Assembly: GCA_903875215.1 (NCBI GenBank)
Contig: CAIQVH010000033.1
Span: forward strand, 1-64,000
Direction: 5' to 3'
Length of the DNA: 64,000 nt
Source of the DNA: an uncultured Anaerolineae bacterium
GTDB taxonomy: Bacteria; Chloroflexota; Anaerolineae; Anaerolineales; Villigracilaceae
Shown here: in pieces, positions 1-64,000 of the stretch
How the letters are laid out: each line of letters begins with the position of its first letter
How positions within the stretch are numbered: position 1 is the first letter of the stretch
Translations under genes and position numbers: made by a program
Notes under the pieces: generated by a model
What the model was told of the DNA's origin: nothing
What the model saw: only the letters and a program-made list of their open reading frames with translations
Databases searched by the model: none

Positions 1-1
1 C

Positions 2-145
2 GTGGAAATGGTGATGCCTGGTGACAACGTGAACCTGACGGTGGAGTTGATCGTGCCGGTGGCGTTGGAGCAGGGCTCAAAGTTCGCCATTCGTGAAGGT
101 GGCCTGACCGTGGGCGCCGGTGTTATCACCAAGATCATTCAATAG
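2..145 (+). CDS. tuf: Elongation factor Tu, C-terminal end (partial)
   Basis: Only the last 47 codons are inside the window; the 5' part lies upstream. The residues match the third beta-barrel domain of EF-Tu, including the family-typical ending [22 protein letters not shown]-Tu delivers aminoacyl-tRNA to the ribosomal A site as a GTP complex. The stop codon is 8 bp before rpsJ, so tuf is probably co-transcribed with the S10 cluster, as in many bacteria. Confidence 0.95.
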
Positions 146-153
146 GTGACTTC

Positions 154-462
154 ATGACCAAACAAAAAATCCGTATCCGTCTTAAGGCTTACGATCATCG
201 TGTTCTTGACCAGTCAGCCAAGCGTATTGTTGAAACTGCTGAGCGGTCAGGTGCCCGAGTTGTGGGTCCTGTACCCTTGCCAAGCAAGAAAGAACGGTTT
301 ACAATACGTCGCTCGACTTTCATCGACAAAGACTCGCATGAGCACTTTGAAATTCGCACCCATAATCGTTTGATCGATGTCCTTGATCCTGATTCAAAGA
401 CGATTGACATGCTGATGCGATTGAACCTGCCTGCAGGCGTTGATATCGAGATCAAAATCTAA
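154..462 (+). CDS. rpsJ: 30S ribosomal protein S10
   Basis: 102 residues, the normal length for S10. The start [20 protein letters not shown] and the internal segment [20 protein letters not shown] are characteristic. S10 sits in the head of the small subunit and also acts in NusB-dependent antitermination. It follows tuf by 8 bp but, unusually, is separated from rplC by a structured 209-bp gap. Confidence 0.98.
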
Positions 463-480
463 GTTTAGTTCGTTAAAAGG

Positions 481-521
481 TCTAACTGGCCTGACGGGCA
501 AGCGATGTCAGGCCAGTTAGA
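481..521 (+). promoter_or_regulatory. Perfect 15-bp stem-loop between rpsJ and rplC (candidate r-protein leader)
   Basis: Arms 481-495 and 507-521 are perfect inverted repeats around an 11-nt loop. No run of T follows, so it is not a standard intrinsic terminator. Further short stems follow at 557-576 (GGCTTT/AAAGCC) and 580-596 (GCAGT/ACTGC) before the rplC Shine-Dalgarno AAGGAG. The layout suggests an autoregulatory or processing element of the S10 operon; this role is inferred, not shown. Confidence 0.6.
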
Positions 522-671
522 TTGAATACGGCAGGGTAAGAGTCGTACTGTGCGTGGGCTTTAAAATAGAAAAGCCGCGGCAGTGGGGCTGACTGCTTTG
601 ACGGGAGATGATGCAGCCAAAGCCCTGGCTGACAGTCTCAAGAAAACTTTTTGTAAAGGAGAAAACCGAGG

Positions 672-1301
672 ATGTTGAAAGGGCTGATTGGAAAGAAGAT
701 CGGCATGACCCAGATCTTCGATGAACGTGGCGTGGCTTATCCCGTCACCTTGATCGAGGCTGGGCCTTGTTATGTTACCCAGATCCGACGTCCGGAGATC
801 GAAGGCTATTCCGCAGTGCAATTGGGCTTTGGCGAGACGCAACCCAAGCGTCTTACGGGTGGTGAATTGGGCCATCTGAAAGGTGCCAACCTGCCCCCTC
901 TGCATGTGTTGCGAGAATTCCGCACCAAGACTCCGGGCGTTGCTGTTGGTGACGTGGTAAAAGCGGACGTGTTTGCCCTGGGTGAACGCGTGGACGTGAT
1001 TGGCACCAGTAAAGGCAAGGGTTTTGCCGGGGGTGTGAAGCGCTACCACTTCAGCGGTGGTCCCAAAACGCATGGTCAGTCTGACCGTCATCGTGCGCCG
1101 GGCTCGAATGGCTCTGGCACCACGCCAGGCCGGGTTTACAAAGGCTCACGCCGCCCCGGGCACCTGGGTAGCGATCGCGTCACAGTGCAGAGCCTGAAGG
1201 TTGTCCTGGTCGATGTGGAACGCAACCTGATAGGCGTTCATGGCGCCGTTCCGGGTCCCAAAGGCGGCCTGGTGGTCATCAACGAGGCGCGCAAGCAGTA
1301 A
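672..1301 (+). CDS. rplC: 50S ribosomal protein L3
   Basis: 209 residues, normal for L3. It opens with MLKGLIGKKIGMTQIFDERG and carries the conserved GGPKTHGQSDRHRAPGS segment that reaches towards the peptidyl transferase centre. AAGGAG is placed just upstream of the ATG. It is the first gene of the long unbroken part of the S10 cluster, downstream of the stem-loop region. Confidence 0.98.
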   Translation: MLKGLIGKKIGMTQIFDERGVAYPVTLIEAGPCYVTQIRRPEIEGYSAVQLGFGETQPKRLTGGELGHLKGANLPPLHVLREFRTKTPGVAVGDVVKADVFALGERVDVIGTSKGKGFAGGVKRYHFSGGPKTHGQSDRHRAPGSNGSGTTPGRVYKGSRRPGHLGSDRVTVQSLKVVLVDVERNLIGVHGAVPGPKGGLVVINEARKQ

Positions 1302-1326
1302 TGCGCGATAAATGGAGTAAGACGCT

Positions 1327-1956
1327 ATGAAAGTCGACGTTTATAACATGGAAGGTCAGAAGGTTCAGCAGGTGGAATTGCCTGCGGCGATCTTCGAAGC
1401 CCCAATCAATGTGGATTTGATGCATCAGGCTTACATCCGTCAAATGGCGAATGCTCGTCTGGGAACGCATGATACCAAGGTCCGTGGTGAGGTTGCCGGC
1501 GGCGGGAAGAAGCCCTGGAAGCAAAAAGGCACCGGTCGCGCCCGCCAAGGTGGCAGCCGGGCGGCTCAGTGGGTGGGCGGTGGTCGAATTTTCACTCCGC
1601 ACCCCCGCAAATACACTCAGCGCATGCCGCTGAAGATGCGCCGCGCCGCTTTACGCTCGGCTCTTTCGGCTAAGGCTGCTGATGATGGGATTGTCGTGGT
1701 TGACAACCTGTCGATCGCCGAGCCGAAAACACGCTTGATGGCACAGGCGCTCAAGCGCCTGGTTGGCGAGTCTACTGCGTTGGTGGTTATTCCTGAAAAA
1801 TCGGCTTCTTACGATGTGGTTGCCCGTTCAACCAGTAACATCGCGGATGCCAAGGTCTTGCTGGCAGGGTATTTGAACATACGCGATCTCCTCACTTTTG
1901 AGAAGGTTGTGTTACCCCTGCAGGTGTTGGACGTTCTGAATGCTACTCTGGCATAG
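1327..1956 (+). CDS. rplD: 50S ribosomal protein L4
   Basis: 209 residues. The basic extended loop, with GGGKKPWKQKGTGRARQG and GGGRIFTPHPRKY, is the signature of L4 and lines the peptide exit tunnel. In enterobacteria L4 represses the S10 operon through its leader RNA; here the structured region before rplC is a possible target, which is only an inference. It lies between rplC and rplW. Confidence 0.98.
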   Translation: MKVDVYNMEGQKVQQVELPAAIFEAPINVDLMHQAYIRQMANARLGTHDTKVRGEVAGGGKKPWKQKGTGRARQGGSRAAQWVGGGRIFTPHPRKYTQRMPLKMRRAALRSALSAKAADDGIVVVDNLSIAEPKTRLMAQALKRLVGESTALVVIPEKSASYDVVARSTSNIADAKVLLAGYLNIRDLLTFEKVVLPLQVLDVLNATLA

Positions 1957-1965
1957 GAGGCGATC

Positions 1966-2268
1966 ATGACGACGCTTTATGAAGTTCTTCGCCGTCCGCT
2001 GATCACCGAGAAATCGAACTATCAGTCGAGCAAACTGAACCAGTATGCGTTTGAAGTTGCCCCCGAGGCGACGCGCACAATGGTGAAGGATGCGATCGAG
2101 ACGTTGTTCGATGTAAAAGTGGAAAGCGTCAATATTATCAACACGGCAGCCAAGCGCGGCCGGCGGGCACGCAGCCGCCGCTTGATGGTACGCCGCGCCG
2201 GGTATAAAAAGGCGATCATCACGTTGCAGGCTGGCCAAACTCTCCAGATTTTTGAGGGGGTGCAATAA
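1966..2268 (+). CDS. rplW: 50S ribosomal protein L23
   Basis: 100 residues, starting [19 protein letters not shown], with the basic [22 protein letters not shown] segment split by turns typical of L23. L23 lies at the tunnel exit and docks trigger factor and SRP. Its TAA stop overlaps the rplB ATG by one base, which points to translational coupling. Confidence 0.97.
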
Positions 2269-3104
2269 TGGCTGTCAAGAAGTATAAACCGGTCACTCCT
2301 GGTCAGCGCGGCATGACGGGTTACACGTTTGAAGAAATTACCAAAACAGAACCCGAACGCTCGTTGATCGTTTCCATCACCAAGAAGGGCGGCCGAAATG
2401 CCTATGGGCGCGTAACAGTGCGCCATCAAGGCGGCGGCAGCAAGCGCTATGTTCGCCTGGTGGATTTCAAGCGGGACAAACGTGAAATTCCTGCCAAAGT
2501 TGCGGCGATTGAGTATGATCCGAACCGCACGGCCCGCCTGGCCCTGTTGAATTATGCCGATGGTGAGAAGCGTTACATCCTCGCCCCCCTGGGTTTGAAA
2601 GTTGGGGATACGGTGATTTCCAGCCCAACGGCAGAAATCCGTCCGGGCAATTGTCTGCCCATTTCCAACATCCCGGTTGGGACCATGGTCCACAACATTG
2701 AGATCAAGGAAGGCAAGGGCGGCCAACTGGTTCGTTCAGCGGGCGGGGCAGCACAACTCCTTGCCAAGGAAGGCGATTTTGCGCAAGTCCGCATGCCCTC
2801 CGGCGAAGTGCGCCTGATTCGTCAGAAGTGCTATGCCACGGTTGGCCAGGTTGGCAACTTGGATCACAGCAATATCAAGCTGGGCAAAGCCGGCCGCAAT
2901 CGCCATCTGGGCGTTCGCCCGACAGTCCGAGGTTCTGCGATGACCCCCCGCGACCATCCGCATGGTGGTGGTGAAGGCCGCCAGCCGATCGGCAAGCCCG
3001 GTCCGCGCACCCCATGGGGCAAGCCGACGCTGGGTTACAAGACCCGTAAGAATAAGCAGACGGACAAGTATATTGTCCGCCGTCGCAGCAAGACCAGCCG
3101 CTAA
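2268..3104 (+). CDS. rplB: 50S ribosomal protein L2
   Basis: 278 residues. The C-terminal [18 protein letters not shown] motif, with the histidine linked to peptidyl transfer, is diagnostic. The rest of the family core is present and of normal length. It overlaps the rplW stop by one base and precedes rpsS. Confidence 0.99.
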
Positions 3105-3133
3105 GGCGTGACAGGTAAACGAGGTACGAGACT

Positions 3134-3412
3134 ATGTCTAGATCTCTGAAGAAGGGGCCGTTCATTGCCCCCAAACTTTTGACAAAAATTGAAGCGATGA
3201 ACCAGCGCGGTGAAAAGAAAGTATTACGCACCTGGAGCCGCGCAAGTGTCATCTTCCCCCAGATGGTGGGGCATACCATTGCCGTGCATGATGGCCGCCG
3301 CCACGTGCCGATTTATATCACCGAGAACATGGTCGGGCACCGCCTGGGCGAATTTGCCCCGACGCGCACCTTCCGCGGCCATCTTTCGGAAAAGGCGACG
3401 AAAGGGAAGTAA
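3134..3412 (+). CDS. rpsS: 30S ribosomal protein S19
   Basis: 92 residues, starting [16 protein letters not shown], with the conserved [20 protein letters not shown] and [15 protein letters not shown] segments. S19 is in the head of the 30S subunit and binds 16S rRNA with S13. It is 3 bp from rplV. Confidence 0.98.
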
Positions 3413-3415
3413 GCC

Positions 3416-3757
3416 ATGGCAGATATTCGCGCTCATTTGCGCTTCCTATCGATTTCCGCCCAGAAGACGCGCCTGATTGTGGACTTGGTGCGTGGCAAGA
3501 GCGCCAACGAGGCGCTGGATATGCTCCGCTTTGTGCCCAATGGCGCTGCGCAGCCTGTGTTGAAACTGCTCAAGTCGGCGGTGGCAAATGCAGAAGAAAA
3601 TTTTGGCATCAGCCGGGATGATCTGTATGTGGCTACGATATTCGCTGACGAAGCTCCCACCCGCAAGTGGCGCCGGTTTGGTGCGCGCGGCCGTTTCAAG
3701 CCGGTCCTGCGCCGTTCATCGCACGTCACTGTGATTTTGCGGGAACGCGAAGCCTAG
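3416..3757 (+). CDS. rplV: 50S ribosomal protein L22
   Basis: 113 residues, with the conserved helix QKTRLIVDLVRGKSANEAL and the loop GPTRKWRRFGARGRF-like segment (here APTRKWRRFGARGRF) that reaches into the exit tunnel and is the usual site of macrolide-resistance changes. Normal length. It sits between rpsS and rpsC. Confidence 0.98.
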   Translation: MADIRAHLRFLSISAQKTRLIVDLVRGKSANEALDMLRFVPNGAAQPVLKLLKSAVANAEENFGISRDDLYVATIFADEAPTRKWRRFGARGRFKPVLRRSSHVTVILREREA

Positions 3758-3772
3758 GAGTAAGGAGAAAAT

Positions 3773-4450
3773 ATGGGTCGTAAAGTTCATCCAATTGGTT
3801 TCCGTCTGGCTGTGAGCCGTGGTTGGCAAGGCCGCTGGTTCGCCGAAGGCAAGCAGTATCGCGATCAGCTTCAGCAGGATTTTGCCATTCGCGAACTGGT
3901 GCTGGAAATCTCACCCAAGGCCGGGGTTTCGCGTGTCGAAGTCGAACGCTATCCGAACAAGGTGAAAGTCACTGTTTATACTGCCAAACCGGGCATCCTG
4001 ATTGGGCGCAAGGGTGATGGCGCTAACAAGGTCCGCAAGGGTTTGCAGGATCTGGTTGGGAAAAAGGTGGATCTAGATATCAAGGAACTCTCCGCGCCAG
4101 ACACCGAAGCCTTCCTGATTGCCCGTAATATTGCTGATCAGCTGGAGCGTCGTATTGCCTACCGCCGCGCAATGAAGAAAGCCATGCAGTCGGCGATGCG
4201 CCAGGGTGCCCAAGGCATCAAGATTGAAGTCGCCGGACGGCTGGCGGGGGCTGAAATGGCCCGCACGGTCTGGCTGCGCGATGGCCGTGTGCCCCTGCAA
4301 ACGTTGCGCGCGGATATTGATTTCTCCCGCGCTGAAGCTCTGACCACTTATGGCCGCATTGGGATTAAGGTGTGGGTTTATAAGGGTGAGATGAAGCAGG
4401 ATGTGGAAGAGAAAATTGAATCCACTGAAGGCGTGTACGTCAGCGAGTAA
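3773..4450 (+). CDS. rpsC: 30S ribosomal protein S3
   Basis: 225 residues. The start MGRKVHPIGFRLAVSRGWQG and the KH-domain GILIGRKGDGANKVRKGL are typical. S3 forms part of the mRNA entry site. A good SD (AAGGAG) precedes the ATG. The gene follows rplV by 15 bp. Confidence 0.98.
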   Translation: MGRKVHPIGFRLAVSRGWQGRWFAEGKQYRDQLQQDFAIRELVLEISPKAGVSRVEVERYPNKVKVTVYTAKPGILIGRKGDGANKVRKGLQDLVGKKVDLDIKELSAPDTEAFLIARNIADQLERRIAYRRAMKKAMQSAMRQGAQGIKIEVAGRLAGAEMARTVWLRDGRVPLQTLRADIDFSRAEALTTYGRIGIKVWVYKGEMKQDVEEKIESTEGVYVSE

Positions 4451-4481
4451 TCGCCCAAGCCTGTGAAAAGAGGTTGTTGCT

Positions 4482-4907
4482 ATGTTAATGCCGAAACGTG
4501 TTAAGTGGCGCAAGCAAATGCGCGGCCGCATGAAGGGCAAAGCCCTGCGCGGCGCTGAAGTAAGTTTTGGTGAATGGGGCCTGCAGGCCCTAGAGCCAGG
4601 CTGGGTGACTGCTCGCCAGATTGAAGCGGCGCGGCGCGCGATTGTGCGCGAAATGAAGCGGCGTGGTAAAGTCTGGATTCGCATTTTCCCTGCCAAGCCG
4701 TATACCCAGCGGGCGGCAGAAACCCGCATGGGCAAGGGCAAAGGTAACGTGGAATACTATGTTGCTGTAGTCAAGCCCGGCCGCATGATGATCGAAGTGG
4801 GCGGTATGTCGCCGGAAGAAGCCTTGAAGGCGCTGAAAATGGCCCAGTACAAATTCTCGATCCGAACCAAGATTGTCATCCGCCATGGGGCGGGAGCAGG
4901 AGAGTAA
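4482..4907 (+). CDS. rplP: 50S ribosomal protein L16
   Basis: 141 residues. The start [19 protein letters not shown] and the internal [12 protein letters not shown]-like segment ([20 protein letters not shown]) match L16, which binds near the A-site tRNA. AGAGG lies 8 bp before the first ATG, which supports it over the ATG two codons later. Confidence 0.98.
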
Positions 4908-4910
4908 GGA

Positions 4911-5108
4911 ATGAAGGCGAAAGAAATCCGAGCCCTTGCTGCCGATGAGATCAAGGCCAAGATTGCTGATACGCGCGAAGAATTGATGAAGTTGCGCTTC
5001 CAGCAGGTCACCGGCCAGTTGACTGATACCAGTCGTCTGCGCACGCTTCGGCGTGAGATTGCCCGGATGGAGACCATCCTGGCCGATGCGCAGAAGGCGA
5101 CTAAATAG
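4911..5108 (+). CDS. rpmC: 50S ribosomal protein L29
   Basis: 65 residues, a two-helix protein with the typical [20 protein letters not shown] start and [13 protein letters not shown] core. L29 lies beside L23 at the tunnel exit. It is 3 bp after rplP and 11 bp before rpsQ. Confidence 0.97.
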
Positions 5109-5119
5109 GAAGGTGCAGC

Positions 5120-5392
5120 ATGAATACTCGTCGTCGCATGACTGGTGTCGTCACCAGCAATAAAATGCAAAAGACCGTGGTGGTTGAGATCTCCCGCAGC
5201 TATCGCCACCCGATCTACAAGAAAGTAGTTCACCGCTCAAAGCGCGTGAAGGCTCATGATGAACTGGGTTGTCAGATTGGCGATGAAGTTCAGATTGTCG
5301 AGAGCCGGCCGTTGTCTGCGGAGAAGCGCTGGGTGGTGGAAATCATCGTCAAGCGTGAAACGAAAACTGCCGATGCCGGCGTGGAGGTATAG
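5120..5392 (+). CDS. rpsQ: 30S ribosomal protein S17
   Basis: 90 residues. The OB-fold core begins [20 protein letters not shown] and includes [19 protein letters not shown], both hallmarks of S17. S17 binds 16S rRNA early in assembly. It is 2 bp from rplN. Confidence 0.97.
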
Positions 5393-5394
5393 TC

Positions 5395-5766
5395 ATGATC
5401 CAGCAGGAGACTCGTCTCAAAGTTGCTGATAACTCCGGCGCTCGTGAGCTGTTGGTCATCCATGTGATGGGTGGCTCGACTCGCAGGTACGGCGGGATTG
5501 GTGATATTGTGGTGGCCACAGTCAAATCTGCGGCACCGCAGGGTGCAGTCAAGAAAAGTGAAATCGTCAAGGCGGTCATCGTGCGCACAGCCAAGGAATG
5601 GCGCCGCGAGGATGGTTCTTACATTCGCTTTGATGACAACGCCGCCGTTATTCTCGATACAGACGGCCAGAATCCGAAGGGCAGCCGTATCTTCGGCCCA
5701 GTGGCGCGCGAACTGCGCGAAAAGGGTTTCATGAAGATCGTTTCGCTGGCTCCGGAAGTTCTCTAG
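5395..5766 (+). CDS. rplN: 50S ribosomal protein L14
   Basis: 123 residues, starting [20 protein letters not shown], with the conserved [20 protein letters not shown] end. L14 contacts the 30S subunit and is a binding site for RsfS. First gene of the classical spc cluster. Length is standard. Confidence 0.99.
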
Positions 5767-5785
5767 GCCAGTGTGGAGTGAAGCC

Positions 5786-6118
5786 ATGAATGTAAAAATC
5801 CGCAAGGGTGATACGGTTGAAATTATCAGCGGGAGCCTTGAAGAAAAAGGCAAACGCGGCGAGGTGATCCGGGTTGATCCGCAGGAGCGCCGCGTCGTGG
5901 TGCAAGGCATCAATATCCGCACCAAGCATCAGAAGCAGACCCAGACCCGCCAGGGACGCAACTTGAACCCGGGGCGCATCAAATTTGAGGGGCCGATTGA
6001 CATCTCGAATGTGATGCTGGTTTGTCCGAAGTGCAGTACGCCTTCCCGCGTGGGTGTTTCACGCGATGAGAGTGGAACGCATCGTGTTTGCAAGCACTGC
6101 CAGGCTTTGATTGACTAA
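5786..6118 (+). CDS. rplX: 50S ribosomal protein L24
   Basis: 110 residues from the ATG at 5786, which has GGAGTG upstream; an in-frame GTG at 5771 has no such site and would add only five residues. The KOW motif is in [20 protein letters not shown]. The C-terminal half has two CxxC pairs (CPKC and CKHC), so this is a zinc-binding type of L24. L24 starts 50S assembly. Confidence 0.96.
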
Positions 6119-6149
6119 AGGCATTGCCTGGACAGGAGAGCAAAAGAAT

Positions 6150-6695
6150 ATGAATAGAATGCAAGAACGTTATACTCAAGAGGTTGTCCCGGCCCTGCAG
6201 AACGCCTTCAATTACCGGAACGTTATGGAAGTTCCGCGGATTCAGAAGGTGGTGGTCAATATTGGTCTGGGCGAAGCCATGGGAAATCCCAAGGCGTTGG
6301 AAGCCGCGGTGACTGACCTGACGACTGTGACTGGCCAGAAGCCGATTTTGACCAAGTCGCGCAAAAGCATTGCAAATTTCAAGCTGCGCGAAGGGGTCAT
6401 CATTGGGGCCAAAGTCACGCTGCGCGGAGATCGCATGTGGGCATTCCTTGATCGCCTGATCAATGTGGCGTTGCCCCGCGTGCGCGACTTCCGGGGTGTC
6501 TCACCGGATGCTTTTGACGGTCGTGGTAACTATACTCTGGGCCTGCGTGATCAGTTGATCTTCCCGGAAATTGAATACGATAAGATCGACAAGCTGCGCG
6601 GCATGGAGATCACAATTGTGACGACTGCCAAGAACGATGAGCATTCACGAGCGATGCTCCGGTTCTTTGGGATGCCTTTCAGGAAGGAAGCATAA
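6150..6695 (+). CDS. rplE: 50S ribosomal protein L5
   Basis: 181 residues from the ATG at 6150, which follows GGAGAG; an earlier in-frame ATG at 6111 overlaps rplX and gives an extra 13 residues not seen in the family. The core [16 protein letters not shown] and [20 protein letters not shown] are diagnostic. L5 binds 5S rRNA. Confidence 0.97.
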
Positions 6696-6698
6696 GTT

Positions 6699-6881
6699 AT
6701 GGCGAAGAAATGCATGACCTATCGTGAAATGCGCCGGAAATACCCGACTCGCGTGCGCAACCGCTGCAATCGCTGCGGCCGCCCGCGCGGATACATTCGT
6801 CGCTTTGGACTATGCCGGATTTGCTTCCGTGAGTTGGCCCTGGAAGGCAAGATTCCCGGTGTCGTAAAGTCGTCCTGGTGA
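6699..6881 (+). CDS. rpsZ: 30S ribosomal protein S14, zinc type
   Basis: 60 residues, the short zinc-binding form of S14. Two CxxC pairs are visible in [11 protein letters not shown] and [10 protein letters not shown]. Starts [20 protein letters not shown] and ends IPGVVKSSW as in the family. It is placed 3 bp after rplE, as in Gram-positive bacteria. Confidence 0.97.
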
Positions 6882-6900
6882 GCCGGGTGGAGGTGCTTAA

Positions 6901-7314
6901 ATGAGCGTTACAGATCCGATTGCTGATATGCTGACCCGCATCCGGAATTCCGTGATGACCGGACAGCCCATGGTGGCGATGCCGCATTCGAAAGTGAAGG
7001 CGGAAATTGCCAAGATCATGAAAGAAGAAGGTTACCTCGAAGGTTTTGAGGTTGCCGACGGTGAAATTCCGGGACAGAAGGTTCTACGCATCAAGATCAA
7101 GTATATCGGCGAGCGCCGCGAGCGCAAGTCGGTCTTGTCTGGTCTGGTGCGTGTCAGCCGCCCGGGGCGCCGTGTTTATACCAAAAAACAGGATATCCCG
7201 TGGGTGCTTTCGGGGATGGGTGTTGCCATTCTCTCGACCCCTAAAGGGATTATGACAGGTCAGCGTGCGCGCCAGTTGGGCGTGGGCGGTGAAATCCTGT
7301 GTAAAGTCTGGTAA
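6901..7314 (+). CDS. rpsH: 30S ribosomal protein S8
   Basis: 137 residues, starting MSVTDPIADMLTRIRNSVMT and ending ARQLGVGGEILCKVW, both typical of S8. S8 binds the 16S rRNA central domain and in E. coli represses the spc operon through the L5 region. Slightly longer than the usual 130-133 residues. Confidence 0.98.
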   Translation: MSVTDPIADMLTRIRNSVMTGQPMVAMPHSKVKAEIAKIMKEEGYLEGFEVADGEIPGQKVLRIKIKYIGERRERKSVLSGLVRVSRPGRRVYTKKQDIPWVLSGMGVAILSTPKGIMTGQRARQLGVGGEILCKVW

Positions 7315-7325
7315 GGAGGATTGCC

Positions 7326-7874
7326 GTGTCTCGTATTGGACGTTTGCCCATTACAATTCCCGCCAGCGTCAAGGTGGATTTGAGCGGCAGTTCGGTGGTC
7401 GTCAAAGGCCCGAAAGGCGAAATGCAGCGGACTTTTTCCCCGCTGATTGATATCGCCATGGAAAATGGCTTGATTACCATCACCCGCCGCTCCGACAATC
7501 CTGCCGAACGCGCTTTGCATGGGACAACTCGTGCTGTATTGAATAACATGGTCCGGGGCGTCAGCGCAGGTTTTACGCGCATCCTGGAATGGGATGGGGT
7601 TGGTTACCGCGCAGAAATGAGCGGCCCCACTCTGATGCTCTATATGGGCTATTCTCACCCGGTTAAATTTGAACCTCCGCAGGGTATTTCCTTTGAAGTG
7701 GACCTAAAGGCCCGCCAGATCAAAGTTAATGGCTATGACAAGGAAGTGGTTGGTCAAACTGCGGCTGAGATTCGCGAAATCCGCCCGGTGGAACCCTACC
7801 TGGGTAAGGGCTTGCATTATCAGGGCGAGAAAATCCGCCGTAAAGCCGGCAAGTCTGGGAAAGGGAAGAAATAA
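7326..7874 (+). CDS. rplF: 50S ribosomal protein L6
   Basis: 182 residues from a GTG start at 7326 with AAGGAGG upstream. MSRIGRLPITIPASVKVDLS and the C-terminal GKGLHYQGEKIRRKAGKSGK are characteristic. L6 stabilises the sarcin-ricin region. It is followed 3 bp later by rplR. Confidence 0.98.
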   Translation: MSRIGRLPITIPASVKVDLSGSSVVVKGPKGEMQRTFSPLIDIAMENGLITITRRSDNPAERALHGTTRAVLNNMVRGVSAGFTRILEWDGVGYRAEMSGPTLMLYMGYSHPVKFEPPQGISFEVDLKARQIKVNGYDKEVVGQTAAEIREIRPVEPYLGKGLHYQGEKIRRKAGKSGKGKK

Positions 7875-7877
7875 CCT

Positions 7878-8243
7878 ATGGCTAAGAATACTCGTTCTGC
7901 CGCTCGTGAGAAGCGTCATCTGCGGGTTCGCAAGAAAGTTTTTGGAACCCCCGAATGCCCTCGCTTATGCGTCTTCCGCAGCGTTAGCGAAATTTATGCT
8001 CAGGTGATTGATGATGTTGAAGGGACGACCCTTGTCTCAGCTTCCAGCATCGACAAGGAACTGCGTGCCAAGTTGGAGAGCCTGAAAAAATCAGAGCAGG
8101 CCACCCTGGTTGGTAAAACAATCGCTGAGCGCGCCAAAGTCAAAGGGATTGATGCGGTCGTTTTCGATCGCGGCGGCTTCCGTTATATGGGCCGGATCAA
8201 AGCCTTGGCAGATGGTGCGCGCGAAGGCGGGCTGAAATTCTAA
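7878..8243 (+). CDS. rplR: 50S ribosomal protein L18
   Basis: 121 residues with a basic N-terminus and the typical [18 protein letters not shown] and [20 protein letters not shown] segments. L18 binds 5S rRNA with L5. Standard length and place. Confidence 0.98.
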
Positions 8244-8261
8244 GGCTCAATGGAGAACGCT

Positions 8262-8798
8262 ATGTCGGAATATGAAAATAAGGAAATGGATTCACAGGAA
8301 CAACTCGACGAGCGCGTCATTGAGATCGCCCGCGTCGCGAAGGTTGTAAAAGGTGGCCGCCGCTTCCAGTTCCGAGTCACTGTCGTGATTGGGGATGGGC
8401 ATGGAAAGGTTGGAATGGGCGTCGGCAAGGCGAATGCTGTGCCGGATGCCATGCGAAAGGCTACGGAACATGCTCGCAAAGATCTGCGCCATGTGTTCAC
8501 CATGGGCACCACCATTCCGCATGAAGTGATCGGGCGGGTGGCCGGCGCAAAGATTTTACTCAAACCGGCTTCCCCCGGGACGGGTGTTATCGCGGCCGGC
8601 GGCGTGCGCGCCGTGCTTGAAGCCGCGGGCGTGCGTGATATCCTGACCAAATCGCTCGGTTCTGCCAATGTACTTAATGTGGTCATGGCCACATTCCAGG
8701 CGCTCGATTCGCTCAAATCGCCTGCCCAGGAAGCAGCCCGGCGCGGGAAACCCGTCGAAGAGCTGTTGCCTTTCTGGGAACGGAGGAAGCATGCCTAA
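8262..8798 (+). CDS. rpsE: 30S ribosomal protein S5
   Basis: 178 residues from the ATG at 8262, which has GGAG six bases upstream; an ATG at 8250 is in frame but has a weaker site and would add four residues. [20 protein letters not shown] and the [20 protein letters not shown] loop are diagnostic. S5 is involved in decoding accuracy. The end overlaps rpmD by 8 bp. Confidence 0.97.
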
Positions 8799-8985
8799 GA
8801 AAACTGAAAAAAAGACCTTGCGCGTTACGCTGGTCAAGAGCCCGATCGGGTTTCCTGAACCGCAGAAGCGCACCGTCAAAGCATTGGGTTTGCATCACAT
8901 GAACCAAACCATTGAGCATGACGATACTCCCGCCTTGCGGGGGATGCTCAAAACCGTTATTCATCTCCTTCAGATTGAAGAGTAG
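8791..8985 (+). CDS. rpmD: 50S ribosomal protein L30
   Basis: 64 residues from an ATG that overlaps the rpsE end and is preceded by [26 protein letters not shown] and [20 protein letters not shown] match L30. The reading frame stays open further upstream inside rpsE, but the SD and family length fix this start. Confidence 0.96.
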
Positions 8986-8993
8986 GAGCAACA

Positions 8994-9449
8994 ATGAAAC
9001 TCCACGATCTGATTCCTAATCCGGGCTCCAAAAAAGAGCACAAGCGCGTCGGGCGTGGTATCTCGGCCGGGCAGGGTAAAACCGCCGGTCGCGGTACCAA
9101 AGGTGCGGGTTCTCGTTCTGGTGAAGAAGGTCACCTGTATCACCAGGGCGGTAACTTGCCGTTTTTCCGCCGTCTGCCTTTCATGCGCGGTGAAGGTTTC
9201 ACTCCGCCTTTCCAGGTGGAATATAACGAAGTCAATCTCGACCAGCTGGCGGCTTTCAAGGCTGGCGCAGAAGTAACCCCCGAGGCGCTGGCGGGCGTCA
9301 GCCTGTTGCGTGATTCCCGCAACCCGGTTGTCCTCCTCGGCCGGGGTGAGATTAATGTCGCTCTGAAAGTGCGCGTCCATCGGGTTTCGGCCGGCGCCAA
9401 GAGCAAGATCGAAGCCGCTGGCGGCTCCGTTGAGTTGATCGAAGGCTAA
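8994..9449 (+). CDS. rplO: 50S ribosomal protein L15
   Basis: 151 residues. The glycine/arginine-rich N-terminus (KRVGRGISAGQGKTAGRGTK) and FFRRLPFMRGEGFTPPF are typical of L15, a late-assembly protein. It is 8 bp after rpmD and 23 bp before secY. Confidence 0.98.
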   Translation: MKLHDLIPNPGSKKEHKRVGRGISAGQGKTAGRGTKGAGSRSGEEGHLYHQGGNLPFFRRLPFMRGEGFTPPFQVEYNEVNLDQLAAFKAGAEVTPEALAGVSLLRDSRNPVVLLGRGEINVALKVRVHRVSAGAKSKIEAAGGSVELIEG

Positions 9450-9472
9450 TTCTCCTTCAGGAGTCCTGACCT

Positions 9473-10834
9473 ATGAAAAACACCTGGTCGGCCTGGCGTT
9501 ACCTGTGGAAATCGGATGACATCCGCCGCATGTTGGTGATGACCATCCTGCTGCTGGTTCTTTATCGCCTGGCGGCGAACGTTCCGGTGCCCGGAATTAA
9601 CGTTTCCGCGCTCGAAGCCTTGCGCGCACAGCTGAACACACAGGGCGGGAATTTCTTCAATTTCCTGGACCTGCTTTCTGGCGGCACTGTCTCCCGTTTC
9701 TCACTGCTTTCGATGGGCGTGTACCCTTACATTACCGCCCAAATTATCATCCAGTTGCTGATCCCCATTATTCCATCGCTTCAAAAGCGTATGGAAGAGA
9801 ACCCGACCGAAGGCCGCAAATGGATGGAAAAGTGGACCTACTACCTGACCGTTCCCATGGCGGCACTTTCGGCGATTGGCCAGATCAATATTTTCAATTC
9901 GCTTTCCAGCACCCCCATCCTTGATTTTGGTTTCACGGGTGCCAAAATGTTGCCATCCTTCACCGCCTTGTTGGCTATGATTGCTGGCACGATGTTCGCC
10001 ATCTGGCTCGGCGAATTAATCTCCGAGTATGGGATTCGTGGACAGGGTCTGTCCCTGATCATTTTTGCCGGTATCGTCGCCAAGATGCCCAGCAACCTGG
10101 CCCGAATTTTGAGCGATGAAACCTACCGCATTCCCATGTTGGTGCTGATGATTGTGGTCATTATCGCGACTATCTTCGCCATTGTGTACGTGCAACAAGG
10201 GCGGCGCAATGTCCCGGTTATGTACCCTGGGCGGCGCGTTGGTAACCGTATGTCAATGCCGGTCAAGGCCTCTCTGCCGTTGATGGTTAACATGGCAGGC
10301 ATGATCCCGCTCATCTTCGCCAGTGCCATTCTACAATTCCCGGCCATCCTGGCCAGTTACTTTGCCACCGACCCGACGGCCTCCTACTACAGCTTCGCCA
10401 AGGGCGTCCAGTCTACTTTCGGAGGCAACTCGCCCACCTACTGGATCATGTACTTCTTCATGGTGGTGATTTTTACCTTCTTCTATACGGATGTGCTTTT
10501 CACCCAGCAGAACTACGGTGAAAATCTAAAGCGGGTCGGCGCCCAAATTCCCGGCGTCAATCGCGGAGGGCCCACTCAAAAATACCTGACCAAGGTCCAA
10601 AGGCGCATCACCCTGCCAGGAGCATTATTCCTCGGTCTCGTCGCCATCCTGCCCTTCCTGCTGAGCCTGATTCTGCAACTCTTCAACATCGGCTCGGCGA
10701 CGACCAATGCTGGCCTGTTCCTGGTATCCTCTTCTGGTTTGCTCATCGTGGTAGGGGTTGTGCGAGACACTTTCTCCACCATCGATGCCGAATTGAAATT
10801 GCACGGTTATCAAGATTCAATCCTGGTGCGTTAA
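9473..10834 (+). CDS. secY: Preprotein translocase subunit SecY
   Basis: 453 residues with about ten hydrophobic segments, the channel subunit of the Sec translocon in the cytoplasmic membrane. Typical stretches are RLAANVPVPGINVSALE near the N-terminus, SLLSMGVYPYITAQIIIQL (the plug and TM2 region) and FTFFYTDVLFTQQNYGENLK in a late cytoplasmic loop. Place between rplO and adk is the standard spc order. Confidence 0.98.
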   Translation: MKNTWSAWRYLWKSDDIRRMLVMTILLLVLYRLAANVPVPGINVSALEALRAQLNTQGGNFFNFLDLLSGGTVSRFSLLSMGVYPYITAQIIIQLLIPIIPSLQKRMEENPTEGRKWMEKWTYYLTVPMAALSAIGQINIFNSLSSTPILDFGFTGAKMLPSFTALLAMIAGTMFAIWLGELISEYGIRGQGLSLIIFAGIVAKMPSNLARILSDETYRIPMLVLMIVVIIATIFAIVYVQQGRRNVPVMYPGRRVGNRMSMPVKASLPLMVNMAGMIPLIFASAILQFPAILASYFATDPTASYYSFAKGVQSTFGGNSPTYWIMYFFMVVIFTFFYTDVLFTQQNYGENLKRVGAQIPGVNRGGPTQKYLTKVQRRITLPGALFLGLVAILPFLLSLILQLFNIGSATTNAGLFLVSSSGLLIVVGVVRDTFSTIDAELKLHGYQDSILVR

Positions 10835-10866
10835 CGCGATCAACGAAATCCAGAAAGGCCGTCCCC

Positions 10867-11517
10867 ATGCCCACTTACATTGTGTTGCTGGGCCCCCCCG
10901 GGGCAGGAAAGGGTACGCAGGCGAAAGTGCTCGCCGAAAAATTTGACTTGCCGCATGTTTCATCTGGTGATATTTTTCGCGAGAACATGAAGAATGATAC
11001 AGAATTGGGTAAGCAGGCACAAGCCTACATCAGCAAAGGCGAGCTTGTCCCGGATGACGTGACCATCGAGATGATCCGTGAAAGGTTCTCGCGTTCCGAT
11101 TGCAAAAATGGTGCGATTTTGGATGGTTTTCCGCGCACCCCGGTCCAAGCTGATGCGCTTGAACAAATGCTACGTGGATTTGGCGGGCGCGTCAATCTGG
11201 TACCATATATCACCGCCCCGGTTCAAGTTCTGATCGAACGTCTGGCTGGCCGCTGGACTTGCCGTGCGAATGGACACATCTTCCACGAACAATTCAACCC
11301 GCCGGAAAAGAACGGGATTTGTGATTTGGATCAATCGGAGTTGTACCAACGTGATGATGACAAGGCAGAGACCGTGCTTCATCGCATCGAGGTTTATCAG
11401 GCTCAAACAGCGCCCCTGATCAGTTATTACAAAGATCGCGGAGTTCTTGCTGAGATCAATGGTTTCGCCCCGATCGAAGAAGTATCAGCCGACCTGATGT
11501 TCGCGTTGAAATATTAG
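10867..11517 (+). CDS. adk: Adenylate kinase
   Basis: 216 residues, long-LID type. The P-loop is GPPGAGKGTQA and the NMP-binding DGFPRTPVQADAL motif is present. It makes 2 ADP from ATP and AMP. In the LID the usual four-Cys zinc knuckle reads C-x2-N-x16-C-x2-D, so only two Cys remain and zinc binding is doubtful. Located after secY as in Gram-positive bacteria. Confidence 0.97.
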   Translation: MPTYIVLLGPPGAGKGTQAKVLAEKFDLPHVSSGDIFRENMKNDTELGKQAQAYISKGELVPDDVTIEMIRERFSRSDCKNGAILDGFPRTPVQADALEQMLRGFGGRVNLVPYITAPVQVLIERLAGRWTCRANGHIFHEQFNPPEKNGICDLDQSELYQRDDDKAETVLHRIEVYQAQTAPLISYYKDRGVLAEINGFAPIEEVSADLMFALKY

Positions 11518-11539
11518 CAATTTGGATTAGTGTATTATT

Positions 11540-12310
11540 ATGGACTGGGCTCGTCAGATTAATTTAAAAACCCCGGCAGAAATTGCCATCATGCGCGAAG
11601 CCGGGCACATAAATGCTACTGTCCTGACAACCGTCCGTAATTTGTTACAGCCAGGTGTTTCCACCGCCGACCTCGACGCGGCTGCCGAGGAAGTGCTCCG
11701 GAAATACGGCGCTGTTTCGCCGTTCAAAGGATATGGGTACCCGCCCTTTCCGAATTCAATCACGGTCAGTATCAACGAAGAATTGGTGCATGGTATTCCT
11801 AGCGCCAGCCGGAAGTTAAAAGAAGGCGATATCGTATCGGTGGACTGTGGAACTTTTTTTGAAGGCTTTGTAGCCGATTCGGCGTTTTCAGCCGGGGTGG
11901 GGAGCATCTCTCCCAAGGCTCAAAAACTTCTCGAAGTGACCGAACAGGCCCTGGCGGTGGGCGTCGCGCAAATGCGGGCCAACAACCGGACCGGCGATAT
12001 CTCTGCGGCGATACAGCAATATGTTGAAAGCCATGGATTTCACGTTGTGCGCGAGTATACCGGCCATGGCGTTGGGCGTCAGATGCACGAAGGTCCGCAA
12101 GTTCCGAATTATGGAAAAGCGGGCACGGGTGTGCTTCTTCGCCCGGGAATGGTGATCGCGCTTGAACCAATGGTACAGCTCGGGACGCACAAAACCAAAG
12201 TATTGAGAGACAAGTGGACCGTGGTATCTGCAGATGGATCACTGACAGCGCACTTTGAACATAGTGTCGCTGTAACCGAAGGAGATCCCCTCCTCCTGAC
12301 TGTCCTGTGA
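11540..12310 (+). CDS. map: Methionine aminopeptidase, type I
   Basis: 256 residues. Removes the N-terminal Met from new proteins. Metal ligands are visible: Asp in VDCGTFFEGFVADSAF (two), His in GHGVGRQMHEGPQVPNYG, Glu in ALEPM and Glu in FEHSVAVTE. No N-terminal extension. It follows adk by 22 bp; the next gene is rpmJ, with no infA between. Confidence 0.97.
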   Translation: MDWARQINLKTPAEIAIMREAGHINATVLTTVRNLLQPGVSTADLDAAAEEVLRKYGAVSPFKGYGYPPFPNSITVSINEELVHGIPSASRKLKEGDIVSVDCGTFFEGFVADSAFSAGVGSISPKAQKLLEVTEQALAVGVAQMRANNRTGDISAAIQQYVESHGFHVVREYTGHGVGRQMHEGPQVPNYGKAGTGVLLRPGMVIALEPMVQLGTHKTKVLRDKWTVVSADGSLTAHFEHSVAVTEGDPLLLTVL

Positions 12311-12331
12311 CCTGAAACCAGTACCAATTTC

Positions 12332-12360
12332 TGGACGGAACCTGACGAAACGAGTATAAT
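12332..12360 (+). promoter_or_regulatory. Sigma-A-type promoter before rpmJ
   Basis: TGGACG (12332-12337) and a perfect TATAAT (12355-12360) are 17 bp apart in the map-rpmJ gap. The predicted start is near 12367, so the alpha cluster (rpmJ to rpoA and rplQ) could be transcribed independently of the spc cluster. Confidence 0.55.
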
Positions 12361-12374
12361 CACAACTTCGGCTG

Positions 12375-12396
12375 CATGGAAACACGAGTTTCCATG
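12375..12396 (+). promoter_or_regulatory. Hairpin in the rpmJ leader
   Basis: A perfect 9-bp inverted repeat (CATGGAAAC / GTTTCCATG) with a 4-nt loop lies just downstream of the predicted transcript start and 1 base before the rpmJ Shine-Dalgarno AAGGAGA. It could stabilise the 5' end or control translation of rpmJ; this is an inference. Confidence 0.5.
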
Positions 12397-12412
12397 AAGG
12401 AGAAAGGCACTT

Positions 12413-12526
12413 ATGAAAGTATCACCATCCATTCGTAAGCGCTGCGCAAAGTGCAAGGTTGTCAAGCGCGGTGGCAGGTTGTTCGTGATCTGCGAAAATC
12501 CCAAGCACAAGCAGCGACAAGGGTAA
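12413..12526 (+). CDS. rpmJ: 50S ribosomal protein L36
   Basis: 37 residues, zinc-ribbon form: [20 protein letters not shown], then a single Cys in RLFVICENP and His in KHKQRQG, giving a C-x2-C-x12-C-x5-H-like knuckle. AAGGAGA precedes the ATG. It ends 5 bp before rpsM. Confidence 0.96.
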
Positions 12527-12531
12527 AGAAA

Positions 12532-12918
12532 ATGGCACGTATCGAAGGCATTGACCTCCCCCGCAATAAACGTGTAGAGATTGGTTTGGCATATCTCTAC
12601 GGTATTGGCCTGACTCGCTCACGTCAGATTCTGGCAGACACCAAAATTAATCCCGACATTCGCATCAAAGATCTGTCGGAAAATGAAGTTTCTGCGCTGC
12701 GTGAATATATTTCCAAGCACTTTACGGTTGAGGGTGACCTGCGCCGTGAAGAACAGTTAAACATCAAGCGCCTGATTGAAATTGGGTGCTATCGTGGCAT
12801 GCGTCATCGCCGTAATCTGCCAGTTCATGGGCAGCGCACGCGCACCAATTCCCGTACCCGCAAGGGTCCGAAGAAGACGGTTGCCGGGCGTGGGCGTCGT
12901 CGTGGTGCTAAGAAGTAA
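12532..12918 (+). CDS. rpsM: 30S ribosomal protein S13
   Basis: 128 residues from the ATG at 12532, giving the canonical [20 protein letters not shown] start; the frame is open further upstream inside rpmJ but that part is not S13. The end [20 protein letters not shown] is typical. S13 forms intersubunit bridges and contacts the P-site tRNA. Confidence 0.98.
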
Positions 12919-12939
12919 TCCTGGAGGAAGCAAAGAATT

Positions 12940-13344
12940 ATGGCACAAAGTGTACGCCAGGCGCGCCGTTCAACCGGCGCAAAGAAAGCAAAACGTTCGT
13001 TGTCTTCGGGGCAGGTGCATGTTTTTGCCTCGTTCAACAACACGATTGTCACCGTGACTGATGCTACGGGCAACACCGTTGCCTGGGGCAGTGCCGGGTC
13101 GGCAGGCTTCAAAGGCTCCCGCAAGAGCACACCGTTTGCTGCACGCCTCGCCGCTGAACAGGCGATTAAGGCTGCACAGCAGATGGGTTTGCAGGAAGCG
13201 GATTTGATTGTGAAGGGCCCTGGCCCTGGCCGCGAATCTGCGATCCGTGCTGTCCAATCTATGGGCATTAAAGTCCGTTCGATTTCGGATAAAACCCCGG
13301 TGCCGCACAACGGCTGCCGCCCGCCGAAGAAGCGTCGTGTGTAG
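12940..13344 (+). CDS. rpsK: 30S ribosomal protein S11
   Basis: 134 residues with [20 protein letters not shown] and the conserved end [19 protein letters not shown]11 lies on the platform of the small subunit. It has AGGAGG-like SD sequence before the ATG. Confidence 0.98.
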
Positions 13345-13365
13345 TTTTTTGGAGAGGTAGCAGAA

Positions 13366-14013
13366 ATGGCGAAATATCTTGGACCGGTTTGTAAATTATG
13401 CCGGCGTGAAGGTGAAAAACTTTTCTTGAAGGGTGAACGCTGCTTCACCGCGAAGTGCGCGTTTGAGCAGCGCAGTTTCCCCCCTGGTCAGCATGGAAAA
13501 TCCAGCGGCCGTTCGAAGAGCGCAACCGGGCGTGAATCTGATTTTGCGCGCCAGTTACGTGCCAAGCAGAAGGCGCGACGTGTTTATGGCATGATGGAAC
13601 GCCAGTTTAGGCGTTACTTTGAAACTGCTTTGAAGCGCCATGGTTTGACGGGTTTGAACATGCTCCAAATTCTCGAATCCCGTTTGGACAATGTCATTTT
13701 TCGTCTTGGGTTTGCCTCCAGCCGCGCTCAGGCGCGTTTGCTGGTTACACATGGGCACTTTACCGTCAACAACCGCCGCACCGACGTTCCCTCTATGCTG
13801 TTGGAGAATGGCGATGTGATTCAGGTCCGTGATGGGTCTCGGGACGCAACTTATTTCAAGGAATTGAAAGACGTTGCCGAAAAACGAACTTTCCCGGCCT
13901 GGCTTAACCGCGATTTGAAAAGTTTGACCGGTACTGTTCAGCGCTTGCCAGAACGAGCCGAAATCGATGGTAATTTGAACGAACAGCTCATCGTCGAATT
14001 CTATTCGCGATAA
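13366..14013 (+). CDS. rpsD: 30S ribosomal protein S4, zinc type
   Basis: 215 residues. The N-terminus has four Cys (VCKLC near residues 9-12, then RC and KC at about 26 and 31), the zinc-binding form of S4. The S4 RNA-binding domain is in [21 protein letters not shown]4 is a primary 16S-binding and assembly protein. Confidence 0.98.
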
Positions 14014-14089
14014 TTAGTCTCGGCAGTCCTTTGAAGAAACGCCCATTGGGTAGTTTTCCGCCTGTGTATAAACAAGGGAGAGGTGAACT

Positions 14090-15058
14090 GTGACCGGCTT
14101 ATCGAATATGGTCATGCCGAAGATCGAGCGCGAGGCCGAGGCTCGAAATTACGGAAAGTTTATTGTCAGCCCGCTCGAACGTGGCTATGGTGTTACTGTG
14201 GGCAACGCCCTGCGGCGTGTTTTGCTCTCTTCCCTCGAAGGAGTTGCAGTAACTTCGGTGCGTGTTTCGGACGTGCTGCATGAATTCAGCGACATTCCTG
14301 GCGTCCGTGAGGATGTAATTCAGGTGATGTTGCAGATCAAGCAATTGCGCTTGAAATTGATTGGTGTAGATTCCACCCGCATGCACCTCGAAGTGCGCGG
14401 TGAAGGCGTTGTCACCGCGGCTGACATCATCGCTCCGTCTGAGGTGGAGGTGATTAACCCTGACCTTTACCTCTTTACGGTCGACAGCCCGGGAACTCGC
14501 CTGGATCTGGAATTCACTGTCGAGCGTGGCCGCGGGTATTCACCTGCCAACGATCGCTCTGGACACTTGCCGATTGGCGAGCTGCCTGTGGATGCCATCT
14601 TCAGCCCGGTCAAGCGAGTCAATTGGGAAGTCAGTAATGCCCGTGTTGGTCAAAGCACCAACTACGACAAATTGACCCTGGAAATCTGGTCGGATGGTAC
14701 TGTGTCTCCTGAAAAGGCTTTGAGCACGGCGGCCAAGACAATGATTGAGCATCTGCGTTATATTGCTGGCGTAAGCGAGGAAACCCTTTCCATTACGATG
14801 GAAAAAGAAGTGTCCGGGTCGCGCTTGAGCAGCGAAGTGGCGGAAACGCCCGTGGAAGCGCTTGATTTGTCGGTGCGTGTGTTCAATTCTCTCAAGCGGA
14901 CCGGAATCACCACTGTCGGTGATGTTCTCGATTTGCTAGAGAAGGGCGACCAGGCTGTGATGTCCATTCGCAATTTCGGCGAAAAAAGTCTCGACGAGTT
15001 GCGCCAGAAGATGGTCGAAAAAGGCTTCATTAAAGATCAACCGAGTAATGCGGAGTAA
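14090..15058 (+). CDS. rpoA: RNA polymerase alpha subunit
   Basis: 322 residues from a GTG start with GGGAGAGG upstream; ATG codons at 14108 and later lack that spacing. N-terminal assembly domain (EARNYGKFIVSPLERGYGVTVGNALRRVLL...) and C-terminal domain (LDLSVRVFNSLKRTGITTVG, SIRNFGEKSLDELRQKM) are both complete, so UP-element and activator contacts are possible. Confidence 0.97.
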   Translation: MTGLSNMVMPKIEREAEARNYGKFIVSPLERGYGVTVGNALRRVLLSSLEGVAVTSVRVSDVLHEFSDIPGVREDVIQVMLQIKQLRLKLIGVDSTRMHLEVRGEGVVTAADIIAPSEVEVINPDLYLFTVDSPGTRLDLEFTVERGRGYSPANDRSGHLPIGELPVDAIFSPVKRVNWEVSNARVGQSTNYDKLTLEIWSDGTVSPEKALSTAAKTMIEHLRYIAGVSEETLSITMEKEVSGSRLSSEVAETPVEALDLSVRVFNSLKRTGITTVGDVLDLLEKGDQAVMSIRNFGEKSLDELRQKMVEKGFIKDQPSNAE

Positions 15059-15064
15059 TGCAAA

Positions 15065-15445
15065 ATGCGACATCAGGTAGCAGGTTATAAACTTGGGCGC
15101 TCCAAGGGCGCACGAATCGCCCTGAGGCGTAACCTTATCAAACAATTGTTTACGCACGAACGCATCACCACAACGCGCGCCAAGGCAGAAGCGGTGCGCG
15201 GTGAAGCGGAACGGATTATCACGATTGCCCGCCATTCGGCCCAGGCTGAAGAAGCGAACAAGGTGCATGCGCGCCGCCTCGTGGCTTCCAAGCTGGGCGG
15301 TGGAAACGAAGTCGTCAAAAAGTTATTTGATGACATCGCACCGCGCTTTGCAAGCCGCAACGGCGGATACACCCGCATGCTCAAGCTCGGCATGCGCCAA
15401 GGCGATGCTGCGGAAATGGTGATGCTCGAGCTCGTCGAAGAGTAG
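15065..15445 (+). CDS. rplQ: 50S ribosomal protein L17
   Basis: 126 residues, starting MRHQVAGYKLGRSKGARIAL, with the family-typical FTHERITTTRAKAEAVRGEA. It ends the alpha cluster, 6 bp after rpoA. L17 is near the tunnel exit. Confidence 0.98.
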   Translation: MRHQVAGYKLGRSKGARIALRRNLIKQLFTHERITTTRAKAEAVRGEAERIITIARHSAQAEEANKVHARRLVASKLGGGNEVVKKLFDDIAPRFASRNGGYTRMLKLGMRQGDAAEMVMLELVEE

Positions 15446-15489
15446 TTTGAGCACGGGCGGCGGCCTGGCTGCTGCCCCTGTCTCTATCA

Positions 15490-16230
15490 ATGGCACGTTA
15501 CCAGATCATTCTCGCCTATGACGGCACCGGCCTGGCCGGAAGTCAGCGGCAGGCGCAGGCCCGGACGGCGCAAAGCGTTCTTGAAGCGGCGTTGACCCGG
15601 CTGGGCTGGCAGGAACGTTCGATTTTGTTGGCAGGGCGCACGGATACCGGTGTGCATGCCACAGGTCAGGTGGCGGCTTTTAATCTTGAGTGGAAGCACT
15701 CGGATGAAGAGCTGGTTCAGGCCTTGAACAGTTTTCTGCCGCCCGATGTGGCGGTGCGGCATGCGAATATCGTCTGCGAGGGTTTTCATCCGCGTTTTGA
15801 CGCCATTGCCCGCCGCTATCGTTACCGTCTGTTCTGTCAGAAAGTGCGCGATCCGCTTCGTGAGCGGTTTGCCTGGCGGGTTTGGCCGCCCGTGGAGGAC
15901 AATGTCCTCCAGACGGTTGCCAGTTTTTTGATCGGGAAGCACGATTTCGCCGCTTTCGGTACCCCGCCCCGGCCCGGAAGTAGCAGCGTACGAACCGTGA
16001 TGAAAGCAGAATGGCAGCAACAGGGCGATGAGTGGCTGTTCGAAGTCCAGGCTGATGCGTTTTTGTATCGGATGGTGCGGAGAATGGTTTTCATCCAGGT
16101 GGCGGCCGGGCAGGGAAAAGTTTCGGCGGAGGTTGTGGCCGATTTGGTGGCAGGCAGGCAGCGGGTAGCTTCCGCCGGGCTTGCTCCAGCTCATGGTCTG
16201 ACGCTCGTCGAGGTAACGTATCCCGAATGA
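15490..16230 (+). CDS. truA: tRNA pseudouridine synthase A
   Basis: 246 residues. Makes pseudouridine at positions 38-40 of the tRNA anticodon arm. The catalytic Asp is in LLAGRTDTGVHATGQVAAF; the C-terminal FLYRMVRRMVFIQVAAGQG is conserved. No clear Shine-Dalgarno is seen. The rplQ-truA-rplM-rpsI order is common in Gram-positive-like genomes. Confidence 0.96.
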   Translation: MARYQIILAYDGTGLAGSQRQAQARTAQSVLEAALTRLGWQERSILLAGRTDTGVHATGQVAAFNLEWKHSDEELVQALNSFLPPDVAVRHANIVCEGFHPRFDAIARRYRYRLFCQKVRDPLRERFAWRVWPPVEDNVLQTVASFLIGKHDFAAFGTPPRPGSSSVRTVMKAEWQQQGDEWLFEVQADAFLYRMVRRMVFIQVAAGQGKVSAEVVADLVAGRQRVASAGLAPAHGLTLVEVTYPE

Positions 16231-16275
16231 TGCTGGTTTGATTTTGATCCTATGTCTGTAAGTGGAGAGACAACC

Positions 16276-16695
16276 GTGTACAAATCGTACTATCCAAAAG
16301 CCAAGGAAATCCAGAACGATTGGGTGGTGGTGGATGCCGCCGGCCAGAATCTGGGTCGTTTGACGGCCAAGCTTGCTGCGTTGTTGCTGGGCAAGCATAA
16401 GCCGACCTTCACTCCCGGTGTTCCGATGGGTGATTTCGTGGTGGTGATCAATGCGGCGCATATCACCGTTACGGGCCCGAAGGAAACCGAGAAGATGTAT
16501 CACAAGCATTCCGGATATCCCGGTGGGCTGAAATCTGTCTCCCTGCGCGATCAGTTGAAGAATCATCCTGATCGTGTCATCCGCGATGCGGTTTGGGGGA
16601 TGTTACCGAAGAACAAGTTCAGCCGCCAGATCATCAAGCGTTTGAAAGTTTATGGCGAGGCAGAGCATCCGCATGCTGCCCAGGTTGAGAAATAA
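16276..16695 (+). CDS. rplM: 50S ribosomal protein L13
   Basis: 139 residues from the GTG at 16276, which has GGAGAG six bases upstream; an in-frame ATG at 16252 would add eight residues and has no site. The product starts (M)YKSYYPKAKEIQNDWVVVDA and contains GKHKPTFTPGVPMGDFVVVI and HSGYPGGLKS, all typical of L13. Next gene is rpsI. Confidence 0.95.
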   Translation: MYKSYYPKAKEIQNDWVVVDAAGQNLGRLTAKLAALLLGKHKPTFTPGVPMGDFVVVINAAHITVTGPKETEKMYHKHSGYPGGLKSVSLRDQLKNHPDRVIRDAVWGMLPKNKFSRQIIKRLKVYGEAEHPHAAQVEK

Positions 16696-16709
16696 GGAGT
16701 AAGGGAATC

Positions 16710-17102
16710 ATGGCGCAGTATTTTGAAGGCATTGGACGCCGCAAGGAAAGCACCGCCCGTGTGCGTGTTTCAGTTGGTTCGGGCAAGTTTACCGTGAACG
16801 ATAAGGAAGCAGCGGCTTTCTTTACGCGTGCCGGTGATATGCATTCGATTCTCTCTCCGCTGGCTGCGATTGGTCATGAGAGCCAGGCTTACGATATCAC
16901 TGTGATGGTTAATGGTGGTGGCGTGACCGGGCAGACTTCGGCGGTGACGCTCGGGCTGGCTCGCGCGCTGGTGAAGATGAATCTCGAGTGGAATTCTGCC
17001 ATGCGCAAGGCTGGTTTGCTGACCCGCGATGCCCGCATCAAGGAAAGCAAGAAGCCGGGCCTCAAGCGGGCGCGCAAGGCTCCGACATACACCAAGCGTT
17101 AA
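16710..17102 (+). CDS. rpsI: 30S ribosomal protein S9
   Basis: 130 residues, starting with YFEGIGRRKESTARVRV and ending with RKAPTYTKR, whose C-terminal Arg contacts the P-site tRNA. Normal length. It is the last gene of the translation superoperon. Confidence 0.98.
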   Translation: MAQYFEGIGRRKESTARVRVSVGSGKFTVNDKEAAAFFTRAGDMHSILSPLAAIGHESQAYDITVMVNGGGVTGQTSAVTLGLARALVKMNLEWNSAMRKAGLLTRDARIKESKKPGLKRARKAPTYTKR

Positions 17103-17139
17103 TTTATTCCGCGGCGTGGCCGTGGTTTGCTGGCGTAAT

Positions 17140-17187
17140 GCGTAATTCGTAAGGGCTGCCTTTACGTTTTACGCTTTACGTTTTTAA
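17140..17187 (+). terminator. Imperfect hairpin with T-run after rpsI
   Basis: GCGTAATTCGTAAGG (17140-17154) pairs imperfectly with CCTTTACGTTTTACGC (17159-17174), followed by further TTTACG and a T-run. The region is built of short 6-7 bp units (TTTACGT, GCGTAAT). It is a plausible intrinsic terminator of the ribosomal operon, but the stem has mismatches. Confidence 0.5.
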
Positions 17188-17219
17188 GCGGTTCTGTGTT
17201 TGAATTTGCGGAGGTGCGG

Positions 17220-18293
17220 ATGAATGGAATGGATTTTTCCCGGCTGGATGGGCTGCTGGCAGGGTTGAATCTTGGCCCGTTGGAACAGGTCACGCTGGTG
17301 ATGGGGAAGCGGCTTTCGGGCGGGCATGTGCCGCCGTTTCCGGTGGATGTGCCGGCGCTGGTGCTGGATGTGACGGAGGTGAAATCTGCCCGGGAGGCGC
17401 TGTTGACCCAGTATCCGGCCGGGCACCCGATTCGGGTAACGGGTTCAGATGGCGAGTGGGGCGATCTTTTGCTGGGGGAGTGGGAGCAGGCCGGGAGTGT
17501 GTATCTGCCGGCGTTGGCGATCGGCGCTTCGTTTGAGTCCTTCCATGAGATTATTGCCCATTTGCGCGCGCCGGATGGCTGCCCCTGGGATCGGCAACAG
17601 ACTCATCTGACGTTGCGGAAGCATTTGTTGGAGGAGACTTACGAGACCCTGGCGGCGATGGATGCCGGCGAGGCGGAGAAGATGTCGGAGGAGTTTGGGG
17701 ATTTGTTGCTGCAAATTGTTTTGAATGGGCAGGTTGCGGTTGAGGCCGGTGAATTTACGCTGGCGCAGGTGGTGAAGGGTATTTATGACAAAATCATCCG
17801 CCGTCACCCGCATGTGTTTGGCGAGGCGCAGGTGGATGGGGTGGGGCAGGTGCTTTCGAATTGGGAGAGTATTAAGAAGGATGAGCGCCGGAAAAAAGGC
17901 GATGGGGAAAAGAGCCTGTTGGACGGGCTGCCCGCGGCTTTACCTGCGTTGAGCCAGGCCCAGGAGTATCAGGATCGCGCCGCCCGGGTGGGTTTTGATT
18001 GGCCGGCAGTGGATGGGGTGTTGGAGAAGGTGCGCGAGGAGATTGAAGAGGTGCGCCTGGCTGGCAATGTGGAGGAACTGGCTGATGAACTGGGAGATTT
18101 GTTTTTTGCGCTGGTAAACCTGGCGCGCTGGAAGAATGTGGATGCGGAAGCGGCGCTGCGCGCGGCCAGCCAGAAGTTCAGACGGCGGTTTGAGTATATT
18201 GAGCAGCGGGCGCAGGCGCTGGGCAAGCCGATCAGGTCGATGAATTTGCAGGAGTTGGATGATCTGTGGAATGAGGCCAAGCAGCAGGGTTGA
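17220..18293 (+). CDS. mazG: MazG nucleoside triphosphate pyrophosphohydrolase with degenerate methylase remnant
   Basis: 357 residues from the ATG at 17220, 5 bp after GGAGG; a GTG at 17196 is in frame but lacks such a site. Two MazG domains: the first near residues 115-220 with LLEETYETL and SEEFGDLL, the second near 250-335 with REEIEEVR and ADELGDLF, the Glu/Asp magnesium sites. The first ~110 residues resemble only the C-terminal end of the tetrapyrrole methylase domain found in YabN-type proteins; the SAM-binding part is absent. It probably hydrolyses aberrant NTPs. Confidence 0.9.
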   Translation: MNGMDFSRLDGLLAGLNLGPLEQVTLVMGKRLSGGHVPPFPVDVPALVLDVTEVKSAREALLTQYPAGHPIRVTGSDGEWGDLLLGEWEQAGSVYLPALAIGASFESFHEIIAHLRAPDGCPWDRQQTHLTLRKHLLEETYETLAAMDAGEAEKMSEEFGDLLLQIVLNGQVAVEAGEFTLAQVVKGIYDKIIRRHPHVFGEAQVDGVGQVLSNWESIKKDERRKKGDGEKSLLDGLPAALPALSQAQEYQDRAARVGFDWPAVDGVLEKVREEIEEVRLAGNVEELADELGDLFFALVNLARWKNVDAEAALRAASQKFRRRFEYIEQRAQALGKPIRSMNLQELDDLWNEAKQQG

Positions 18294-18320
18294 CCTGTTT
18301 TTGTGCAGAATGGAACAAAA

Positions 18321-18349
18321 TTGACTTTGCCATTCGGCTGTTGTAGACT
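18321..18349 (+). promoter_or_regulatory. Promoter of a probably leaderless transcript
   Basis: TTGACT (18321-18326) and TAGACT (18344-18349) are separated by 17 bp. Transcription would start at or within a base of the ATG at 18356, so the mRNA of the next gene is likely leaderless. No Shine-Dalgarno is present before that ATG, in agreement. Confidence 0.65.
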
Positions 18350-18355
18350 TGTACC

Positions 18356-20821
18356 ATGAATATTGATTTGGAACTCTATCGTCGCGAAGTGCGAATTTCA
18401 TCCGATCCGCTGGTGCGGCTTTCGGCGATTGATATTTCTCCGGACCTGCCGCGCCGCACGCTGGTTTTTCTGCATGGGTTTGGCGGCCAGGCCGTGCAGT
18501 GGCGGTATCAGCTGCAGAAATTTTCACGGGAGAATCGTGTCATCGCGCTGGATTTACGCGGTCATGGGCGTTCAGACCGGCCCAACAGCGCCTGTGACCT
18601 GGCTGAGATTGAATCAGATTTGCTGGCGGCGCTGAAAGAATTGCAGGTGGAGATGCCCGTGACGCTGGTGGGTCATTCGTACGGGGGCGCACTGGCGACA
18701 GTTTTTGCAATCCATCATCCAGATAAATTGGAACGTTTGATCCTGGTGGCTACGGCTGGAGAGTTCCGGCTGAATCCGCTTTACCGGCTGGTGCTGCATT
18801 TGCCTGCCCCAGTGCTGGGCATGCTCACGCCGTTGACCCGGCGCTGGCTTTCGGCCTCGCCGCGAGTTTTGCGCGCCTGGTATCACAACAACCTGTCGCA
18901 GTATTCGGGTTGGGAGCTGTATCCGCAACTGACAGTGCCCACGCTGGTCATCCGCGGCCATCGCGATTTTGTTTTTGATGCCCCGCTATTCGAGCGCGTG
19001 GCGCAATCCATCCCTGGCGCTGATGAAGTGGATATTGGCGCCTCCGGTCACCTGGTGATGCTGGAGCGGCGCGAAGCGGTCAACCGCGCGATGGAGCGCG
19101 CCCTGGATGGCGAAGTTCAAAAAAGCTGGCGTGACCAGACCTTTGCGCGTCCCGGCTCCAGCCGCGATGCCCTGCGACGCGCGCGTCCCTGGCTGGCGCA
19201 TTACGAAAACGGCGTGCCGTACACCATCGGTCTGCCGCAGACCTCGCTGCTGCAACTTTTCCGTTCCTCGGTGCGACGCTTCCCCAACCAGACGGCGCTC
19301 TTGTTTGAGGGCGCGCGCCTTTCGTACCGGCGGCTGAATCGAGAAGTGAACCGTTTTGCCAATGCGCTGCTTTCGCTGGGTCTGACCCCGGGCGCGCGCG
19401 TGGTGCTGTTGCTCCCCACGCTGCCGCAGATGGTGATCGGGTATTGGGGTACGCTCAAAGCGGGCGGGGTGGCGGTTTTCGTGCCTCCCACCAATCAGCC
19501 TGAGGATATTGTCCGCCAGGTACGGGATGCAGAGCCGGCGGTGTTGGTCACATTGACGCGCTGGGCCGGCCTGGCCGGGCAGATCAAAGCCGAGGTCAAT
19601 ATTCCGCACCTGATCCTGACCTCTGGAGCGGATGCCCTGCCGTTTTTCAAAGCCTGGATCGCGCGCCTGCGCAGTCGCGAGTCGACCCCGCCGGGGGCGC
19701 TGCGCTGGCAGCACTGGCTGGGCGGGCAAAGCGCTCTTTCGCCAGGCATAGAGATTTCCCCGGCAGACCTGGCCGTGATCGAATATACCGGCGGCACCAC
19801 CGCCGAAGCCAAGGGAGTGATGCTTTCGCACCGCAACCTGGTGGCCAATACCCTGCAAACCCGCCAGTGGATGCCGGAAGTGCTCGAAGGCCGCGAGCGA
19901 TTCTTGTGTGTGCTGCCTTTTTCGCACTCGTACGGGCTGACCGCCAGCCTGAACGTGCCCCTCACCGTTGGCGCGACCCTGATCTTGATGCCGACTTTCA
20001 ACACTGCCGAAGTGCTCCAGACCATCAAACGTCACCGGCCGACGATTTTTCCAGGTGTCCCAAGCATGTACGTGGCCATCAACAATTTCCGCGGGGTGAG
20101 AAATTACCGCCTGTCGTCGATCAAAGCCTGTATCAGCGGCTCGGCGCCACTACCGGTGGAGGTGCAGGAAGCCTTCGAGAAACTCACCAAGGGACGCCTG
20201 GTGGAAGGCTATGGACTGACCGAGGCTGGCCCGGTCACGCACGCCAACCCACTTACGGGGATGAGAAAAGTCGGCAGCATCGGCATCCCGCTGCCATCCA
20301 CCGAAGCGCGTATCGTCGATTTAAAAACCGGTCGCCGCGAAATGGAGCCCGGTCAGATCGGCGAAATGGCGGTTCGCGGCCCGCAGGTGATGTTGGGCTA
20401 CTGGCGCAACCCCGAAGCCACGCACAGTGTGCTGACCGCTGATGGCTGGCTGTTAACCGGCGACGTGGCGATGATGGATGCCGATGGCTATTTCCGCATC
20501 ATTGCCCGCAAAGCTGACATGTGGTACCCTGAAAAGCCCGGCAGCCCGGCCTTCCCGCGCGATGTGGAGGAAGTCCTGTACGAAATTCCCCAGGTCAAGG
20601 AGGCCATTGTAGTGGCCATTGCGGGCCAGCCGATTGCCTTCGTGATCGGTACCCGCGAGCGGCCCTCCTCCGACTCGATCCTGGCTTATTGCAAACGCCG
20701 TCTGCCGCCCGGTCTTGTTCCGCGCCTGATCATATTTCTGGATGAATTCCCGCGCACATTTATTGGCAAAGTTCTGCGGCGTGAGCTGGCTCGAAAATAT
20801 GAACAATCCATATCCGCTTGA
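18356..20821 (+). CDS. Alpha/beta hydrolase fused to an AMP-forming acyl ligase
   Basis: 821 residues. Residues 1 to about 260 are an alpha/beta hydrolase (oxyanion segment FLHGFGGQ, nucleophile Ser108 in GHSYGGAL, His in GASGHLVM). Residues from about 285 onward are an ANL adenylation domain: EYTGGTTAEAKGVMLSHRN (A3), YGLTEAGPVTHANP (A5), and the catalytic Lys near 805 in PRTFIGKVLRREL. The hinge motif reads ARKADMWYP, unlike the usual GRxKDxI. It probably activates a fatty or other carboxylic acid; the substrate is unknown. No carrier domain is seen. The gene overlaps the next by 23 bp. Confidence 0.85.
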   Translation: MNIDLELYRREVRISSDPLVRLSAIDISPDLPRRTLVFLHGFGGQAVQWRYQLQKFSRENRVIALDLRGHGRSDRPNSACDLAEIESDLLAALKELQVEMPVTLVGHSYGGALATVFAIHHPDKLERLILVATAGEFRLNPLYRLVLHLPAPVLGMLTPLTRRWLSASPRVLRAWYHNNLSQYSGWELYPQLTVPTLVIRGHRDFVFDAPLFERVAQSIPGADEVDIGASGHLVMLERREAVNRAMERALDGEVQKSWRDQTFARPGSSRDALRRARPWLAHYENGVPYTIGLPQTSLLQLFRSSVRRFPNQTALLFEGARLSYRRLNREVNRFANALLSLGLTPGARVVLLLPTLPQMVIGYWGTLKAGGVAVFVPPTNQPEDIVRQVRDAEPAVLVTLTRWAGLAGQIKAEVNIPHLILTSGADALPFFKAWIARLRSRESTPPGALRWQHWLGGQSALSPGIEISPADLAVIEYTGGTTAEAKGVMLSHRNLVANTLQTRQWMPEVLEGRERFLCVLPFSHSYGLTASLNVPLTVGATLILMPTFNTAEVLQTIKRHRPTIFPGVPSMYVAINNFRGVRNYRLSSIKACISGSAPLPVEVQEAFEKLTKGRLVEGYGLTEAGPVTHANPLTGMRKVGSIGIPLPSTEARIVDLKTGRREMEPGQIGEMAVRGPQVMLGYWRNPEATHSVLTADGWLLTGDVAMMDADGYFRIIARKADMWYPEKPGSPAFPRDVEEVLYEIPQVKEAIVVAIAGQPIAFVIGTRERPSSDSILAYCKRRLPPGLVPRLIIFLDEFPRTFIGKVLRRELARKYEQSISA

Positions 20822-21611
20822 AAAAAACGTCAACTTTGTTGCCCAGGGCCAGGGCGCGCCGGTGATCCTGATTCATGGGCTGGCCGCATCGCTCTTAGAT
20901 TGGACGGAACTACTCCCCGCGCTCCAATCCGCCGGATATTGTGGCTATGCCCTCGACCTGCTCGGTCACGGCGAAAGCTACAAACCGGCTGAACTCTCCG
21001 ATTACCAGATGGACATCGTATTTGAACATTTCTCCGCCTGGCTGGAGATGCTTGCGCGCCCCGAGCCCCTGATTTTGGTTGGGCATTCTCTGGGCGCTGC
21101 CCTGGCGCTGGAATACGCCCTGCGGCGCCCGGAGCGGGTGCGGGCGCTGGTATTGGGCAACCCTTTTTACAGCCTGGAACAGCTCCCGCCGCTGTTGCGC
21201 TACAGCAATCGAAGCCCGCTAATCAGCGCTCGCATGGTCGATCGCACCCCGCAATGGGTTTTCAGGCTCGTCATTGACCTGACCAGCCTTTCGATCCGCA
21301 ATGGCTACCAGCTCCCTGAAAAAGTGCGCGGCCAAACCGCGCTGGATTACAAACGCGCCCACCCTGGCATTTTCAACCTGCTGGCCAGTATGCGCGACCT
21401 GACCTCAGACCTGGCCCGCCTCCAGGTTCCCTGCCTGGTCATTGCCGGCAGCCATGACCAGACTCTCGCGCCAGCCTCTTTCACCCGGCTGGCCAGAATC
21501 CTGCCCGATGCGCGCCTGGTTGCGCTCCCGGCCGGGCATGTTCCACACCAATCACACCCTCAAGAATTCAATCGCCAGGTGCTCGAATTTCTCAAAACGC
21601 TCCAACCATAA
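20799..21611 (+). CDS. Alpha/beta hydrolase
   Basis: 270 residues from the ATG at 20799, inside the end of the previous gene. HGLAASLLDW, nucleophile Ser97 in GHSLGAAL, an Asp in GSHDQTL and His in AGHVPHQSHP make up the expected triad. It has no signal peptide. The 23-bp overlap suggests translational coupling, and it may act in the same pathway as the ligase fusion (for example as a thioesterase or esterase); the substrate is not known. Confidence 0.85.
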   Translation: MNNPYPLEKNVNFVAQGQGAPVILIHGLAASLLDWTELLPALQSAGYCGYALDLLGHGESYKPAELSDYQMDIVFEHFSAWLEMLARPEPLILVGHSLGAALALEYALRRPERVRALVLGNPFYSLEQLPPLLRYSNRSPLISARMVDRTPQWVFRLVIDLTSLSIRNGYQLPEKVRGQTALDYKRAHPGIFNLLASMRDLTSDLARLQVPCLVIAGSHDQTLAPASFTRLARILPDARLVALPAGHVPHQSHPQEFNRQVLEFLKTLQP

Positions 21612-21642
21612 AAAGGGCTGTCCCAACCGGACAGCCCTTTTT
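21610..21642 (+). terminator. Strong intrinsic terminator after the hydrolase operon
   Basis: Perfect 14-bp stem (AAAAAGGGCTGTCC / GGACAGCCCTTTTT), 5-nt loop, ending in a T-run. It separates the hydrolase pair from the flagellar island; the fliR operator array begins 14 bp later. Confidence 0.92.
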
Positions 21643-21656
21643 GATTCCCGACAAAA

Positions 21657-21722
21657 TTTACGCCATATTTAGTTGTGCTTCACCTCCCCTTTACAGACAC
21701 AAAAAACGCCCTCAGGTATCAT
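21657..21722 (+). promoter_or_regulatory. 11-bp direct-repeat operator array and -10 box of the fliR operon
   Basis: Four pentamers are exactly 11 bp apart: TTTAC (21657), TTTAG (21668), TTCAC (21679), TTTAC (21690). TATCAT (21717-21722) begins 27 bp after the start of the last repeat. No good -35 is placed 17 bp before that -10, so transcription probably depends on an activator bound to the repeats. The same layout occurs at three other operons in the window. Geometry fits OmpR/PhoB-type direct-repeat sites; the protein is unknown. Confidence 0.75.
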
Positions 21723-21745
21723 GATGCCGAGGAACAAAATCACCA

Positions 21746-22510
21746 ATGAGCATATCCGTTGCCCAGGCGCAGCTCTTTTTCCTGGCGTTCACCCGCATCA
21801 TGGCCATCATTATCCACATCCCGGTTTTTGGCGGACAGAACATCCCCACCCAGGTGCGGGTGGGTTTGGGTCTGTTGCTCGCCGTGGTGCTGTTCCCCTG
21901 GCAGGCGCCACTCCCGCCCGAGGCCGAAGGCCTGGGATTGATCGCCTACAGCCTGGCAATCGGCAAGGAAATACTGATCGGTACACTGGTCGGCTTCGCA
22001 GCGGACCTGACTTTTGGCCTGATTCAGATCGCCGGGTCTGCACTGGGCATGGGCAGCGGGTTTGAATCCAGCCGGATCTTCAACCCGGCACTCGGAGAAG
22101 CCAGTTCTGCTTTCGACCAGATCTTTGTGATGACAGCGACCATGCTCTTCCTGGTGATCAATGGCCACCATGCGACGTTGATTGCCCTGCAAAAAACCTT
22201 CGAAATCCTCCCGCTCAACAGCGCGTTACCGTTTAATGGGTTGGAAACGGTCGTCCGCACCACCAGCAACCTGGTCGCGACTGGCATCCACCTGGCCCTG
22301 CCCGTCATGGCGACCCTCTTCATGACCGATCTGGCTCTCGGGCTGCTGGCGCGGGTGGCGCCGCAGGTGCAGGTCTATTTTTTGGGTCTGCCTGTCAAAG
22401 TAGCCGTGGCCTTGCTAGCGCTCGGCCTGACTTTCATGGTCGTCTCGCCATCTCTGACCGGGCTTTACAAAGCCTTGCCTGAAAACATGCTCCTCTTTCT
22501 GGAGAAATAA
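21746..22510 (+). CDS. fliR: Flagellar export apparatus protein FliR
   Basis: 254 residues, about six hydrophobic segments, a core membrane component of the flagellar type III export gate. FTRIMAIIIHIPVFGGQNIP near the N-terminus and LPVKVAVALLALGLTFMVV near the C-terminus are typical. It is the first gene of the island, with fliP and fliQ, its usual upstream partners, absent. flhB starts 6 bp after its stop. Confidence 0.95.
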   Translation: MSISVAQAQLFFLAFTRIMAIIIHIPVFGGQNIPTQVRVGLGLLLAVVLFPWQAPLPPEAEGLGLIAYSLAIGKEILIGTLVGFAADLTFGLIQIAGSALGMGSGFESSRIFNPALGEASSAFDQIFVMTATMLFLVINGHHATLIALQKTFEILPLNSALPFNGLETVVRTTSNLVATGIHLALPVMATLFMTDLALGLLARVAPQVQVYFLGLPVKVAVALLALGLTFMVVSPSLTGLYKALPENMLLFLEK

Positions 22511-22516
22511 AGCCGC

Positions 22517-23617
22517 ATGGCCGATAAAAGTGAAGCCCCAACCAGTCATCGTCTGCAGGAAGCCCGCGAACAGGGCCAGGTGGTTCGCAGCCAGGAATTG
22601 ATCACCGCCGCAGTGCTGGTGATGAGCGCTTTCCTGTTGCGCGGGCCGGGCGGAAGCCTGGCGCAGGCCTTCAAGCAAATGCTGACGAACAGCCTGGTGG
22701 AATTGCCTCGCACCGAACTTTCAATCGAATGGCTGCGAAATACCGCTTTCAAATTTGGAGCCCAGATCCTGCCCTCTTTTGGCCTGATCCTGGTCGGGTT
22801 GCTGCTGACAGGCGTGGTGCTGACTCTCGGACAGACTCAATTCCTATGGGCCGGTAAAAAGATCGGCTTCGATTTCAAGCGCGTCAACCCGCTCGAGGGA
22901 TTCAAACGACTTTTCTCAACCCACGGATTGATCGAATTGCTGCGCTCACTGCTCAAGCTTGGCTGGGTGTCGTGGGTGGCGTACAGTTTTGTGCGCGCGA
23001 ACTTTACCGCACTCCTCGAGTTGACCCAGACGGACCTGGTCACCGCGGTTGGCCGGTTTGTCGAGTTGTGCATCTCCTTGACATTGCGGGTTGGCAGCAT
23101 GTACCTGGTGCTCGCTGTGGCTGATTATGCCTACCAACGCTGGGACCTTTACAAAAACCTGCGCATGAGCAAGGAAGAAATCAAGGAAGAAAACAAACGC
23201 TCCGAAGGTGACCCGATGTTGAAAAGCCGCGTCCGCAGCATGCAGCGCCAGATGGCGCGCGGGCGGATGATGTCGAATGTCCCCAAGGCCACCGTCGTTA
23301 TCACCAATCCGACCCACCTGGCCGTGGCAATTGAATACCAGGAAGGCATGCCGGCGCCCCGCTTGTTGGCCAAAGGTCCTTACCGTGTGGCGCAACGAAT
23401 TGTCAAGATAGCCAGAGAAAATCAAATCCCCGTGATCCAGAATATCCCGCTGGCGCGCGCCATCTATAAGAACATTGAAATTGGCCAGGAAATCTCCCCT
23501 GACTTGTACCTGGCGATGGCTGAAGTGCTGGCCTATGTGTACAAACTGCGCGGAAAAGTCCCGGCTGGCTCGGGAGGCTCCGCCGCTCCCCTAAAACTGG
23601 CAGGAAATAACCAATGA
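22517..23617 (+). CDS. flhB: Flagellar export switch protein FlhB
   Basis: 366 residues: four membrane segments, then a cytoplasmic domain with the self-cleavage motif NPTH in VVITNPTHLAVAIEYQEGM. FlhB switches export from rod/hook to filament substrates. It ends in a Gly/Ser/Ala tail. The TGA overlaps the flhA ATG (ATGA). A separate small protein resembling only its C-terminal domain is encoded at 58420. Confidence 0.97.
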   Translation: MADKSEAPTSHRLQEAREQGQVVRSQELITAAVLVMSAFLLRGPGGSLAQAFKQMLTNSLVELPRTELSIEWLRNTAFKFGAQILPSFGLILVGLLLTGVVLTLGQTQFLWAGKKIGFDFKRVNPLEGFKRLFSTHGLIELLRSLLKLGWVSWVAYSFVRANFTALLELTQTDLVTAVGRFVELCISLTLRVGSMYLVLAVADYAYQRWDLYKNLRMSKEEIKEENKRSEGDPMLKSRVRSMQRQMARGRMMSNVPKATVVITNPTHLAVAIEYQEGMPAPRLLAKGPYRVAQRIVKIARENQIPVIQNIPLARAIYKNIEIGQEISPDLYLAMAEVLAYVYKLRGKVPAGSGGSAAPLKLAGNNQ

Positions 23618-25710
23618 CGACTTCCACCCTTGCAACCCCGCCCAAAAATCCAATCATGACTGCGCTGCAGAACCTGCTGCGCTCGAATGATATTGTCATG
23701 GCGTTCAGCCTGGTCATCCTGGTGGGCATGCTGCTGCTGCCGCTGCCCGCCTTTGTGATTGATCTGGCGGTGGCCTTGAGTATCGCCGCATCGATTGGCA
23801 TTGTCCTGCTGACGATGTTCATCCACCAGCCGATGGAATTTTCCGTTTTCCCGACCGTGCTGCTGCTGGTGACGCTCTTTCGGTTGGGAATCAACGTCTC
23901 GGTCAGCCGCCTGATCCTGCTCAGCGGCGAAGCCGGGCAGATCATCGCCACCTTCGGCAACCTGATCGTAGGCGGGAATTATGTCGTCGGCGTGGTCATC
24001 TTCCTGATCCTGATGATTATCCAGTTTGTCGTCATCAACAGCGGCGCTGGGCGTGTGGCCGAAGTGGCCGCCCGGTTTACCCTGGATGCGATGCCCGGAA
24101 AACAGCTCGCCATTGACGCCGATTTGAACGCCGGCCTGATCGACGAAACTCAGGCTCGTCAGCGCCGCAAGGCCATCGAAACGGAAGCAGATTTCTACGG
24201 CGCGATGGATGGCGCGAGCAAATTCGTCAAAGGTGATGCCATTGCCGCCATCATTATCATGCTCGTCAATATCGTGGGCGGGTTTGTCATTGGCGTGCTG
24301 CAGCGCGGCATGGATTTGGCCACTGCCCTGCAAACCTACGTCCTGCTAACCATCGGCGCGGGCCTGGCGATCCAGGTGCCCTCGCTGCTTGTCTCCGCCG
24401 CGGCCGGCCTGATCGTTACCCGCTCCACCTCCGAGACTTCGCTGGGCACCGAAGTTTCAAGCCAGATTTCCAATTTCAATGTTCTGGCGGTTGGCGCAGT
24501 CATCATTGGCCTGATGACACTCGTGCCCGGACTGCCGCCTCTACCCTTTTTACTGGTCAGCGCCGGGTTAGGCGTGGCGGCTTTCTTCGTTAACCAGGCC
24601 CAGTCGACGGCCATTGTGCTGGCTGAAGAAGCCAGCCTGCCGGCGCTGCCTTCCGAGCCGGAAACGCCCGAACAAATGTTGGAAATGGTGGTGGTTGACC
24701 CGATTGAATTGGAAATTGGCTACAGCCTGATCGCGATCATCGACGAAGACCGGCAGGATAACCTGCTGCGGCGCATCACCAGCATTCGCCGCCAGTTGAT
24801 GAGTGAAATGGGCCTGATTCTGCCTGTCGTGCGCATCCGTGACAATCTGCGCCTGCCGCCGCAGTCCTACCGAATCAAAATCCGTGGCCAGGAAGTGGCT
24901 GCCGGCGATATTTTACTCGACCGTCTGCTGGCAATTCCCGGCTCGGACAGTGAAGAAACCCTGCAAGGTATCGAAACCACCGAACCCGCCTTTGGCCTGC
25001 CCGCACTGTGGATCAGCGAACTGGATCAGAACCAGGCTGAAATGAAGGGCTACACGGTCGTCACCCCGCTTTCCGTGCTGTGCACCCACCTGACGGAAGT
25101 GGTGCGCGCCAACGCCGCCGAACTGCTCAGCCGCCAGCTGGTGCAGGAAATGCTCAACCAACTGCGCCAGAAATCACCGGCTTCGGTCGAAGGCGTGGTG
25201 CCCGAAATGCTCAACCTGGGCGAGGTGCAGGGCGTCTTGCGCAACCTGCTGCGCGAGCGTATTCCCATTCGCGACCTGAGCGGCATCCTCGAAGTGCTGG
25301 CCAACAATGCCATTATGACACGCGACCCGCACATCCTGGCGGAAGCCGTTCGCCAGAGCATGGCCAACACCATTTCCAGCCAGTATAAAGATGAAACCAG
25401 CACACTGCATGTCTTTACCCTGGCCCCGCAGCTCGAATCAACCCTGCGTTCCTCGCTCGTCTCGGCGGATGGCAGCCCTGGTTTTCAAATCGATGCCGGG
25501 CTGGCCCAGCGCGTACTGGTCAAAACCGGCGAACAAATGGAAGTCCTTGCCCAGCAGGGCCATTTCCCGGTTCTCATTTGTCCGCGCGAACTGCGCCTGG
25601 CCTTCCGCCGCCTGGTGGAACAATCCCTGCCCAACCTGATCGTCATGGCCTTTTCCGAAGTCGGGCCTGGCACCAAGGTCAAAGCGCACGGCATGGTTAA
25701 ACTGGAGTAG
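23614..25710 (+). CDS. flhA: Flagellar export gate protein FlhA
   Basis: 698 residues. About eight membrane segments in the first ~330 residues, with FRLGINVSVSRLILL and ARFTLDAMPGKQLAIDADL, then a large cytosolic substrate-docking domain ending in SLPNLIVMAFSEVGPGTKV. It forms the export gate ring and uses proton-motive force. Overlaps flhB by 4 bp and is followed by flhF 8 bp later. Confidence 0.98.
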   Translation: MTTSTLATPPKNPIMTALQNLLRSNDIVMAFSLVILVGMLLLPLPAFVIDLAVALSIAASIGIVLLTMFIHQPMEFSVFPTVLLLVTLFRLGINVSVSRLILLSGEAGQIIATFGNLIVGGNYVVGVVIFLILMIIQFVVINSGAGRVAEVAARFTLDAMPGKQLAIDADLNAGLIDETQARQRRKAIETEADFYGAMDGASKFVKGDAIAAIIIMLVNIVGGFVIGVLQRGMDLATALQTYVLLTIGAGLAIQVPSLLVSAAAGLIVTRSTSETSLGTEVSSQISNFNVLAVGAVIIGLMTLVPGLPPLPFLLVSAGLGVAAFFVNQAQSTAIVLAEEASLPALPSEPETPEQMLEMVVVDPIELEIGYSLIAIIDEDRQDNLLRRITSIRRQLMSEMGLILPVVRIRDNLRLPPQSYRIKIRGQEVAAGDILLDRLLAIPGSDSEETLQGIETTEPAFGLPALWISELDQNQAEMKGYTVVTPLSVLCTHLTEVVRANAAELLSRQLVQEMLNQLRQKSPASVEGVVPEMLNLGEVQGVLRNLLRERIPIRDLSGILEVLANNAIMTRDPHILAEAVRQSMANTISSQYKDETSTLHVFTLAPQLESTLRSSLVSADGSPGFQIDAGLAQRVLVKTGEQMEVLAQQGHFPVLICPRELRLAFRRLVEQSLPNLIVMAFSEVGPGTKVKAHGMVKLE

Positions 25711-25718
25711 AAAATCGC

Positions 25719-26927
25719 ATGGATACAAAAACCTTTAAAGCCGATACGATGATTGAAACCCTGCAGCTGGTTCAGCAGGAACTGGGCGCCAACGCCATCG
25801 TGGTCTCGATGCGCGAAATTCCGCTTGGGCCGGCCTGGAACCCATGGAAGAAGGCGGGTGTTGAAGTGGTGGCCAGCGCTGCCGAACAACCTTCCCCTAC
25901 GCCCAAAGCATCAGCGGCTTTGCGCCCGGCGGCCAACCCGGCTGGTGTTGAATTTGTGGAAGAAAAACCGGAGATTGAATGGGCCATCCAGCCCGAAAAC
26001 GCCTCCGGCCAGCTGCCGCCACCCCTCAAGCTGAAACTAGCTCACGTCACCGAAACCGGGAACCCACCTCCGGCCGCCTCACCGGCACCCAAACCGGCGG
26101 CAAAAGCCTCGGCGGCGGAGGCCGAGAAGTACACACCACCGGCGCTGAAAAAAATCCAGCAACAATTGCTCCAGCAAGGCACAGACTCCGCCCTGGTCGC
26201 GGGGCTGGTTGAAATTGCCCTCGAAACCCTCAGTCCCACCACCCTGGCCGATCTGGAAGCCAGCAAAAAGTCGCTCATTGAACTGATGGGCGCCGGTTTG
26301 CGCGTTCAAAAAGGCGCGGGTACTTTCCTGGCCCATAACATCCTCTGCCTGGTGGGTGCCAGTGGAAGCGGAAAAACCAGCGCGACGGCCAAACTGGCCC
26401 TGTATTTTAGCCAGAACTTGCGAAAATCGGTCACCTGGGTCTGCGCCGACACTGTGCGGATTGGCGCCATTGCCGAAGCGCGCGCCTATACCGACGCGCT
26501 CGGGTTGACGTTGAAGCTGGTTTACACCCCGCAGGATCTGCGCGAACTGCTGCGCGAGGCACCCGAATCGGAATTATTCCTGGTCGATACGCCTGGCTAT
26601 AACCCGTACAGCGAAAGCCAGTTGGTTGAACTGGGTGAAATGTTGGCCGAAATGCCGCGGCGCTGCACTTACCTGGTGGCCCCGGCCACCACCCGCGAGC
26701 CCGACCTGGAACAACTTTCGGCCGCGCTGGGTGTGTTCAACCTGGATGGGCTGGTACTCACCAAACTGGATGAGACGCTCAGCTTTGGTACCATCTACAA
26801 CTTCGCGCGCAAAAATCAGCTGCCCTTGAGCTTTTTCACCACCGGAAAAGAAACCGGCCGCAACCTGGAAGTGGCCAACCCGGCCCGCCTGGCGTCAGCC
26901 TTGTTTGGCGCTGCCTGGATTAAATGA
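25719..26927 (+). CDS. flhF: Flagellar SRP-like GTPase FlhF
   Basis: 402 residues. N-terminal basic region starting TKTFKADTMIETLQLVQQEL, a Pro/Ala-rich linker (about 60-140) and a C-terminal SRP-type GTPase domain with P-loop GASGSGKTSATAKL, DTPGYNP and the guanine motif LTKLDE. It fixes number and place of flagella. FlhG, its usual downstream partner, is not in the window. Confidence 0.95.
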   Translation: MDTKTFKADTMIETLQLVQQELGANAIVVSMREIPLGPAWNPWKKAGVEVVASAAEQPSPTPKASAALRPAANPAGVEFVEEKPEIEWAIQPENASGQLPPPLKLKLAHVTETGNPPPAASPAPKPAAKASAAEAEKYTPPALKKIQQQLLQQGTDSALVAGLVEIALETLSPTTLADLEASKKSLIELMGAGLRVQKGAGTFLAHNILCLVGASGSGKTSATAKLALYFSQNLRKSVTWVCADTVRIGAIAEARAYTDALGLTLKLVYTPQDLRELLREAPESELFLVDTPGYNPYSESQLVELGEMLAEMPRRCTYLVAPATTREPDLEQLSAALGVFNLDGLVLTKLDETLSFGTIYNFARKNQLPLSFFTTGKETGRNLEVANPARLASALFGAAWIK

Positions 26928-26944
26928 TTGAAGGAAATGCACTG

Positions 26945-27328
26945 ATGGCCGAGAACCTGCAACCCACCTCAGAGCCAAATGCTTCGTTTGGAGTCGAATC
27001 AGCCGCCGCGCCTGGGGCTGGAACCCTGGGCAGGAAAAAAGAACCTAAGAGTGTTCCGCTTCCGCTCCTCGTGGAATTTGGCTTCACCGCCTCGATCATT
27101 TTCCTGCTCTTGCTCGACCTGCTGGTGGTCATCATTCTACTGCTTTCGGGCGCCAGCCTGGTCGACCTGGTCATTCGAACCAGTGTCACCACGCTGGTGA
27201 TGGGCAGTCTGCTGATGCTTCTTTCCTGGCAATTGGCCACCGGGGTTCTGCACGCCAGCCAGACCAAACCGGCAGAGCCACAGCCGGCAGAATCCGGTGA
27301 ATCCTCCCCGGCGATCGAGGCGCTCTAA
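26945..27328 (+). CDS. Small membrane protein in the FlhG position (unknown)
   Basis: 127 residues from the ATG at 26945 (AAGGA nine bases upstream); an ATG at 26924 overlapping the flhF stop is also possible. Two adjoining hydrophobic stretches (roughly residues 45-110) lie between a Ser/Ala/Pro-rich N-terminus and a Pro/Glu-rich tail. No known family is recognised. It sits between flhF and fliA, where flhG is found in other genomes, but it has no ATPase motif. Any role in flagellar assembly is inferred from position only. Confidence 0.75.
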   Translation: MAENLQPTSEPNASFGVESAAAPGAGTLGRKKEPKSVPLPLLVEFGFTASIIFLLLLDLLVVIILLLSGASLVDLVIRTSVTTLVMGSLLMLLSWQLATGVLHASQTKPAEPQPAESGESSPAIEAL

Positions 27329-27331
27329 ACC

Positions 27332-28087
27332 ATGGTCATGCAAATGGAATCTGCCGGCATGCTGGAAGAATTCGTCACGTCACGCGCGCCGGAACTGCGT
27401 GAAAAGCTGGTCTTGCAGTCGGTGCCGCTGGTGCATTACCTGCTGGCGCGAATGGGACTGAACCAGGAACTGGGCAGCGACTACGAAGACCTGGCGCACC
27501 AGGGCCTGATTGGCCTGATCGAAGCGGTGGATCACTTTGACCCGCGCATGGGAGCCCGCTTCAGCACCTATGCCAGCCTGCGCATCCGCGGCAAAATTCT
27601 CGATTACCTGCGCACCTCCGACTGGATGCCGCGCGCGGCACGCAAACGGGCGCGTCTGATTCAGAAAACCATCAATACCCTGTGGTCTGAGAACCTGCGC
27701 GAGCCGACCGATGACGAAATCGCAGTCCGCCTGGGCCTCCACGTCGATGAAATTCAAAAGGGGTTGGCAGATGCCAACCGGGTGCTGGTTTCGCTCGATG
27801 CGCTGATGGAAACAGATGCAGGCCCTGAAGGTTCCCTGCACGAAAACCTGCGCGACGAAAAACAAGCCAACCCGGCAGATGTGGCCGAAGCTGGCAGCCT
27901 GATCGAACAAATGGGCAGCGCCCTGCTTAACCTGTCGGAGCGCGAACGGCTGATCCTGTCCCTGTACTACACCGACGAATTGACCTTCCGGGAGATCGGC
28001 AAAGTGCTCGAAATCACAGAATCGCGAGTCTGCCAGTTGCATGCGCGCGCGATCCTTTCTTTGAAAGCGATGATGAACCATGACTAA
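27332..28087 (+). CDS. fliA: Flagellar RNA polymerase sigma factor (sigma-28)
   Basis: 251 residues. Region 2 (DYEDLAHQGLIGLIEAVDHF, FSTYASLRIRGKILDYLRTS), region 3 and region 4 (LSERERLILSLYYTDELTFR, EIGKVLEITESRVCQLHARA) are all present. It directs class III flagellar transcription and should read the sigma-28 promoters found before flgM, fliC and fliS. The next gene begins 8 bp inside its end. Confidence 0.96.
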   Translation: MVMQMESAGMLEEFVTSRAPELREKLVLQSVPLVHYLLARMGLNQELGSDYEDLAHQGLIGLIEAVDHFDPRMGARFSTYASLRIRGKILDYLRTSDWMPRAARKRARLIQKTINTLWSENLREPTDDEIAVRLGLHVDEIQKGLADANRVLVSLDALMETDAGPEGSLHENLRDEKQANPADVAEAGSLIEQMGSALLNLSERERLILSLYYTDELTFREIGKVLEITESRVCQLHARAILSLKAMMNHD

Positions 28088-28502
28088 CATTCCCAGGGTT
28101 TCCCTCGAAGATTCGCTCTACGTCCTGCAGCTGGCGCGCGAAACCGCCCTGGCGCAAAATCGTCAGGCGCAAGCCCAGCGCATGCAGCCGGTCGTGGATG
28201 AAATGCGCACACTGGTCACCAGCACCGCTCCGTCCACTTCCACTCCACCCTCCACCGGCATGATGGGGCAGGCGGATTTCAAAACCCTGCTGAACGTTTC
28301 CCAGGCCCGTCTGAATCAGCCTACCACCGCCGATTCGACCACCGCCACCCTCGAGCGTAACCGCCTGATCGGAGCCATGGCCGAAGCCCAGATGTCGGAG
28401 TTGGAAATTGCCCGCCAGTTCAGCATGACGCGTGAAGAAGTGCAGCTGGTTTTGAACGTTCAACAGAAAAACAAAAGCTTCGCTGGAGAGAAAATTCGAT
28501 GA
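28080..28502 (+). CDS. Hypothetical protein after fliA with SwrB-like C-terminal HTH
   Basis: 140 residues. The first ~90 residues are helical then Ser/Thr/Pro-rich with no membrane segment. The C-terminal part (about 100-135, LIGAMAEAQMSELEIARQFS followed by MTREEVQLVLNVQ) looks like a short helix-turn-helix, similar in kind to the DUF6115 tail of SwrB-like proteins that follow sigD in Bacillus. It overlaps fliA by 8 bp and its TGA overlaps the flgF start, so it is translated with them. Function unknown. Confidence 0.75.
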   Translation: MTNIPRVSLEDSLYVLQLARETALAQNRQAQAQRMQPVVDEMRTLVTSTAPSTSTPPSTGMMGQADFKTLLNVSQARLNQPTTADSTTATLERNRLIGAMAEAQMSELEIARQFSMTREEVQLVLNVQQKNKSFAGEKIR

Positions 28503-29257
28503 TCAAGGGACTTTATTCAGCCGTATCCGCCATGGTGATGAATTCTTCGCGCCAGCAGGTTCTCAGCCATGATATTGCCAACCTGGAAACGCCCGGTTTC
28601 AAGCAAATCCTGTCCTCGGCGCAGGCCTTCATGCAACAGCAGGCTGTTTACTCGCCGGAAAAAAACGCCAGCAACTCGATTGAATATCTCGGCTTGCTCG
28701 GCCTCGGCACGCAAACCGGCGCGGAATATATTGACTTTGCGCAGGGCGCGCTTCAGAACACCGGCAACCCGCTGGATCTGGCCTTACAAGGCAACGGATT
28801 TTTCACCGTCAAAACTCCCGATGGCAATCGCTACACGCGCGACGGGCGTTTCCTGCGCGATGCCCAGAACAACCTGGTCAATGTGGACGGTTTCCAGGTG
28901 CTCAATGCAACCGGCCAGCCGATTCAGTTGCCCGCCGGGGAAGTCTCCGTCGCGGCGGATGGCACGCTCAGCGTCAACGGTACCGCAGCCGGTCAGCTGG
29001 GAATCAGTGTGTTTTCAAACCCGGAAACGGAACTCAAACATACGGGTGGGAATCTTTTCAGCGGCCCGGCCGCCTCCACTGGCACAGAGAAACCAAGCGT
29101 TGCCAAGGGGTATCTCGAAGCCTCCAACGCCAATCCCTCGCTGCTGATGACGCAGTTGGTGGAAGTAGCCCGCTCGTACGAAGCCGCCCAGAAGATGGTA
29201 CAAAACCAAGATGAATTGCTGGGCAAGACCATCGCCTCGCTCGGCCGTATTGGCTAG
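28499..29257 (+). CDS. flgF: Flagellar rod protein, FlgF type
   Basis: 252 residues. Starts MIKGLYSAVSAMVMNSSRQQ and has HDIANLETPGFKQ, the flagellar rod/hook N-terminal motif; the C-terminus LVEVARSYEAAQKMVQNQDE is the matching coiled coil. Exported without cleavable signal. Start codon overlaps the previous stop (ATGA). It could also be named a FlhO-like rod protein. Confidence 0.88.
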   Translation: MIKGLYSAVSAMVMNSSRQQVLSHDIANLETPGFKQILSSAQAFMQQQAVYSPEKNASNSIEYLGLLGLGTQTGAEYIDFAQGALQNTGNPLDLALQGNGFFTVKTPDGNRYTRDGRFLRDAQNNLVNVDGFQVLNATGQPIQLPAGEVSVAADGTLSVNGTAAGQLGISVFSNPETELKHTGGNLFSGPAASTGTEKPSVAKGYLEASNANPSLLMTQLVEVARSYEAAQKMVQNQDELLGKTIASLGRIG

Positions 29258-29272
29258 AAAAGGATATTTTCC

Positions 29273-30016
29273 ATGTCTTCTTCCCTTTTTCACACCCTCA
29301 ACATTTCCCGCCAGGATATCCTCAGCCGTTTAACCGACCTGGATGTGACCAGCAACAACCTGGCCAATCTTAACACCGCCGGGTTCAAGGCCAGCCGCTC
29401 CAATTTTCAGGAGATGCTCAACCAGCAAATCAATGCTGGTACGCAGTTGAGCAGCACCCAGATGCTAGATACCCAGGGTACCCTGCGCGATTCGACCAAC
29501 CCGTTTGACTGGGCCATCCAGGGCGAGGGCTTTTTCAGCGTGACCCTGCCCGATGGCACCAAAGGGTATACCCGCGACGGCCAGTTCAGCCTGGATGCAG
29601 ATCGCAAACTGGTCACCGCCAGCGGGTATCCTCTGGTCTGGACGGGAACAATCCCCGAGGGGGCTACCAATCTCAGCATCAGCGCCGAGGGGATCGTCAC
29701 CGGCCAGGATGCGCAGGGCGCCAGCCTCAATATTGGCACAGTTCAACTGGCGCGCTTTGCCAATCCCAGCGGCCTGACCAGCCGCGGTGACAACGTCTGG
29801 CTGGCTTCGGAGGCTTCCGGCCCGGTTCAGACCGGCGCTCCCGGCTCCGCCAACTTTGGTACTGTCAGCCCTTACCGGGTGGAACAATCCAGCATCGAGC
29901 TGACCCAGGAAATGACCCATCTACTCACCCTGCAGCGCTCCTTCAGCATGTCCATGCGCGCCTTCCAGCAGACCGATACCATGATTTCCCAGGCAATCAA
30001 TCTGCGCAAGGCATAA
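29273..30016 (+). CDS. flgG: Flagellar distal rod protein, FlgG type
   Basis: 247 residues. LDVTSNNLANLNTAGFKASR at the N-terminus, GEGFFSVTLPDGTKGYTRDG in the middle and IELTQEMTHLLTLQRSFSMS at the end match FlgG. The distal rod joins the proximal rod to the hook. The gene follows flgF; its last codons overlap the sigma-28 promoter of flgM. Confidence 0.88.
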   Translation: MSSSLFHTLNISRQDILSRLTDLDVTSNNLANLNTAGFKASRSNFQEMLNQQINAGTQLSSTQMLDTQGTLRDSTNPFDWAIQGEGFFSVTLPDGTKGYTRDGQFSLDADRKLVTASGYPLVWTGTIPEGATNLSISAEGIVTGQDAQGASLNIGTVQLARFANPSGLTSRGDNVWLASEASGPVQTGAPGSANFGTVSPYRVEQSSIELTQEMTHLLTLQRSFSMSMRAFQQTDTMISQAINLRKA

Positions 30017-30040
30017 TGTTTTTACAATTTCGGCCGATAA
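30014..30040 (+). promoter_or_regulatory. Sigma-28 promoter of flgM
   Basis: TAATGTTT (30014-30021), 11-bp spacer, GCCGATAA (30033-30040). The -10 matches the sigma-28 consensus at all eight positions and the -35 at seven of eight, with exact spacing. It overlaps the flgG stop codon and drives flgM-flgN-flgK-flgL and probably csrA. Confidence 0.88.
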
Positions 30041-30081
30041 TGAAAGTGTGAAAACATTTACCCGGCAGGAGGATTTGACTT

Positions 30082-30378
30082 ATGAAGATTGAAAATAGTG
30101 GCATCCAGGCACTCAACACCCGCCCGGCTGAGACCCCTACCCGCATCGCCAAAAAAGAGGCCCGCAAGGACGTAAACGCGCTGCAGACCGGCCAGGATAA
30201 AGCCGAAATGTCTGAAAACGCGCGTCTGCTGGCCAGGGCTCGCACCGAGCTTGGCAATGTGGAAGAAACCAGCCCCGAAAGGCTGGAATCACTCCGTCAG
30301 GAAATCCAAAGCGGAGAATATACGGTGCAAGTCAACGAGCTCGCCAGAAAACTGGTGGCGAAGTTCTATCAAAAATGA
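30082..30378 (+). CDS. flgM: Anti-sigma-28 factor FlgM
   Basis: 98 residues. The C-terminal RLESLRQEIQSGEYTVQVNE plus LARKLV region is the sigma-28-binding segment of FlgM. It keeps FliA inactive until the hook is finished and FlgM is exported. SD AGGAGG is present. Being under its own sigma-28 promoter gives the usual negative feedback. Confidence 0.92.
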   Translation: MKIENSGIQALNTRPAETPTRIAKKEARKDVNALQTGQDKAEMSENARLLARARTELGNVEETSPERLESLRQEIQSGEYTVQVNELARKLVAKFYQK

Positions 30379-30401
30379 GCTAAACCGCGAGGACTGCCGC
30401 A

Positions 30402-30917
30402 ATGGGTAAAGAAAATTTCACAACCAATCGCCTGGCTTTGGAAGAAATCCTGGTCCGCCAGTTTCGCGTCTTGCAAGAGATGATCGAGCTGACCAAAAAA
30501 GAACGCGCCTCCTTGTTGAATGATCCCAATCAGGTGCTGACCGTTGTCGAAGACAAGGAAGCTCTGCTCGACCACCTTGGTGTGCTCGAAGACAAATGCC
30601 GCAAAATCGTCCAAGACCTCTCGCTGGCGGTGGAACTGCGCTCCGAAGACACTTCCATCCAATCGCTGTTGCCTTTCTTCCAGCCGGATGAAGCCTACCG
30701 CATCAAGAACTTATCCGAAGGAATCTCCAGCCTGGCCAGCCAGGCTCGCGAATTGACCCGCGCCAACCAGGCGCTGGCCCTGTCCAAACTCGATTGGCTC
30801 AAGGCCACCCAGGCTTTTCTGATCAGTATCTTCCAGCCGGAAGCCGGCTACCGCTCGCCGAAAGGCGGCTCTGCCAGCCAGGAACCCGCCGGGCTGGGAG
30901 TTGAGATCCGCGTCTAA
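30402..30917 (+). CDS. flgN: Flagellar chaperone FlgN
   Basis: 171 residues, mostly helical, with QFRVLQEMIELTKKERASLL and VVEDKEALLDHLGVLEDKCR typical of FlgN. It holds FlgK and FlgL, encoded just downstream, before export. The tail is low-complexity (Gly/Ser/Pro). Confidence 0.85.
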   Translation: MGKENFTTNRLALEEILVRQFRVLQEMIELTKKERASLLNDPNQVLTVVEDKEALLDHLGVLEDKCRKIVQDLSLAVELRSEDTSIQSLLPFFQPDEAYRIKNLSEGISSLASQARELTRANQALALSKLDWLKATQAFLISIFQPEAGYRSPKGGSASQEPAGLGVEIRV

Positions 30918-30928
30918 GGACCCCGCTT

Positions 30929-32329
30929 ATGCCCACGCTTTCTTCCGGAATCTCCGTCGCCCTGCAGGCCGTCCTGACCCATTCACAGGTGTTGGAGATT
31001 ACCGAACATAACATCGCCAATGCCAGCACGCCCGGCTATCGCCGTCAGTCGGCCTTGCTGACCGCTGCGACTCCCTCCTCCATTACCGGATCCGATCATG
31101 GCCTGGGCGCGGGACAGCGGGGTGGGGGTGTGGCCATTGAACGCATTCAACGCTTTAATCTGGAATTTTTTGACGGCCGGTACCGCGCCGTTTCCGCCGA
31201 AACCAGCAACTGGGGAACGCAGAAGGAAATTCTCACCCAGCTGGAACCGATGCTGGCTGAAACGACCGAAGACGGCCTGCTCCCCAAGCTGGATCAATTC
31301 TGGGCTGGCTGGCAGGCCCTCGCCACTGATCCGACCAACACCGCCCTGCGCACCATGCTGCTCGACGACGCCACCTCCCTGACGAATGCTTTTAATCGCC
31401 GCTCAAGCCAGATTACCCAGCTGCGCGCCGACCAGAACCTGGTGGTGGGCAGCCAGGTGGACGAAATCAACGCCCTTGCCACCCAGGTGGCCCAATTCAA
31501 TGGCGAAATTTCCCGCGTTCTCTCGGTTGGCGAACAGCCCAACGACCTGATGGACAAACGCGACCTGGCCCTGGATCGTCTGGCTGAATTGACCGGTGCC
31601 GTTTCCTTTCCGCAGAAAAACGGTGAAGTGATGGTCTCGGTCGGTGGACATGTTTTGGTTGTCGGTCACGATGCGCTCAAATTGCATACCCAGGCCAACA
31701 CCACCGATACAAGCATCCTGGACGTGTACTGGGAAGACAACCAGAAACTCATTCCGCCCAGTGGAGAACTGAAGGGCACGCTCGAAGTCCGCGACCAGGT
31801 GCTCGCCAACCAGCTGAGTGGATTGAACACCCTGGCGCTCGGGCTGAAAACACAGGTCAACGATATCCACAAAACCGGCTTCGGCCTGAATAACGCCACC
31901 CAGATCGATTTTTTCACCGGCACCGGCGCCGGTGACCTGACGGTCAACCCTCTGCTCGATGCTGCCAGCATTGCTACCTCCGGAAGTCTCAGCCAACCCG
32001 GCAATAATACAATCGCGCTGCAGCTGGCCGGGCTGAAGACGGTCAAAGGCATGAAAACCGGCACGGCCACGATGAACGAGTATTACAACGCCCAGATTAC
32101 CGAACTGGGCTTCCTCACCAAACGGGCCTCCGATAATTCCTACCAGAACGGCCTGGTAGCCACAGCCCTCGGCGACCAGCGTGAATCGGTGGCCGGGGTA
32201 TCCCTGGACGAAGAAGCCGCCAACATGGCTCGCGCCCAAAAAGCCTACCAGGCCGCGGCCCGTGTCCTGACCGCCTACGATGAAATGCTCAATGTCATCA
32301 TCAACAACATGGGCCTGGTTGGACGATAA
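30929..32329 (+). CDS. flgK: Flagellar hook-associated protein 1 (FlgK)
   Basis: 466 residues. N-terminal VLEITEHNIANASTPGYRRQ and C-terminal SLDEEAANMARAQKAYQAAA (then RVLTAYDEMLNVII) are the family's coiled-coil ends. FlgK forms the hook-filament junction. A little short compared with many FlgK proteins, meaning a reduced central domain. 11 bp after flgN. Confidence 0.95.
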   Translation: MPTLSSGISVALQAVLTHSQVLEITEHNIANASTPGYRRQSALLTAATPSSITGSDHGLGAGQRGGGVAIERIQRFNLEFFDGRYRAVSAETSNWGTQKEILTQLEPMLAETTEDGLLPKLDQFWAGWQALATDPTNTALRTMLLDDATSLTNAFNRRSSQITQLRADQNLVVGSQVDEINALATQVAQFNGEISRVLSVGEQPNDLMDKRDLALDRLAELTGAVSFPQKNGEVMVSVGGHVLVVGHDALKLHTQANTTDTSILDVYWEDNQKLIPPSGELKGTLEVRDQVLANQLSGLNTLALGLKTQVNDIHKTGFGLNNATQIDFFTGTGAGDLTVNPLLDAASIATSGSLSQPGNNTIALQLAGLKTVKGMKTGTATMNEYYNAQITELGFLTKRASDNSYQNGLVATALGDQRESVAGVSLDEEAANMARAQKAYQAAARVLTAYDEMLNVIINNMGLVGR

Positions 32330-32347
32330 CGAGAATAAGGAGCTGGC

Positions 32348-33304
32348 ATGCGCATCACAAACCGGATGATGGTGGATAACGCCATCCAGAATATGGGTGA
32401 CAACCTGGAAAGAATGAGCAAATTGCAGGCGAAACTCTCCACCCAGAAGCAATTCCAGAACGCCTCCGACGACCCTGCCCGGGCTTCCGCCAGTCTGAGT
32501 CTGCGCTCCAACCTTCGCACGCTGGAAGCCTACGCCGACACCGCCGCGAACACCGAAAACTGGATGACCGCCACTGACAACGCCCTCGACCGCATGGAAG
32601 GAATTGCCACCCGTGCTTCGAACCTGATTCTGCGCGGCTTGAACGACTCGCTCTCGGCCAGTGAACGCGCCAACTCGCTCGGCACCGAAATGCAAACCCT
32701 GTTGAATGAAGCCGTGGAAGTGGGCAACACCTCAGTCAACAACCAGTTCATTTTCTCCGGATATCAGGTCAGTCAAAAAGCCTTCAGCCTGGCTGACGCC
32801 GCCGCTCAACTCCCCGATTACCAGGGGACTCTCTTTACTCCGCAGGTAGTCAGTTACAACGGCGATACCGGCAGCATGCAGCGCAGCCTGGGCCCCGATC
32901 AATCCGTCACCGTCAATGTGCGCGGTGATCAGGCCATTCTCGGCTTTCTGCAAAACCTGGTGCTGGCCGCCAATGCTCTGCGCCAGAACAATATCCGCAA
33001 CAGCAACGACCCGCAAAATGACCCGCTGACTTTGCAGACGGCTTTGAGTGGGTTACAATCATCGCTCAGCACGATGAACGAATATCGCACATCCAACGGT
33101 GCGCGGTTGCGTCAAGTCGAGTCGGCGTCAACTTTTCTGGAAACGGTTCAGATCGAAACGAAAAGCTTGCTCTCTCAAAAAGAAGATACCAACCTGGCGG
33201 AAGGAATTTCCCTGTTGACCAATCAACAGACCACCTATCAGGCGGTTTTGGAAGTCAGCCAGCGGGCAATCTCCACCCTCAGCCTTTTCGATTACCTGAG
33301 ATGA
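32348..33304 (+). CDS. flgL: Flagellar hook-associated protein 3 (FlgL)
   Basis: 318 residues, starting MRITNRMMVDNAIQNMGDNL, with SDDPARASASLSLRSNLRTL, and a flagellin-like C-terminus (AISTLSLFDYLR). Forms the second junction layer under the filament. 18 bp after flgK, and 75 bp before csrA. Confidence 0.95.
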   Translation: MRITNRMMVDNAIQNMGDNLERMSKLQAKLSTQKQFQNASDDPARASASLSLRSNLRTLEAYADTAANTENWMTATDNALDRMEGIATRASNLILRGLNDSLSASERANSLGTEMQTLLNEAVEVGNTSVNNQFIFSGYQVSQKAFSLADAAAQLPDYQGTLFTPQVVSYNGDTGSMQRSLGPDQSVTVNVRGDQAILGFLQNLVLAANALRQNNIRNSNDPQNDPLTLQTALSGLQSSLSTMNEYRTSNGARLRQVESASTFLETVQIETKSLLSQKEDTNLAEGISLLTNQQTTYQAVLEVSQRAISTLSLFDYLR

Positions 33305-33379
33305 TTCACCAGCCCCAGCCAACACGCCCTCAGACGCCGGTGTTCCTACTGAAAACCCAGGTTTGTGGAGTGTGTCCTC

Positions 33380-33661
33380 ATGTTAATCCTAACCCGCAAG
33401 GCAGACGAAAGCATCACAATCGGTGACTCAATTGTCATCACCGTCCTGGCCATCGAAGGTGAACGGGTCAAACTTGGCATCAGCGCCCCGCGCGAGATGC
33501 TCATCCTGCGCCAGGAAGTCTTTACCGCCGTTCAGGAGCAGGTGAAAATTCAAGAATTGCTGGCCGATAAAACTGAGATGGAAGCTTTTGAACAACTGCG
33601 ACAGCTACTGGCCTCCGAAACTGAAAAGGATACCGAAGAACCGAAGGCAGACGCCTCCTGA
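33380..33661 (+). CDS. csrA: Carbon storage regulator CsrA
   Basis: 93 residues from the ATG at 33380 (GGAGTG upstream). The start [20 protein letters not shown] and [20 protein letters not shown] contain the RNA-binding residues. CsrA binds GGA in hairpin loops of mRNA. The tail after about residue 65 is longer than in most CsrA. In Bacillus and relatives fliW lies next to csrA; here there is no room for it. The likely target is the fliC leader at 42128. Confidence 0.95.
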
Positions 33662-33690
33662 GCTTGTCCCGCCCATCCCGCAGCGTTTCG

Positions 33691-33727
33691 GTGCTTCTTT
33701 CGCCTAGAAAGAAGCACTTTCATTTTC
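33691..33727 (+). terminator. Intrinsic terminator after csrA
   Basis: Perfect 11-bp stem (GTGCTTCTTTC / GAAAGAAGCAC) with a 5-nt loop, followed by TTTCATTTT. It ends the flgM-csrA transcript and is followed 38 bp later by the cheA operator array. Confidence 0.85.
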
Positions 33728-33765
33728 CAAACCTGCCCACCGCGCAGGCCAGAATTAAATAAGAA

Positions 33766-33831
33766 TTTACCTGATTTTTGGCATCTCTTTACGGATGATT
33801 TACATAGAAAAGAGTGCCACTATGCTATCTT
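33766..33831 (+). promoter_or_regulatory. 11-bp direct-repeat operator array and -10 box of the cheA operon
   Basis: Pentamers at 33766 (TTTAC), 33777 (TTTGG), 33788 (TTTAC) and 33799 (TTTAC) are exactly 11 bp apart, and TATCTT starts at 33826, 27 bp after the start of the last repeat. This is the same layout as at fliR, flgC and the minus-strand operon. An alternative sigma-A reading, TTTACA (33799) - 16 bp - TATGCT (33821), is possible here. Confidence 0.72.
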
Positions 33832-33861
33832 TTAGCTGCGCAACAAAAGCAGATTCGGGCA

Positions 33862-35961
33862 ATGCCCATGCCAAATGGATACTCTATGAATATGGTTTTT
33901 GACATCAGCGAAGACGAATTGCCGATTTTTCTGGCTGAAGTGGATGAACATCTCCAGGTATTGGATGATGTCTTGATTCGCCTGGAAACGGAACATGGCG
34001 AACCCGAACTGGTTCAAACCGTCTTTCGTTCGGCGCACACCATCAAAGGCATGACCGGTATGATCGGCCATCTGCGTATGACGGACCTGACACATGCCCT
34101 CGAAAGCGTGCTGGATGGCGTGCGTAAAAACAGTATTCAGATTTCGACAGAACTGATTAACGTTTGCCTGGCCACAGTGGATGCTTTGCGCGAACTGCGC
34201 GAGGAGGTTGTCACTGCCCAGCCGAGCGTGATTGAAACCACCGATCTGATCCTGGCTCTTAAAAACTTGTTCGCTGAAACCCCGGAATCTGGAAAAACCG
34301 CTGCAAAGAACGAAACTCCGCCGACCACGCAACCATCTCCTGCTGCGCTGGCCGGTGCCCGGGGCATTCGGGTGCAGGCTAAAATCGATACCCACAGTAT
34401 GGCTTCTGCAGCGCGAGCCTTCCAGTTGCTGATGGTGCTTCAGGAAGCTGGCGATATTCGGGAAATGCAACCCACCCAGGAGCAAATTGAATTGGCCAGT
34501 TCGGTGGGAGATTTTTCTGCCGTAGTGGAGAGTGCCTGGTCGCTGGAGCAGTTGGGGGCTGCGCTGGCAAAGATCTCGGGTGTGGATGAAATCTTAATCG
34601 ATGGGCAACTCCTGACCAATACGGGATCCAATTCCAGCCGGGAGGAATCAGCCCCGGTTTCGCCTGAACCTGCCGAGAATCTTTCCGCCGTTGCGGGGCC
34701 GAATCCGACCGAATATGGACGCCGTGTCACGGATGTGGGTGGCCGACGGGGGGGGGAAGCGTATGGCGGGCGTAGTTCTGACCTGACCGTGCGCACGAAT
34801 GTCGAGCGGCTCGACAGCCTGATGAACCTGGTTGGAGAGTTGATTACCGACCGCAATCACTTGCATCAAATCCGTAGCCGACTGGCCATGGAAAGTGGCC
34901 TGAACGGAAATTTTGAGCAATTCTCCGAGACGGTCACCCACTTGGGACGCATTACCGACCAGCTGCAGGAGGAGGTCATGCGGATCCGCATGCTGCCGAT
35001 CGGGAATATTCTTAACAAATTCCCGCGCATGGTGCGCGATATGTCACAAAAAGTCGGCAAGGTGATCGACGTGGTCATTCATGGGGAAGATGTGGAGATG
35101 GATCGCTCGATGATTGAAGAAATCAATGATCCGCTGATCCATTTGATTCGCAATTCGGTTGACCATGGCATCGAAACCCCGCAGGTGCGCCTGGCGGCTG
35201 GCAAGCCAGAGCGTGGCACGATCACGCTGACGGCGCGCCACGAGCAGGGACGCATCATTATTACTGTCGAAGATGATGGCGGCGGGATTGATGGCGAAAA
35301 ACTGCGCCAGAGCGCTGTGCAAAAGGGCCTGATCACGGCCGAGGAAGCCGCCAGCCTGACGGATGAGCAATCCATTGATCTGATGTTCCTGGCCGGGCTT
35401 TCGACTGCCAAAAAGGTGACGGATATTTCTGGCCGCGGTGTGGGTCTGGATATTGTCAGTACCAATATCCAGCGCGTCAATGGTTCGATCCAGGTCGAGA
35501 CTCGGCTGGGGCAGGGTACCCGCTTTCAGATCATGTTGCCGCTTACCCTGGCAATTGTCCCCTCCTTGCTGGTGCGTGTGCAAGAATCCACTTTTGCGAT
35601 CCCTCTGGTGATGATTTCGGAAACTTTACGGCTTGAACCGGCCGGGATCAAGCAAGTCTCCGGCAACCCGGTGACTGTGTTGCGGGGTAGTGTGCTTTCG
35701 CTGATCAGCCTGGCCGATATTTTCCGGTTTTCCAAAGCGGACGAGTTCAAAAAGCATCTATTCGCGGTGGTCGTTCATTCTGGCAAACAACGCATCGGCC
35801 TGATCGTAGATGCCCTGCTGGGCGAAGAGGAAGTGGTCGTGAAGCCGTTGGGCGCATTCATTGGAGATATTCCCGGGGTTTCCAGCGCGGCGATTCTGGG
35901 GAATGGCCAGGTGGCGTTAATCGTGGATATTTTTGGCCTGTTCAAGCTGGCCGGGATCTGA
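33862..35961 (+). CDS. cheA: Chemotaxis histidine kinase CheA
   Basis: 699 residues if started at the ATG at 33862; the ATG at 33886 is equally possible, as neither has a clear Shine-Dalgarno. Order: Hpt domain with phosphorylated His59 (FRSAHTIKGMTG), a poorly conserved region (about 155-270) in the CheY/CheB docking position, dimerisation helix (RTNVERLDSLMNLVGELITD), ATPase domain (HLIRNSVDHGIE, DDGGGIDG, DISGRGVGLDIVSTNIQ) and CheW-like domain. It passes phosphate to CheY and CheB. First gene of the chemotaxis operon. Confidence 0.96.
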   Translation: MPMPNGYSMNMVFDISEDELPIFLAEVDEHLQVLDDVLIRLETEHGEPELVQTVFRSAHTIKGMTGMIGHLRMTDLTHALESVLDGVRKNSIQISTELINVCLATVDALRELREEVVTAQPSVIETTDLILALKNLFAETPESGKTAAKNETPPTTQPSPAALAGARGIRVQAKIDTHSMASAARAFQLLMVLQEAGDIREMQPTQEQIELASSVGDFSAVVESAWSLEQLGAALAKISGVDEILIDGQLLTNTGSNSSREESAPVSPEPAENLSAVAGPNPTEYGRRVTDVGGRRGGEAYGGRSSDLTVRTNVERLDSLMNLVGELITDRNHLHQIRSRLAMESGLNGNFEQFSETVTHLGRITDQLQEEVMRIRMLPIGNILNKFPRMVRDMSQKVGKVIDVVIHGEDVEMDRSMIEEINDPLIHLIRNSVDHGIETPQVRLAAGKPERGTITLTARHEQGRIIITVEDDGGGIDGEKLRQSAVQKGLITAEEAASLTDEQSIDLMFLAGLSTAKKVTDISGRGVGLDIVSTNIQRVNGSIQVETRLGQGTRFQIMLPLTLAIVPSLLVRVQESTFAIPLVMISETLRLEPAGIKQVSGNPVTVLRGSVLSLISLADIFRFSKADEFKKHLFAVVVHSGKQRIGLIVDALLGEEEVVVKPLGAFIGDIPGVSSAAILGNGQVALIVDIFGLFKLAGI

Positions 35962-35975
35962 GAAAGGTTCTGATT

Positions 35976-36590
35976 ATGGGAGAGCGAGTTCAACCCGAAC
36001 GGGATAGGATGGAAGTCTTAAAAGCCATTGCCCAGGAAGGCATTCAGAATGCGGCTAAAGGGTTTTCCAGTATGGTGGGCCGCACGATTGCGGTCAGCGA
36101 CCCGGTTGCGCACCTGGTGCCTTTGTTGAGCATTCCAAAATATGTCAGCGGGCCTGAGGATGATACGGTGGGCATCTATCTGCGATTTGACGGCGACCTG
36201 CTCGGGCAGATCATCATGATTGTTCCTTTGCAGAATGCCCTCGAATTGGTGGATCTGATGATGGATGTTCCTGCTGGAACGACGCAGGTTTTGGGTTCTT
36301 TGGAAAAATCTGCCTTGGGAGAATTGGGAAATATGTGTGGTTCTTTCTTCTTGAACGCCATGGCGAAGATTGTGAAAGCCAGTTTTCGTCCCAGCCCACC
36401 GGCCATCATGGTGGATATGGTCGGGGCGATTCTGGATATTGTGGTGGCCACCAGCCTGGATGCCGGGGAAGATGTTTTGTTGATGAAAGCCAAATTTGCC
36501 GATGGGCCTCGTTCGGTGGAAGCCGATTTTTGGGTGATTCCCGATATCCACGCATTGCAGGCTTTAATGCAGAAGAGTTCAGAATCATGA
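35976..36590 (+). CDS. cheC: CheY-P phosphatase CheC
   Basis: 204 residues. The phosphatase helix with Glu and Asn is in EKSALGELGNMCGSFFLNAM; the first repeat, around QEGIQNAAKGFSSMVG, has a changed E-x3-N spacing and may be inactive. CheC dephosphorylates CheY-P and is helped by CheD. SD AAAGG precedes the ATG. The stop overlaps the cheD start (ATGA). Confidence 0.9.
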   Translation: MGERVQPERDRMEVLKAIAQEGIQNAAKGFSSMVGRTIAVSDPVAHLVPLLSIPKYVSGPEDDTVGIYLRFDGDLLGQIIMIVPLQNALELVDLMMDVPAGTTQVLGSLEKSALGELGNMCGSFFLNAMAKIVKASFRPSPPAIMVDMVGAILDIVVATSLDAGEDVLLMKAKFADGPRSVEADFWVIPDIHALQALMQKSSES

Positions 36591-37081
36591 AAGAGCCAAC
36601 GAGTGTAGGTCTGGGTGAGTACGCCATCAGCCGCAACCCGGAGGATGTACTGGTGGCTTATGGGCTGGGTTCCTGCCTGGGGGTTTCCATGATCGACCCG
36701 GTGAACAGGATTGCAGGGTTGCTGCACGCGGTCCTGCCTGAACCATCCAACGGAACCACCCGGTTGGATGCCAACCCGTACAAATACGTGGACAGCGGTA
36801 TTGAAGCTTTGCTGGCTGGCTTGATTCAGGAAGGCGCCAAACCGGGCCGCATCGTCGTCCGCATGGCAGGCGGCGCAAACATGCTGCTGGCAGCGGATAT
36901 GACCAGATCATTCGATATTGGCACCCGAAATATCGTCACTGCCCGGGCCACTCTGCAGCGACTGAGATTGTCTCTCTCCGCCGAGGCGGTGGGCGGGCAC
37001 ACCGGGCGAACCGTGCGTGTTTATGTCGCAGAGAACCGGGTGACCGTCAAAGTCATCGGTGACAAAGAACAAGCACTCTAG
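36587..37081 (+). CDS. cheD: Chemoreceptor glutamine deamidase CheD
   Basis: 164 residues from the ATG overlapping the cheC stop; the frame is open further upstream inside cheC but that part is a shadow. The catalytic Cys is in YGLGSCLGVSMIDP and the His in GLLHAVLPE. CheD deamidates receptors and stimulates CheC. The CheC-CheD pair is next to each other as in Bacillus and Thermotoga. Confidence 0.94.
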   Translation: MKEPTSVGLGEYAISRNPEDVLVAYGLGSCLGVSMIDPVNRIAGLLHAVLPEPSNGTTRLDANPYKYVDSGIEALLAGLIQEGAKPGRIVVRMAGGANMLLAADMTRSFDIGTRNIVTARATLQRLRLSLSAEAVGGHTGRTVRVYVAENRVTVKVIGDKEQAL

Positions 37082-37104
37082 AGTCATCCGATAGGAGAAT
37101 CAAA

Positions 37105-37461
37105 ATGGCAAAAGTATTGATTGTAGATGATGCAGAATTCCTGCGAGTACGACTGACCAAGATGCTGAGCACCGATGGGTACGAAGTCTTCCAGGCGGAT
37201 AACGGTCTGAAGGCGGTCTCCACTTATAAAGAAATTCGGCCGGATGTGGTCTTGATGGATGTGACCATGCCTGAAATGGATGGTCTGACGGCGTTGAAAG
37301 AGATTGTCGATTTTGATCCGCGCGCGCGTGTGGTCATGCTGACGGCGCTTGGGCAGGAATCGGTTGTGCTCGAAGCTGTCAAATCTGGGGCGCGCGATTT
37401 TGTGGTCAAGCCCTTCGAACACGAGCGCGTCATGAAGGCGATCACCAAGCTGCTGGCCTGA
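37105..37461 (+). CDS. cheY: Chemotaxis response regulator CheY
   Basis: 118 residues, single receiver domain. Acidic pair D8/D9 (VLIVDD), phosphorylated D52 (VLMDVTMPEMDG), T80 and K102 (VVKPFEHER) are all in place. It carries no DNA-binding domain, so it cannot be the regulator of the operator arrays. It should bind the flagellar switch, whose FliM and FliN genes are not in this window. Confidence 0.96.
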   Translation: MAKVLIVDDAEFLRVRLTKMLSTDGYEVFQADNGLKAVSTYKEIRPDVVLMDVTMPEMDGLTALKEIVDFDPRARVVMLTALGQESVVLEAVKSGARDFVVKPFEHERVMKAITKLLA

Positions 37462-37474
37462 CCGGAATGGAAGC

Positions 37475-38572
37475 ATGACCAACTTAGCGCAAACTCCCGC
37501 TGTTCAGAAATCACCCAACCCAGTGCGGGTACTGGTCGTGGACGATTCCGCATTTATGCGGTTTGCCATTTCCCAGCAGCTCAATGAAGATCCGGAGATT
37601 CAGGTCATTGGCACAGCCAGTGATGGCCGCGAAGCCCTGCGCTTGATCCCCCAGTTGCAACCGGAAGTGATCACTCTGGATGTGGAAATGCCCCGCCTTG
37701 ATGGGTTATCCACCCTGCGTGAGATCATGCATGATTTCCCGCGCCCGGTCATCATGTTCAGCAGCCTGACCAAGGAAGGTGCGGCTGAAACCATCCAGGC
37801 GCTGATGCTCGGCGCGATTGATTTCATCGCCAAACCTGCCAACCGCCTTGATATTCGTGGCGCCATGAGCGAGATGGCCACCAAGATCAAAGTCGCGGCC
37901 AAGGCGCGGGTCAAGCCCTTCCCGGCCCGCCAGCGCGCGGCGGAAGTACGTCCGCCGGTAAGTATGCCTGAAAAACCGGTGCGCCCCTTCGACAAAACCA
38001 ACCCGGTCATCCTGATTGGGTGTTCCACGGGCGGGCCGGGTGCGCTGAATGAGATTGTGCCGGCTTTGCCGGCCAGCCTGTCTTCTCCGGTGATGATTGT
38101 GCAGCATATGCCCGCCGGATTCACCCGCTCGCTGGCAGAACGTCTCAATACCATCTCTGTTCTCAAAGTCAAAGAAGCCGAACCTGGCGATCCGCTCCTG
38201 GTGGGGCAGGTTTTGCTGGCCCCTGGCGGATTTCACATGGTGCTCGATGAACAGGAACAGGTGGCGCTCAATCAGAAACCCGCCGTGCATGGTGTGCGGC
38301 CTGCCGTGGATGTGACCCTCACCTCCCTGGTTCAGCGCTATAACCGGAATGTTATCGCAGTGATCCTGACGGGTATGGGCAGCGATGGAACGCACGGCGC
38401 CTCGCTGCTGCACAGCCTGGGCGGGCATGTCATCGCCGAACATGAGAGCACCTGCATCGTCTGGGGCATGCCCCGCAGCGTACAGGAAGCCGGAGCCGCC
38501 AGCGAGATCCTGCCGCGTCACAAAATCGCTCGCGCCATTGAACGCGCCATCCGGGATTCGCAGCACAACTGA
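37475..38572 (+). CDS. cheB: Chemotaxis methylesterase CheB
   Basis: 365 residues. Receiver domain at the N-terminus (RVLVVDDSAFMRF, ITLDVEMPRLDG), a linker, then a methylesterase domain with nucleophile Ser in GCSTGGPGAL, His in VQHMPAGF and Asp in GMGSDGTHG. It demethylates and deamidates receptors when phosphorylated by CheA. Next gene is cheR, its counterpart. Confidence 0.96.
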   Translation: MTNLAQTPAVQKSPNPVRVLVVDDSAFMRFAISQQLNEDPEIQVIGTASDGREALRLIPQLQPEVITLDVEMPRLDGLSTLREIMHDFPRPVIMFSSLTKEGAAETIQALMLGAIDFIAKPANRLDIRGAMSEMATKIKVAAKARVKPFPARQRAAEVRPPVSMPEKPVRPFDKTNPVILIGCSTGGPGALNEIVPALPASLSSPVMIVQHMPAGFTRSLAERLNTISVLKVKEAEPGDPLLVGQVLLAPGGFHMVLDEQEQVALNQKPAVHGVRPAVDVTLTSLVQRYNRNVIAVILTGMGSDGTHGASLLHSLGGHVIAEHESTCIVWGMPRSVQEAGAASEILPRHKIARAIERAIRDSQHN

Positions 38573-38594
38573 ACCACAGCGAGAAGGAAAATGC

Positions 38595-39389
38595 ATGGAC
38601 ACTGAACAATACACCCAGGTGAGGAATTCCATCAAGCGTAAACTGCAGATTGATCTCTCCAATTACAAGGATGAGCAGATGAAGCGCCGCCTCGACTCAT
38701 GGCTGGCCCGTACCCACCTCGACTCTTGGAGTGACTACTTCAGCTTGCTCTCCGGCGATGAAAACGAGCTGGCGAAATTCCGCGACTACCTGACCATCAA
38801 TGTCACCGAATTTTTTCGCGACCCCAACCGCTGGGACACTTTGCGCCAAGAAATCCTGCCTTACCTGATCAAAAATGCCGCGGAAAACCGCCAGGTGGGT
38901 GGGCTCAAGCTGTGGAGCGCCGGCTGCTCGATCGGCTCCGAACCGTACACCATCGCCATGTTAATGGCGGAGGCAGCCCCGGGAACGCGCTATTCCTTGC
39001 TGGCCACCGACCTGGATCGCGGTGCGCTGCAAAAGGCCAAAGCGCGCGGCCCTTACAGCCAGGATGACATCCGCAACATCAGCCCGGCTCAGCGCCGGGC
39101 ATACCTGACCACAACTGCGCCTCACTTTGTGCAGGAAGCGCTGCAAAAAAATATCCGCTTCCAGGAACAGGATTTGTTCGCAGACCGTTTTGAGAGCGGC
39201 TTTGATTTGATCGTCTGTCGAAACGTCGTTATCTACTTTACCGCCGAAGCCAAGGACCAGCTGTATACCAAGTTCCAGGCAGCTTTGCGTCCTGGCGGAG
39301 TCTTGTTTTTGGGCGGCACCGAGATTATCTCCGGGCCTTCCAAATACGGTCTCCAAACCTTCGGAATTTCCTTCTACAAAAAAATTTGA
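38595..39389 (+). CDS. cheR: Chemoreceptor methyltransferase CheR
   Basis: 264 residues from the ATG at 38595 with AAGGA upstream. The N-terminal helical part is YLTINVTEFFRDPNRWDTL and the SAM site is in LKLWSAGCSIGSEPYTIAML; DLIVCRNVVIYF is typical. It methylates glutamates of receptors. The frame extends upstream over cheB but that is not part of the gene. Confidence 0.95.
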   Translation: MDTEQYTQVRNSIKRKLQIDLSNYKDEQMKRRLDSWLARTHLDSWSDYFSLLSGDENELAKFRDYLTINVTEFFRDPNRWDTLRQEILPYLIKNAAENRQVGGLKLWSAGCSIGSEPYTIAMLMAEAAPGTRYSLLATDLDRGALQKAKARGPYSQDDIRNISPAQRRAYLTTTAPHFVQEALQKNIRFQEQDLFADRFESGFDLIVCRNVVIYFTAEAKDQLYTKFQAALRPGGVLFLGGTEIISGPSKYGLQTFGISFYKKI

Positions 39390-39396
39390 CAGGCGA

Positions 39397-40242
39397 ATGA
39401 TGAAAATATCTGTCGATCAGCTCATCCAGGAAGCCAGCAAGCTGCCCCCCATCCCCAAGGCCGCTCAAAAAGCGCTGGCACTCATCCGCAGCCCGAAGGC
39501 GAATGCTGCCGACCTGGCCGGAGTGCTGGCGACAGACCAGGTGCTCTCGGCGCAGGTGCTGCGCTGGGCCAATTCAGCCTATTATGGCATGGAAAACCGG
39601 ATCGTAACCGTGCAGCAGGCTATCGTCGTCCTGGGCATGAACACCATCCATGAATTAATTATGACTTATTCCGTATCCGAACAGCTCAACCGGGCTGCAC
39701 CTGGCTACGAACTGCAACGGGGCGAACTCTGGCACCATGCCCTCGGAACCGCCATTGGCGCGAAACTGATCTCAAAGCAACTGCGTCTGAAGTTCGATGA
39801 AGAAGCCTATTTTGCCGGGCTGTTATGTGATATTGGCAAGCTGGTCTTTGAAAAACTACTGCGTGATGCCGACCTGCATCAGACCGAATGGGATCAACAC
39901 TCCTTCCTCGAAATGGAACGCGGCATCTTTGGCCTGGATCATGCCATGTTGGGCGCAGAAATGGCCCGCCGCTGGCAGCTTCCAGAAAACCTGGTGGAGA
40001 CCATCGCCCATCATCATGACCCGCACAATGCTGGCAGCCACCAACTGTTAGCCTCCACCATTCACGTCGCTGACGTATCCATGATGATCCTTGGCATCGG
40101 CATCGGGGTCGACGGATTGCGCTATCCGCTCGAACAAAAAGCCATGCAACGCCTGGGACTGAATGGCGACGACCTGATCCGCCTGGTCGAACAAATCACC
40201 ACCCAACTGGATCAGGCCAAGGAATTGATCAAACTTAACTAA
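39397..40242 (+). CDS. HDOD domain signalling protein
   Basis: 281 residues. HDOD fold: LPPIPKAAQKALALIRSPKA at the start, LRWANSAYYGMENRIVTVQQ and AIVVLGMNTIHELIM, then FAGLLCDIGKLVFEKLL and VETIAHHHDPHNA. HDOD proteins are regulatory and often linked to motility. It lies 7 bp after cheR in the same operon. Its target is unknown. Confidence 0.88.
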   Translation: MMKISVDQLIQEASKLPPIPKAAQKALALIRSPKANAADLAGVLATDQVLSAQVLRWANSAYYGMENRIVTVQQAIVVLGMNTIHELIMTYSVSEQLNRAAPGYELQRGELWHHALGTAIGAKLISKQLRLKFDEEAYFAGLLCDIGKLVFEKLLRDADLHQTEWDQHSFLEMERGIFGLDHAMLGAEMARRWQLPENLVETIAHHHDPHNAGSHQLLASTIHVADVSMMILGIGIGVDGLRYPLEQKAMQRLGLNGDDLIRLVEQITTQLDQAKELIKLN

Positions 40243-40289
40243 TGGATTGGCAAGGTGAAAGACCTTTTTTTTTTCGGAGGTAGAAACAC

Positions 40290-40823
40290 ATGAACGCGAA
40301 TTTATTAAATCCATTCATCCAGGCCGCGGTCGATGTTCTGAAAGCGGAAGTCGGCACCGAAATCACGCGCGGCAACCTGGCGCTGCAAAAATCAGCCCTG
40401 ACATCCGATGATATTACGGTGCTGATCAACCTGATCGGCGACGTGTATGGCGTCGTCATGTACGGAATGCAAATATCCACCGGGTTGGGGATGGTCTCAA
40501 AAATCATGGGGCAGGAATTCACCCAGTTAGATTCACTCGCCCAGAGCGGCGTGGCCGAATTGGGTAACGTCATCAGCGGCCAGGCCACCGTACGCTTCTC
40601 CGCTGCCGGCTACCAATCCAACATCTCCACCCCCATGGTGCTGACCGGCAACGGCGTTGAAATCGCCACGCTGGATTTCATCCGCATCGTGGTGCCGCTG
40701 GAGACGCAATACGGAATCTTAACCGTGCACCTGGCCCTGAAAGAAAAAACCCCGGGAGCTTCACCGGATCTCGAAGAATTCATCTCGCTGATTAATGTGC
40801 CCGAAGTTCCGCGCCAGGCCTGA
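40290..40823 (+). CDS. cheX: CheX-type CheY-P phosphatase (first copy)
   Basis: 177 residues. Starts NANLLNPFIQAAVDVLKAEV and has the phosphatase helix SGVAELGNVISGQA with the E-x2-N pair. CheX enzymes dephosphorylate CheY-P as dimers. SD GGAGG is ten bases before the ATG, after an unusual run of nine T. Tandem paralogue of the next gene. Confidence 0.88.
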   Translation: MNANLLNPFIQAAVDVLKAEVGTEITRGNLALQKSALTSDDITVLINLIGDVYGVVMYGMQISTGLGMVSKIMGQEFTQLDSLAQSGVAELGNVISGQATVRFSAAGYQSNISTPMVLTGNGVEIATLDFIRIVVPLETQYGILTVHLALKEKTPGASPDLEEFISLINVPEVPRQA

Positions 40824-40849
40824 GCTGGTGCGTGTCAATTGGAGAAACC

Positions 40850-41374
40850 ATGAATGTCAAATTTCTAAACCCCTTTGTCAGCGCAGCCCACGAAATTCTG
40901 AGTCTTGAAATGCATGAAACAGTAGAACGCGGCGACCTGCGCCTGGAAAATGGCGCGTACGTCACCGAGGATGTCACGGTGATTATCTCGCTGATTGGCG
41001 CTGTGGATGGCACCGTATTATTCGCTATGTCCAAGGAAGCCGCCACCCAGCTCGCCTCCGTGTTGATGGGCGAACAGATCGACTCCTTCAACAAACTTGC
41101 CCAAAGCGGCATCGCCGAACTGGGCAATGTCATCACCGGGCGCGCCAGCATGAAACTGGCCGAGGCCGGTTACGAAGCCAACATTTCCACGCCTTCCATC
41201 ATCATTGGCCGGGGCGCGACCATCTCCACGCTGGAATATCCACGCCTGATCGTCCCACTGAAAACCTCCATCGGTTCGATGATCATTCACCTGGCCCTGC
41301 GCGAAGGCACCCAGCTCAATTTGAAAACGCCCCAACTGGCCATTCCCAAAGCCTTTGATATTCCCAATCCCTGA
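40850..41374 (+). CDS. cheX: CheX-type CheY-P phosphatase (second copy)
   Basis: 174 residues from the ATG at 40850 (GGAGA upstream). NVKFLNPFVSAAHEILSLEM and SGIAELGNVITGRA match the first copy closely in pattern, but the two differ in much of the sequence, so they are old duplicates. It ends the chemotaxis operon, just before a long inverted repeat. Confidence 0.88.
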   Translation: MNVKFLNPFVSAAHEILSLEMHETVERGDLRLENGAYVTEDVTVIISLIGAVDGTVLFAMSKEAATQLASVLMGEQIDSFNKLAQSGIAELGNVITGRASMKLAEAGYEANISTPSIIIGRGATISTLEYPRLIVPLKTSIGSMIIHLALREGTQLNLKTPQLAIPKAFDIPNP

Positions 41375-41400
41375 ACTTGCTCTCAGGCAAGCTAAAGTTC

Positions 41401-41453
41401 CCAATTGAAAACGGTACCTCCCGCAGCGTTGGGGAGGTACCGTTTTCAATTGG
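41401..41453. terminator. Perfect 22-bp inverted repeat, bidirectional terminator
   Basis: Arms 41401-41422 and 41432-41453 are perfect, with a 9-nt loop. Each arm includes a TTTTC or GAAAA stretch. It lies between the convergent cheX (plus) and the MmpS-like gene (minus), so it can end both transcripts. Stems this long with no mismatch are unusual. Confidence 0.8.
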
Positions 41454-41464
41454 TGGATCTGATC

Positions 41465-41860
41465 TCAGGGCACAATCCCGGCGCACGCCACCCCGCTTTT
41501 GGGTGCCACGGCGCTTTCTTCCTTCCAGGCCTGCCCATCCAGGGTGATACGGCAGGTGATTTTTCCCGTCTGGGTAGGGTTGGAAGCTGTCAGATAGATT
41601 TCTGTTCCAGTCGACAGCTGCACCGTCTTCGACCAGGGCACCGTTATAGTGGCCGGTTTACTGATCAACACCTGGCCAGCCTGCAGGGTGATGACAGCAA
41701 ATCCACCCGAGGCTTCTACTTCAAATCGAACCTGGTGGCTGTTCGTCACCGGGTTGAGACGGGTCAGGATCATGATGATAATCAGCGCTGTGGCGCATAA
41801 GCCCAGCACGACTGCCAGCTGCAGGATGATTTTACGACCGGGTGAAAGGCTTGAGAACAT
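41465..41860 (-). CDS. MmpS-like membrane-anchored protein
   Basis: 131 residues. A single membrane segment at about 11-33 (IILQLAVVLGLCATALIIIM), then an outside beta-rich domain ending in GKITCRITLDGQAWKEESAV and a second Cys, close in pattern to the C-terminal domain of mycobacterial MmpS proteins. AGGAGG precedes the ATG. It is the only minus-strand gene inside the plus-strand motility block, and its role is not known; motility is only a guess from place. Confidence 0.7.
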   Translation of the reverse strand: MFSSLSPGRKIILQLAVVLGLCATALIIIMILTRLNPVTNSHQVRFEVEASGGFAVITLQAGQVLISKPATITVPWSKTVQLSTGTEIYLTASNPTQTGKITCRITLDGQAWKEESAVAPKSGVACAGIVP

Positions 41861-41882
41861 GGTTTCCTCCTGTTCTAAGATG

Positions 41883-41888
41883 ATTATA
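41883..41888 (-). promoter_or_regulatory. -10 box of the MmpS-like gene
   Basis: On the minus strand TATAAT lies about 22 bp before the ATG of the MmpS-like gene. No good -35 is seen at 16-18 bp. The 41861-42171 gap, the only gene-free stretch above 300 bp, otherwise holds the fliC promoter and its long leader. Confidence 0.4.
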
Positions 41889-41953
41889 GCCCCAAGCTTT
41901 CAAAAAAGTCGGGTAATTAACCCAGAATTTACGTCATTTTAGTCGTTTAGGCC

Positions 41954-41980
41954 TCAAGGAACCCGCTGCCCGGACGATGA
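41954..41980 (+). promoter_or_regulatory. Candidate sigma-28 promoter of fliC
   Basis: TCAAGGAA (41954-41961), 11-bp spacer, GACGATGA (41973-41980). The -10 matches GCCGATAA at six of eight positions; the -35 keeps most of the TAAAG core. Upstream are repeat-like units TTAAC (41917), TTTAC (41928) and TTAGT (41939), 11 bp apart; the -35 begins 15 bp after the start of the last one, the same distance as at fliS. Confidence 0.6.
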
Positions 41981-42127
41981 TATATGCGTAAGAAAAAAAA
42001 CAGCTTCAAAAAACTCAACCTGTGGAGGTGCGCGAATATCCCGAAAGATTAATCTGAAACACCCTCATCCCGAGTTTGCAAGACCGTGACCCCGTCACAC
42101 GCAAGTCATCAGTTTTTCAATCAAAAT

Positions 42128-42141
42128 GGGGAAGGATCCCC
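42128..42141 (+). promoter_or_regulatory. GGA-loop hairpin in the fliC leader (candidate CsrA site)
   Basis: GGGG (42128-42131) pairs with CCCC (42138-42141) around the loop AAGGAT, the form of site CsrA prefers. A second ANGGA (ATGGA, 42159-42163) overlaps the fliC Shine-Dalgarno GGAGG (42161-42165). A two-site layout with one on the SD is known from the Bacillus hag leader. The leader is about 185 nt long from the predicted start. Confidence 0.6.
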
Positions 42142-42171
42142 TAACACTCAATTCAAACATGGAGGTTTGAA

Positions 42172-43737
42172 ATGTCTAACGTAGATATCACCCGCATTGC
42201 GTCGAACATCGGCGCCCTGAATTCCCTGAATGCTCTTCAGAGCATCAACAACAAGCTTGCCATTCACCAGACTCGTCTCTCGACGGGCAAGCGCATCAAC
42301 AGCGCCGCTGATGACCCCGCCGGCCTGACCATTGCCACCAAAATGCTGGCCCGCTCGGAAGGTCTGAAAGTTACGCTCGACAACATCAGTGATGCCAAGA
42401 ACATGCTCTCCGTCGCCGAAGGCGGCATGAGCAAGGTGACCGACATCATCATCCAGATGCGCAATAAGGCTGAACAGGCTGCCTCGGATACGCTCGGTTC
42501 ATCGGAACGCGCCACCATCCAGACCCAGCTCTCGTCGTATGCCCAGCAGATCCAGGACATCATCGACCAGACCAAGTGGAATGGCGTCAAACTTCTCGAT
42601 AACACCACCGGCAACAAGGTTTTCCAGACCGGTGTGGACGAAGGCGAATCCACCACCTGGACTCTGCCCAACCAACTCGACCCGGCCGGGCTGAGCCTGT
42701 CCACCGAAGTGGCCGCCTCGCAGGTCACCACCACCTCGTCTGGCACAGATTTTGTCGACCAGGGCACCAATGAACAGATCGTCAAGAGCGGCACACTCGG
42801 CAGCATGTCCGAACTGTCCACCGGCGACTACTCTTTCAATGTGCTTGACAACGCGGCTTCATCCACGCTCGGCAAGACCAATCTGAATTCTAGCAGCACC
42901 CTGATTACCGGCGTGAATGACCTGAGCGCTGTGGATGTCAGCGTGGGCGGTGCGGAACTCACCTCCGGCCAGTACACGATCAAGATTACGGCCAATGATA
43001 CGACCAACGACGAGGTCAGCTACACCATCACCAATCTGACCGACTCCAGTTGGGGCACCAACGGCTCGATGTCCGTTTCTGCCGCTGATATCACTTCGGG
43101 CGATCTGGTGGATGGCTCGGGCAAGAAAATTGGCGTCAATCTGGGCCTGGTTGCCACCGGTGATACCGACGGTCTGGTTGTTGGACAGTCGATGAGCTTC
43201 GAGTATATTGCCGCCGGCAAAGCCAAGATCGAATTGAACGATGCGACTGACCAGGCGCTGCAAATTTCTCAGAACAGCACCGGCACCCTTTCCGGCACGT
43301 ATGCCTATGCCACCGCGAACGGCACGACCGCTTACAACTCCGGGCGCGGCGCCACGATCAAGCTGGCTGCGATCGCCACTCTGACAAGCGGCCAGGGTGT
43401 TGCAGGCTTCACCTACGAGCAGGCCAATCTCTACTCGGTCAACATCTCCACCGCTGCGAAGGCCGGTCAGTACATGACCACCGCCAACTATGCTCTGGAC
43501 AAAGTCAACAGCGCCATGTCCGATCTCGGCTCGCTGATGGCCCGCCTGACCTTCAAGGAAGAATCGGTCACGACTGCCCAGGTGAACGTTGAAGCCGCTT
43601 ACAGCCGCATCATGAACGCCAACATGGCTGAAGAGCAGATGAATGCTTCGAAGTATGCCATCCTGCAACAGACGGGTGTGGCGATGCTGGCCCAGGCCAA
43701 CCAGGCTCCTCAGAACCTGCTCAGCCTGTTCCGCTAA
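42172..43737 (+). CDS. fliC: Flagellin
   Basis: 521 residues. Conserved N-terminal coiled coil (ALNSLNALQSINNKLAIHQT, LSTGKRINSAADDPAGLTIA) and C-terminus (EAAYSRIMNANMAEEQMNAS, then LAQANQAPQNLLSLFR) flank a Ser/Thr-rich variable centre of about 300 residues, which will be exposed on the filament and may be glycosylated. SD GGAGG six bases before ATG. It is the only flagellin in the window. Confidence 0.97.
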   Translation: MSNVDITRIASNIGALNSLNALQSINNKLAIHQTRLSTGKRINSAADDPAGLTIATKMLARSEGLKVTLDNISDAKNMLSVAEGGMSKVTDIIIQMRNKAEQAASDTLGSSERATIQTQLSSYAQQIQDIIDQTKWNGVKLLDNTTGNKVFQTGVDEGESTTWTLPNQLDPAGLSLSTEVAASQVTTTSSGTDFVDQGTNEQIVKSGTLGSMSELSTGDYSFNVLDNAASSTLGKTNLNSSSTLITGVNDLSAVDVSVGGAELTSGQYTIKITANDTTNDEVSYTITNLTDSSWGTNGSMSVSAADITSGDLVDGSGKKIGVNLGLVATGDTDGLVVGQSMSFEYIAAGKAKIELNDATDQALQISQNSTGTLSGTYAYATANGTTAYNSGRGATIKLAAIATLTSGQGVAGFTYEQANLYSVNISTAAKAGQYMTTANYALDKVNSAMSDLGSLMARLTFKEESVTTAQVNVEAAYSRIMNANMAEEQMNASKYAILQQTGVAMLAQANQAPQNLLSLFR

Positions 43738-43775
43738 GATTTATCGGTACTTTGCAACAGAGTAGGAACGTTTTT

Positions 43776-43801
43776 GGGGGAGGCGCTCCAGCGCCTCCCC
43801 C
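43776..43801 (+). other. GC-rich hairpin after fliC
   Basis: Perfect 11-bp stem (GGGGGAGGCGC / GCGCCTCCCCC) with a 4-nt loop. No T-run follows, so it may protect the 3' end of an abundant flagellin mRNA or give partial termination before fliD. Confidence 0.65.
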
Positions 43802-43855
43802 ACTGAACTTCATCTGGTCCGGGTTAATCCAGGCCAGGAAGGAAGAAGGTAAACC

Positions 43856-45571
43856 ATGGCCAGCACAATTTCGTCCATAGACTCTTCTCTGAAGAACCTG
43901 GCGCCTGCCTACCAGACCACCATCAAGCAAATCATCGAAGCTGAAAGTACTTCTCTGAATAAGGTCCAGGCGCAAAAAGATCAGCTTGAGGTTCGCCGAA
44001 GTGTTTATTCTGACGTCAAATCGAACTTCAGTGCGCTGCAAAGCGCCGTGCAGGCTTTAATCAGCAGCCAGGCTGCTTATAGTCTCAGCCTGGTTTCAAA
44101 AGCCAGCGTGGTTCCTTCCACCGCCGGTACCACTGTTTTGACGGCCACCAACACCGATACCGCCCACATAGCGGATTATGATATTACCGTCTCCCAGCTG
44201 GCCAAGGCGAATATTCGCGCAACTGCGGCAGTTACCAGCCCGGAAGAAGCCCTGAACAAAAGCGGAACCTTCTGGCTGGGCGGCACAGGCACCGCCGCTT
44301 TGCAGACCGAAACCGCCTCCGGTGTGTATTCCACGTTCGTAGGCAGCACATCAGTCACCGCGGCCTATACCAGCACGGTGGCCAGCGGCCAGCGTGAACT
44401 GGGCGCCGGCAATTACAGCCTGCAGGTGCGAGATTCGGGCGGGGTGCGTCAATTTCGTCTGGTTAACGCCGATGGCGAAGCGGTTTCCATTCGCAACATT
44501 GACGGCACCTCCACCTACACTTCTGCCTGGCAGAAGATGAAGGACACCACCTATGATACCGGGCGCGGCCAGATCCTGGCTTTGAACACCCTCGGCAGCC
44601 TGGATGCCACGACCTTCCACTACACTGCCAAAGGCACCTCGATCACGATCAGCGCCACTCAAAGCCAGCAGTCGATTGCGGCAGCCATCAATGCGGCCAT
44701 CCAGCCGGAGGGCCGCGACTTCAAGGCCTCGATCGTTTCCAACCAGCTGGTGCTGACCGGCGTTCACACCGGCGAAAACCACGCGATCATCTTTTCAGAT
44801 GAAGCCAGCCTGGGGTTTAACACCACGCTCCAGACCGCCCAGAATGCCAAATTCGTCGTCAATGGGATGGATGTAGCCCGCTCACGCAACACCGACCTGA
44901 CAGATATTGTCGACGGCGCCACCCTGGCCCTGGCAGCAGATGCCGAAGGAAAAACCGCCCGCCTGAGCATTTCTGTCAACTCGGATAAAGCGGTGGGGCT
45001 GATGAATACAATGGTGACCAAGTTCAATGCCGCGCTGACCCATTTGAAGGAAAAACTGGCTTCCACGTCGAAAACGGTAGGCGACAAAACCACCTACTCC
45101 CGTGGTCCGCTCACGGGCGACACGGTTTTCAGCGGATTACGAACTGATATTCTCTACAACATGAGCCGCAGTTACAGCAACAGCGGAAGCTATAGCCGCT
45201 TGGAAGAAATCGGCCTGAGCTTTGACAAGGATCTCAAGCTGACTTTTGACAGCACCAAATTTAATGATGCCATCAAGAACCATGCCAGCGATCTGACCGC
45301 GTTGCTCGATGCAGGCATGGGAAACCTGAACACTGTCCTGGCGCGCTACACGGGTACCAGCGGCATCCTCACCAACTCACTCACCTCGATCGACTCGCAA
45401 AGCAAATCCTTCGACCAGCGCATTGCCAAATACAATGCCTCACTCGAGTTTCGCAAGACCACGCTCTACAATCGTTATATGGAATATCAGAGCCAGCTGG
45501 CTGACCTGGGCCGCACCGCCCAGATGTTCGGAATCAACCTCACCGGCGGGAACATCAATACTTCTGGCTGA
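43856..45571 (+). CDS. fliD: Flagellar filament cap protein FliD
   Basis: 571 residues. N-terminal coiled coil followed by LTATNTDTAHIADYDITVSQ-type D1 region; the C-terminal ILTNSLTSIDSQSKSFDQRI and LYNRYMEYQSQLADLGRTAQ are typical of FliD. It folds flagellin at the tip. SD AAGGAAG is upstream. Located between fliC and flaG-fliS, a standard order. Confidence 0.94.
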   Translation: MASTISSIDSSLKNLAPAYQTTIKQIIEAESTSLNKVQAQKDQLEVRRSVYSDVKSNFSALQSAVQALISSQAAYSLSLVSKASVVPSTAGTTVLTATNTDTAHIADYDITVSQLAKANIRATAAVTSPEEALNKSGTFWLGGTGTAALQTETASGVYSTFVGSTSVTAAYTSTVASGQRELGAGNYSLQVRDSGGVRQFRLVNADGEAVSIRNIDGTSTYTSAWQKMKDTTYDTGRGQILALNTLGSLDATTFHYTAKGTSITISATQSQQSIAAAINAAIQPEGRDFKASIVSNQLVLTGVHTGENHAIIFSDEASLGFNTTLQTAQNAKFVVNGMDVARSRNTDLTDIVDGATLALAADAEGKTARLSISVNSDKAVGLMNTMVTKFNAALTHLKEKLASTSKTVGDKTTYSRGPLTGDTVFSGLRTDILYNMSRSYSNSGSYSRLEEIGLSFDKDLKLTFDSTKFNDAIKNHASDLTALLDAGMGNLNTVLARYTGTSGILTNSLTSIDSQSKSFDQRIAKYNASLEFRKTTLYNRYMEYQSQLADLGRTAQMFGINLTGGNINTSG

Positions 45572-45687
45572 GCTTGAGATCTGACTCTAATATTCCCGAG
45601 GGGAGCCCGGTTTGGGCAAGAGGCCTGAACCGCTCCTGAAAAAAATCCGCAAAACCTGCATGGATGCAGGGAAGGCAAGGTGTGAAA

Positions 45688-46065
45688 ATGAGCGAAAACG
45701 CAATTACCTCAATCAGCAATTCCTGGCAACCGGAAGCAAGCCCCCCGGCTTTGCCACCGGCAAAAACCGACTATCCGCCCACCCCGCGATTGGGCGCCCC
45801 GGTTCAGACCGACAGCGCCCTCCCGGCCGATTCTGCGGCTTCAAAGCCAGGCGCCCCGGCAGAACCCAAGCCTGCCTCCGAGGAAAAGCCAGTGTTGCCG
45901 GTCAACAATAACTCCAACCTGACTCTGCGCTTCCTGGTGGACGAAAAGACCAATGACCTGACCGTATTTGTTGTCGACCGCAACTCCAAGCGAGTGCTGC
46001 GTTCCATTCCGGCAGCAGAATTAAGCAAATTAAACTCTGGCGACTTATTGAAACTCACAGCCTGA
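45688..46065 (+). CDS. flaG: FlaG family protein
   Basis: 125 residues from the ATG at 45688 (AAGGTG upstream); an earlier ATG at 45664 is less well placed. The first ~80 residues are Pro/Ala-rich and poorly conserved. The C-terminus LTLRFLVDEKTNDLTVFVVD with RSIPAAELSKL is the FlaG domain. FlaG affects filament length in other bacteria. It lies between fliD and fliS. Confidence 0.88.
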   Translation: MSENAITSISNSWQPEASPPALPPAKTDYPPTPRLGAPVQTDSALPADSAASKPGAPAEPKPASEEKPVLPVNNNSNLTLRFLVDEKTNDLTVFVVDRNSKRVLRSIPAAELSKLNSGDLLKLTA

Positions 46066-46094
46066 AAATTTACGACGAATTAACGGCGTGGTGT

Positions 46095-46121
46095 TCAAGT
46101 TCAGGCCAAATCTGCCGAAAC
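46095..46121 (+). promoter_or_regulatory. Sigma-28 promoter of fliS
   Basis: TCAAGTTC (46095-46102), 11-bp spacer, GCCGAAAC (46114-46121): six of eight matches in each half with exact spacing. Upstream TTTAC (46069) and TTAAC (46080) are 11 bp apart, with the -35 15 bp after the start of the second. Confidence 0.7.
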
Positions 46122-46167
46122 TGAATGCATAGACAATCAGCAAGCCATTTTTTGAGGAGTTGAAATC

Positions 46168-46542
46168 ATGTACCAAGCGGCCTACCACAAACAATATCAG
46201 CAACAGGATGTCATGAGTGCCAGTCCACTGCGCCTGGTGATCATGACCTATGACCTGGCCATCCGCGCCTGCGAACAACAGGATTTTGCCAAGGCGGTCA
46301 AAACCATCAGCGCTCTGCGGGATACGCTCGACCTGAACTACCCGGAAGTTTCCACAGGCCTGTTCCGTCTTTACCAGTGGTGCCTGGACTGCATCCGCAA
46401 AGGCGATTACGCCACGGCCAGCTCCACGTTAGGCGAATTGCGCGGCGCCTGGGTGGCGACCGAACAGACCATTACCGCCCGGCAGGTTTCCATGACCAAA
46501 CCACCTGCCTACGCCACCTCCTTCGGCAATATCCTGACATAA
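46168..46542 (+). CDS. fliS: Flagellin chaperone FliS
   Basis: 124 residues, helical. It starts YQAAYHKQYQQQDVMSASPL followed by RLVIMTYDLAIRACEQ, typical of FliS; it binds the flagellin C-terminus before export. It has its own promoter and is closed by a terminator. SD GAGGAG is upstream. Confidence 0.94.
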   Translation: MYQAAYHKQYQQQDVMSASPLRLVIMTYDLAIRACEQQDFAKAVKTISALRDTLDLNYPEVSTGLFRLYQWCLDCIRKGDYATASSTLGELRGAWVATEQTITARQVSMTKPPAYATSFGNILT

Positions 46543-46567
46543 CCTGCCCATCTGGGTTGATCAAAAC

Positions 46568-46607
46568 AAAGGCAACGTCCTTCCCCCAGGAAGGACGTTG
46601 CCTTTTT
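46568..46607 (+). terminator. Intrinsic terminator after fliS
   Basis: Perfect 17-bp stem (AAAGGCAACGTCCTTCC and its complement) with a 4-nt loop and T-run. It ends the filament gene block; the flgC operator array begins 4 bp after it. Confidence 0.93.
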
Positions 46608-46610
46608 AAA

Positions 46611-46676
46611 TTCACACGAATTTTATTTTAACTTCACACCCCTTTTACTGTGCCTTTTTCCTTGATTTGATACCAT
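46611..46676 (+). promoter_or_regulatory. 11-bp direct-repeat operator array and -10 box of the flgC operon
   Basis: Pentamers at 46611 (TTCAC), 46622 (TTTAT), 46633 (TTCAC) and 46644 (TTTAC), exactly 11 bp apart; TACCAT (46671-46676) starts 27 bp after the start of the last. Same geometry as at fliR, cheA and the minus-strand operon. flgC starts at 46698. Confidence 0.75.
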
Positions 46677-46697
46677 CAGACCAACAAGGAGCATTTT

Positions 46698-47144
46698 ATG
46701 AGTTTTTTGGAATCCCTCCGAATTGGTTCATCCGGTCTGACAGCGCAGCGTTTGCGCCTGGATTTAATCTCGAACAACATCGCCAATGCTCAGACCACGC
46801 GCACCGCCAAAGGCGGGCCTTACCAGCGCCAGGATGTAGTCTTCATGCCCGAGGGGCAAAATGCCTCCGTTCCGCAAGCTGTGGCCGCTCGGCGAGGCGG
46901 ATTGACCAACCTGCAAGGCGGGGTGCAGGTGGCGGAAATCATTACCGATGACAGCACCGGCCCGCGTGTTTATGATCCCACTCACCCGGATGCAGACGCC
47001 AATGGATATGTCAACTATCCCAATGTCGACATCGTGGTAGAGATGACCAACATGCTTTCGGCCACCCGCTCCTATGAAGCCAATCTGGCTGCGGTGGAAG
47101 CCGTGAAGCGTATGGCGCTCAAAGCGCTGGAAATCGGCAGGTAG
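46698..47144 (+). CDS. flgC: Flagellar proximal rod protein FlgC
   Basis: 148 residues. GLTAQRLRLDLISNNIANAQ and the C-terminal YPNVDIVVEMTNMLSATRSY match FlgC. Its usual partner flgB is not upstream but about 6.8 kb downstream in the same operon. First gene of the basal-body operon. SD AAGGAG is present. Confidence 0.95.
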   Translation: MSFLESLRIGSSGLTAQRLRLDLISNNIANAQTTRTAKGGPYQRQDVVFMPEGQNASVPQAVAARRGGLTNLQGGVQVAEIITDDSTGPRVYDPTHPDADANGYVNYPNVDIVVEMTNMLSATRSYEANLAAVEAVKRMALKALEIGR

Positions 47145-47146
47145 GC

Positions 47147-47452
47147 ATGGCAATTACTCCCGTCACATCCAGTCCCATCCGGGGCCTCCAGGAAGTTGCG
47201 ACCCCCCAAAAGCCATCGGCCAGTGGGAGTGCCCGGCAGGTTACCCAGAACTTTGGAGAGATGCTTTCTTCTTTGAATCAATCGCAGGCCAATTCTGATG
47301 CGCTGGTTGAGAAACTGTCGCGCGGTGAAAATGTCGATCTTCATACCGTCATGATTGGCATGGAAGAAAACAATGTCAAATTCAATGTCGCGCTGGGTAT
47401 TCGGGACCGACTGGTGGAAGCCTACCGCGAAGTCATGAGAATGCAAGTTTAA
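47147..47452 (+). CDS. fliE: Flagellar basal body protein FliE
   Basis: 101 residues, with the typical NVDLHTVMIGMEENNVKFNV and VALGIRDRLVEAYREVMRMQ C-terminal part. FliE joins the MS ring and export gate to the rod. It starts 2 bp after flgC. Confidence 0.94.
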   Translation: MAITPVTSSPIRGLQEVATPQKPSASGSARQVTQNFGEMLSSLNQSQANSDALVEKLSRGENVDLHTVMIGMEENNVKFNVALGIRDRLVEAYREVMRMQV

Positions 47453-47473
47453 TCAATCTTTTAGGATTTGAGC

Positions 47474-49141
47474 ATGTTCGCCTCTTTGCAGCAGCAATTT
47501 CTATCATTCTGGAAAAAACAAAACCTCGGTAAGCAAATCACCATCGTCGCGCTGACACTGGCGGCGCTGATCCTGGTTCCTGTACTGATTGGCTGGGCCA
47601 ACACCCCCAGTTATGTGGTGGCCTATACCGGGCTGAGCGAAGCAGACGCTGCGCAAATTGTCCAAAAACTGGATGAAAACACCATCCCGTATCAGCTTAA
47701 AAATAGCGGCACCATCCTGGTGCCCAGTGAGCAGGTCTATTCTGCGCGGTTGTTGATGGCGCGTGAAGGCCTGCCACAATCAAGCACCGTCGGGTACGAG
47801 TTGTTCAGCGGTACTTCAACCCTGGGAATGACCGAATTTTCTCAAAAAGTCAATTATCAGCGTGCCGTGGAAGGTGAGTTGCAGCGCACGATTGGCAGCC
47901 TGGAGGCTGTCCAGGCGGTGCGTGTGCACCTTGTCACCCCTGAGAAGACGCTGTTGGCTTCCGAGCAGGCTCCCAGCACGGCCTCCGTCACGCTTCAGGT
48001 GCGCCCCGGTTTCAAGTTGGATGCGGCGCAGGTCAAATCGATTACCCACCTGGTTGCCAGCAGTGTGGAAGGGCTGAAACCTGAAAATGTTGTGGTGGTG
48101 GATAGCGAAGGCACTCTCCTGGCCGATGGCACTGGTCAGCAGCAGGACAATGGCTTGGGCCAGAAGGATGCCCAACGCAGCGCCGAGCAGGCTTACGCGG
48201 CGGAGGTTCAGCAGCGGGTACAAACAATGCTGGATAAAATCCTCGGCCCGAATCGTGCCATTGTGCAGGCTTCCGTGGAAATGGATTGGACGCAGCGCGA
48301 AATCACCTCCAGCACCTTCAGCCCGACCGAAGTGGCTGTGCGCAGTTCTCAGATCATCACCGAAAGTTCCACCAGTGGCAGCACCACCGGTGGAGTACCG
48401 GGTGCGGCCTCCAATCTGCCGACCCCGGTGGCCACGACGACCGGCTCCAGCCCGAGTGCCTATCAGCGTAGTGAGCAAACATTGAATTATGAAGTCAGCC
48501 AGGTGCAGTCTCATGAAGTGGTTGCCCCGGGCCAGGTCACGCGCCTGTCGGTTTCGGTCATGGTTGATGGAATTACCGACCCTGCCCAGTTGGAGATCAT
48601 CAAGGAAGGGGTCAGAGTGGCGGCGGGTGTGGATAGCACGCGCGGCGACCAGATTGTGGTCGAATCGCTGGCTTTTGATAAATCTGCGCAGGAAGCGCTT
48701 GTGGCCGACCTGGCTGCCCAACAGCAACAGGAACTGTATCTTCAAATAGGGATGGCGGTCGGCGCCGGGTTGATTGTTCTGGCGATTCTGTTCTTTGTGC
48801 TGCGCCTGATGAATAACCTGCGGAATGCTTCAAAGGAAGCCTGGAAGCCTGTTTTGCGCCCGGTGGGCGAACTGGCTGGCCTGCCCGAGTCTTTTGCTTC
48901 GGGCCAGTTGTCGGGCGGCGCAGTGCCGGCGGCGTTGGCGGCTCTTTCAAGCAATCCACAGGTGGCAAGCCCGAAGCCGGTGAGTGAAGATGTCATCGTG
49001 CAATTGGCCTCCCGCAGCCAGACGGCGACTGCTGCCGAAGATGAACAACGGGCCCGCGTCATTTCGCGTTTGACTGAAGAAAATCCTGCCACGGTGGCTG
49101 AGATCATTCAAATCTGGCTGAATGAGGGCAAAAAGTCATGA
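47474..49141 (+). CDS. fliF: Flagellar MS-ring protein FliF
   Basis: 555 residues from the ATG at 47474 (AGGA upstream); a TTG two codons earlier is not needed. Membrane segments near residues 20-40 and 430-450 enclose the ring-building domains; SLEAVQAVRVHLVTPEKTLL and DQIVVESLAF are typical. The cytoplasmic tail binds FliG, whose gene overlaps by 4 bp. Confidence 0.96.
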   Translation: MFASLQQQFLSFWKKQNLGKQITIVALTLAALILVPVLIGWANTPSYVVAYTGLSEADAAQIVQKLDENTIPYQLKNSGTILVPSEQVYSARLLMAREGLPQSSTVGYELFSGTSTLGMTEFSQKVNYQRAVEGELQRTIGSLEAVQAVRVHLVTPEKTLLASEQAPSTASVTLQVRPGFKLDAAQVKSITHLVASSVEGLKPENVVVVDSEGTLLADGTGQQQDNGLGQKDAQRSAEQAYAAEVQQRVQTMLDKILGPNRAIVQASVEMDWTQREITSSTFSPTEVAVRSSQIITESSTSGSTTGGVPGAASNLPTPVATTTGSSPSAYQRSEQTLNYEVSQVQSHEVVAPGQVTRLSVSVMVDGITDPAQLEIIKEGVRVAAGVDSTRGDQIVVESLAFDKSAQEALVADLAAQQQQELYLQIGMAVGAGLIVLAILFFVLRLMNNLRNASKEAWKPVLRPVGELAGLPESFASGQLSGGAVPAALAALSSNPQVASPKPVSEDVIVQLASRSQTATAAEDEQRARVISRLTEENPATVAEIIQIWLNEGKKS

Positions 49142-50142
49142 GTACCGGGATCGAAAAGGCTTCTGCGCTGTTGCTTGGCCTGGGCGTTGATCTATCCTCG
49201 CGGGTCTTGCAATATCTGACCGAAGGCGAGATTGAGCAGGTCTTGCTGGTGCTGGGCAAGGGCGGCACCATCCAGCCGGAAGTGCGCCACGAAGCGCTGG
49301 AAGAGGCCTGCAACCTGAGCATGTCTGACACCAGCGAATTGCGCGGTGGAATTGAATACAGCCGCCAACTGCTGGCGCGTGCGGTTGGACCTCGGCGTGG
49401 TACTGAAATCTTGGAACGCATCTCGGTTCATCAGCAGCTCTCCTCTTTTGAGATGTTGAAAAATGCCAACGCCATTGAAGTGGCGGCGCTGCTGCAGGAA
49501 GAAATGCCCCAGACCATTGCCCTGGTGCTTTCGTACCTGGAGGCCAAGGTGGCTGCGGATATTTTGACAAGTATGTCCAAGGAGAATCAGATCGAAGTGA
49601 CGCTGCGCCTGGCAGCCATGGATCGCGTTTCGCCGCAGGTGGTTCAGCAGGTGGAAAAGAGCCTGAAGAACAAACTCTCGAGCGTGATCAATGAAGCCGA
49701 TTTTCGCGCCACAGGCGGCGTGACCTTCCTGGTGAAAATGCTTAACCAGGTTGATCGCGGCGCACAAAAATCTATTTTTGATGCGTTGGAAACGACAAAT
49801 GCCAAGCTGGTTGAAGAGATCCGTGCGAATATGTTCACCTTCGACGATTTGACCAAGCTTGATGACCGGACCATGCAGCGCGTCTTGCGCGATGTCAACA
49901 AGAATGACCTGGCGCTGGCTTTGAAAGGTGCCCCTGATCGCCTGCGCGATAAGGTTTTTGCCAATCTGTCTGAGCGGGCGCGCGATAACCTGAAAGAGGA
50001 AATTGAAATCCTCGGGCCGCAGTTGGCCAAGAATGTGTATACCGCCCAGCGCAAGATTGTGGATATTTGCCGTTCTCTCGAAGAATCGGGTGAAATCGTG
50101 ATCGCAGGCGGCGGCGGAGATGAATATGAAGTCATCCTCTAG
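49138..50142 (+). CDS. fliG: Flagellar motor switch protein FliG
   Basis: 334 residues. Contains EEMPQTIALVLSYLEAKVAA (EHPQTIA-type motif with His changed to Met), FDDLTKLDDRTMQRVLRDVN, and the torque helix near residues 265-290 with charged pairs. Forms the C ring with FliM and FliN, which are not in this window. ATGA overlap with fliF. Confidence 0.96.
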   Translation: MSTGIEKASALLLGLGVDLSSRVLQYLTEGEIEQVLLVLGKGGTIQPEVRHEALEEACNLSMSDTSELRGGIEYSRQLLARAVGPRRGTEILERISVHQQLSSFEMLKNANAIEVAALLQEEMPQTIALVLSYLEAKVAADILTSMSKENQIEVTLRLAAMDRVSPQVVQQVEKSLKNKLSSVINEADFRATGGVTFLVKMLNQVDRGAQKSIFDALETTNAKLVEEIRANMFTFDDLTKLDDRTMQRVLRDVNKNDLALALKGAPDRLRDKVFANLSERARDNLKEEIEILGPQLAKNVYTAQRKIVDICRSLEESGEIVIAGGGGDEYEVIL

Positions 50143-51088
50143 GATCTATACTGGTGATGCGCAGAAGGCGCTTGAAACCTGGGCGCCATTGGAATTTGGA
50201 GCTGATCCGGTTCCACCCGCGCCGGGAGCCCAGGCGGCACAGATTCGCGCCATTTTTCAGGGTGCAGAGGCGGCTGGGGAAAGAAAAGCTGGCCCGCACT
50301 CGGCGCTGCGTCCAAAAGCCAGCCTGTCTGATCTGACAACCTGGCAGCCCGGCGAGATTAGCACGCAATCTGCGCCTGTCCGCCCGGTGGAATGGATTTT
50401 TTTGGATGGCTCGGAGGTATCTGTCGGTGTCAGGGAGCAGAATCCTGTTGGAGACACGCGAAGCACGGTCCGGCAGGAGCAATCCAGCCGGGAGAAGGAA
50501 GCTCACCAGATCCTGGTGGTGGCGCGCCAGCAGGCGGATGAAATTATCCTGGCTGCCCAGGCTGAGGCAGATCAGGCGCTGATGCAGGTTCAGGATGAAA
50601 TTGATGCACAAAAGCAGGAAGGCTACCGCCAGGGTTGGCGCGAGGCGACCAGCGAGATTGAAGAGACGATGAAGGCCACCCGGCTGATGGTGGATGAAGT
50701 CCGCGCCTGGCAAGCGGCGCTCATGGCGCAGGGCGAGCCGATCCTGATTGAGATGTTAAAGGAAATTTCGCAGAAATTGTTTGGCGATGGAGCCGAGCTG
50801 GATACGCATGCGCTCCAATATAACCTGAACCGCATTATGGAAAATGCGCAGGGTCTTGGAGATTTGAACATTTTTCTCAACCCCCGCGATGCCAAGTTGT
50901 TGGATCATTCCTGGAGTGAGTATCAAATGTTGATCACGGGTAATCGCGTCAAGATCATCCCTTCGGGCAAGATTACGCGCGGCGGCTGTTACATCACCGG
51001 AGATAAGGGCACCGTGGATGGGCGCGTGGAAACCCAGCTGGCGGCTGTTTTGCGAACTTTTGACGAACCCGGCGAGGCGGCAGAATAG
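50126..51088 (+). CDS. fliH: Flagellar export protein FliH
   Basis: 320 residues from the ATG at 50126 (GGAG seven bases upstream, inside the fliG end); ATG at 50120 is less well placed. A long, poorly conserved N-terminal half is followed by a helical part (about 115-200) and a C-terminal FliH domain. It controls the FliI ATPase. Longer than most FliH proteins. Confidence 0.88.
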   Translation: MKSSSRIYTGDAQKALETWAPLEFGADPVPPAPGAQAAQIRAIFQGAEAAGERKAGPHSALRPKASLSDLTTWQPGEISTQSAPVRPVEWIFLDGSEVSVGVREQNPVGDTRSTVRQEQSSREKEAHQILVVARQQADEIILAAQAEADQALMQVQDEIDAQKQEGYRQGWREATSEIEETMKATRLMVDEVRAWQAALMAQGEPILIEMLKEISQKLFGDGAELDTHALQYNLNRIMENAQGLGDLNIFLNPRDAKLLDHSWSEYQMLITGNRVKIIPSGKITRGGCYITGDKGTVDGRVETQLAAVLRTFDEPGEAAE

Positions 51089-51091
51089 CTC

Positions 51092-52426
51092 ATGGAAACC
51101 AGGCTTCCAGATCTTTCCCGGTTTCGCAGTAATCTGACCCAGCTGAATCCGTTGGCCATTTCTGGCCGGGTGGTGCAGGTGGTTGGCCTGACCGTGGAGA
51201 CGATGGGTCTCAATTGTCAGATTGGTGAAATCTGCGAGATTCAGACCAATAACCGGAATGCCCTGATGGCCGAGGTGATCGGGTTTCGCAACAATCATTC
51301 GCTGCTGATGCCGCTTGGGACGATGGAAGGCGTGCAACCAGATAGCACGGTGCGCTCGGTCTCGCGGGCTTTTAAGGCTCCGGTGGGCGCTTCGCTGGTG
51401 GGGCGGGTGTTGAATGGCCTGGGCGAACCGATTGACGGCAAAGGTCCGCTTGAGAATGTTGAATGGGTATCCACCAATCAGACGCCGCCGCATCCTTTAC
51501 AGCGTTCTGCCATTGATGAACCGCTCATCACCGGCGTCCGCGTGCTGGATGGCATGCTGACCTGCGGCAAGGGCCAACGCATGGGAATTTTCGCCGGCAG
51601 CGGTGTGGGCAAAAGCACCTTGCTTGGCTCGATCGCGCGCAATTCGCAAAGCGATATTTCGGTCATTGCCCTGATCGGTGAGCGCGGTCGCGAAGTGCGC
51701 GAATTCTTGGAACGCGACCTTGGCCCTGAGGGTCTGGCTCGTTCGGTGATTGTCGTGTCGACCTCCGATCAGCCAGCCCTGGTGCGATTGAAGGCCGCCC
51801 TGGTGGCCATGACCATCGCCGAGCATTTTCGTGATACCGGTCTGGATGTGATGTTCATGATGGATTCGGTCACCCGTTATGCCATGGCCCAGCGAGAAAT
51901 TGGCTTATCGATCGGTGAGCCGCCGGCCAGCAAAGGGTACACCCCGTCCGTGTTTGCCATTCTGCCTCGTCTGCTGGAACGCGCCGGGCGTGGTGAGCGC
52001 GGCTCAATCACCGGCTTTTTTACAGTGTTGGTGGAAGGGGATGACTTCAACGAACCGATCTGCGACGCGGTGCGTGGGATTCTCGACGGGCATGTCATCC
52101 TCAGCCGGGCGCTGGCGGCGCGGAATCATTATCCGGCCATTGACGTTCTGAACAGCGTCAGCCGCGTCATGCCCGCCATCACCACCCGTGACCACCTGCA
52201 GCTGGCCTCGTTTGCCCGGAAAAACCTGGCCGTATTTGAAAAAGTTCGCGACCTGGTCAACATTGGCGCCTACGTCAAGGGCTCCGATCCCGAAGTGGAC
52301 GTGGCTTTGCAGGTGATGCCGATGATCACCAGTTTTCTTCAACAGGATCGCTCGGATGTGACTGCGTTTGAAAGCACGCTGCAATACCTGTCCGAGATTG
52401 TCAACCAATCTGCCTCCGTCAATTAA
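51092..52426 (+). CDS. fliI: Flagellar export ATPase FliI
   Basis: 444 residues. Walker A GSGVGKSTLLGSIA, Walker B VMFMMDSVTRYAMAQREIG and PPASKGYTPSVFAILPRLLE are typical of F-type-like T3SS ATPases. It is soluble and unfolds or delivers export substrates. 3 bp after fliH. Confidence 0.97.
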   Translation: METRLPDLSRFRSNLTQLNPLAISGRVVQVVGLTVETMGLNCQIGEICEIQTNNRNALMAEVIGFRNNHSLLMPLGTMEGVQPDSTVRSVSRAFKAPVGASLVGRVLNGLGEPIDGKGPLENVEWVSTNQTPPHPLQRSAIDEPLITGVRVLDGMLTCGKGQRMGIFAGSGVGKSTLLGSIARNSQSDISVIALIGERGREVREFLERDLGPEGLARSVIVVSTSDQPALVRLKAALVAMTIAEHFRDTGLDVMFMMDSVTRYAMAQREIGLSIGEPPASKGYTPSVFAILPRLLERAGRGERGSITGFFTVLVEGDDFNEPICDAVRGILDGHVILSRALAARNHYPAIDVLNSVSRVMPAITTRDHLQLASFARKNLAVFEKVRDLVNIGAYVKGSDPEVDVALQVMPMITSFLQQDRSDVTAFESTLQYLSEIVNQSASVN

Positions 52427-52445
52427 CCCGTCCCAAGGACTCGTC

Positions 52446-52898
52446 ATGGCACCCAAATTCTCTCTCCAAAGTGTGCTGGATCTTCGCCACGAAAAAGTAG
52501 AACTGCTCGAAATTGAGCTGGGCAAACTCCTTGTCGCCCAGCAGGAAATCCAGGCACAGCTTGAGGCGCTGCAGGTTCAGCAGGCTGGCCTGTTTGAAGA
52601 ACTGAACACTGCCCAATCGGGTGAAATTGACCTGTTCAAGATGAAATCTCTTCGGCTGGAGATTTTACAGGTTGGCAGGCAAGTTGAAAGCGTGAGTCTC
52701 GACCTGGCGCGAAAAACCCGCGAGATCGAAGCCCGCCGTGCCCGGCTGATTGAGGCCCGGCAATCCGAAGAAACGCTCGAAATATTGAAGCGCAACCGCC
52801 ATGAAGTTTACATGGAGGAATTACAGCGCAGTGAAGCCCGGGCGCAGGACGATATTTATATCGCGCAGGCTTATCGCAACAGCTCTCAGGGAGAATAA
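52446..52898 (+). CDS. fliJ: Flagellar export chaperone FliJ
   Basis: 150 residues from the ATG at 52446 (AAGGA upstream). It is almost wholly coiled coil, with the usual [20 protein letters not shown] start. FliJ is the central stalk of the FliI ring. Identified mainly by position and coiled-coil pattern. Confidence 0.88.
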
Positions 52899-52903
52899 AC
52901 CGC

Positions 52904-53461
52904 ATGGACAATTCTATTTTTACCGGTCAGGTTCAATCCATTATGCAGCGGCTGATGTTTGCCCTGTTGGAGAAAATGCTCAGCCGCCTCGAAACGACCG
53001 GCCAGACCCCGGCAGCGGGCGCCAGCTCCCAGGCTGTTTCCACCAGCTCGACAAGTCAGCCGGTGAATGGAGATTTCTCCAGCCTGATCAACCAGGCCGC
53101 GCAAAAGTATGGCGTCAACCCTGGGCTGGTGCAGGCGGTCATCAAGGCCGAATCTAACTTCCGGCCGGATGCCGTTTCATCGGCTGGTGCGCTTGGCCTG
53201 ATGCAGCTCATGCCTGGTACCGCCACCGGCCTGGGCGTGACCAATCCGCTTGACCCGGCGCAAAACATCGACGGCGGGACGCGTTTCCTCAGCCAGCTGC
53301 TCAATCATTACAACGGCAATGTCCGCCTGGCTGTCGCGGCATATAATGCCGGCCCCGGTGCCGTCGACCGCTATAACGGCATTCCGCCCTATCAGGAAAC
53401 CCAGACCTACGTCAACCGTGTGCTGGGCTACTACAATTCGACCAGCGAATGGCAGGGATAA
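52904..53461 (+). CDS. Flagellar SLT-type lytic transglycosylase
   Basis: 185 residues. Residues 57-175 are an SLT domain with catalytic Glu83 in [21 protein letters not shown] and [11 protein letters not shown]. There is no signal peptide; the N-terminus has an amphipathic helix with LMFALLEK (17-24) and a Ser/Thr/Gln-rich linker. It probably opens peptidoglycan for the rod, being exported by the flagellar system. Set 4 bp before flgB. Confidence 0.88.
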
Positions 53462-53465
53462 ACCC

Positions 53466-53864
53466 ATGAGCGATTCATTATTTACGGATACGGCCATGCG
53501 CACCGCCAGCCTGGCTCTCGACGGGCTGAGCCTGCGCCAGCAGGCCATCAGCCGCAACCTGGCGAATATTGACACTCCCGGCTACCAGGCCCAGACGGTT
53601 AACTTTGAGCAGACCCTCAAACGCATGGTGGCTGGCAGCAACGAGCTTGGGCTGAAAACCACCAACATCTCGCACCAGACGACTGCCGCGCAGGAGGCTC
53701 GCTTTTCGGTCTCGACGCGCCCGGGCGGCACCTTCCGCGCCGACCAGAACAACGTCGACGTGGATGTCGAAATGACAGATATGTCCGAAGCCGGGGTGGC
53801 GTACCAGGCCATCAGCCAGGCCATCTCCAAAAAACTCTTGCTACTGAAAACATTGGCGAAATGA
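53466..53864 (+). CDS. flgB: Flagellar proximal rod protein FlgB
   Basis: 132 residues from the ATG at 53466. RQQAISRNLANIDTPGYQAQ and FRADQNNVDVDVEMTDMSEA are characteristic. It is separated from flgC by seven genes, whereas in most genomes flgB-flgC-fliE are adjacent. Its end overlaps fliK (ATGA). Confidence 0.95.
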   Translation: MSDSLFTDTAMRTASLALDGLSLRQQAISRNLANIDTPGYQAQTVNFEQTLKRMVAGSNELGLKTTNISHQTTAAQEARFSVSTRPGGTFRADQNNVDVDVEMTDMSEAGVAYQAISQAISKKLLLLKTLAK

Positions 53865-56146
53865 CTATGGTTACTCCACTCCAACTGGTTCCTAAAAATA
53901 TTGTCTCAGAGGACATCCTGGCCAAATCTTCAGCCCGGGATCTTGAATCGCTACCTTCCCTTTCCTTTGGGGAGATCCTGAAACTTAAAGAACAGGAATT
54001 GCAGAAAGAGCAGGAAGTCAGCGCCGCTTCTGTGGCGGCTGCCCTGGCTGTTTTGCAGACTGCTGCCAGCCTGACCCGGCTGCCGGTGGCCGTTACAGAA
54101 GCAACTCCTGCGGTTCAGAATAGCGGGCTCCCGGCTGCCTCCACGCTGACAGCGCCAACAACCACTCAGCCGACTACGCCACAGGCCGGCCTGATTTTCA
54201 ATGCTTCTGAGACGGTCTCCCACCTTTCCGCGCCTGTCCTGACTGCTATTCCCACCGAGACCCAGGCTTCTCCGCTGCCGGTTGATCCGGCTCTCCAGGC
54301 GGAGTTGGAACCCGCTGCACAGCCTGCCAAGCCCGGCCAGGTGCCGGCCCTGCCCATTCCGCCCGCGGATCCTGCCCTGACGGGAATTGCGCGTCCAAAA
54401 CCGCGTGAGCCCCGTCCCGCCGTGGCGGCCACCCAGCCGGTTGCCACTGCCGCCCAGACGGCCCAGCCGGCCGGTGTTATGCCTGTGGCCGGGCGCGAGC
54501 CTCGTCCCGCCGTGGCCGCCCAGCCGGTTGCCACTGCCGCGCAGACGGCCGGCGTTATGCCTGCCGCCGGGCGCGAGCCTCGTCCCGCCGTGGCCGCCCA
54601 GCCGGTTGCCACTGCCGCGCAGACGGCGCAGCCGGCCGGCGTTATGCCTGCCGCCGGGGGTCGCGAGCCTCGTCCCGCCGTGGCGGCTGCCCAGCCGGTT
54701 GCCAGCGCTGCGCAGCCGGCCCAGCCGGCCGCCCGGCCAGTTGATTCGACAGTTTCGATTGCCTCGTCTGCTGCGGTCTCCTTGCCATCTCAAACCAAGC
54801 CGGAAGTGGTACCAGCCGGGCCAATTGCATCTCCAGAATCTGTCCCCAGCCCGGTGAGTGAACAACCGCCTGCCAGGACGTTCCAGGCGGTTGGTGGAAT
54901 GGAACCCGAACAGATGACCGCCCCGCAGAACTCTTCCGCGTCCGGCGCTGCCCGGTCCGAGCTGCCCCTGTCTCGTGGCGGGCCGGCTGTGACAGCCCGG
55001 TTCGATCCGCCTGTCGGAAGTGCTTCAGCGCCTCGCCCGGCTGAACCGGCCGCATTGAGCGGGTCCGCGTTCTCCATTCCGGCAGAAATTGCCCAGGGCG
55101 CGGCGAAAGTCGAGATCCCTGCCTCGGAGGAGGCCGAAACGGGGGTGCGAGCCCAAACGCCGTTGACGCCCATCGCGGAACCGCCCGGCCGCTCGGCTTT
55201 TCCACCGGAGCCTGATCTGGCGCCGGAACCGGTCAGGGCTGAAGCTCCACTCAAGCAGGCTCCCGCTGCCGTTCAGGGCCAGACTGGCGCGCAGATTCCC
55301 TCCCGCCCGGCTGGAGAGTTGCCTCGCGTGCTGAATCAGGCCGCGGAGGCCGAAGAACAACCCACAGCCCGGCCTGATCAGGGCATGGCCCCGGATCCGG
55401 ACGCCGGGCAAGTGGTCGCTGCCAGCCGGGAGAAGCGTGCCGGGTCGCCGGTGAAAGCCCCGGTCATGCCAGCCGGGCAAACCAGTGAAAGCGTGAATCC
55501 CCGCAAGGTGGATGCGGTGGCCAGCCCGGTAGCGGCGACATCCCCGACTCCGCCGGCTGCGGTCGCCCAGCCTGAAGCGCTGACTTCGGCTCCTGTTGAC
55601 CGGCCGTCTGAAAAACAGCCGGAGCCGGGGAGGACGCTTGAAGTCCAGCCGGCACCGGCCAGCCCGGTGACTGATGCCTCGAAGCTTCAGGCGGCTGGTA
55701 AAGCGCCGGGCGTGCCATTGAACGCCCAGTCGGCGGATGTAGTTCGCCAGATCATGCAGCAGTTGCATGGCCGCTTGCAGAGCGGGAGCAACTCCATGCG
55801 TCTGCAGTTGAATCCGAAGGAGCTGGGCGAAATATCCGTTGAGATGGTCAGCAGTGCGCAGGGCGTCAGTGTGACGTTCTTTGCCGAACAACCGGGCACC
55901 GGGCGCATGCTTGAGAGTCAGATGCAACAGTTGCGCCAGTCGCTGACCGATTCGGGTGTCCAGTTGACCAATCTCAATCTCAGTCAGCAGCGTCATTCCG
56001 GGCAGGAAGGAGGTTTTTCCAATCGCGATCCGCAATTATTCCAGGCTCCCCAACGCGAAGCAACTCCGGCTGATCCAAAGCTGGAGGCCCGCCCGCGGCC
56101 GGCGCCGTCTGGCGCGCGCAGCGATGGGATTGATTACCTGATCTAA
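53861..56146 (+). CDS. fliK: Flagellar hook-length control protein FliK
   Basis: 761 residues, very Pro/Ala-rich, with the hook-length control domain only at about residues 620-720 (SMRLQLNPKELGEISVEMVS and MQQLRQSLTDSGVQLTNLNL). It acts as a ruler and triggers the FlhB switch. Residues about 182-290 have four repeats of REPRPAVAA... . ATG at 53861 overlaps the flgB stop; an ATG two codons later is also possible. A second FliK-like gene lies at 58730. Confidence 0.9.
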   Translation: MTMVTPLQLVPKNIVSEDILAKSSARDLESLPSLSFGEILKLKEQELQKEQEVSAASVAAALAVLQTAASLTRLPVAVTEATPAVQNSGLPAASTLTAPTTTQPTTPQAGLIFNASETVSHLSAPVLTAIPTETQASPLPVDPALQAELEPAAQPAKPGQVPALPIPPADPALTGIARPKPREPRPAVAATQPVATAAQTAQPAGVMPVAGREPRPAVAAQPVATAAQTAGVMPAAGREPRPAVAAQPVATAAQTAQPAGVMPAAGGREPRPAVAAAQPVASAAQPAQPAARPVDSTVSIASSAAVSLPSQTKPEVVPAGPIASPESVPSPVSEQPPARTFQAVGGMEPEQMTAPQNSSASGAARSELPLSRGGPAVTARFDPPVGSASAPRPAEPAALSGSAFSIPAEIAQGAAKVEIPASEEAETGVRAQTPLTPIAEPPGRSAFPPEPDLAPEPVRAEAPLKQAPAAVQGQTGAQIPSRPAGELPRVLNQAAEAEEQPTARPDQGMAPDPDAGQVVAASREKRAGSPVKAPVMPAGQTSESVNPRKVDAVASPVAATSPTPPAAVAQPEALTSAPVDRPSEKQPEPGRTLEVQPAPASPVTDASKLQAAGKAPGVPLNAQSADVVRQIMQQLHGRLQSGSNSMRLQLNPKELGEISVEMVSSAQGVSVTFFAEQPGTGRMLESQMQQLRQSLTDSGVQLTNLNLSQQRHSGQEGGFSNRDPQLFQAPQREATPADPKLEARPRPAPSGARSDGIDYLI
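54404..54730 (+). repeat. Tandem coding repeat inside fliK
   Basis: Four copies start at 54404, 54494, 54572 and 54662 (periods 90, 78 and 90 bp). Each codes for REPRPAVAA followed by an Ala/Gln/Pro segment ending in PAAG or PVAG. Lengths are multiples of three, so copy changes would lengthen or shorten the FliK ruler without a frameshift. Confidence 0.93.
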
Positions 56147-56176
56147 CCCATTTATTTTTGTAAAAAGGAGAAAACC

Positions 56177-56605
56177 ATGCAAGTAAACAGTGTTTCTGGG
56201 GCCACATCGTTGGCCACCAGCCTGGCCGCCAAAACGGTCAGCCCGACTGCCAGCAATACGCTGGATGAAAGCCAGTTCATGCAGATTTTGATGGCGCAAT
56301 TGACCCACCAGGATCCGCTTGAGCCGATGAATAATGCCGAGATGATGAGCCAGTTTTCTCAGCTCAATTCGCTCCAGGAGCTGCGCAGTATTCATAGCAG
56401 CATGGAACAGCTTTCAGCTTCGAACACGGTCACTTATCTGGCCAGCCTGATCGGGAAGACGGTCAAGGTTAACCGCCCGGATGGGAAAGTGGTGGAAGGT
56501 GTCGTGGAAGGGGTGCTCACGCAGAAGGATAGTCCGCAATTGCAAATTGGGACAGAGACTGTGCCAATGAGCGACGTTATCGAAATCCGGGGAGCGTCAG
56601 CATGA
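56177..56605 (+). CDS. flgD: Flagellar hook cap protein FlgD
   Basis: 142 residues, a short FlgD. FMQILMAQLTHQDPLEPMNN and MMSQFSQLNSLQELRSIHSS are diagnostic. It lacks the long C-terminal domains of enterobacterial FlgD. Needed for hook assembly. Strong SD AAGGAG upstream. It overlaps the next gene by 4 bp. Confidence 0.95.
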   Translation: MQVNSVSGATSLATSLAAKTVSPTASNTLDESQFMQILMAQLTHQDPLEPMNNAEMMSQFSQLNSLQELRSIHSSMEQLSASNTVTYLASLIGKTVKVNRPDGKVVEGVVEGVLTQKDSPQLQIGTETVPMSDVIEIRGASA

Positions 56606-57024
56606 CTGATTTGATCCAGGTTCAGCCTGGCCGCATCACTGGAGCAGGGCAGGGGCTTGCCCGCACGGCTGGCAATTCCCGGCCGGTGCAGGGTCCCGAT
56701 TTCAGTGAAGTCCTTGAGAATGTTCAAGGCGTCCGATTTTCCAGCCATGCGCAGAAGCGCCTGCTGAGCCGCGAAATCGACCTGAATGATGAAAACGTCA
56801 ACCGGCTTTCTGATGCGATTGACAAGGCCGAAAAGCGCGGCGGGAAATCCTCGCTCGTCGTTGTTGACGATCTGGCTTTTATCGTCAATGTTCCCAAACG
56901 CACGGTCGTCACTGCCCTCAACGCTTCGCAGCGCGGGGAAGGTGTCTTCACCCAGATTGACAGCGTCGTCTTTGCCGATCCGGCAACCACTCGTTTGCAG
57001 CCCTCGATCGATATCAAAGGCTGA
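56602..57024 (+). CDS. Flagellar operon protein, TIGR02530 family
   Basis: 140 residues. Pattern VRFSSHAQKRLLSREIDLND, then AEKRGGKSSLVVVDDLAFIV and VPKRTVVTALNAS matches the small flagellar protein always found between flgD and flgE in Gram-positive-type flagellar operons. Function poorly known. Its ATG overlaps the flgD stop. Confidence 0.85.
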   Translation: MTDLIQVQPGRITGAGQGLARTAGNSRPVQGPDFSEVLENVQGVRFSSHAQKRLLSREIDLNDENVNRLSDAIDKAEKRGGKSSLVVVDDLAFIVNVPKRTVVTALNASQRGEGVFTQIDSVVFADPATTRLQPSIDIKG

Positions 57025-57095
57025 ATCGTTTTCACCCAATCAACAGGCTGGCCCTCTTGGAGGAAGCCTGAAAACCAACCTTTAGGAGAAAAATC

Positions 57096-58340
57096 ATGAT
57101 TCGCTCGATGTTCACCGCTATTAGCTCGCTTAACCTGCACCAGAAATACCTGGACGTTGTATCCAATAACCTTGCCAATGCCAACACCACGGGGTACAAA
57201 TCCAGCCGCGTGCTCTTCCAGGATCAATTTGCCCAGATGATGACCCCTGGCTCGGCGCCTTCCACGGCTCAGGGCGGCACCAACCCCACCCAGATTGGTC
57301 TCGGCGTCAGCATGGGGTACATTACCCCCAATTTCACCCAGGGTACGCTGCAAAGCACTGGCCGCAATATGGATCTGGGTGTGCAGGGAGACGGCTTCTT
57401 CATCTACGGCAAGGAGGCCAATCGCCGCTATTCACGCGAAGGCTCAATGAGCCTGGATGCAGAAGGTTTCATGGTCAACGCCGCCACAGGCGCGCGCGCC
57501 CAGGGCTGGCTGGTCGGCGCTTCCGGCATTGATTCCAACCTGCCGGTGGATGACATCCAGATTGCCACGGATAATACCCTGGCCAAAGCCACCGAAAATG
57601 TCCTGCTGGGCGGCAACCTGAGCGCCCTGACCGCCACGGATGGCACCGGCACCGCCACCATCTCGATGGGCGTCTATGACTCGCTCGGCACGCTGCAAAA
57701 GGGCGCCTTGCGCTTTACCCGCACCGCCGCCGACCCTCTCGTTTGGGACTGGCAGATCATCGATCCCGTCACCGGAAACAACGGCACCGGTGCCGGCACG
57801 ATCACCTTCAACACTGACGGCCAGACTGACTCGACCACGGTCGGCACCCCGGTTCAGATCCCAGGCTCCTCTGGCTCTGCCAATGGCAGCCAGATTGCCC
57901 TGACGATCGACTTTTCCAAGCTGACCATGCTCTCCTCCGCCAACAGCGCCTCCGTCACCAGCCAGGACGGCCTGACAGCCGGGACCGTGTCGGATGTTTA
58001 CATCAGCCCCACCGATGGCGCCATTTCCCTGGTTTACTCGAATGGTCTCGTAGAACAGGTCGGACAGCTGGCCCTGGCGCGCTTCACCAACCCCTCCGGC
58101 CTGCTGCGCAGTGAAAAGACCAGTTTCATGGCCGGCCTGAACTCCGGTGAACCGGAAATTGGCACTGCCAACAGCGGTGGCCGCGGATCGATCGCCTCTG
58201 GCTATCTCGAAGCCTCTAACGTGGATATGGCCCAGGAATTCACCAACATGATCCTGGCCCAGCGCGGCTTCCAGGCTTCCACCCGCGTCATCACCACCTC
58301 CGACGAAATCTTGCAGGAACTCGTCAACCTCAAGCGCTAA
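57096..58340 (+). CDS. flgE: Flagellar hook protein FlgE
   Basis: 414 residues. Starts MIRSMFTAISSLNLHQKYLD, with VVSNNLANANTTGYKSSRVL, and ends with EFTNMILAQRGFQASTRVIT. The middle has a Thr/Gly-rich variable region. Forms the hook. Last gene of the operon before a terminator. SD AGGAGAAA is clear. Confidence 0.96.
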   Translation: MIRSMFTAISSLNLHQKYLDVVSNNLANANTTGYKSSRVLFQDQFAQMMTPGSAPSTAQGGTNPTQIGLGVSMGYITPNFTQGTLQSTGRNMDLGVQGDGFFIYGKEANRRYSREGSMSLDAEGFMVNAATGARAQGWLVGASGIDSNLPVDDIQIATDNTLAKATENVLLGGNLSALTATDGTGTATISMGVYDSLGTLQKGALRFTRTAADPLVWDWQIIDPVTGNNGTGAGTITFNTDGQTDSTTVGTPVQIPGSSGSANGSQIALTIDFSKLTMLSSANSASVTSQDGLTAGTVSDVYISPTDGAISLVYSNGLVEQVGQLALARFTNPSGLLRSEKTSFMAGLNSGEPEIGTANSGGRGSIASGYLEASNVDMAQEFTNMILAQRGFQASTRVITTSDEILQELVNLKR

Positions 58341-58357
58341 ACCGCCCCCAGAAACAG

Positions 58358-58397
58358 CAACCGGCGCCCATTCATCGGCGCCGGTTGTTTTTTTTTT
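58358..58397. terminator. Terminator between convergent flgE and minus-strand operon
   Basis: Perfect 11-bp stem (CAACCGGCGCC / GGCGCCGGTTG) with an 8-nt loop and a run of ten T. The T-run favours the plus strand; the minus-strand operon ends just beyond it and may use the same stem. Confidence 0.9.
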
Positions 58398-58419
58398 ATC
58401 AAGACTGCCAGGGTGGCAG

Positions 58420-58728
58420 CTACCCCGCAACCTTCCCCGTCACCCGGTATACATACGCCAGCACCTCAGCCACAACCTGGTACAACTCCTCCGGGATTTC
58501 CTCCCCGATGTCCAGGCTTGCCAATGCCGCCGTCAGGGCCGCATCTTCCACGATCGCAATCTGATGTTTGCGCGCTTCCGCCAGGATCTGCTCCGCCACC
58601 TTTCTCTGGCCGCTGGCTACAACGCGCGGTGCGCCGCCGCTCTCGGGGTCATAACGCAGGGCGGTGGCGCGCACGGGCGCGGTCGGTTTCTCTGTCTGGC
58701 GCGCAACCTTGAAACGCCGGTAAGCCAT
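58420..58728 (-). CDS. FlhB C-terminal domain-like protein (FlhX/YlqH type)
   Basis: 102 residues. Resembles only the cytoplasmic end of FlhB: PRVVASGQRKVAEQILAEAR, KHQIAIVEDAALTAALASLD, EELYQVVAEVLAYVYRVTGK. The NPTH cleavage motif is missing, with the region before it replaced by ALRYDPESG. Such proteins can sometimes stand in for the cleaved FlhB-C fragment. It follows the FliK-like gene by 1 bp. Confidence 0.85.
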   Translation of the reverse strand: MAYRRFKVARQTEKPTAPVRATALRYDPESGGAPRVVASGQRKVAEQILAEARKHQIAIVEDAALTAALASLDIGEEIPEELYQVVAEVLAYVYRVTGKVAG

Positions 58729-58729
58729 C

Positions 58730-60079
58730 TTACACCTCGATATCCACAGCCTTAAGCGGCTTATCCGTGTTCCGGATGATTAACAGCTCCTCAAAGGGGG
58801 CCGGTACTCCCACTTCCACCTGCGCCTCCTGCAGAGCAAACCCAAGCCTTTGCAGCCCCGCCTCGAGCGAACCCAGCTCCACGCGAGCCTGTTCGCACCA
58901 GGCGGTTCCCGGCGCCACCAACCGCGCGCGAATCTCCCGGCCGGCCAGCGCCAGATCCACCTCCACCGTTTCTCCGGACCCAAGCTCCACTTGCAACTGC
59001 AATCGCGTAATTGCCGCATCTTTTTTGACCGGATCCGGGCCAGATTCCCGGCCAATGCGCAGCCGCGCTGCCCACGGCAATTTCTGCGCCGCGGCAGCAG
59101 CTGGCTGGAGCAGTAAACCGATTTCAGACCATTCTCCCCGCCCAGGTTCCCTCGCATTCAACAACTGGTGATGACGCTCATCACCCAGGAATTCATCCAC
59201 CACCCCGGCCAATTCCCGCTCCCCGGCCTGTTCCAATGCCTGACGCAGCCGGAGCAGGCCCACCAGCCCGGTTTCGGGCAATTCCTGCCCGGGCTGTTGC
59301 GCCTGCTCGAGCAGCAGATTCTCCAATGAGCGCCCCATGCGCCGGACGGTTTCGCGCAGCTGCTCCGCCAGCTGGGAAGATCCCTGTTCACCATTCAGCA
59401 CCATCGCCCGCAGCCAGCCGAGATTGTCCTGCAACAGCCTGGCCAGCTCCGGTGAAAATTCCTGCCCGGATGCCGTGCCCAGCGCCGCGATCAGGCGCGC
59501 CAGCCCTGCACCGGCCGGGGAGGCCGGACGGGCCGCCAGTGCCAGGCTCTGACGGGTCAGCGGCAGGCCGGCTGCCTTCAGCGCAGCCGCCAGATCGGCC
59601 TGCTCCGCCCCCCAAGGGGTCAAACCGGCCAGCGCGTCCTGCATTTCATCCAGCAGGCCTGGCGTGACGGGCAGATGCTGTTTGAGCACCGAGCGCGCCA
59701 TCATCAAGTTGTTGATGGTCACAGGCAAATGTTGTTGCTCCAGCAGGCGCACAGCCAGTTCCGGTCCATTCAAATTTGGGGTGGGCGCCTTCGCCGGGGT
59801 GGGGGTCTCATGGTTGACGAATTTCAATGTAATTTCCTGGTCGGTCAGCCGTGTAACGATAAATTGGGCCGTCCGGCGCGCGAGCAGGGCAGCGGCCTGG
59901 TCGGGCGATGCCAGCTGCGCCACCACAGGGTACCCTTCAATCGTTAAAATGGCCGTATTGCCGCTGACGCTCAGGATTTGTGCCGAGACGCGTTGAAAAG
60001 CATGCAGCCCCAGCTCCTGTGCGGCAGGAGTCTGGGGCGCGTGAAGCGGTGATACCGAAAGCGGCCCGGGAAAAGTCAT
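58730..60079 (-). CDS. FliK-like protein upstream of the FlhB-like gene
   Basis: 449 residues, Ala/Leu/Gln-rich. The N-terminus has a small beta domain (residues about 30-110), the centre is helical, and the end LQLQVELGSGETVEVDLALA with LGSLEAGLQRLGFALQEAQV resembles the hook-length control domain. Such YlqG-type proteins stand beside YlqH in Bacillus and Clostridia. With fliK at 53861 the cluster has two FliK-like genes. Exact function unknown. Confidence 0.65.
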   Translation of the reverse strand: MTFPGPLSVSPLHAPQTPAAQELGLHAFQRVSAQILSVSGNTAILTIEGYPVVAQLASPDQAAALLARRTAQFIVTRLTDQEITLKFVNHETPTPAKAPTPNLNGPELAVRLLEQQHLPVTINNLMMARSVLKQHLPVTPGLLDEMQDALAGLTPWGAEQADLAAALKAAGLPLTRQSLALAARPASPAGAGLARLIAALGTASGQEFSPELARLLQDNLGWLRAMVLNGEQGSSQLAEQLRETVRRMGRSLENLLLEQAQQPGQELPETGLVGLLRLRQALEQAGERELAGVVDEFLGDERHHQLLNAREPGRGEWSEIGLLLQPAAAAAQKLPWAARLRIGRESGPDPVKKDAAITRLQLQVELGSGETVEVDLALAGREIRARLVAPGTAWCEQARVELGSLEAGLQRLGFALQEAQVEVGVPAPFEELLIIRNTDKPLKAVDIEV

Positions 60080-60087
60080 GGCACAAT

Positions 60088-60891
60088 CTATCTCTTCAAG
60101 CTGTACAACTCCTCGGATAAAGTACGCAGGTCTTGAATGATCTCAGCCTGACGCTTGGCAATATATTGGGCAACGATACTGCGCGAAAGATCCTTAAAAT
60201 AAAGTTTCACGCCCAGCCGAAAGCGGCGCAGCTGCAACTCGGGTCGCACCGAAACCACCACACCCTGAGCCTTGATCGAAATCCGGTCATCTTCGCTCCC
60301 TAACAGGTTGGTGCGTAAAAACGAGCGCGAATCCCGTCCCTCGATCAGTGGCTTGGAAGAAATTTTCTTGAGTTTTTGGGCCGTTGTATCACGAAACGAG
60401 ATGGTCATGCTCAATTCGCTGCCGTTTTGCAGCACGCGGGACGGAAAGAGCTGGCTCTCGCAATAGATGCTCGCGCCGCCGGTGGAAATATCTGCCAGGG
60501 GCACGGGAATTTCGAAGGAAGCCTCCTTAAACTGGATGGTCGCTTCCAGTGAATCGTCGGCTTCGACCCGCACCTGCCCCCTTTTTCCGATACTATTATT
60601 GGCCGTCGAAAAATTGGACAGCAGGGCGGTTTCCTTGGCCAGGTTCAAACTCAGCACCTGCGAACGTACAACGACCGGCAGGCCTTCAGCCTGTAGGAAG
60701 GTTTCGCGCTGGTGATACAGGCAGGCAATATGATAGCGATTACTGCGTACCTGGATCTCCGTTGCGCCAATGCCGTTGATACTGCCTTCATAAGACATTG
60801 GCAGGCCTTTGTAAATATTCATCAACGTAATCCCAGATTGATTCCGGGCTAACTGCCCGAGCATGTGGACAAGCTCTGCATTGGGGATCAA
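60088..60891 (-). CDS. PilZ-domain c-di-GMP-binding flagellar brake (YcgR-like)
   Basis: 267 residues. N-terminal YcgR-like domain (about 1-95) and PilZ domain with RGQVR (104-108, the RxxxR motif) and DISTGGASIYCES (134-146, D/NxSxxG motif). It should bind c-di-GMP and slow the motor. A coiled tail ends the protein. It is 27 bp downstream of the M23 gene, in a minus-strand operon. Confidence 0.85.
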   Translation of the reverse strand: MIPNAELVHMLGQLARNQSGITLMNIYKGLPMSYEGSINGIGATEIQVRSNRYHIACLYHQRETFLQAEGLPVVVRSQVLSLNLAKETALLSNFSTANNSIGKRGQVRVEADDSLEATIQFKEASFEIPVPLADISTGGASIYCESQLFPSRVLQNGSELSMTISFRDTTAQKLKKISSKPLIEGRDSRSFLRTNLLGSEDDRISIKAQGVVVSVRPELQLRRFRLGVKLYFKDLSRSIVAQYIAKRQAEIIQDLRTLSEELYSLKR

Positions 60892-60918
60892 GGGATTTCT
60901 CCGAATCGACCGGTGGAA

Positions 60919-61581
60919 TTACGCGGCGGTGCCCAGGGTGGCGGATGTGGGGTTGATCGGCACGTGATTCTTGCGGATTTCGTAGTGCAGGTGCGGGCCG
61001 GTGGAATTGCCGGTATTGCCCGAAAGACCGATCACATTCCCGGCGCTGACCGTTTCTCCAATCGAAACCGGGATGCTGGACAGGTGGGCATAATAAGTGC
61101 GATAGTCACCATTTTCAACGATCACCAGGTTCCCGTAGCCCTGGTTGTTCCAGCCGGCGTACACCACTTGACCATCCATGGTGCTTTTAACTGGTGTCCC
61201 AACCGGGATGCCGAAGTCGAGGCCGTTGTGGCCGGGGTGGAACTCCTGGGTGAGCGTGCCACCTACCGGCCGGCCGGAAGGCTCGGGCCTGGCCAGTTGA
61301 CCGGCGGTCTGGCTGGTTGAATCCGGCGTGGTTTGGCTCAGTTCTTGCTCCATCAACTTTTCAAGCAGAATGAGCATCAGCGGGGCCATCATATCGCTCA
61401 TCCCCAGGCCGGTGGATTGGTTGGCCGTGGAGCTGCTTGCGCTGTTGGTGGCCATCATCACTGAGAAAATGTCCTTGAACGAGGCCAGCAAGTCGCCGCT
61501 TGAAGAGGCCGCGGCGACAGGGTTGGCCACCGTCCCGGCCAGGCGGGTGGTGGGGAGGGTAGGGCTGGTTGAATTAATCAT
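60919..61581 (-). CDS. M23 family peptidase without signal peptide
   Basis: 220 residues. C-terminal LytM fold with zinc ligands in HNGLDF (H118, D122) and HLHYEI (H199, with H197 in the HxH). No cleavable signal; residues 68-75 are LMLILLEK, similar to the helix at 17-24 of the SLT enzyme. It could cut peptidoglycan for the rod and be exported through the flagellar channel. It is the first gene of the minus-strand operon. Confidence 0.88.
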   Translation of the reverse strand: MINSTSPTLPTTRLAGTVANPVAAASSSGDLLASFKDIFSVMMATNSASSSTANQSTGLGMSDMMAPLMLILLEKLMEQELSQTTPDSTSQTAGQLARPEPSGRPVGGTLTQEFHPGHNGLDFGIPVGTPVKSTMDGQVVYAGWNNQGYGNLVIVENGDYRTYYAHLSSIPVSIGETVSAGNVIGLSGNTGNSTGPHLHYEIRKNHVPINPTSATLGTAA

Positions 61582-61590
61582 CTTGTGCCC

Positions 61591-61656
61591 ATTCTAGCCT
61601 TGGAGGGCGGGGATGTCAGTAAATGGGACATAAAAATCTCATGAGTTGCGGCTAAA
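61591..61656 (-). promoter_or_regulatory. 11-bp direct-repeat operator array and -10 box of the minus-strand operon
   Basis: On the minus strand: TTTAG (61656-61652), CTCAT (61645-61641), TTTAT (61634-61630) and TTTAC (61623-61619), period exactly 11, and TAGAAT (61596-61591) 27 bp after the start of the last repeat. Same layout as the other three arrays. On the opposite strand a TTTAT/TTTAC pair (61660, 61671) faces the glycosyltransferase gene. Confidence 0.7.
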
Positions 61657-61800
61657 TTGTTTATCTCTTCTTTACGCAATATTCAGAAGGGCTTTATAGA
61701 TGAAAAATCCATTTTCCACTATACTAAAAATACGAGGCAAACTAATCATTTCCTGGCAGCCGGCCTCGCCGGGTTATTCTTTTTTCCGCAGGTGAAAGTG

Positions 61801-63465
61801 ATGCAAACCGAGTTAAAAGTCAGGCAAATTTTGGGTCGAACCTACCTGAATGAAAACCGCCTTGAGGAGGCGCTGGATGTTTTTACCCGAATCCTGGCGG
61901 ATTATCCGGAGGATCTCGAGACGCTGCTCATCCTTGGGAATTTTTATCTGGCCAGCGGAGATGGGAAAACCGCCCAGGCGCTTTACATGCGCGCCCGGCA
62001 GCTGAATCCTGCAAACAAGACCATCGAACGCCAGCTGGCACTGGCGGAGGAGATGGGAGACAGCGGTCTCCCCGAGACGTCTCCCACCGATCTGCCGGCG
62101 GTGGCGCGCCTGCTCCAGCGCCTGACTGGCCAGAACAAAAGCGTCAGCGAGACAGACATTTTACGCGCGGCTACGCTCCTCGACAGAATTATCAACAGCG
62201 AAAACCCGGCCGCCCTGGTGTCGGAACATCTGGACGAGATTGACGAACTTCTGCCGGCGTTGATTGAATTAAATATCCGCCAGGCTTATGCTGATGGCCG
62301 CCACGACCTGGTGGAGGTATTGCGTGTCCTGCAGCTGAATATTGATTACCAACTCGATGCCCGAAGTGAAAACGTGGCTGGCAGCGATGTGCCTGCCGTG
62401 TATGAAGGCCGGATCTGTCTGCTCCTGCCAGACCTTGAGAATAAATCGGCGCGCATGACCACGCTGAAAACCGCGCTGGAGGCGCTAGGCTGCCAGGTGA
62501 CCGAGCGGAGTGAGTACCTTCCGGCCCGGGATCAGAAACCGGATGTGGTCATTACCAGCAATCCGCATATTAACCCGGCGCTCTGCGAAAGCCTGGAAGC
62601 GCTTGCGGCGGCGCAGATCCCGATCCTGCTCGACCTGGATACGGATTTTGAGAAGCAGCCGATTTCGCATCACGCCTACCTGACGCAGGGGCTGGGTACT
62701 CAGCTGCGCAGCAATGCCTACACTACCGCCCTGGCCCTGGCTGACCTGGTGACAGTTCCCTCTGAAACGCTGGCTGTTGGGTTGGGTGATGTTACCCGGC
62801 GCATCTGCCTGCTTCCGGATGGCTGGGCGAGCCAAAACAAACTCTGGGAGAAACCTGCTCCTTCGCGCAGTACACTCAATATTGGCTGGGTGGGCACGAA
62901 CGGCGAATTGGAAGACCTGGTCATTGTGAGGCGCTACATCCTGCGCATTCTGCGCGAATTCCCACACACACGGATCGTGGTGTTGGGCAACCCGCAAGCC
63001 TATCGTTTGTTTGAGAGCTTGCCGGAAAACCGGCGGTTGTATCTGCCGGTCGTCGCGCACGAAGAATTTCCCTACCTGCTCAGCCAGCTCGATATTCTGC
63101 TGGTGCCTTTGCGCAACCTGCCCTACAACCTGTCGCTGCCCGATACGGCGCTGGTGGAAGCGGGCGCACGGGGCATTCCCTGGCTGGCATCTCCAACCCC
63201 CGCTTTCCGCCGCTGGAAGGCCGGAGGGATTTTATGTGAAAGTCCCGATGACTGGCATCTTAACCTGCGTCACCTGGTGATGGATGATGACCTGCGCCAG
63301 ACCCTGGGAACAGCAGGCAAAAACGCCGCCCGCGCGCGCGAGATGAGCCAGCTCGGCCCGCTGTGGCTGGAGCGAATCCGCCAGGTCAGCGCGGAAAAGT
63401 CAGCCTTACGTCGCAGCCCGGAAAACCAACCGGCCATATCCACAGAACTCGGAGTCTCGCGTTGA
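61801..63465 (+). CDS. TPR / glycosyltransferase-like protein
   Basis: 554 residues from the ATG at 61801 (AGGTG six bases upstream); earlier in-frame ATGs lie in the promoter region. About residues 1-85 form TPR repeats (ILGRTYLNENRLEEALDVFT). The C-terminal half, from about 195, looks like a GT4-type glycosyltransferase (VVITSNPHINPAL, LNIGWVGTNGELEDLVIV, LLVPLRNLPYNLSLPDTALV). Possibly it modifies the flagellin, as the island ends here; this is a guess from position. Confidence 0.7.
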   Translation: MQTELKVRQILGRTYLNENRLEEALDVFTRILADYPEDLETLLILGNFYLASGDGKTAQALYMRARQLNPANKTIERQLALAEEMGDSGLPETSPTDLPAVARLLQRLTGQNKSVSETDILRAATLLDRIINSENPAALVSEHLDEIDELLPALIELNIRQAYADGRHDLVEVLRVLQLNIDYQLDARSENVAGSDVPAVYEGRICLLLPDLENKSARMTTLKTALEALGCQVTERSEYLPARDQKPDVVITSNPHINPALCESLEALAAAQIPILLDLDTDFEKQPISHHAYLTQGLGTQLRSNAYTTALALADLVTVPSETLAVGLGDVTRRICLLPDGWASQNKLWEKPAPSRSTLNIGWVGTNGELEDLVIVRRYILRILREFPHTRIVVLGNPQAYRLFESLPENRRLYLPVVAHEEFPYLLSQLDILLVPLRNLPYNLSLPDTALVEAGARGIPWLASPTPAFRRWKAGGILCESPDDWHLNLRHLVMDDDLRQTLGTAGKNAARAREMSQLGPLWLERIRQVSAEKSALRRSPENQPAISTELGVSR

Positions 63466-64000
63466 TTGTCACTTACATTCACTCCACCTGCGCCGAAGAT
63501 CAGATTCGGGTCCAGCTAAGGTGCCGAAATTTCGCTGATGCGATCAATCGCACCCGCGTACACAGCGCCCATCTGCTGGAACTTGATGCCTTCATCCGCA
63601 ATACGCCCGAAGCCGAGCAGCTCTGCTCCGCCTCCGATTTGCTTGTGATTCACCGCTATGTATTTGGGCCGGTGTTGCCCGTCATCCAATACTGGAAGGC
63701 GCGCGATAAAAAAGTCATCGTTGATTTTGACCAGGCGCTCAATCATTTGACGCCTGACCTGCCTGGGTACACCTTTTGGATGGAGGGGAACCCCCAGGTT
63801 GGGTTTGCTGCCTATCGCAACCATTCCAATGAGCTGCCGTTGGAACAATTCAAATGGGGGCTCGGCATGCTGGATGCTGCCACGGTCTCCTCCTCGCGGC
63901 TGGCGGATGATTGGTCCAGGCTGACGACGATTTACGAGATCCCCGAATATCTCAATACTTACCAGTACCCGGCCTCGGAGCATGGCCGGGGCACCGAAAT
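63462..64000 (+). CDS. Glycosyltransferase-like protein (partial)
   Basis: N-terminal ~179 residues, cut by the window end. TTG start overlaps the previous stop (TTGA) and has GGAG seven bases before it. IVTYIHSTCAEDQIRVQLRC, DLLVIHRYVFGPVLPVIQYW and DKKVIVDFDQALNHL suggest the N-terminal half of a GT4-like glycosyltransferase. Coupled to the TPR/GT gene, so it probably acts on the same glycan. Confidence 0.65.
   Translation, partial: MIVTYIHSTCAEDQIRVQLRCRNFADAINRTRVHSAHLLELDAFIRNTPEAEQLCSASDLLVIHRYVFGPVLPVIQYWKARDKKVIVDFDQALNHLTPDLPGYTFWMEGNPQVGFAAYRNHSNELPLEQFKWGLGMLDAATVSSSRLADDWSRLTTIYEIPEYLNTYQYPASEHGRGTE

Follow-up and report, generated by a model that had tools for sequence, protein, structure and literature searches.

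Arrays of four 11-bp direct repeats as candidate operators before motility operons and an OmpR/PhoB-type regulator gene in Anaerolineales

Here, we report that arrays of 11-bp direct repeats precede the motility operons of an uncultured member of the Anaerolineales as well as the gene of a response regulator of the OmpR/PhoB type, and we describe them as candidate operators to which this regulator is predicted to bind. Judged from sequence, the array is very probably the operator of an activator, combined with a core promoter of the sigma-70 type, and the regulator reading it would switch on the early motility operons. The window analysed comprises bases 1–64000 of contig C33 (105,344 bases), which belongs to a 3.77-Mb genome of 38 contigs that is 98.6% complete. 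The FlhA of this genome shares 87% identity with its counterpart in a MAG labelled Anaerolinea thermophila and 68% with the one in a Candidatus Aquidulcis MAG. Anaerolinea is a member of the Chloroflexota, class Anaerolineae, order Anaerolineales, and we regard the present genome as that of a flagellate from this group.

The first-pass annotation had described four sites in the window, before fliR, cheA, flgC and, on the minus strand, the M23 operon, and all four are present with the geometry 11/11/11/27 bp that it gave, the last figure being the distance from the start of the fourth unit to a -10 hexamer (Table 1). Its unit, TTYAY at all four positions of each array, is correct for flgC only. 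Unit 2 departs from it at fliR (TTTAC/TTTAG/TTCAC/TTTAC), at cheA (TTTGG) and at M23 (CTCAT), and TTYAN is therefore the better wording. A further array, missing from the earlier list, stands back to back with the M23 array on the plus strand and precedes a TPR-glycosyltransferase gene (61792–63465). Such back-to-back arrays between divergent units (61591–61725 in the window) were also seen in G013:C31 at about 37600–37757, where a minus-strand array at 37663 is paired with a weaker plus-strand array at 37692, and in G090:C24:16448-16580, between a glycosyltransferase gene and an rmlC-like sugar epimerase gene, the latter not a motility gene. Three of the four listed arrays follow a terminator-like hairpin, as had been claimed: at fliR it was identified by eye and the hairpin tool listed none there on the plus strand, at flgC it occupies 46568–46605 and was listed by the tool on the minus strand, and at cheA it lies at 33690–33718, 48 bp upstream. 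Directly upstream of the M23 array the tool found no hairpin. The fliR operon runs fliR-flhB-flhA-flhF-fliA-...-flgM-flgN-flgK-flgL-csrA, with Pfam as the basis for the names fliR, flhB, sigma factor, flgK, flgM and csrA; the remaining gene names, and the name FliA for the sigma factor, are those that we presume from the sequences. The M23 operon contains the M23 peptidase gene, a PilZ-like gene and an unnamed gene (58730–60079) which gave no Pfam match and appears FliK-like by eye only.

Table 1. Arrays, promoter elements and genes on contig C33; E-values are from R1, a profile built on relatives only
Feature	Position	Strand	Remarks
Four direct repeats, 11-bp pitch, 5' of fliR operon	21657..21694	+	Best match in own genome, E=1.3e-8
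-35-like CAGACA, fliR operon	21694..21699	+	17 bp before -10; overlaps last base of repeat 4
-10 TATCAT, fliR operon	21717..21722	+	27 bp after start of repeat 4
FliA-type sigma factor gene, in array-led fliR operon	27332..28087	+	Pfam sigma-70 regions 2, 3, 4
flgM (anti-sigma-28), fliR operon	30082..30378	+	PF04316; TIGR03824 above cut-off
csrA, end of fliR operon	33365..33661	+	PF02599; NF002469 above cut-off
Array and -10 (TATCTT), 5' of cheA operon	33766..33831	+	E=0.003; CheA domains by Pfam
Array and -10 (TACCAT), 5' of flgC-fliE-fliF-fliG...	46611..46676	+	E=7e-4; rod-protein and FliF domains by Pfam
Array and -10 (TAGAAT), 5' of M23 operon	61591..61656	-	E=0.03 (matches 61591-61635)
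Array and -10 (TATACT), 5' of TPR-glycosyltransferase gene	61660..61725	+	E=0.011
Histidine kinase gene, 3' of regulator gene	65391-67022	-	PAS, HisKA, HATPase_c domains
Response regulator gene	67210-68103	-	Likely ATG near 67968; receiver and Trans_reg_C domains
Four repeats before regulator gene	68249-68286	-	E=0.02
Array and -10 before motA	91318-91383	-	E=5.7e-8; MotA and FliP by Pfam
Weaker array before MCP gene	94665-94730	+	Hand-set matrix; not among R1 matches in own genome

The arrays are not confined to the window, and the same 11/11/11 spacing followed by 27 bp to the -10 is found before the motA operon and before MCP genes on two contigs. With an exact search for three consecutive TTYAY units the genome yielded flgC (in two registers) and C33 91346 on the minus strand, which is part of a complete array before motA, outside the window, with TAAAGT at +27; the control, with the pattern reversed, gave one match. 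A scoring matrix, set by hand after the sites of this genome had been seen, was applied to the 105-kb contig and found nine places scoring at least 28: fliR, flgC, 61660 plus, motA, cheA, the MCP array at 94665, the regulator gene (68286 minus), M23 and a second MCP array at 94426. The best score was 21.8 both in 100 shuffles checked for length and dinucleotides and in a further 100 that kept mononucleotides, 60 order-3 Markov copies reached 22.1 at most, and a 400-kb sample from five other contigs of the genome held a single place of at least 18, at 20.1. No place on C33 reached 30 with periods of 8–10 or 12–14. Because the sites in alignments A2 and A3 were selected with this matrix, the invariant columns there overstate conservation.

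Profile R1 is a sequence-only profile made from 37 sites of relatives, with no site from this genome. It had at least eight matches here at E≤10 (150 of 464 first-look candidates scored), and where the first-pass annotation had asked whether matches would be scattered over the genome, all eight fall at genes of the flagellum or of chemotaxis, at the glycosyltransferase gene that adjoins them or at the regulator. By class they comprise five flagellar or chemotaxis operons, one MCP gene, the glycosyltransferase gene and the regulator gene, and none is at a phosphate gene. The match outside C33, at C29:11403 (E=0.003), is 44 bp before a long MCP-like frame, and the two weakest are those upstream of the regulator gene and of M23. 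The TPR-glycosyltransferase-like gene adjoins the flagellar cluster, as do two genes at C33 63363–65375, which we take to be a second glycosyltransferase-like gene and a sulfatase-modifying-factor-like gene. An array precedes the TPR-glycosyltransferase gene in 10 of 16 flagellates of the order (G000, G002, G010, G013, G037, G050, G065, G074, G090 and G098), which suggests a link to flagellin glycosylation.

The fixed spacing to the -10 was assessed in 62 arrays, own arrays included, that were picked by their four units alone; the test is thereby free of circularity and concerns spacing only. TANNNT stands at exactly +27 in 50 of the 62 and at +28 in four, and 13 also have one at +22. A weak -35-like sequence, YTGACN, abuts the last unit 17 bp before TANNNT (C 37, T 25, G 35, A 24, C 26 and A 17 over the 50 arrays); at the M23 array it reads CTGACA. 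The array before the regulator's own gene has no -10 at +27 and stands at another distance from its likely -10.

Conservation of the array was followed in 101 genomes of the order, among which FlhA was matched in 17 and FliP in 16. After weak matches had been dropped (FlhA in G020 with 30% identity and G092 with 21%; FliP in G025 with E=5.6e-4), 16 genomes were regarded as flagellates, including G050, which was counted because 57 residues of FlhA were matched at the end of a contig, next to flhF, fliA and flgG. At E≤0.01 at least 22 genomes match R1. As R1 included sites from genomes without FlhA or FliP, a second profile, R2, was built from flagellate sites only, and it matches 19 of the 101 genomes, including all 16 flagellates, which represent eight families (at most 51 first-look candidates were scored per genome in either search). 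The array is thus kept at the flagellar genes of flagellate relatives, in agreement with the conservation that the first-pass annotation had proposed to look for. Contigs of relatives that carry fliR together with upstream sequence number 13, and two of these come from named MAGs. An array stands directly before fliR in 11 of the 13, and in the other two (G015 and G099) fliR follows fliP and the array precedes fliP. A fliP match with one in-frame TGA was seen in three genomes of one genus (G015:C23:129686-130366, G099:C10 and G055:C166). The motA array scores at least 26 in 11 contigs and is weak in G015 (12.3), G099 (12.3), G055 (15.7), G010 (17.2) and G057 (22.7). Six genomes have an array directly before flgC (G000, G013, G065, G074, G090 and G098); in G002, G010, G017 and G037 it precedes a gene of 415–469 aa without Pfam match, which is followed by flgC. 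This protein between array and flgC is found at G002:C320, G037:C119, G010:C174 and G017:C15.

Sites in relatives scoring at least 26 numbered 48, one of them a shifted duplicate; all fall outside the genes of the query set, 39 of them within about 400 bp upstream of such a gene. On further contigs 21 R1 places were inspected, C29 of the own genome included: nine precede a TPR-glycosyltransferase gene, two flgC, two the unnamed gene before flgC, two an MCP gene, one an M23 gene, one a hybrid histidine kinase gene followed by chemotaxis-like genes and one an rmlC-like gene, while one follows cheX at the end of its contig and those in G055:C130 and G067:C329 are without a named gene. Downstream of the G055:C130 array there is no frame of 90 aa. 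Five R1 rows fall outside the inspected set (G037:C191, G037:C32, G010:C364, G010:C456 and G057:C253). G067 was rejected as a genome carrying the operator: its R1 match (E=0.0015, positions 8–43) is before an unnamed frame with no motility gene in the 3.3 kb around it, and it is absent with R2.

The window has no gene for a PhoB-like regulator, as had been noted, and a candidate of the OmpR/PhoB type was found 3.2 kb past its end. The proposed search for such a regulator linked to motility genes thereby succeeded beyond the window, and the candidate co-occurs with the array. It scores 101.6 bits with PF00072 (cut-off 30.2) and 71.2 bits with PF00486 (cut-off 26.2); 18 Trans_reg_C proteins of the genome are above the latter cut-off, one of them on C33. 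Its gene is placed between two flagellar clusters, that of the window and motA-fliP at 86–91 kb, and is 23 kb from motA. At C33 83917–85721, at the end of the motA cluster, fliP is followed by genes for a receiver-kinase fusion and a CheY-like receiver. Synteny is tighter in 11 of the 16 flagellates, where the regulator is within one or two genes of motA (G002, G013, G015, G037, G050, G055, G065, G074, G090, G098 and G099). G057 has two copies, of which the second is near motA and the first is not, in G017 the regulator is elsewhere, and in G010 regulator and motA are on separate contigs, both cut nearby. The flagellate G005 has arrays and no orthologue was found in it; since its motA contig begins about 100 bp before the array, a gap in the assembly may be the cause. 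Set against 21 paralogues, the orthologues group as a single clade (support 100/100), and the phospho-acceptor Asp of the receiver is present in 20 of 20 aligned orthologues. The recognition helix GSPDLVRVHxKNLRE is nearly invariant among them, unlike in the aligned paralogues (23 rows, one without sequence there). Arrays precede the regulator operon in the own genome, in G003, in G017 and, weakly, at the second copy of G057.

All 101 genomes give some match to the regulator, mostly to other regulators of the OmpR type. Orthologues, taken as at least 53% identity over the length, were found in 20 genomes and, with the partial matches in G037, G082 and G098, in 23 of 101. An orthologue is present in 15 of 16 flagellates versus 8 of 85 other genomes (p=2.4e-11, shared ancestry ignored), and the R2 array in 18 of 23 genomes with the regulator versus 1 of 78 without it (p=1.6e-14, likewise ignoring shared ancestry); seen from the array, 18 of 19 genomes have the regulator. 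This co-occurrence was computed for one of the 18 Trans_reg_C proteins, the regulator on C33. Among the 85 genomes without FlhA and FliP the array occurs in three of eight with the regulator (G003, G030 and G054) versus none of 77 without (p=5.7e-4, ancestry again ignored). The regulator is present without an array match in G044, G045 and G082, and G001 and G016 match R1 only, their own sites having been part of the R1 training.

No FlhA or FliP was found in G054, G003, G016, G030 and G001, in which array and regulator lie beside FliA/FlgN-like genes, FlgN-like genes, or FlhF-like together with CheY-like genes. Such genomes may retain a remnant or possess another machine. As array and regulator persist there, it is conceivable, though we think it rather unlikely, that they form a motility switch of the whole order which remained after the flagellum was lost and may today operate a so far unrecognised apparatus for motility or secretion. 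An archaellum was considered for the regulator-bearing genomes of this kind and rejected, as PF01917 had no match in the 101 genomes.

Beyond the order, 301 genomes across the phylum were searched, of which 35 are flagellate by FlhA. Spread of the array outside the order was rejected: strong R2 matches were restricted to two genomes of the order, G000 and G013, among the 17 first-look candidates scored, and the other 33 flagellates showed no R2 array among these candidates. Weak partial R2 matches in G103, G196 and G254, genomes without a FlhA match, were treated as chance. Among the eight candidates scored for the regulator, orthologues of at least 53% identity were limited to G000, G013, G001 and G234, the last belonging to the class and not to the order, with a regulator of 53% identity and no array in the surrounding 3.7 kb. 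Because strong arrays and orthologues in the phylum sample come almost solely from this order, the circuit is apparently confined to it and its surroundings, and other flagellate Chloroflexota probably use something else.

Arrays stand before early flagellar operons, including the operon of the FliA-type sigma gene, and are conserved there in relatives, which is the placement of the sites of a class II master regulator. We propose the following mechanism. With the -10 hexamer taken as -12 to -7, the four head-to-tail TTYAN half-sites would occupy about -72 to -35. Phosphorylated regulator molecules would bind them, and because there are four units, a pair of dimers arranged in tandem along the same helix face is proposed. 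The proximal dimer would contact the sigma factor at -35 and so replace a good -35 hexamer; by analogy with the layout of PhoB and CtrA promoters, the activator probably takes the place of the -35. The targets switched on would be the fliR, flgC, motA, cheA and M23 operons, the TPR-glycosyltransferase gene and the MCP genes, an early, class II-like set. As the fliR operon holds both the FliA-type sigma gene and flgM, the regulator would sit above the FliA/FlgM stage, and FliA and FlgM from this operon would time the late genes. CsrA would act on the flagellin mRNA. The fliC leader (42127–42171 in the window) folds into two hairpins with GGA in each loop, the first being GGGGAAGGAUCCCC and the other located at the ribosome-binding site; with csrA ending the fliR operon, this resembles CsrA control of the flagellin mRNA. 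The leaders of G065 and G090 fold alike and those of G017, G098 and G015 are similar in sequence, with fold z-scores of -1.3 to -2.3. A sigma-28 promoter before fliC was rejected as unconvincing, the best agreement in the own genome with the consensus that we presume (TAAA-N14..16-GCCGATAA) being 8 of 12.

Several other readings of the arrays deserve consideration. The arrays could be read by another regulator of the OmpR/PhoB family, for example a PhoP-like phosphate regulator, with the flagellar-adjacent one as a passenger. The 18 Trans_reg_C proteins of the genome leave room for this, and unit and pitch do resemble actinobacterial PHO boxes, given in the available part of PMC4415409 as 11-nt direct repeat units GTTCACC. 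Against it, the array tracks this particular regulator even in genomes without FlhA and FliP, the recognition helix is conserved in its orthologues and not in the aligned paralogues, arrays stand before its own operon in three genomes (own, G003 and G017), and none of the eight own-genome matches is at a phosphate gene; we consider a different reader improbable. We give the same small weight to repression, or mixed activation and repression, of the motility operons by the same regulator. OmpR-family proteins act both ways depending on site position, CtrA half sites over the -10 repressing and those near the -35 activating in the account seen of PMC6180460, and the array of the regulator's own gene is at a different distance from its likely -10. 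At the motility operons, a fixed upstream position ending at -35 together with a poor -35 hexamer is the layout that we infer for an activator.

An extended core promoter for a particular sigma factor, or an upstream element of curved DNA made of phased T-tracts, would also account for pentamers rich in T that recur at close to the helical pitch and for a -10 at fixed distance. The units are not plain T-tracts, however, having a conserved A and a varying last base, and the presence of the array follows a response regulator across genomes, with all eight own-genome matches at one gene class and its neighbours, which makes such an element very improbable. That the arrays arose by chance in A+T-rich intergenic DNA, which does yield more T-rich pentamers, or are recent copies sharing ancestry, can practically be dismissed: the spacers between units differ from site to site, neither the shuffles nor the 400-kb genome sample came near the observed scores, and the array is found in eight flagellate families.

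By sequence the closest relatives of the regulator are MtrA, RpaA and RpaB, whose biology differs. Its best NCBIfam models are MtrA (185.4 bits, cut-off 300) and RpaB (171.9, cut-off 330), both far below cut-off, so that it is not MtrA by the curated model, and its best PDB chain is RpaA (E=5.8e-44). Nor is it PhoB by TIGR02154 (156.8 bits, cut-off 296.2) or CtrA by NF045991 (111.0 bits, cut-off 350). The finding provides a concrete candidate regulator, kinase and operator, with a regulon that is predictable from sequence alone in uncultured genomes, and four units with one fixed -10 offer a natural series on how tandem OmpR-family dimers reach RNA polymerase. Flagella have a scattered distribution in the Chloroflexota, of which 233 of 3,780 genomes are potentially flagellated, and Tepidiforma thermophila is called the only known flagellated one (PMC12488501). 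Flagellar control in this phylum was not found as a subject among the titles and abstract starts listed in our searches of open-licence papers.

The arrays are like the PHO boxes of PhoB in E. coli and PhoP in Streptomyces in combining 11-nt direct repeats with a winged-helix OmpR/PhoB regulator, here a predicted one; the Streptomyces units are bound head to tail, and their GTTCACC contains TTCAC (PMC4415409, in part). They differ in that the targets here are motility and not phosphate genes and that four units are in fixed register with a -10. CtrA of the Alphaproteobacteria is likewise an OmpR-family response regulator with 11-bp repeat sites, described in the portion seen of PMC6180460 as TTAA-N7-TTAA near the -35 of activated promoters, flagellar ones included; the present system differs in having four units instead of two, the unit TTYAN and a host among the Chloroflexota. 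Rem of Sinorhizobium, an OmpR-like activator of class II flagellar genes (PMC6180460), and FtcR of Brucella, which is OmpR-like and binds in front of both fliF and the gene that encodes FtcR (PMC9456535), resemble it as regulators of flagellar genes, as far as the excerpts of these sources go. In the same excerpts no shared repeat array is described for Rem or FtcR, and by these descriptions the present system is set apart by one rigid array that serves at least eight units and by a histidine kinase gene next door. The first-pass annotation had suggested that a PhoB-like class II flagellar master regulator would be a new circuit; the role itself is supported by inference, and the principle is not new, since CtrA, Rem and FtcR act in this way in Alphaproteobacteria. 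The OmpR family may have been recruited here as flagellar master separately from CtrA, Rem and FtcR. What is new is the lineage, this clade of regulators and the fixed array of four units.
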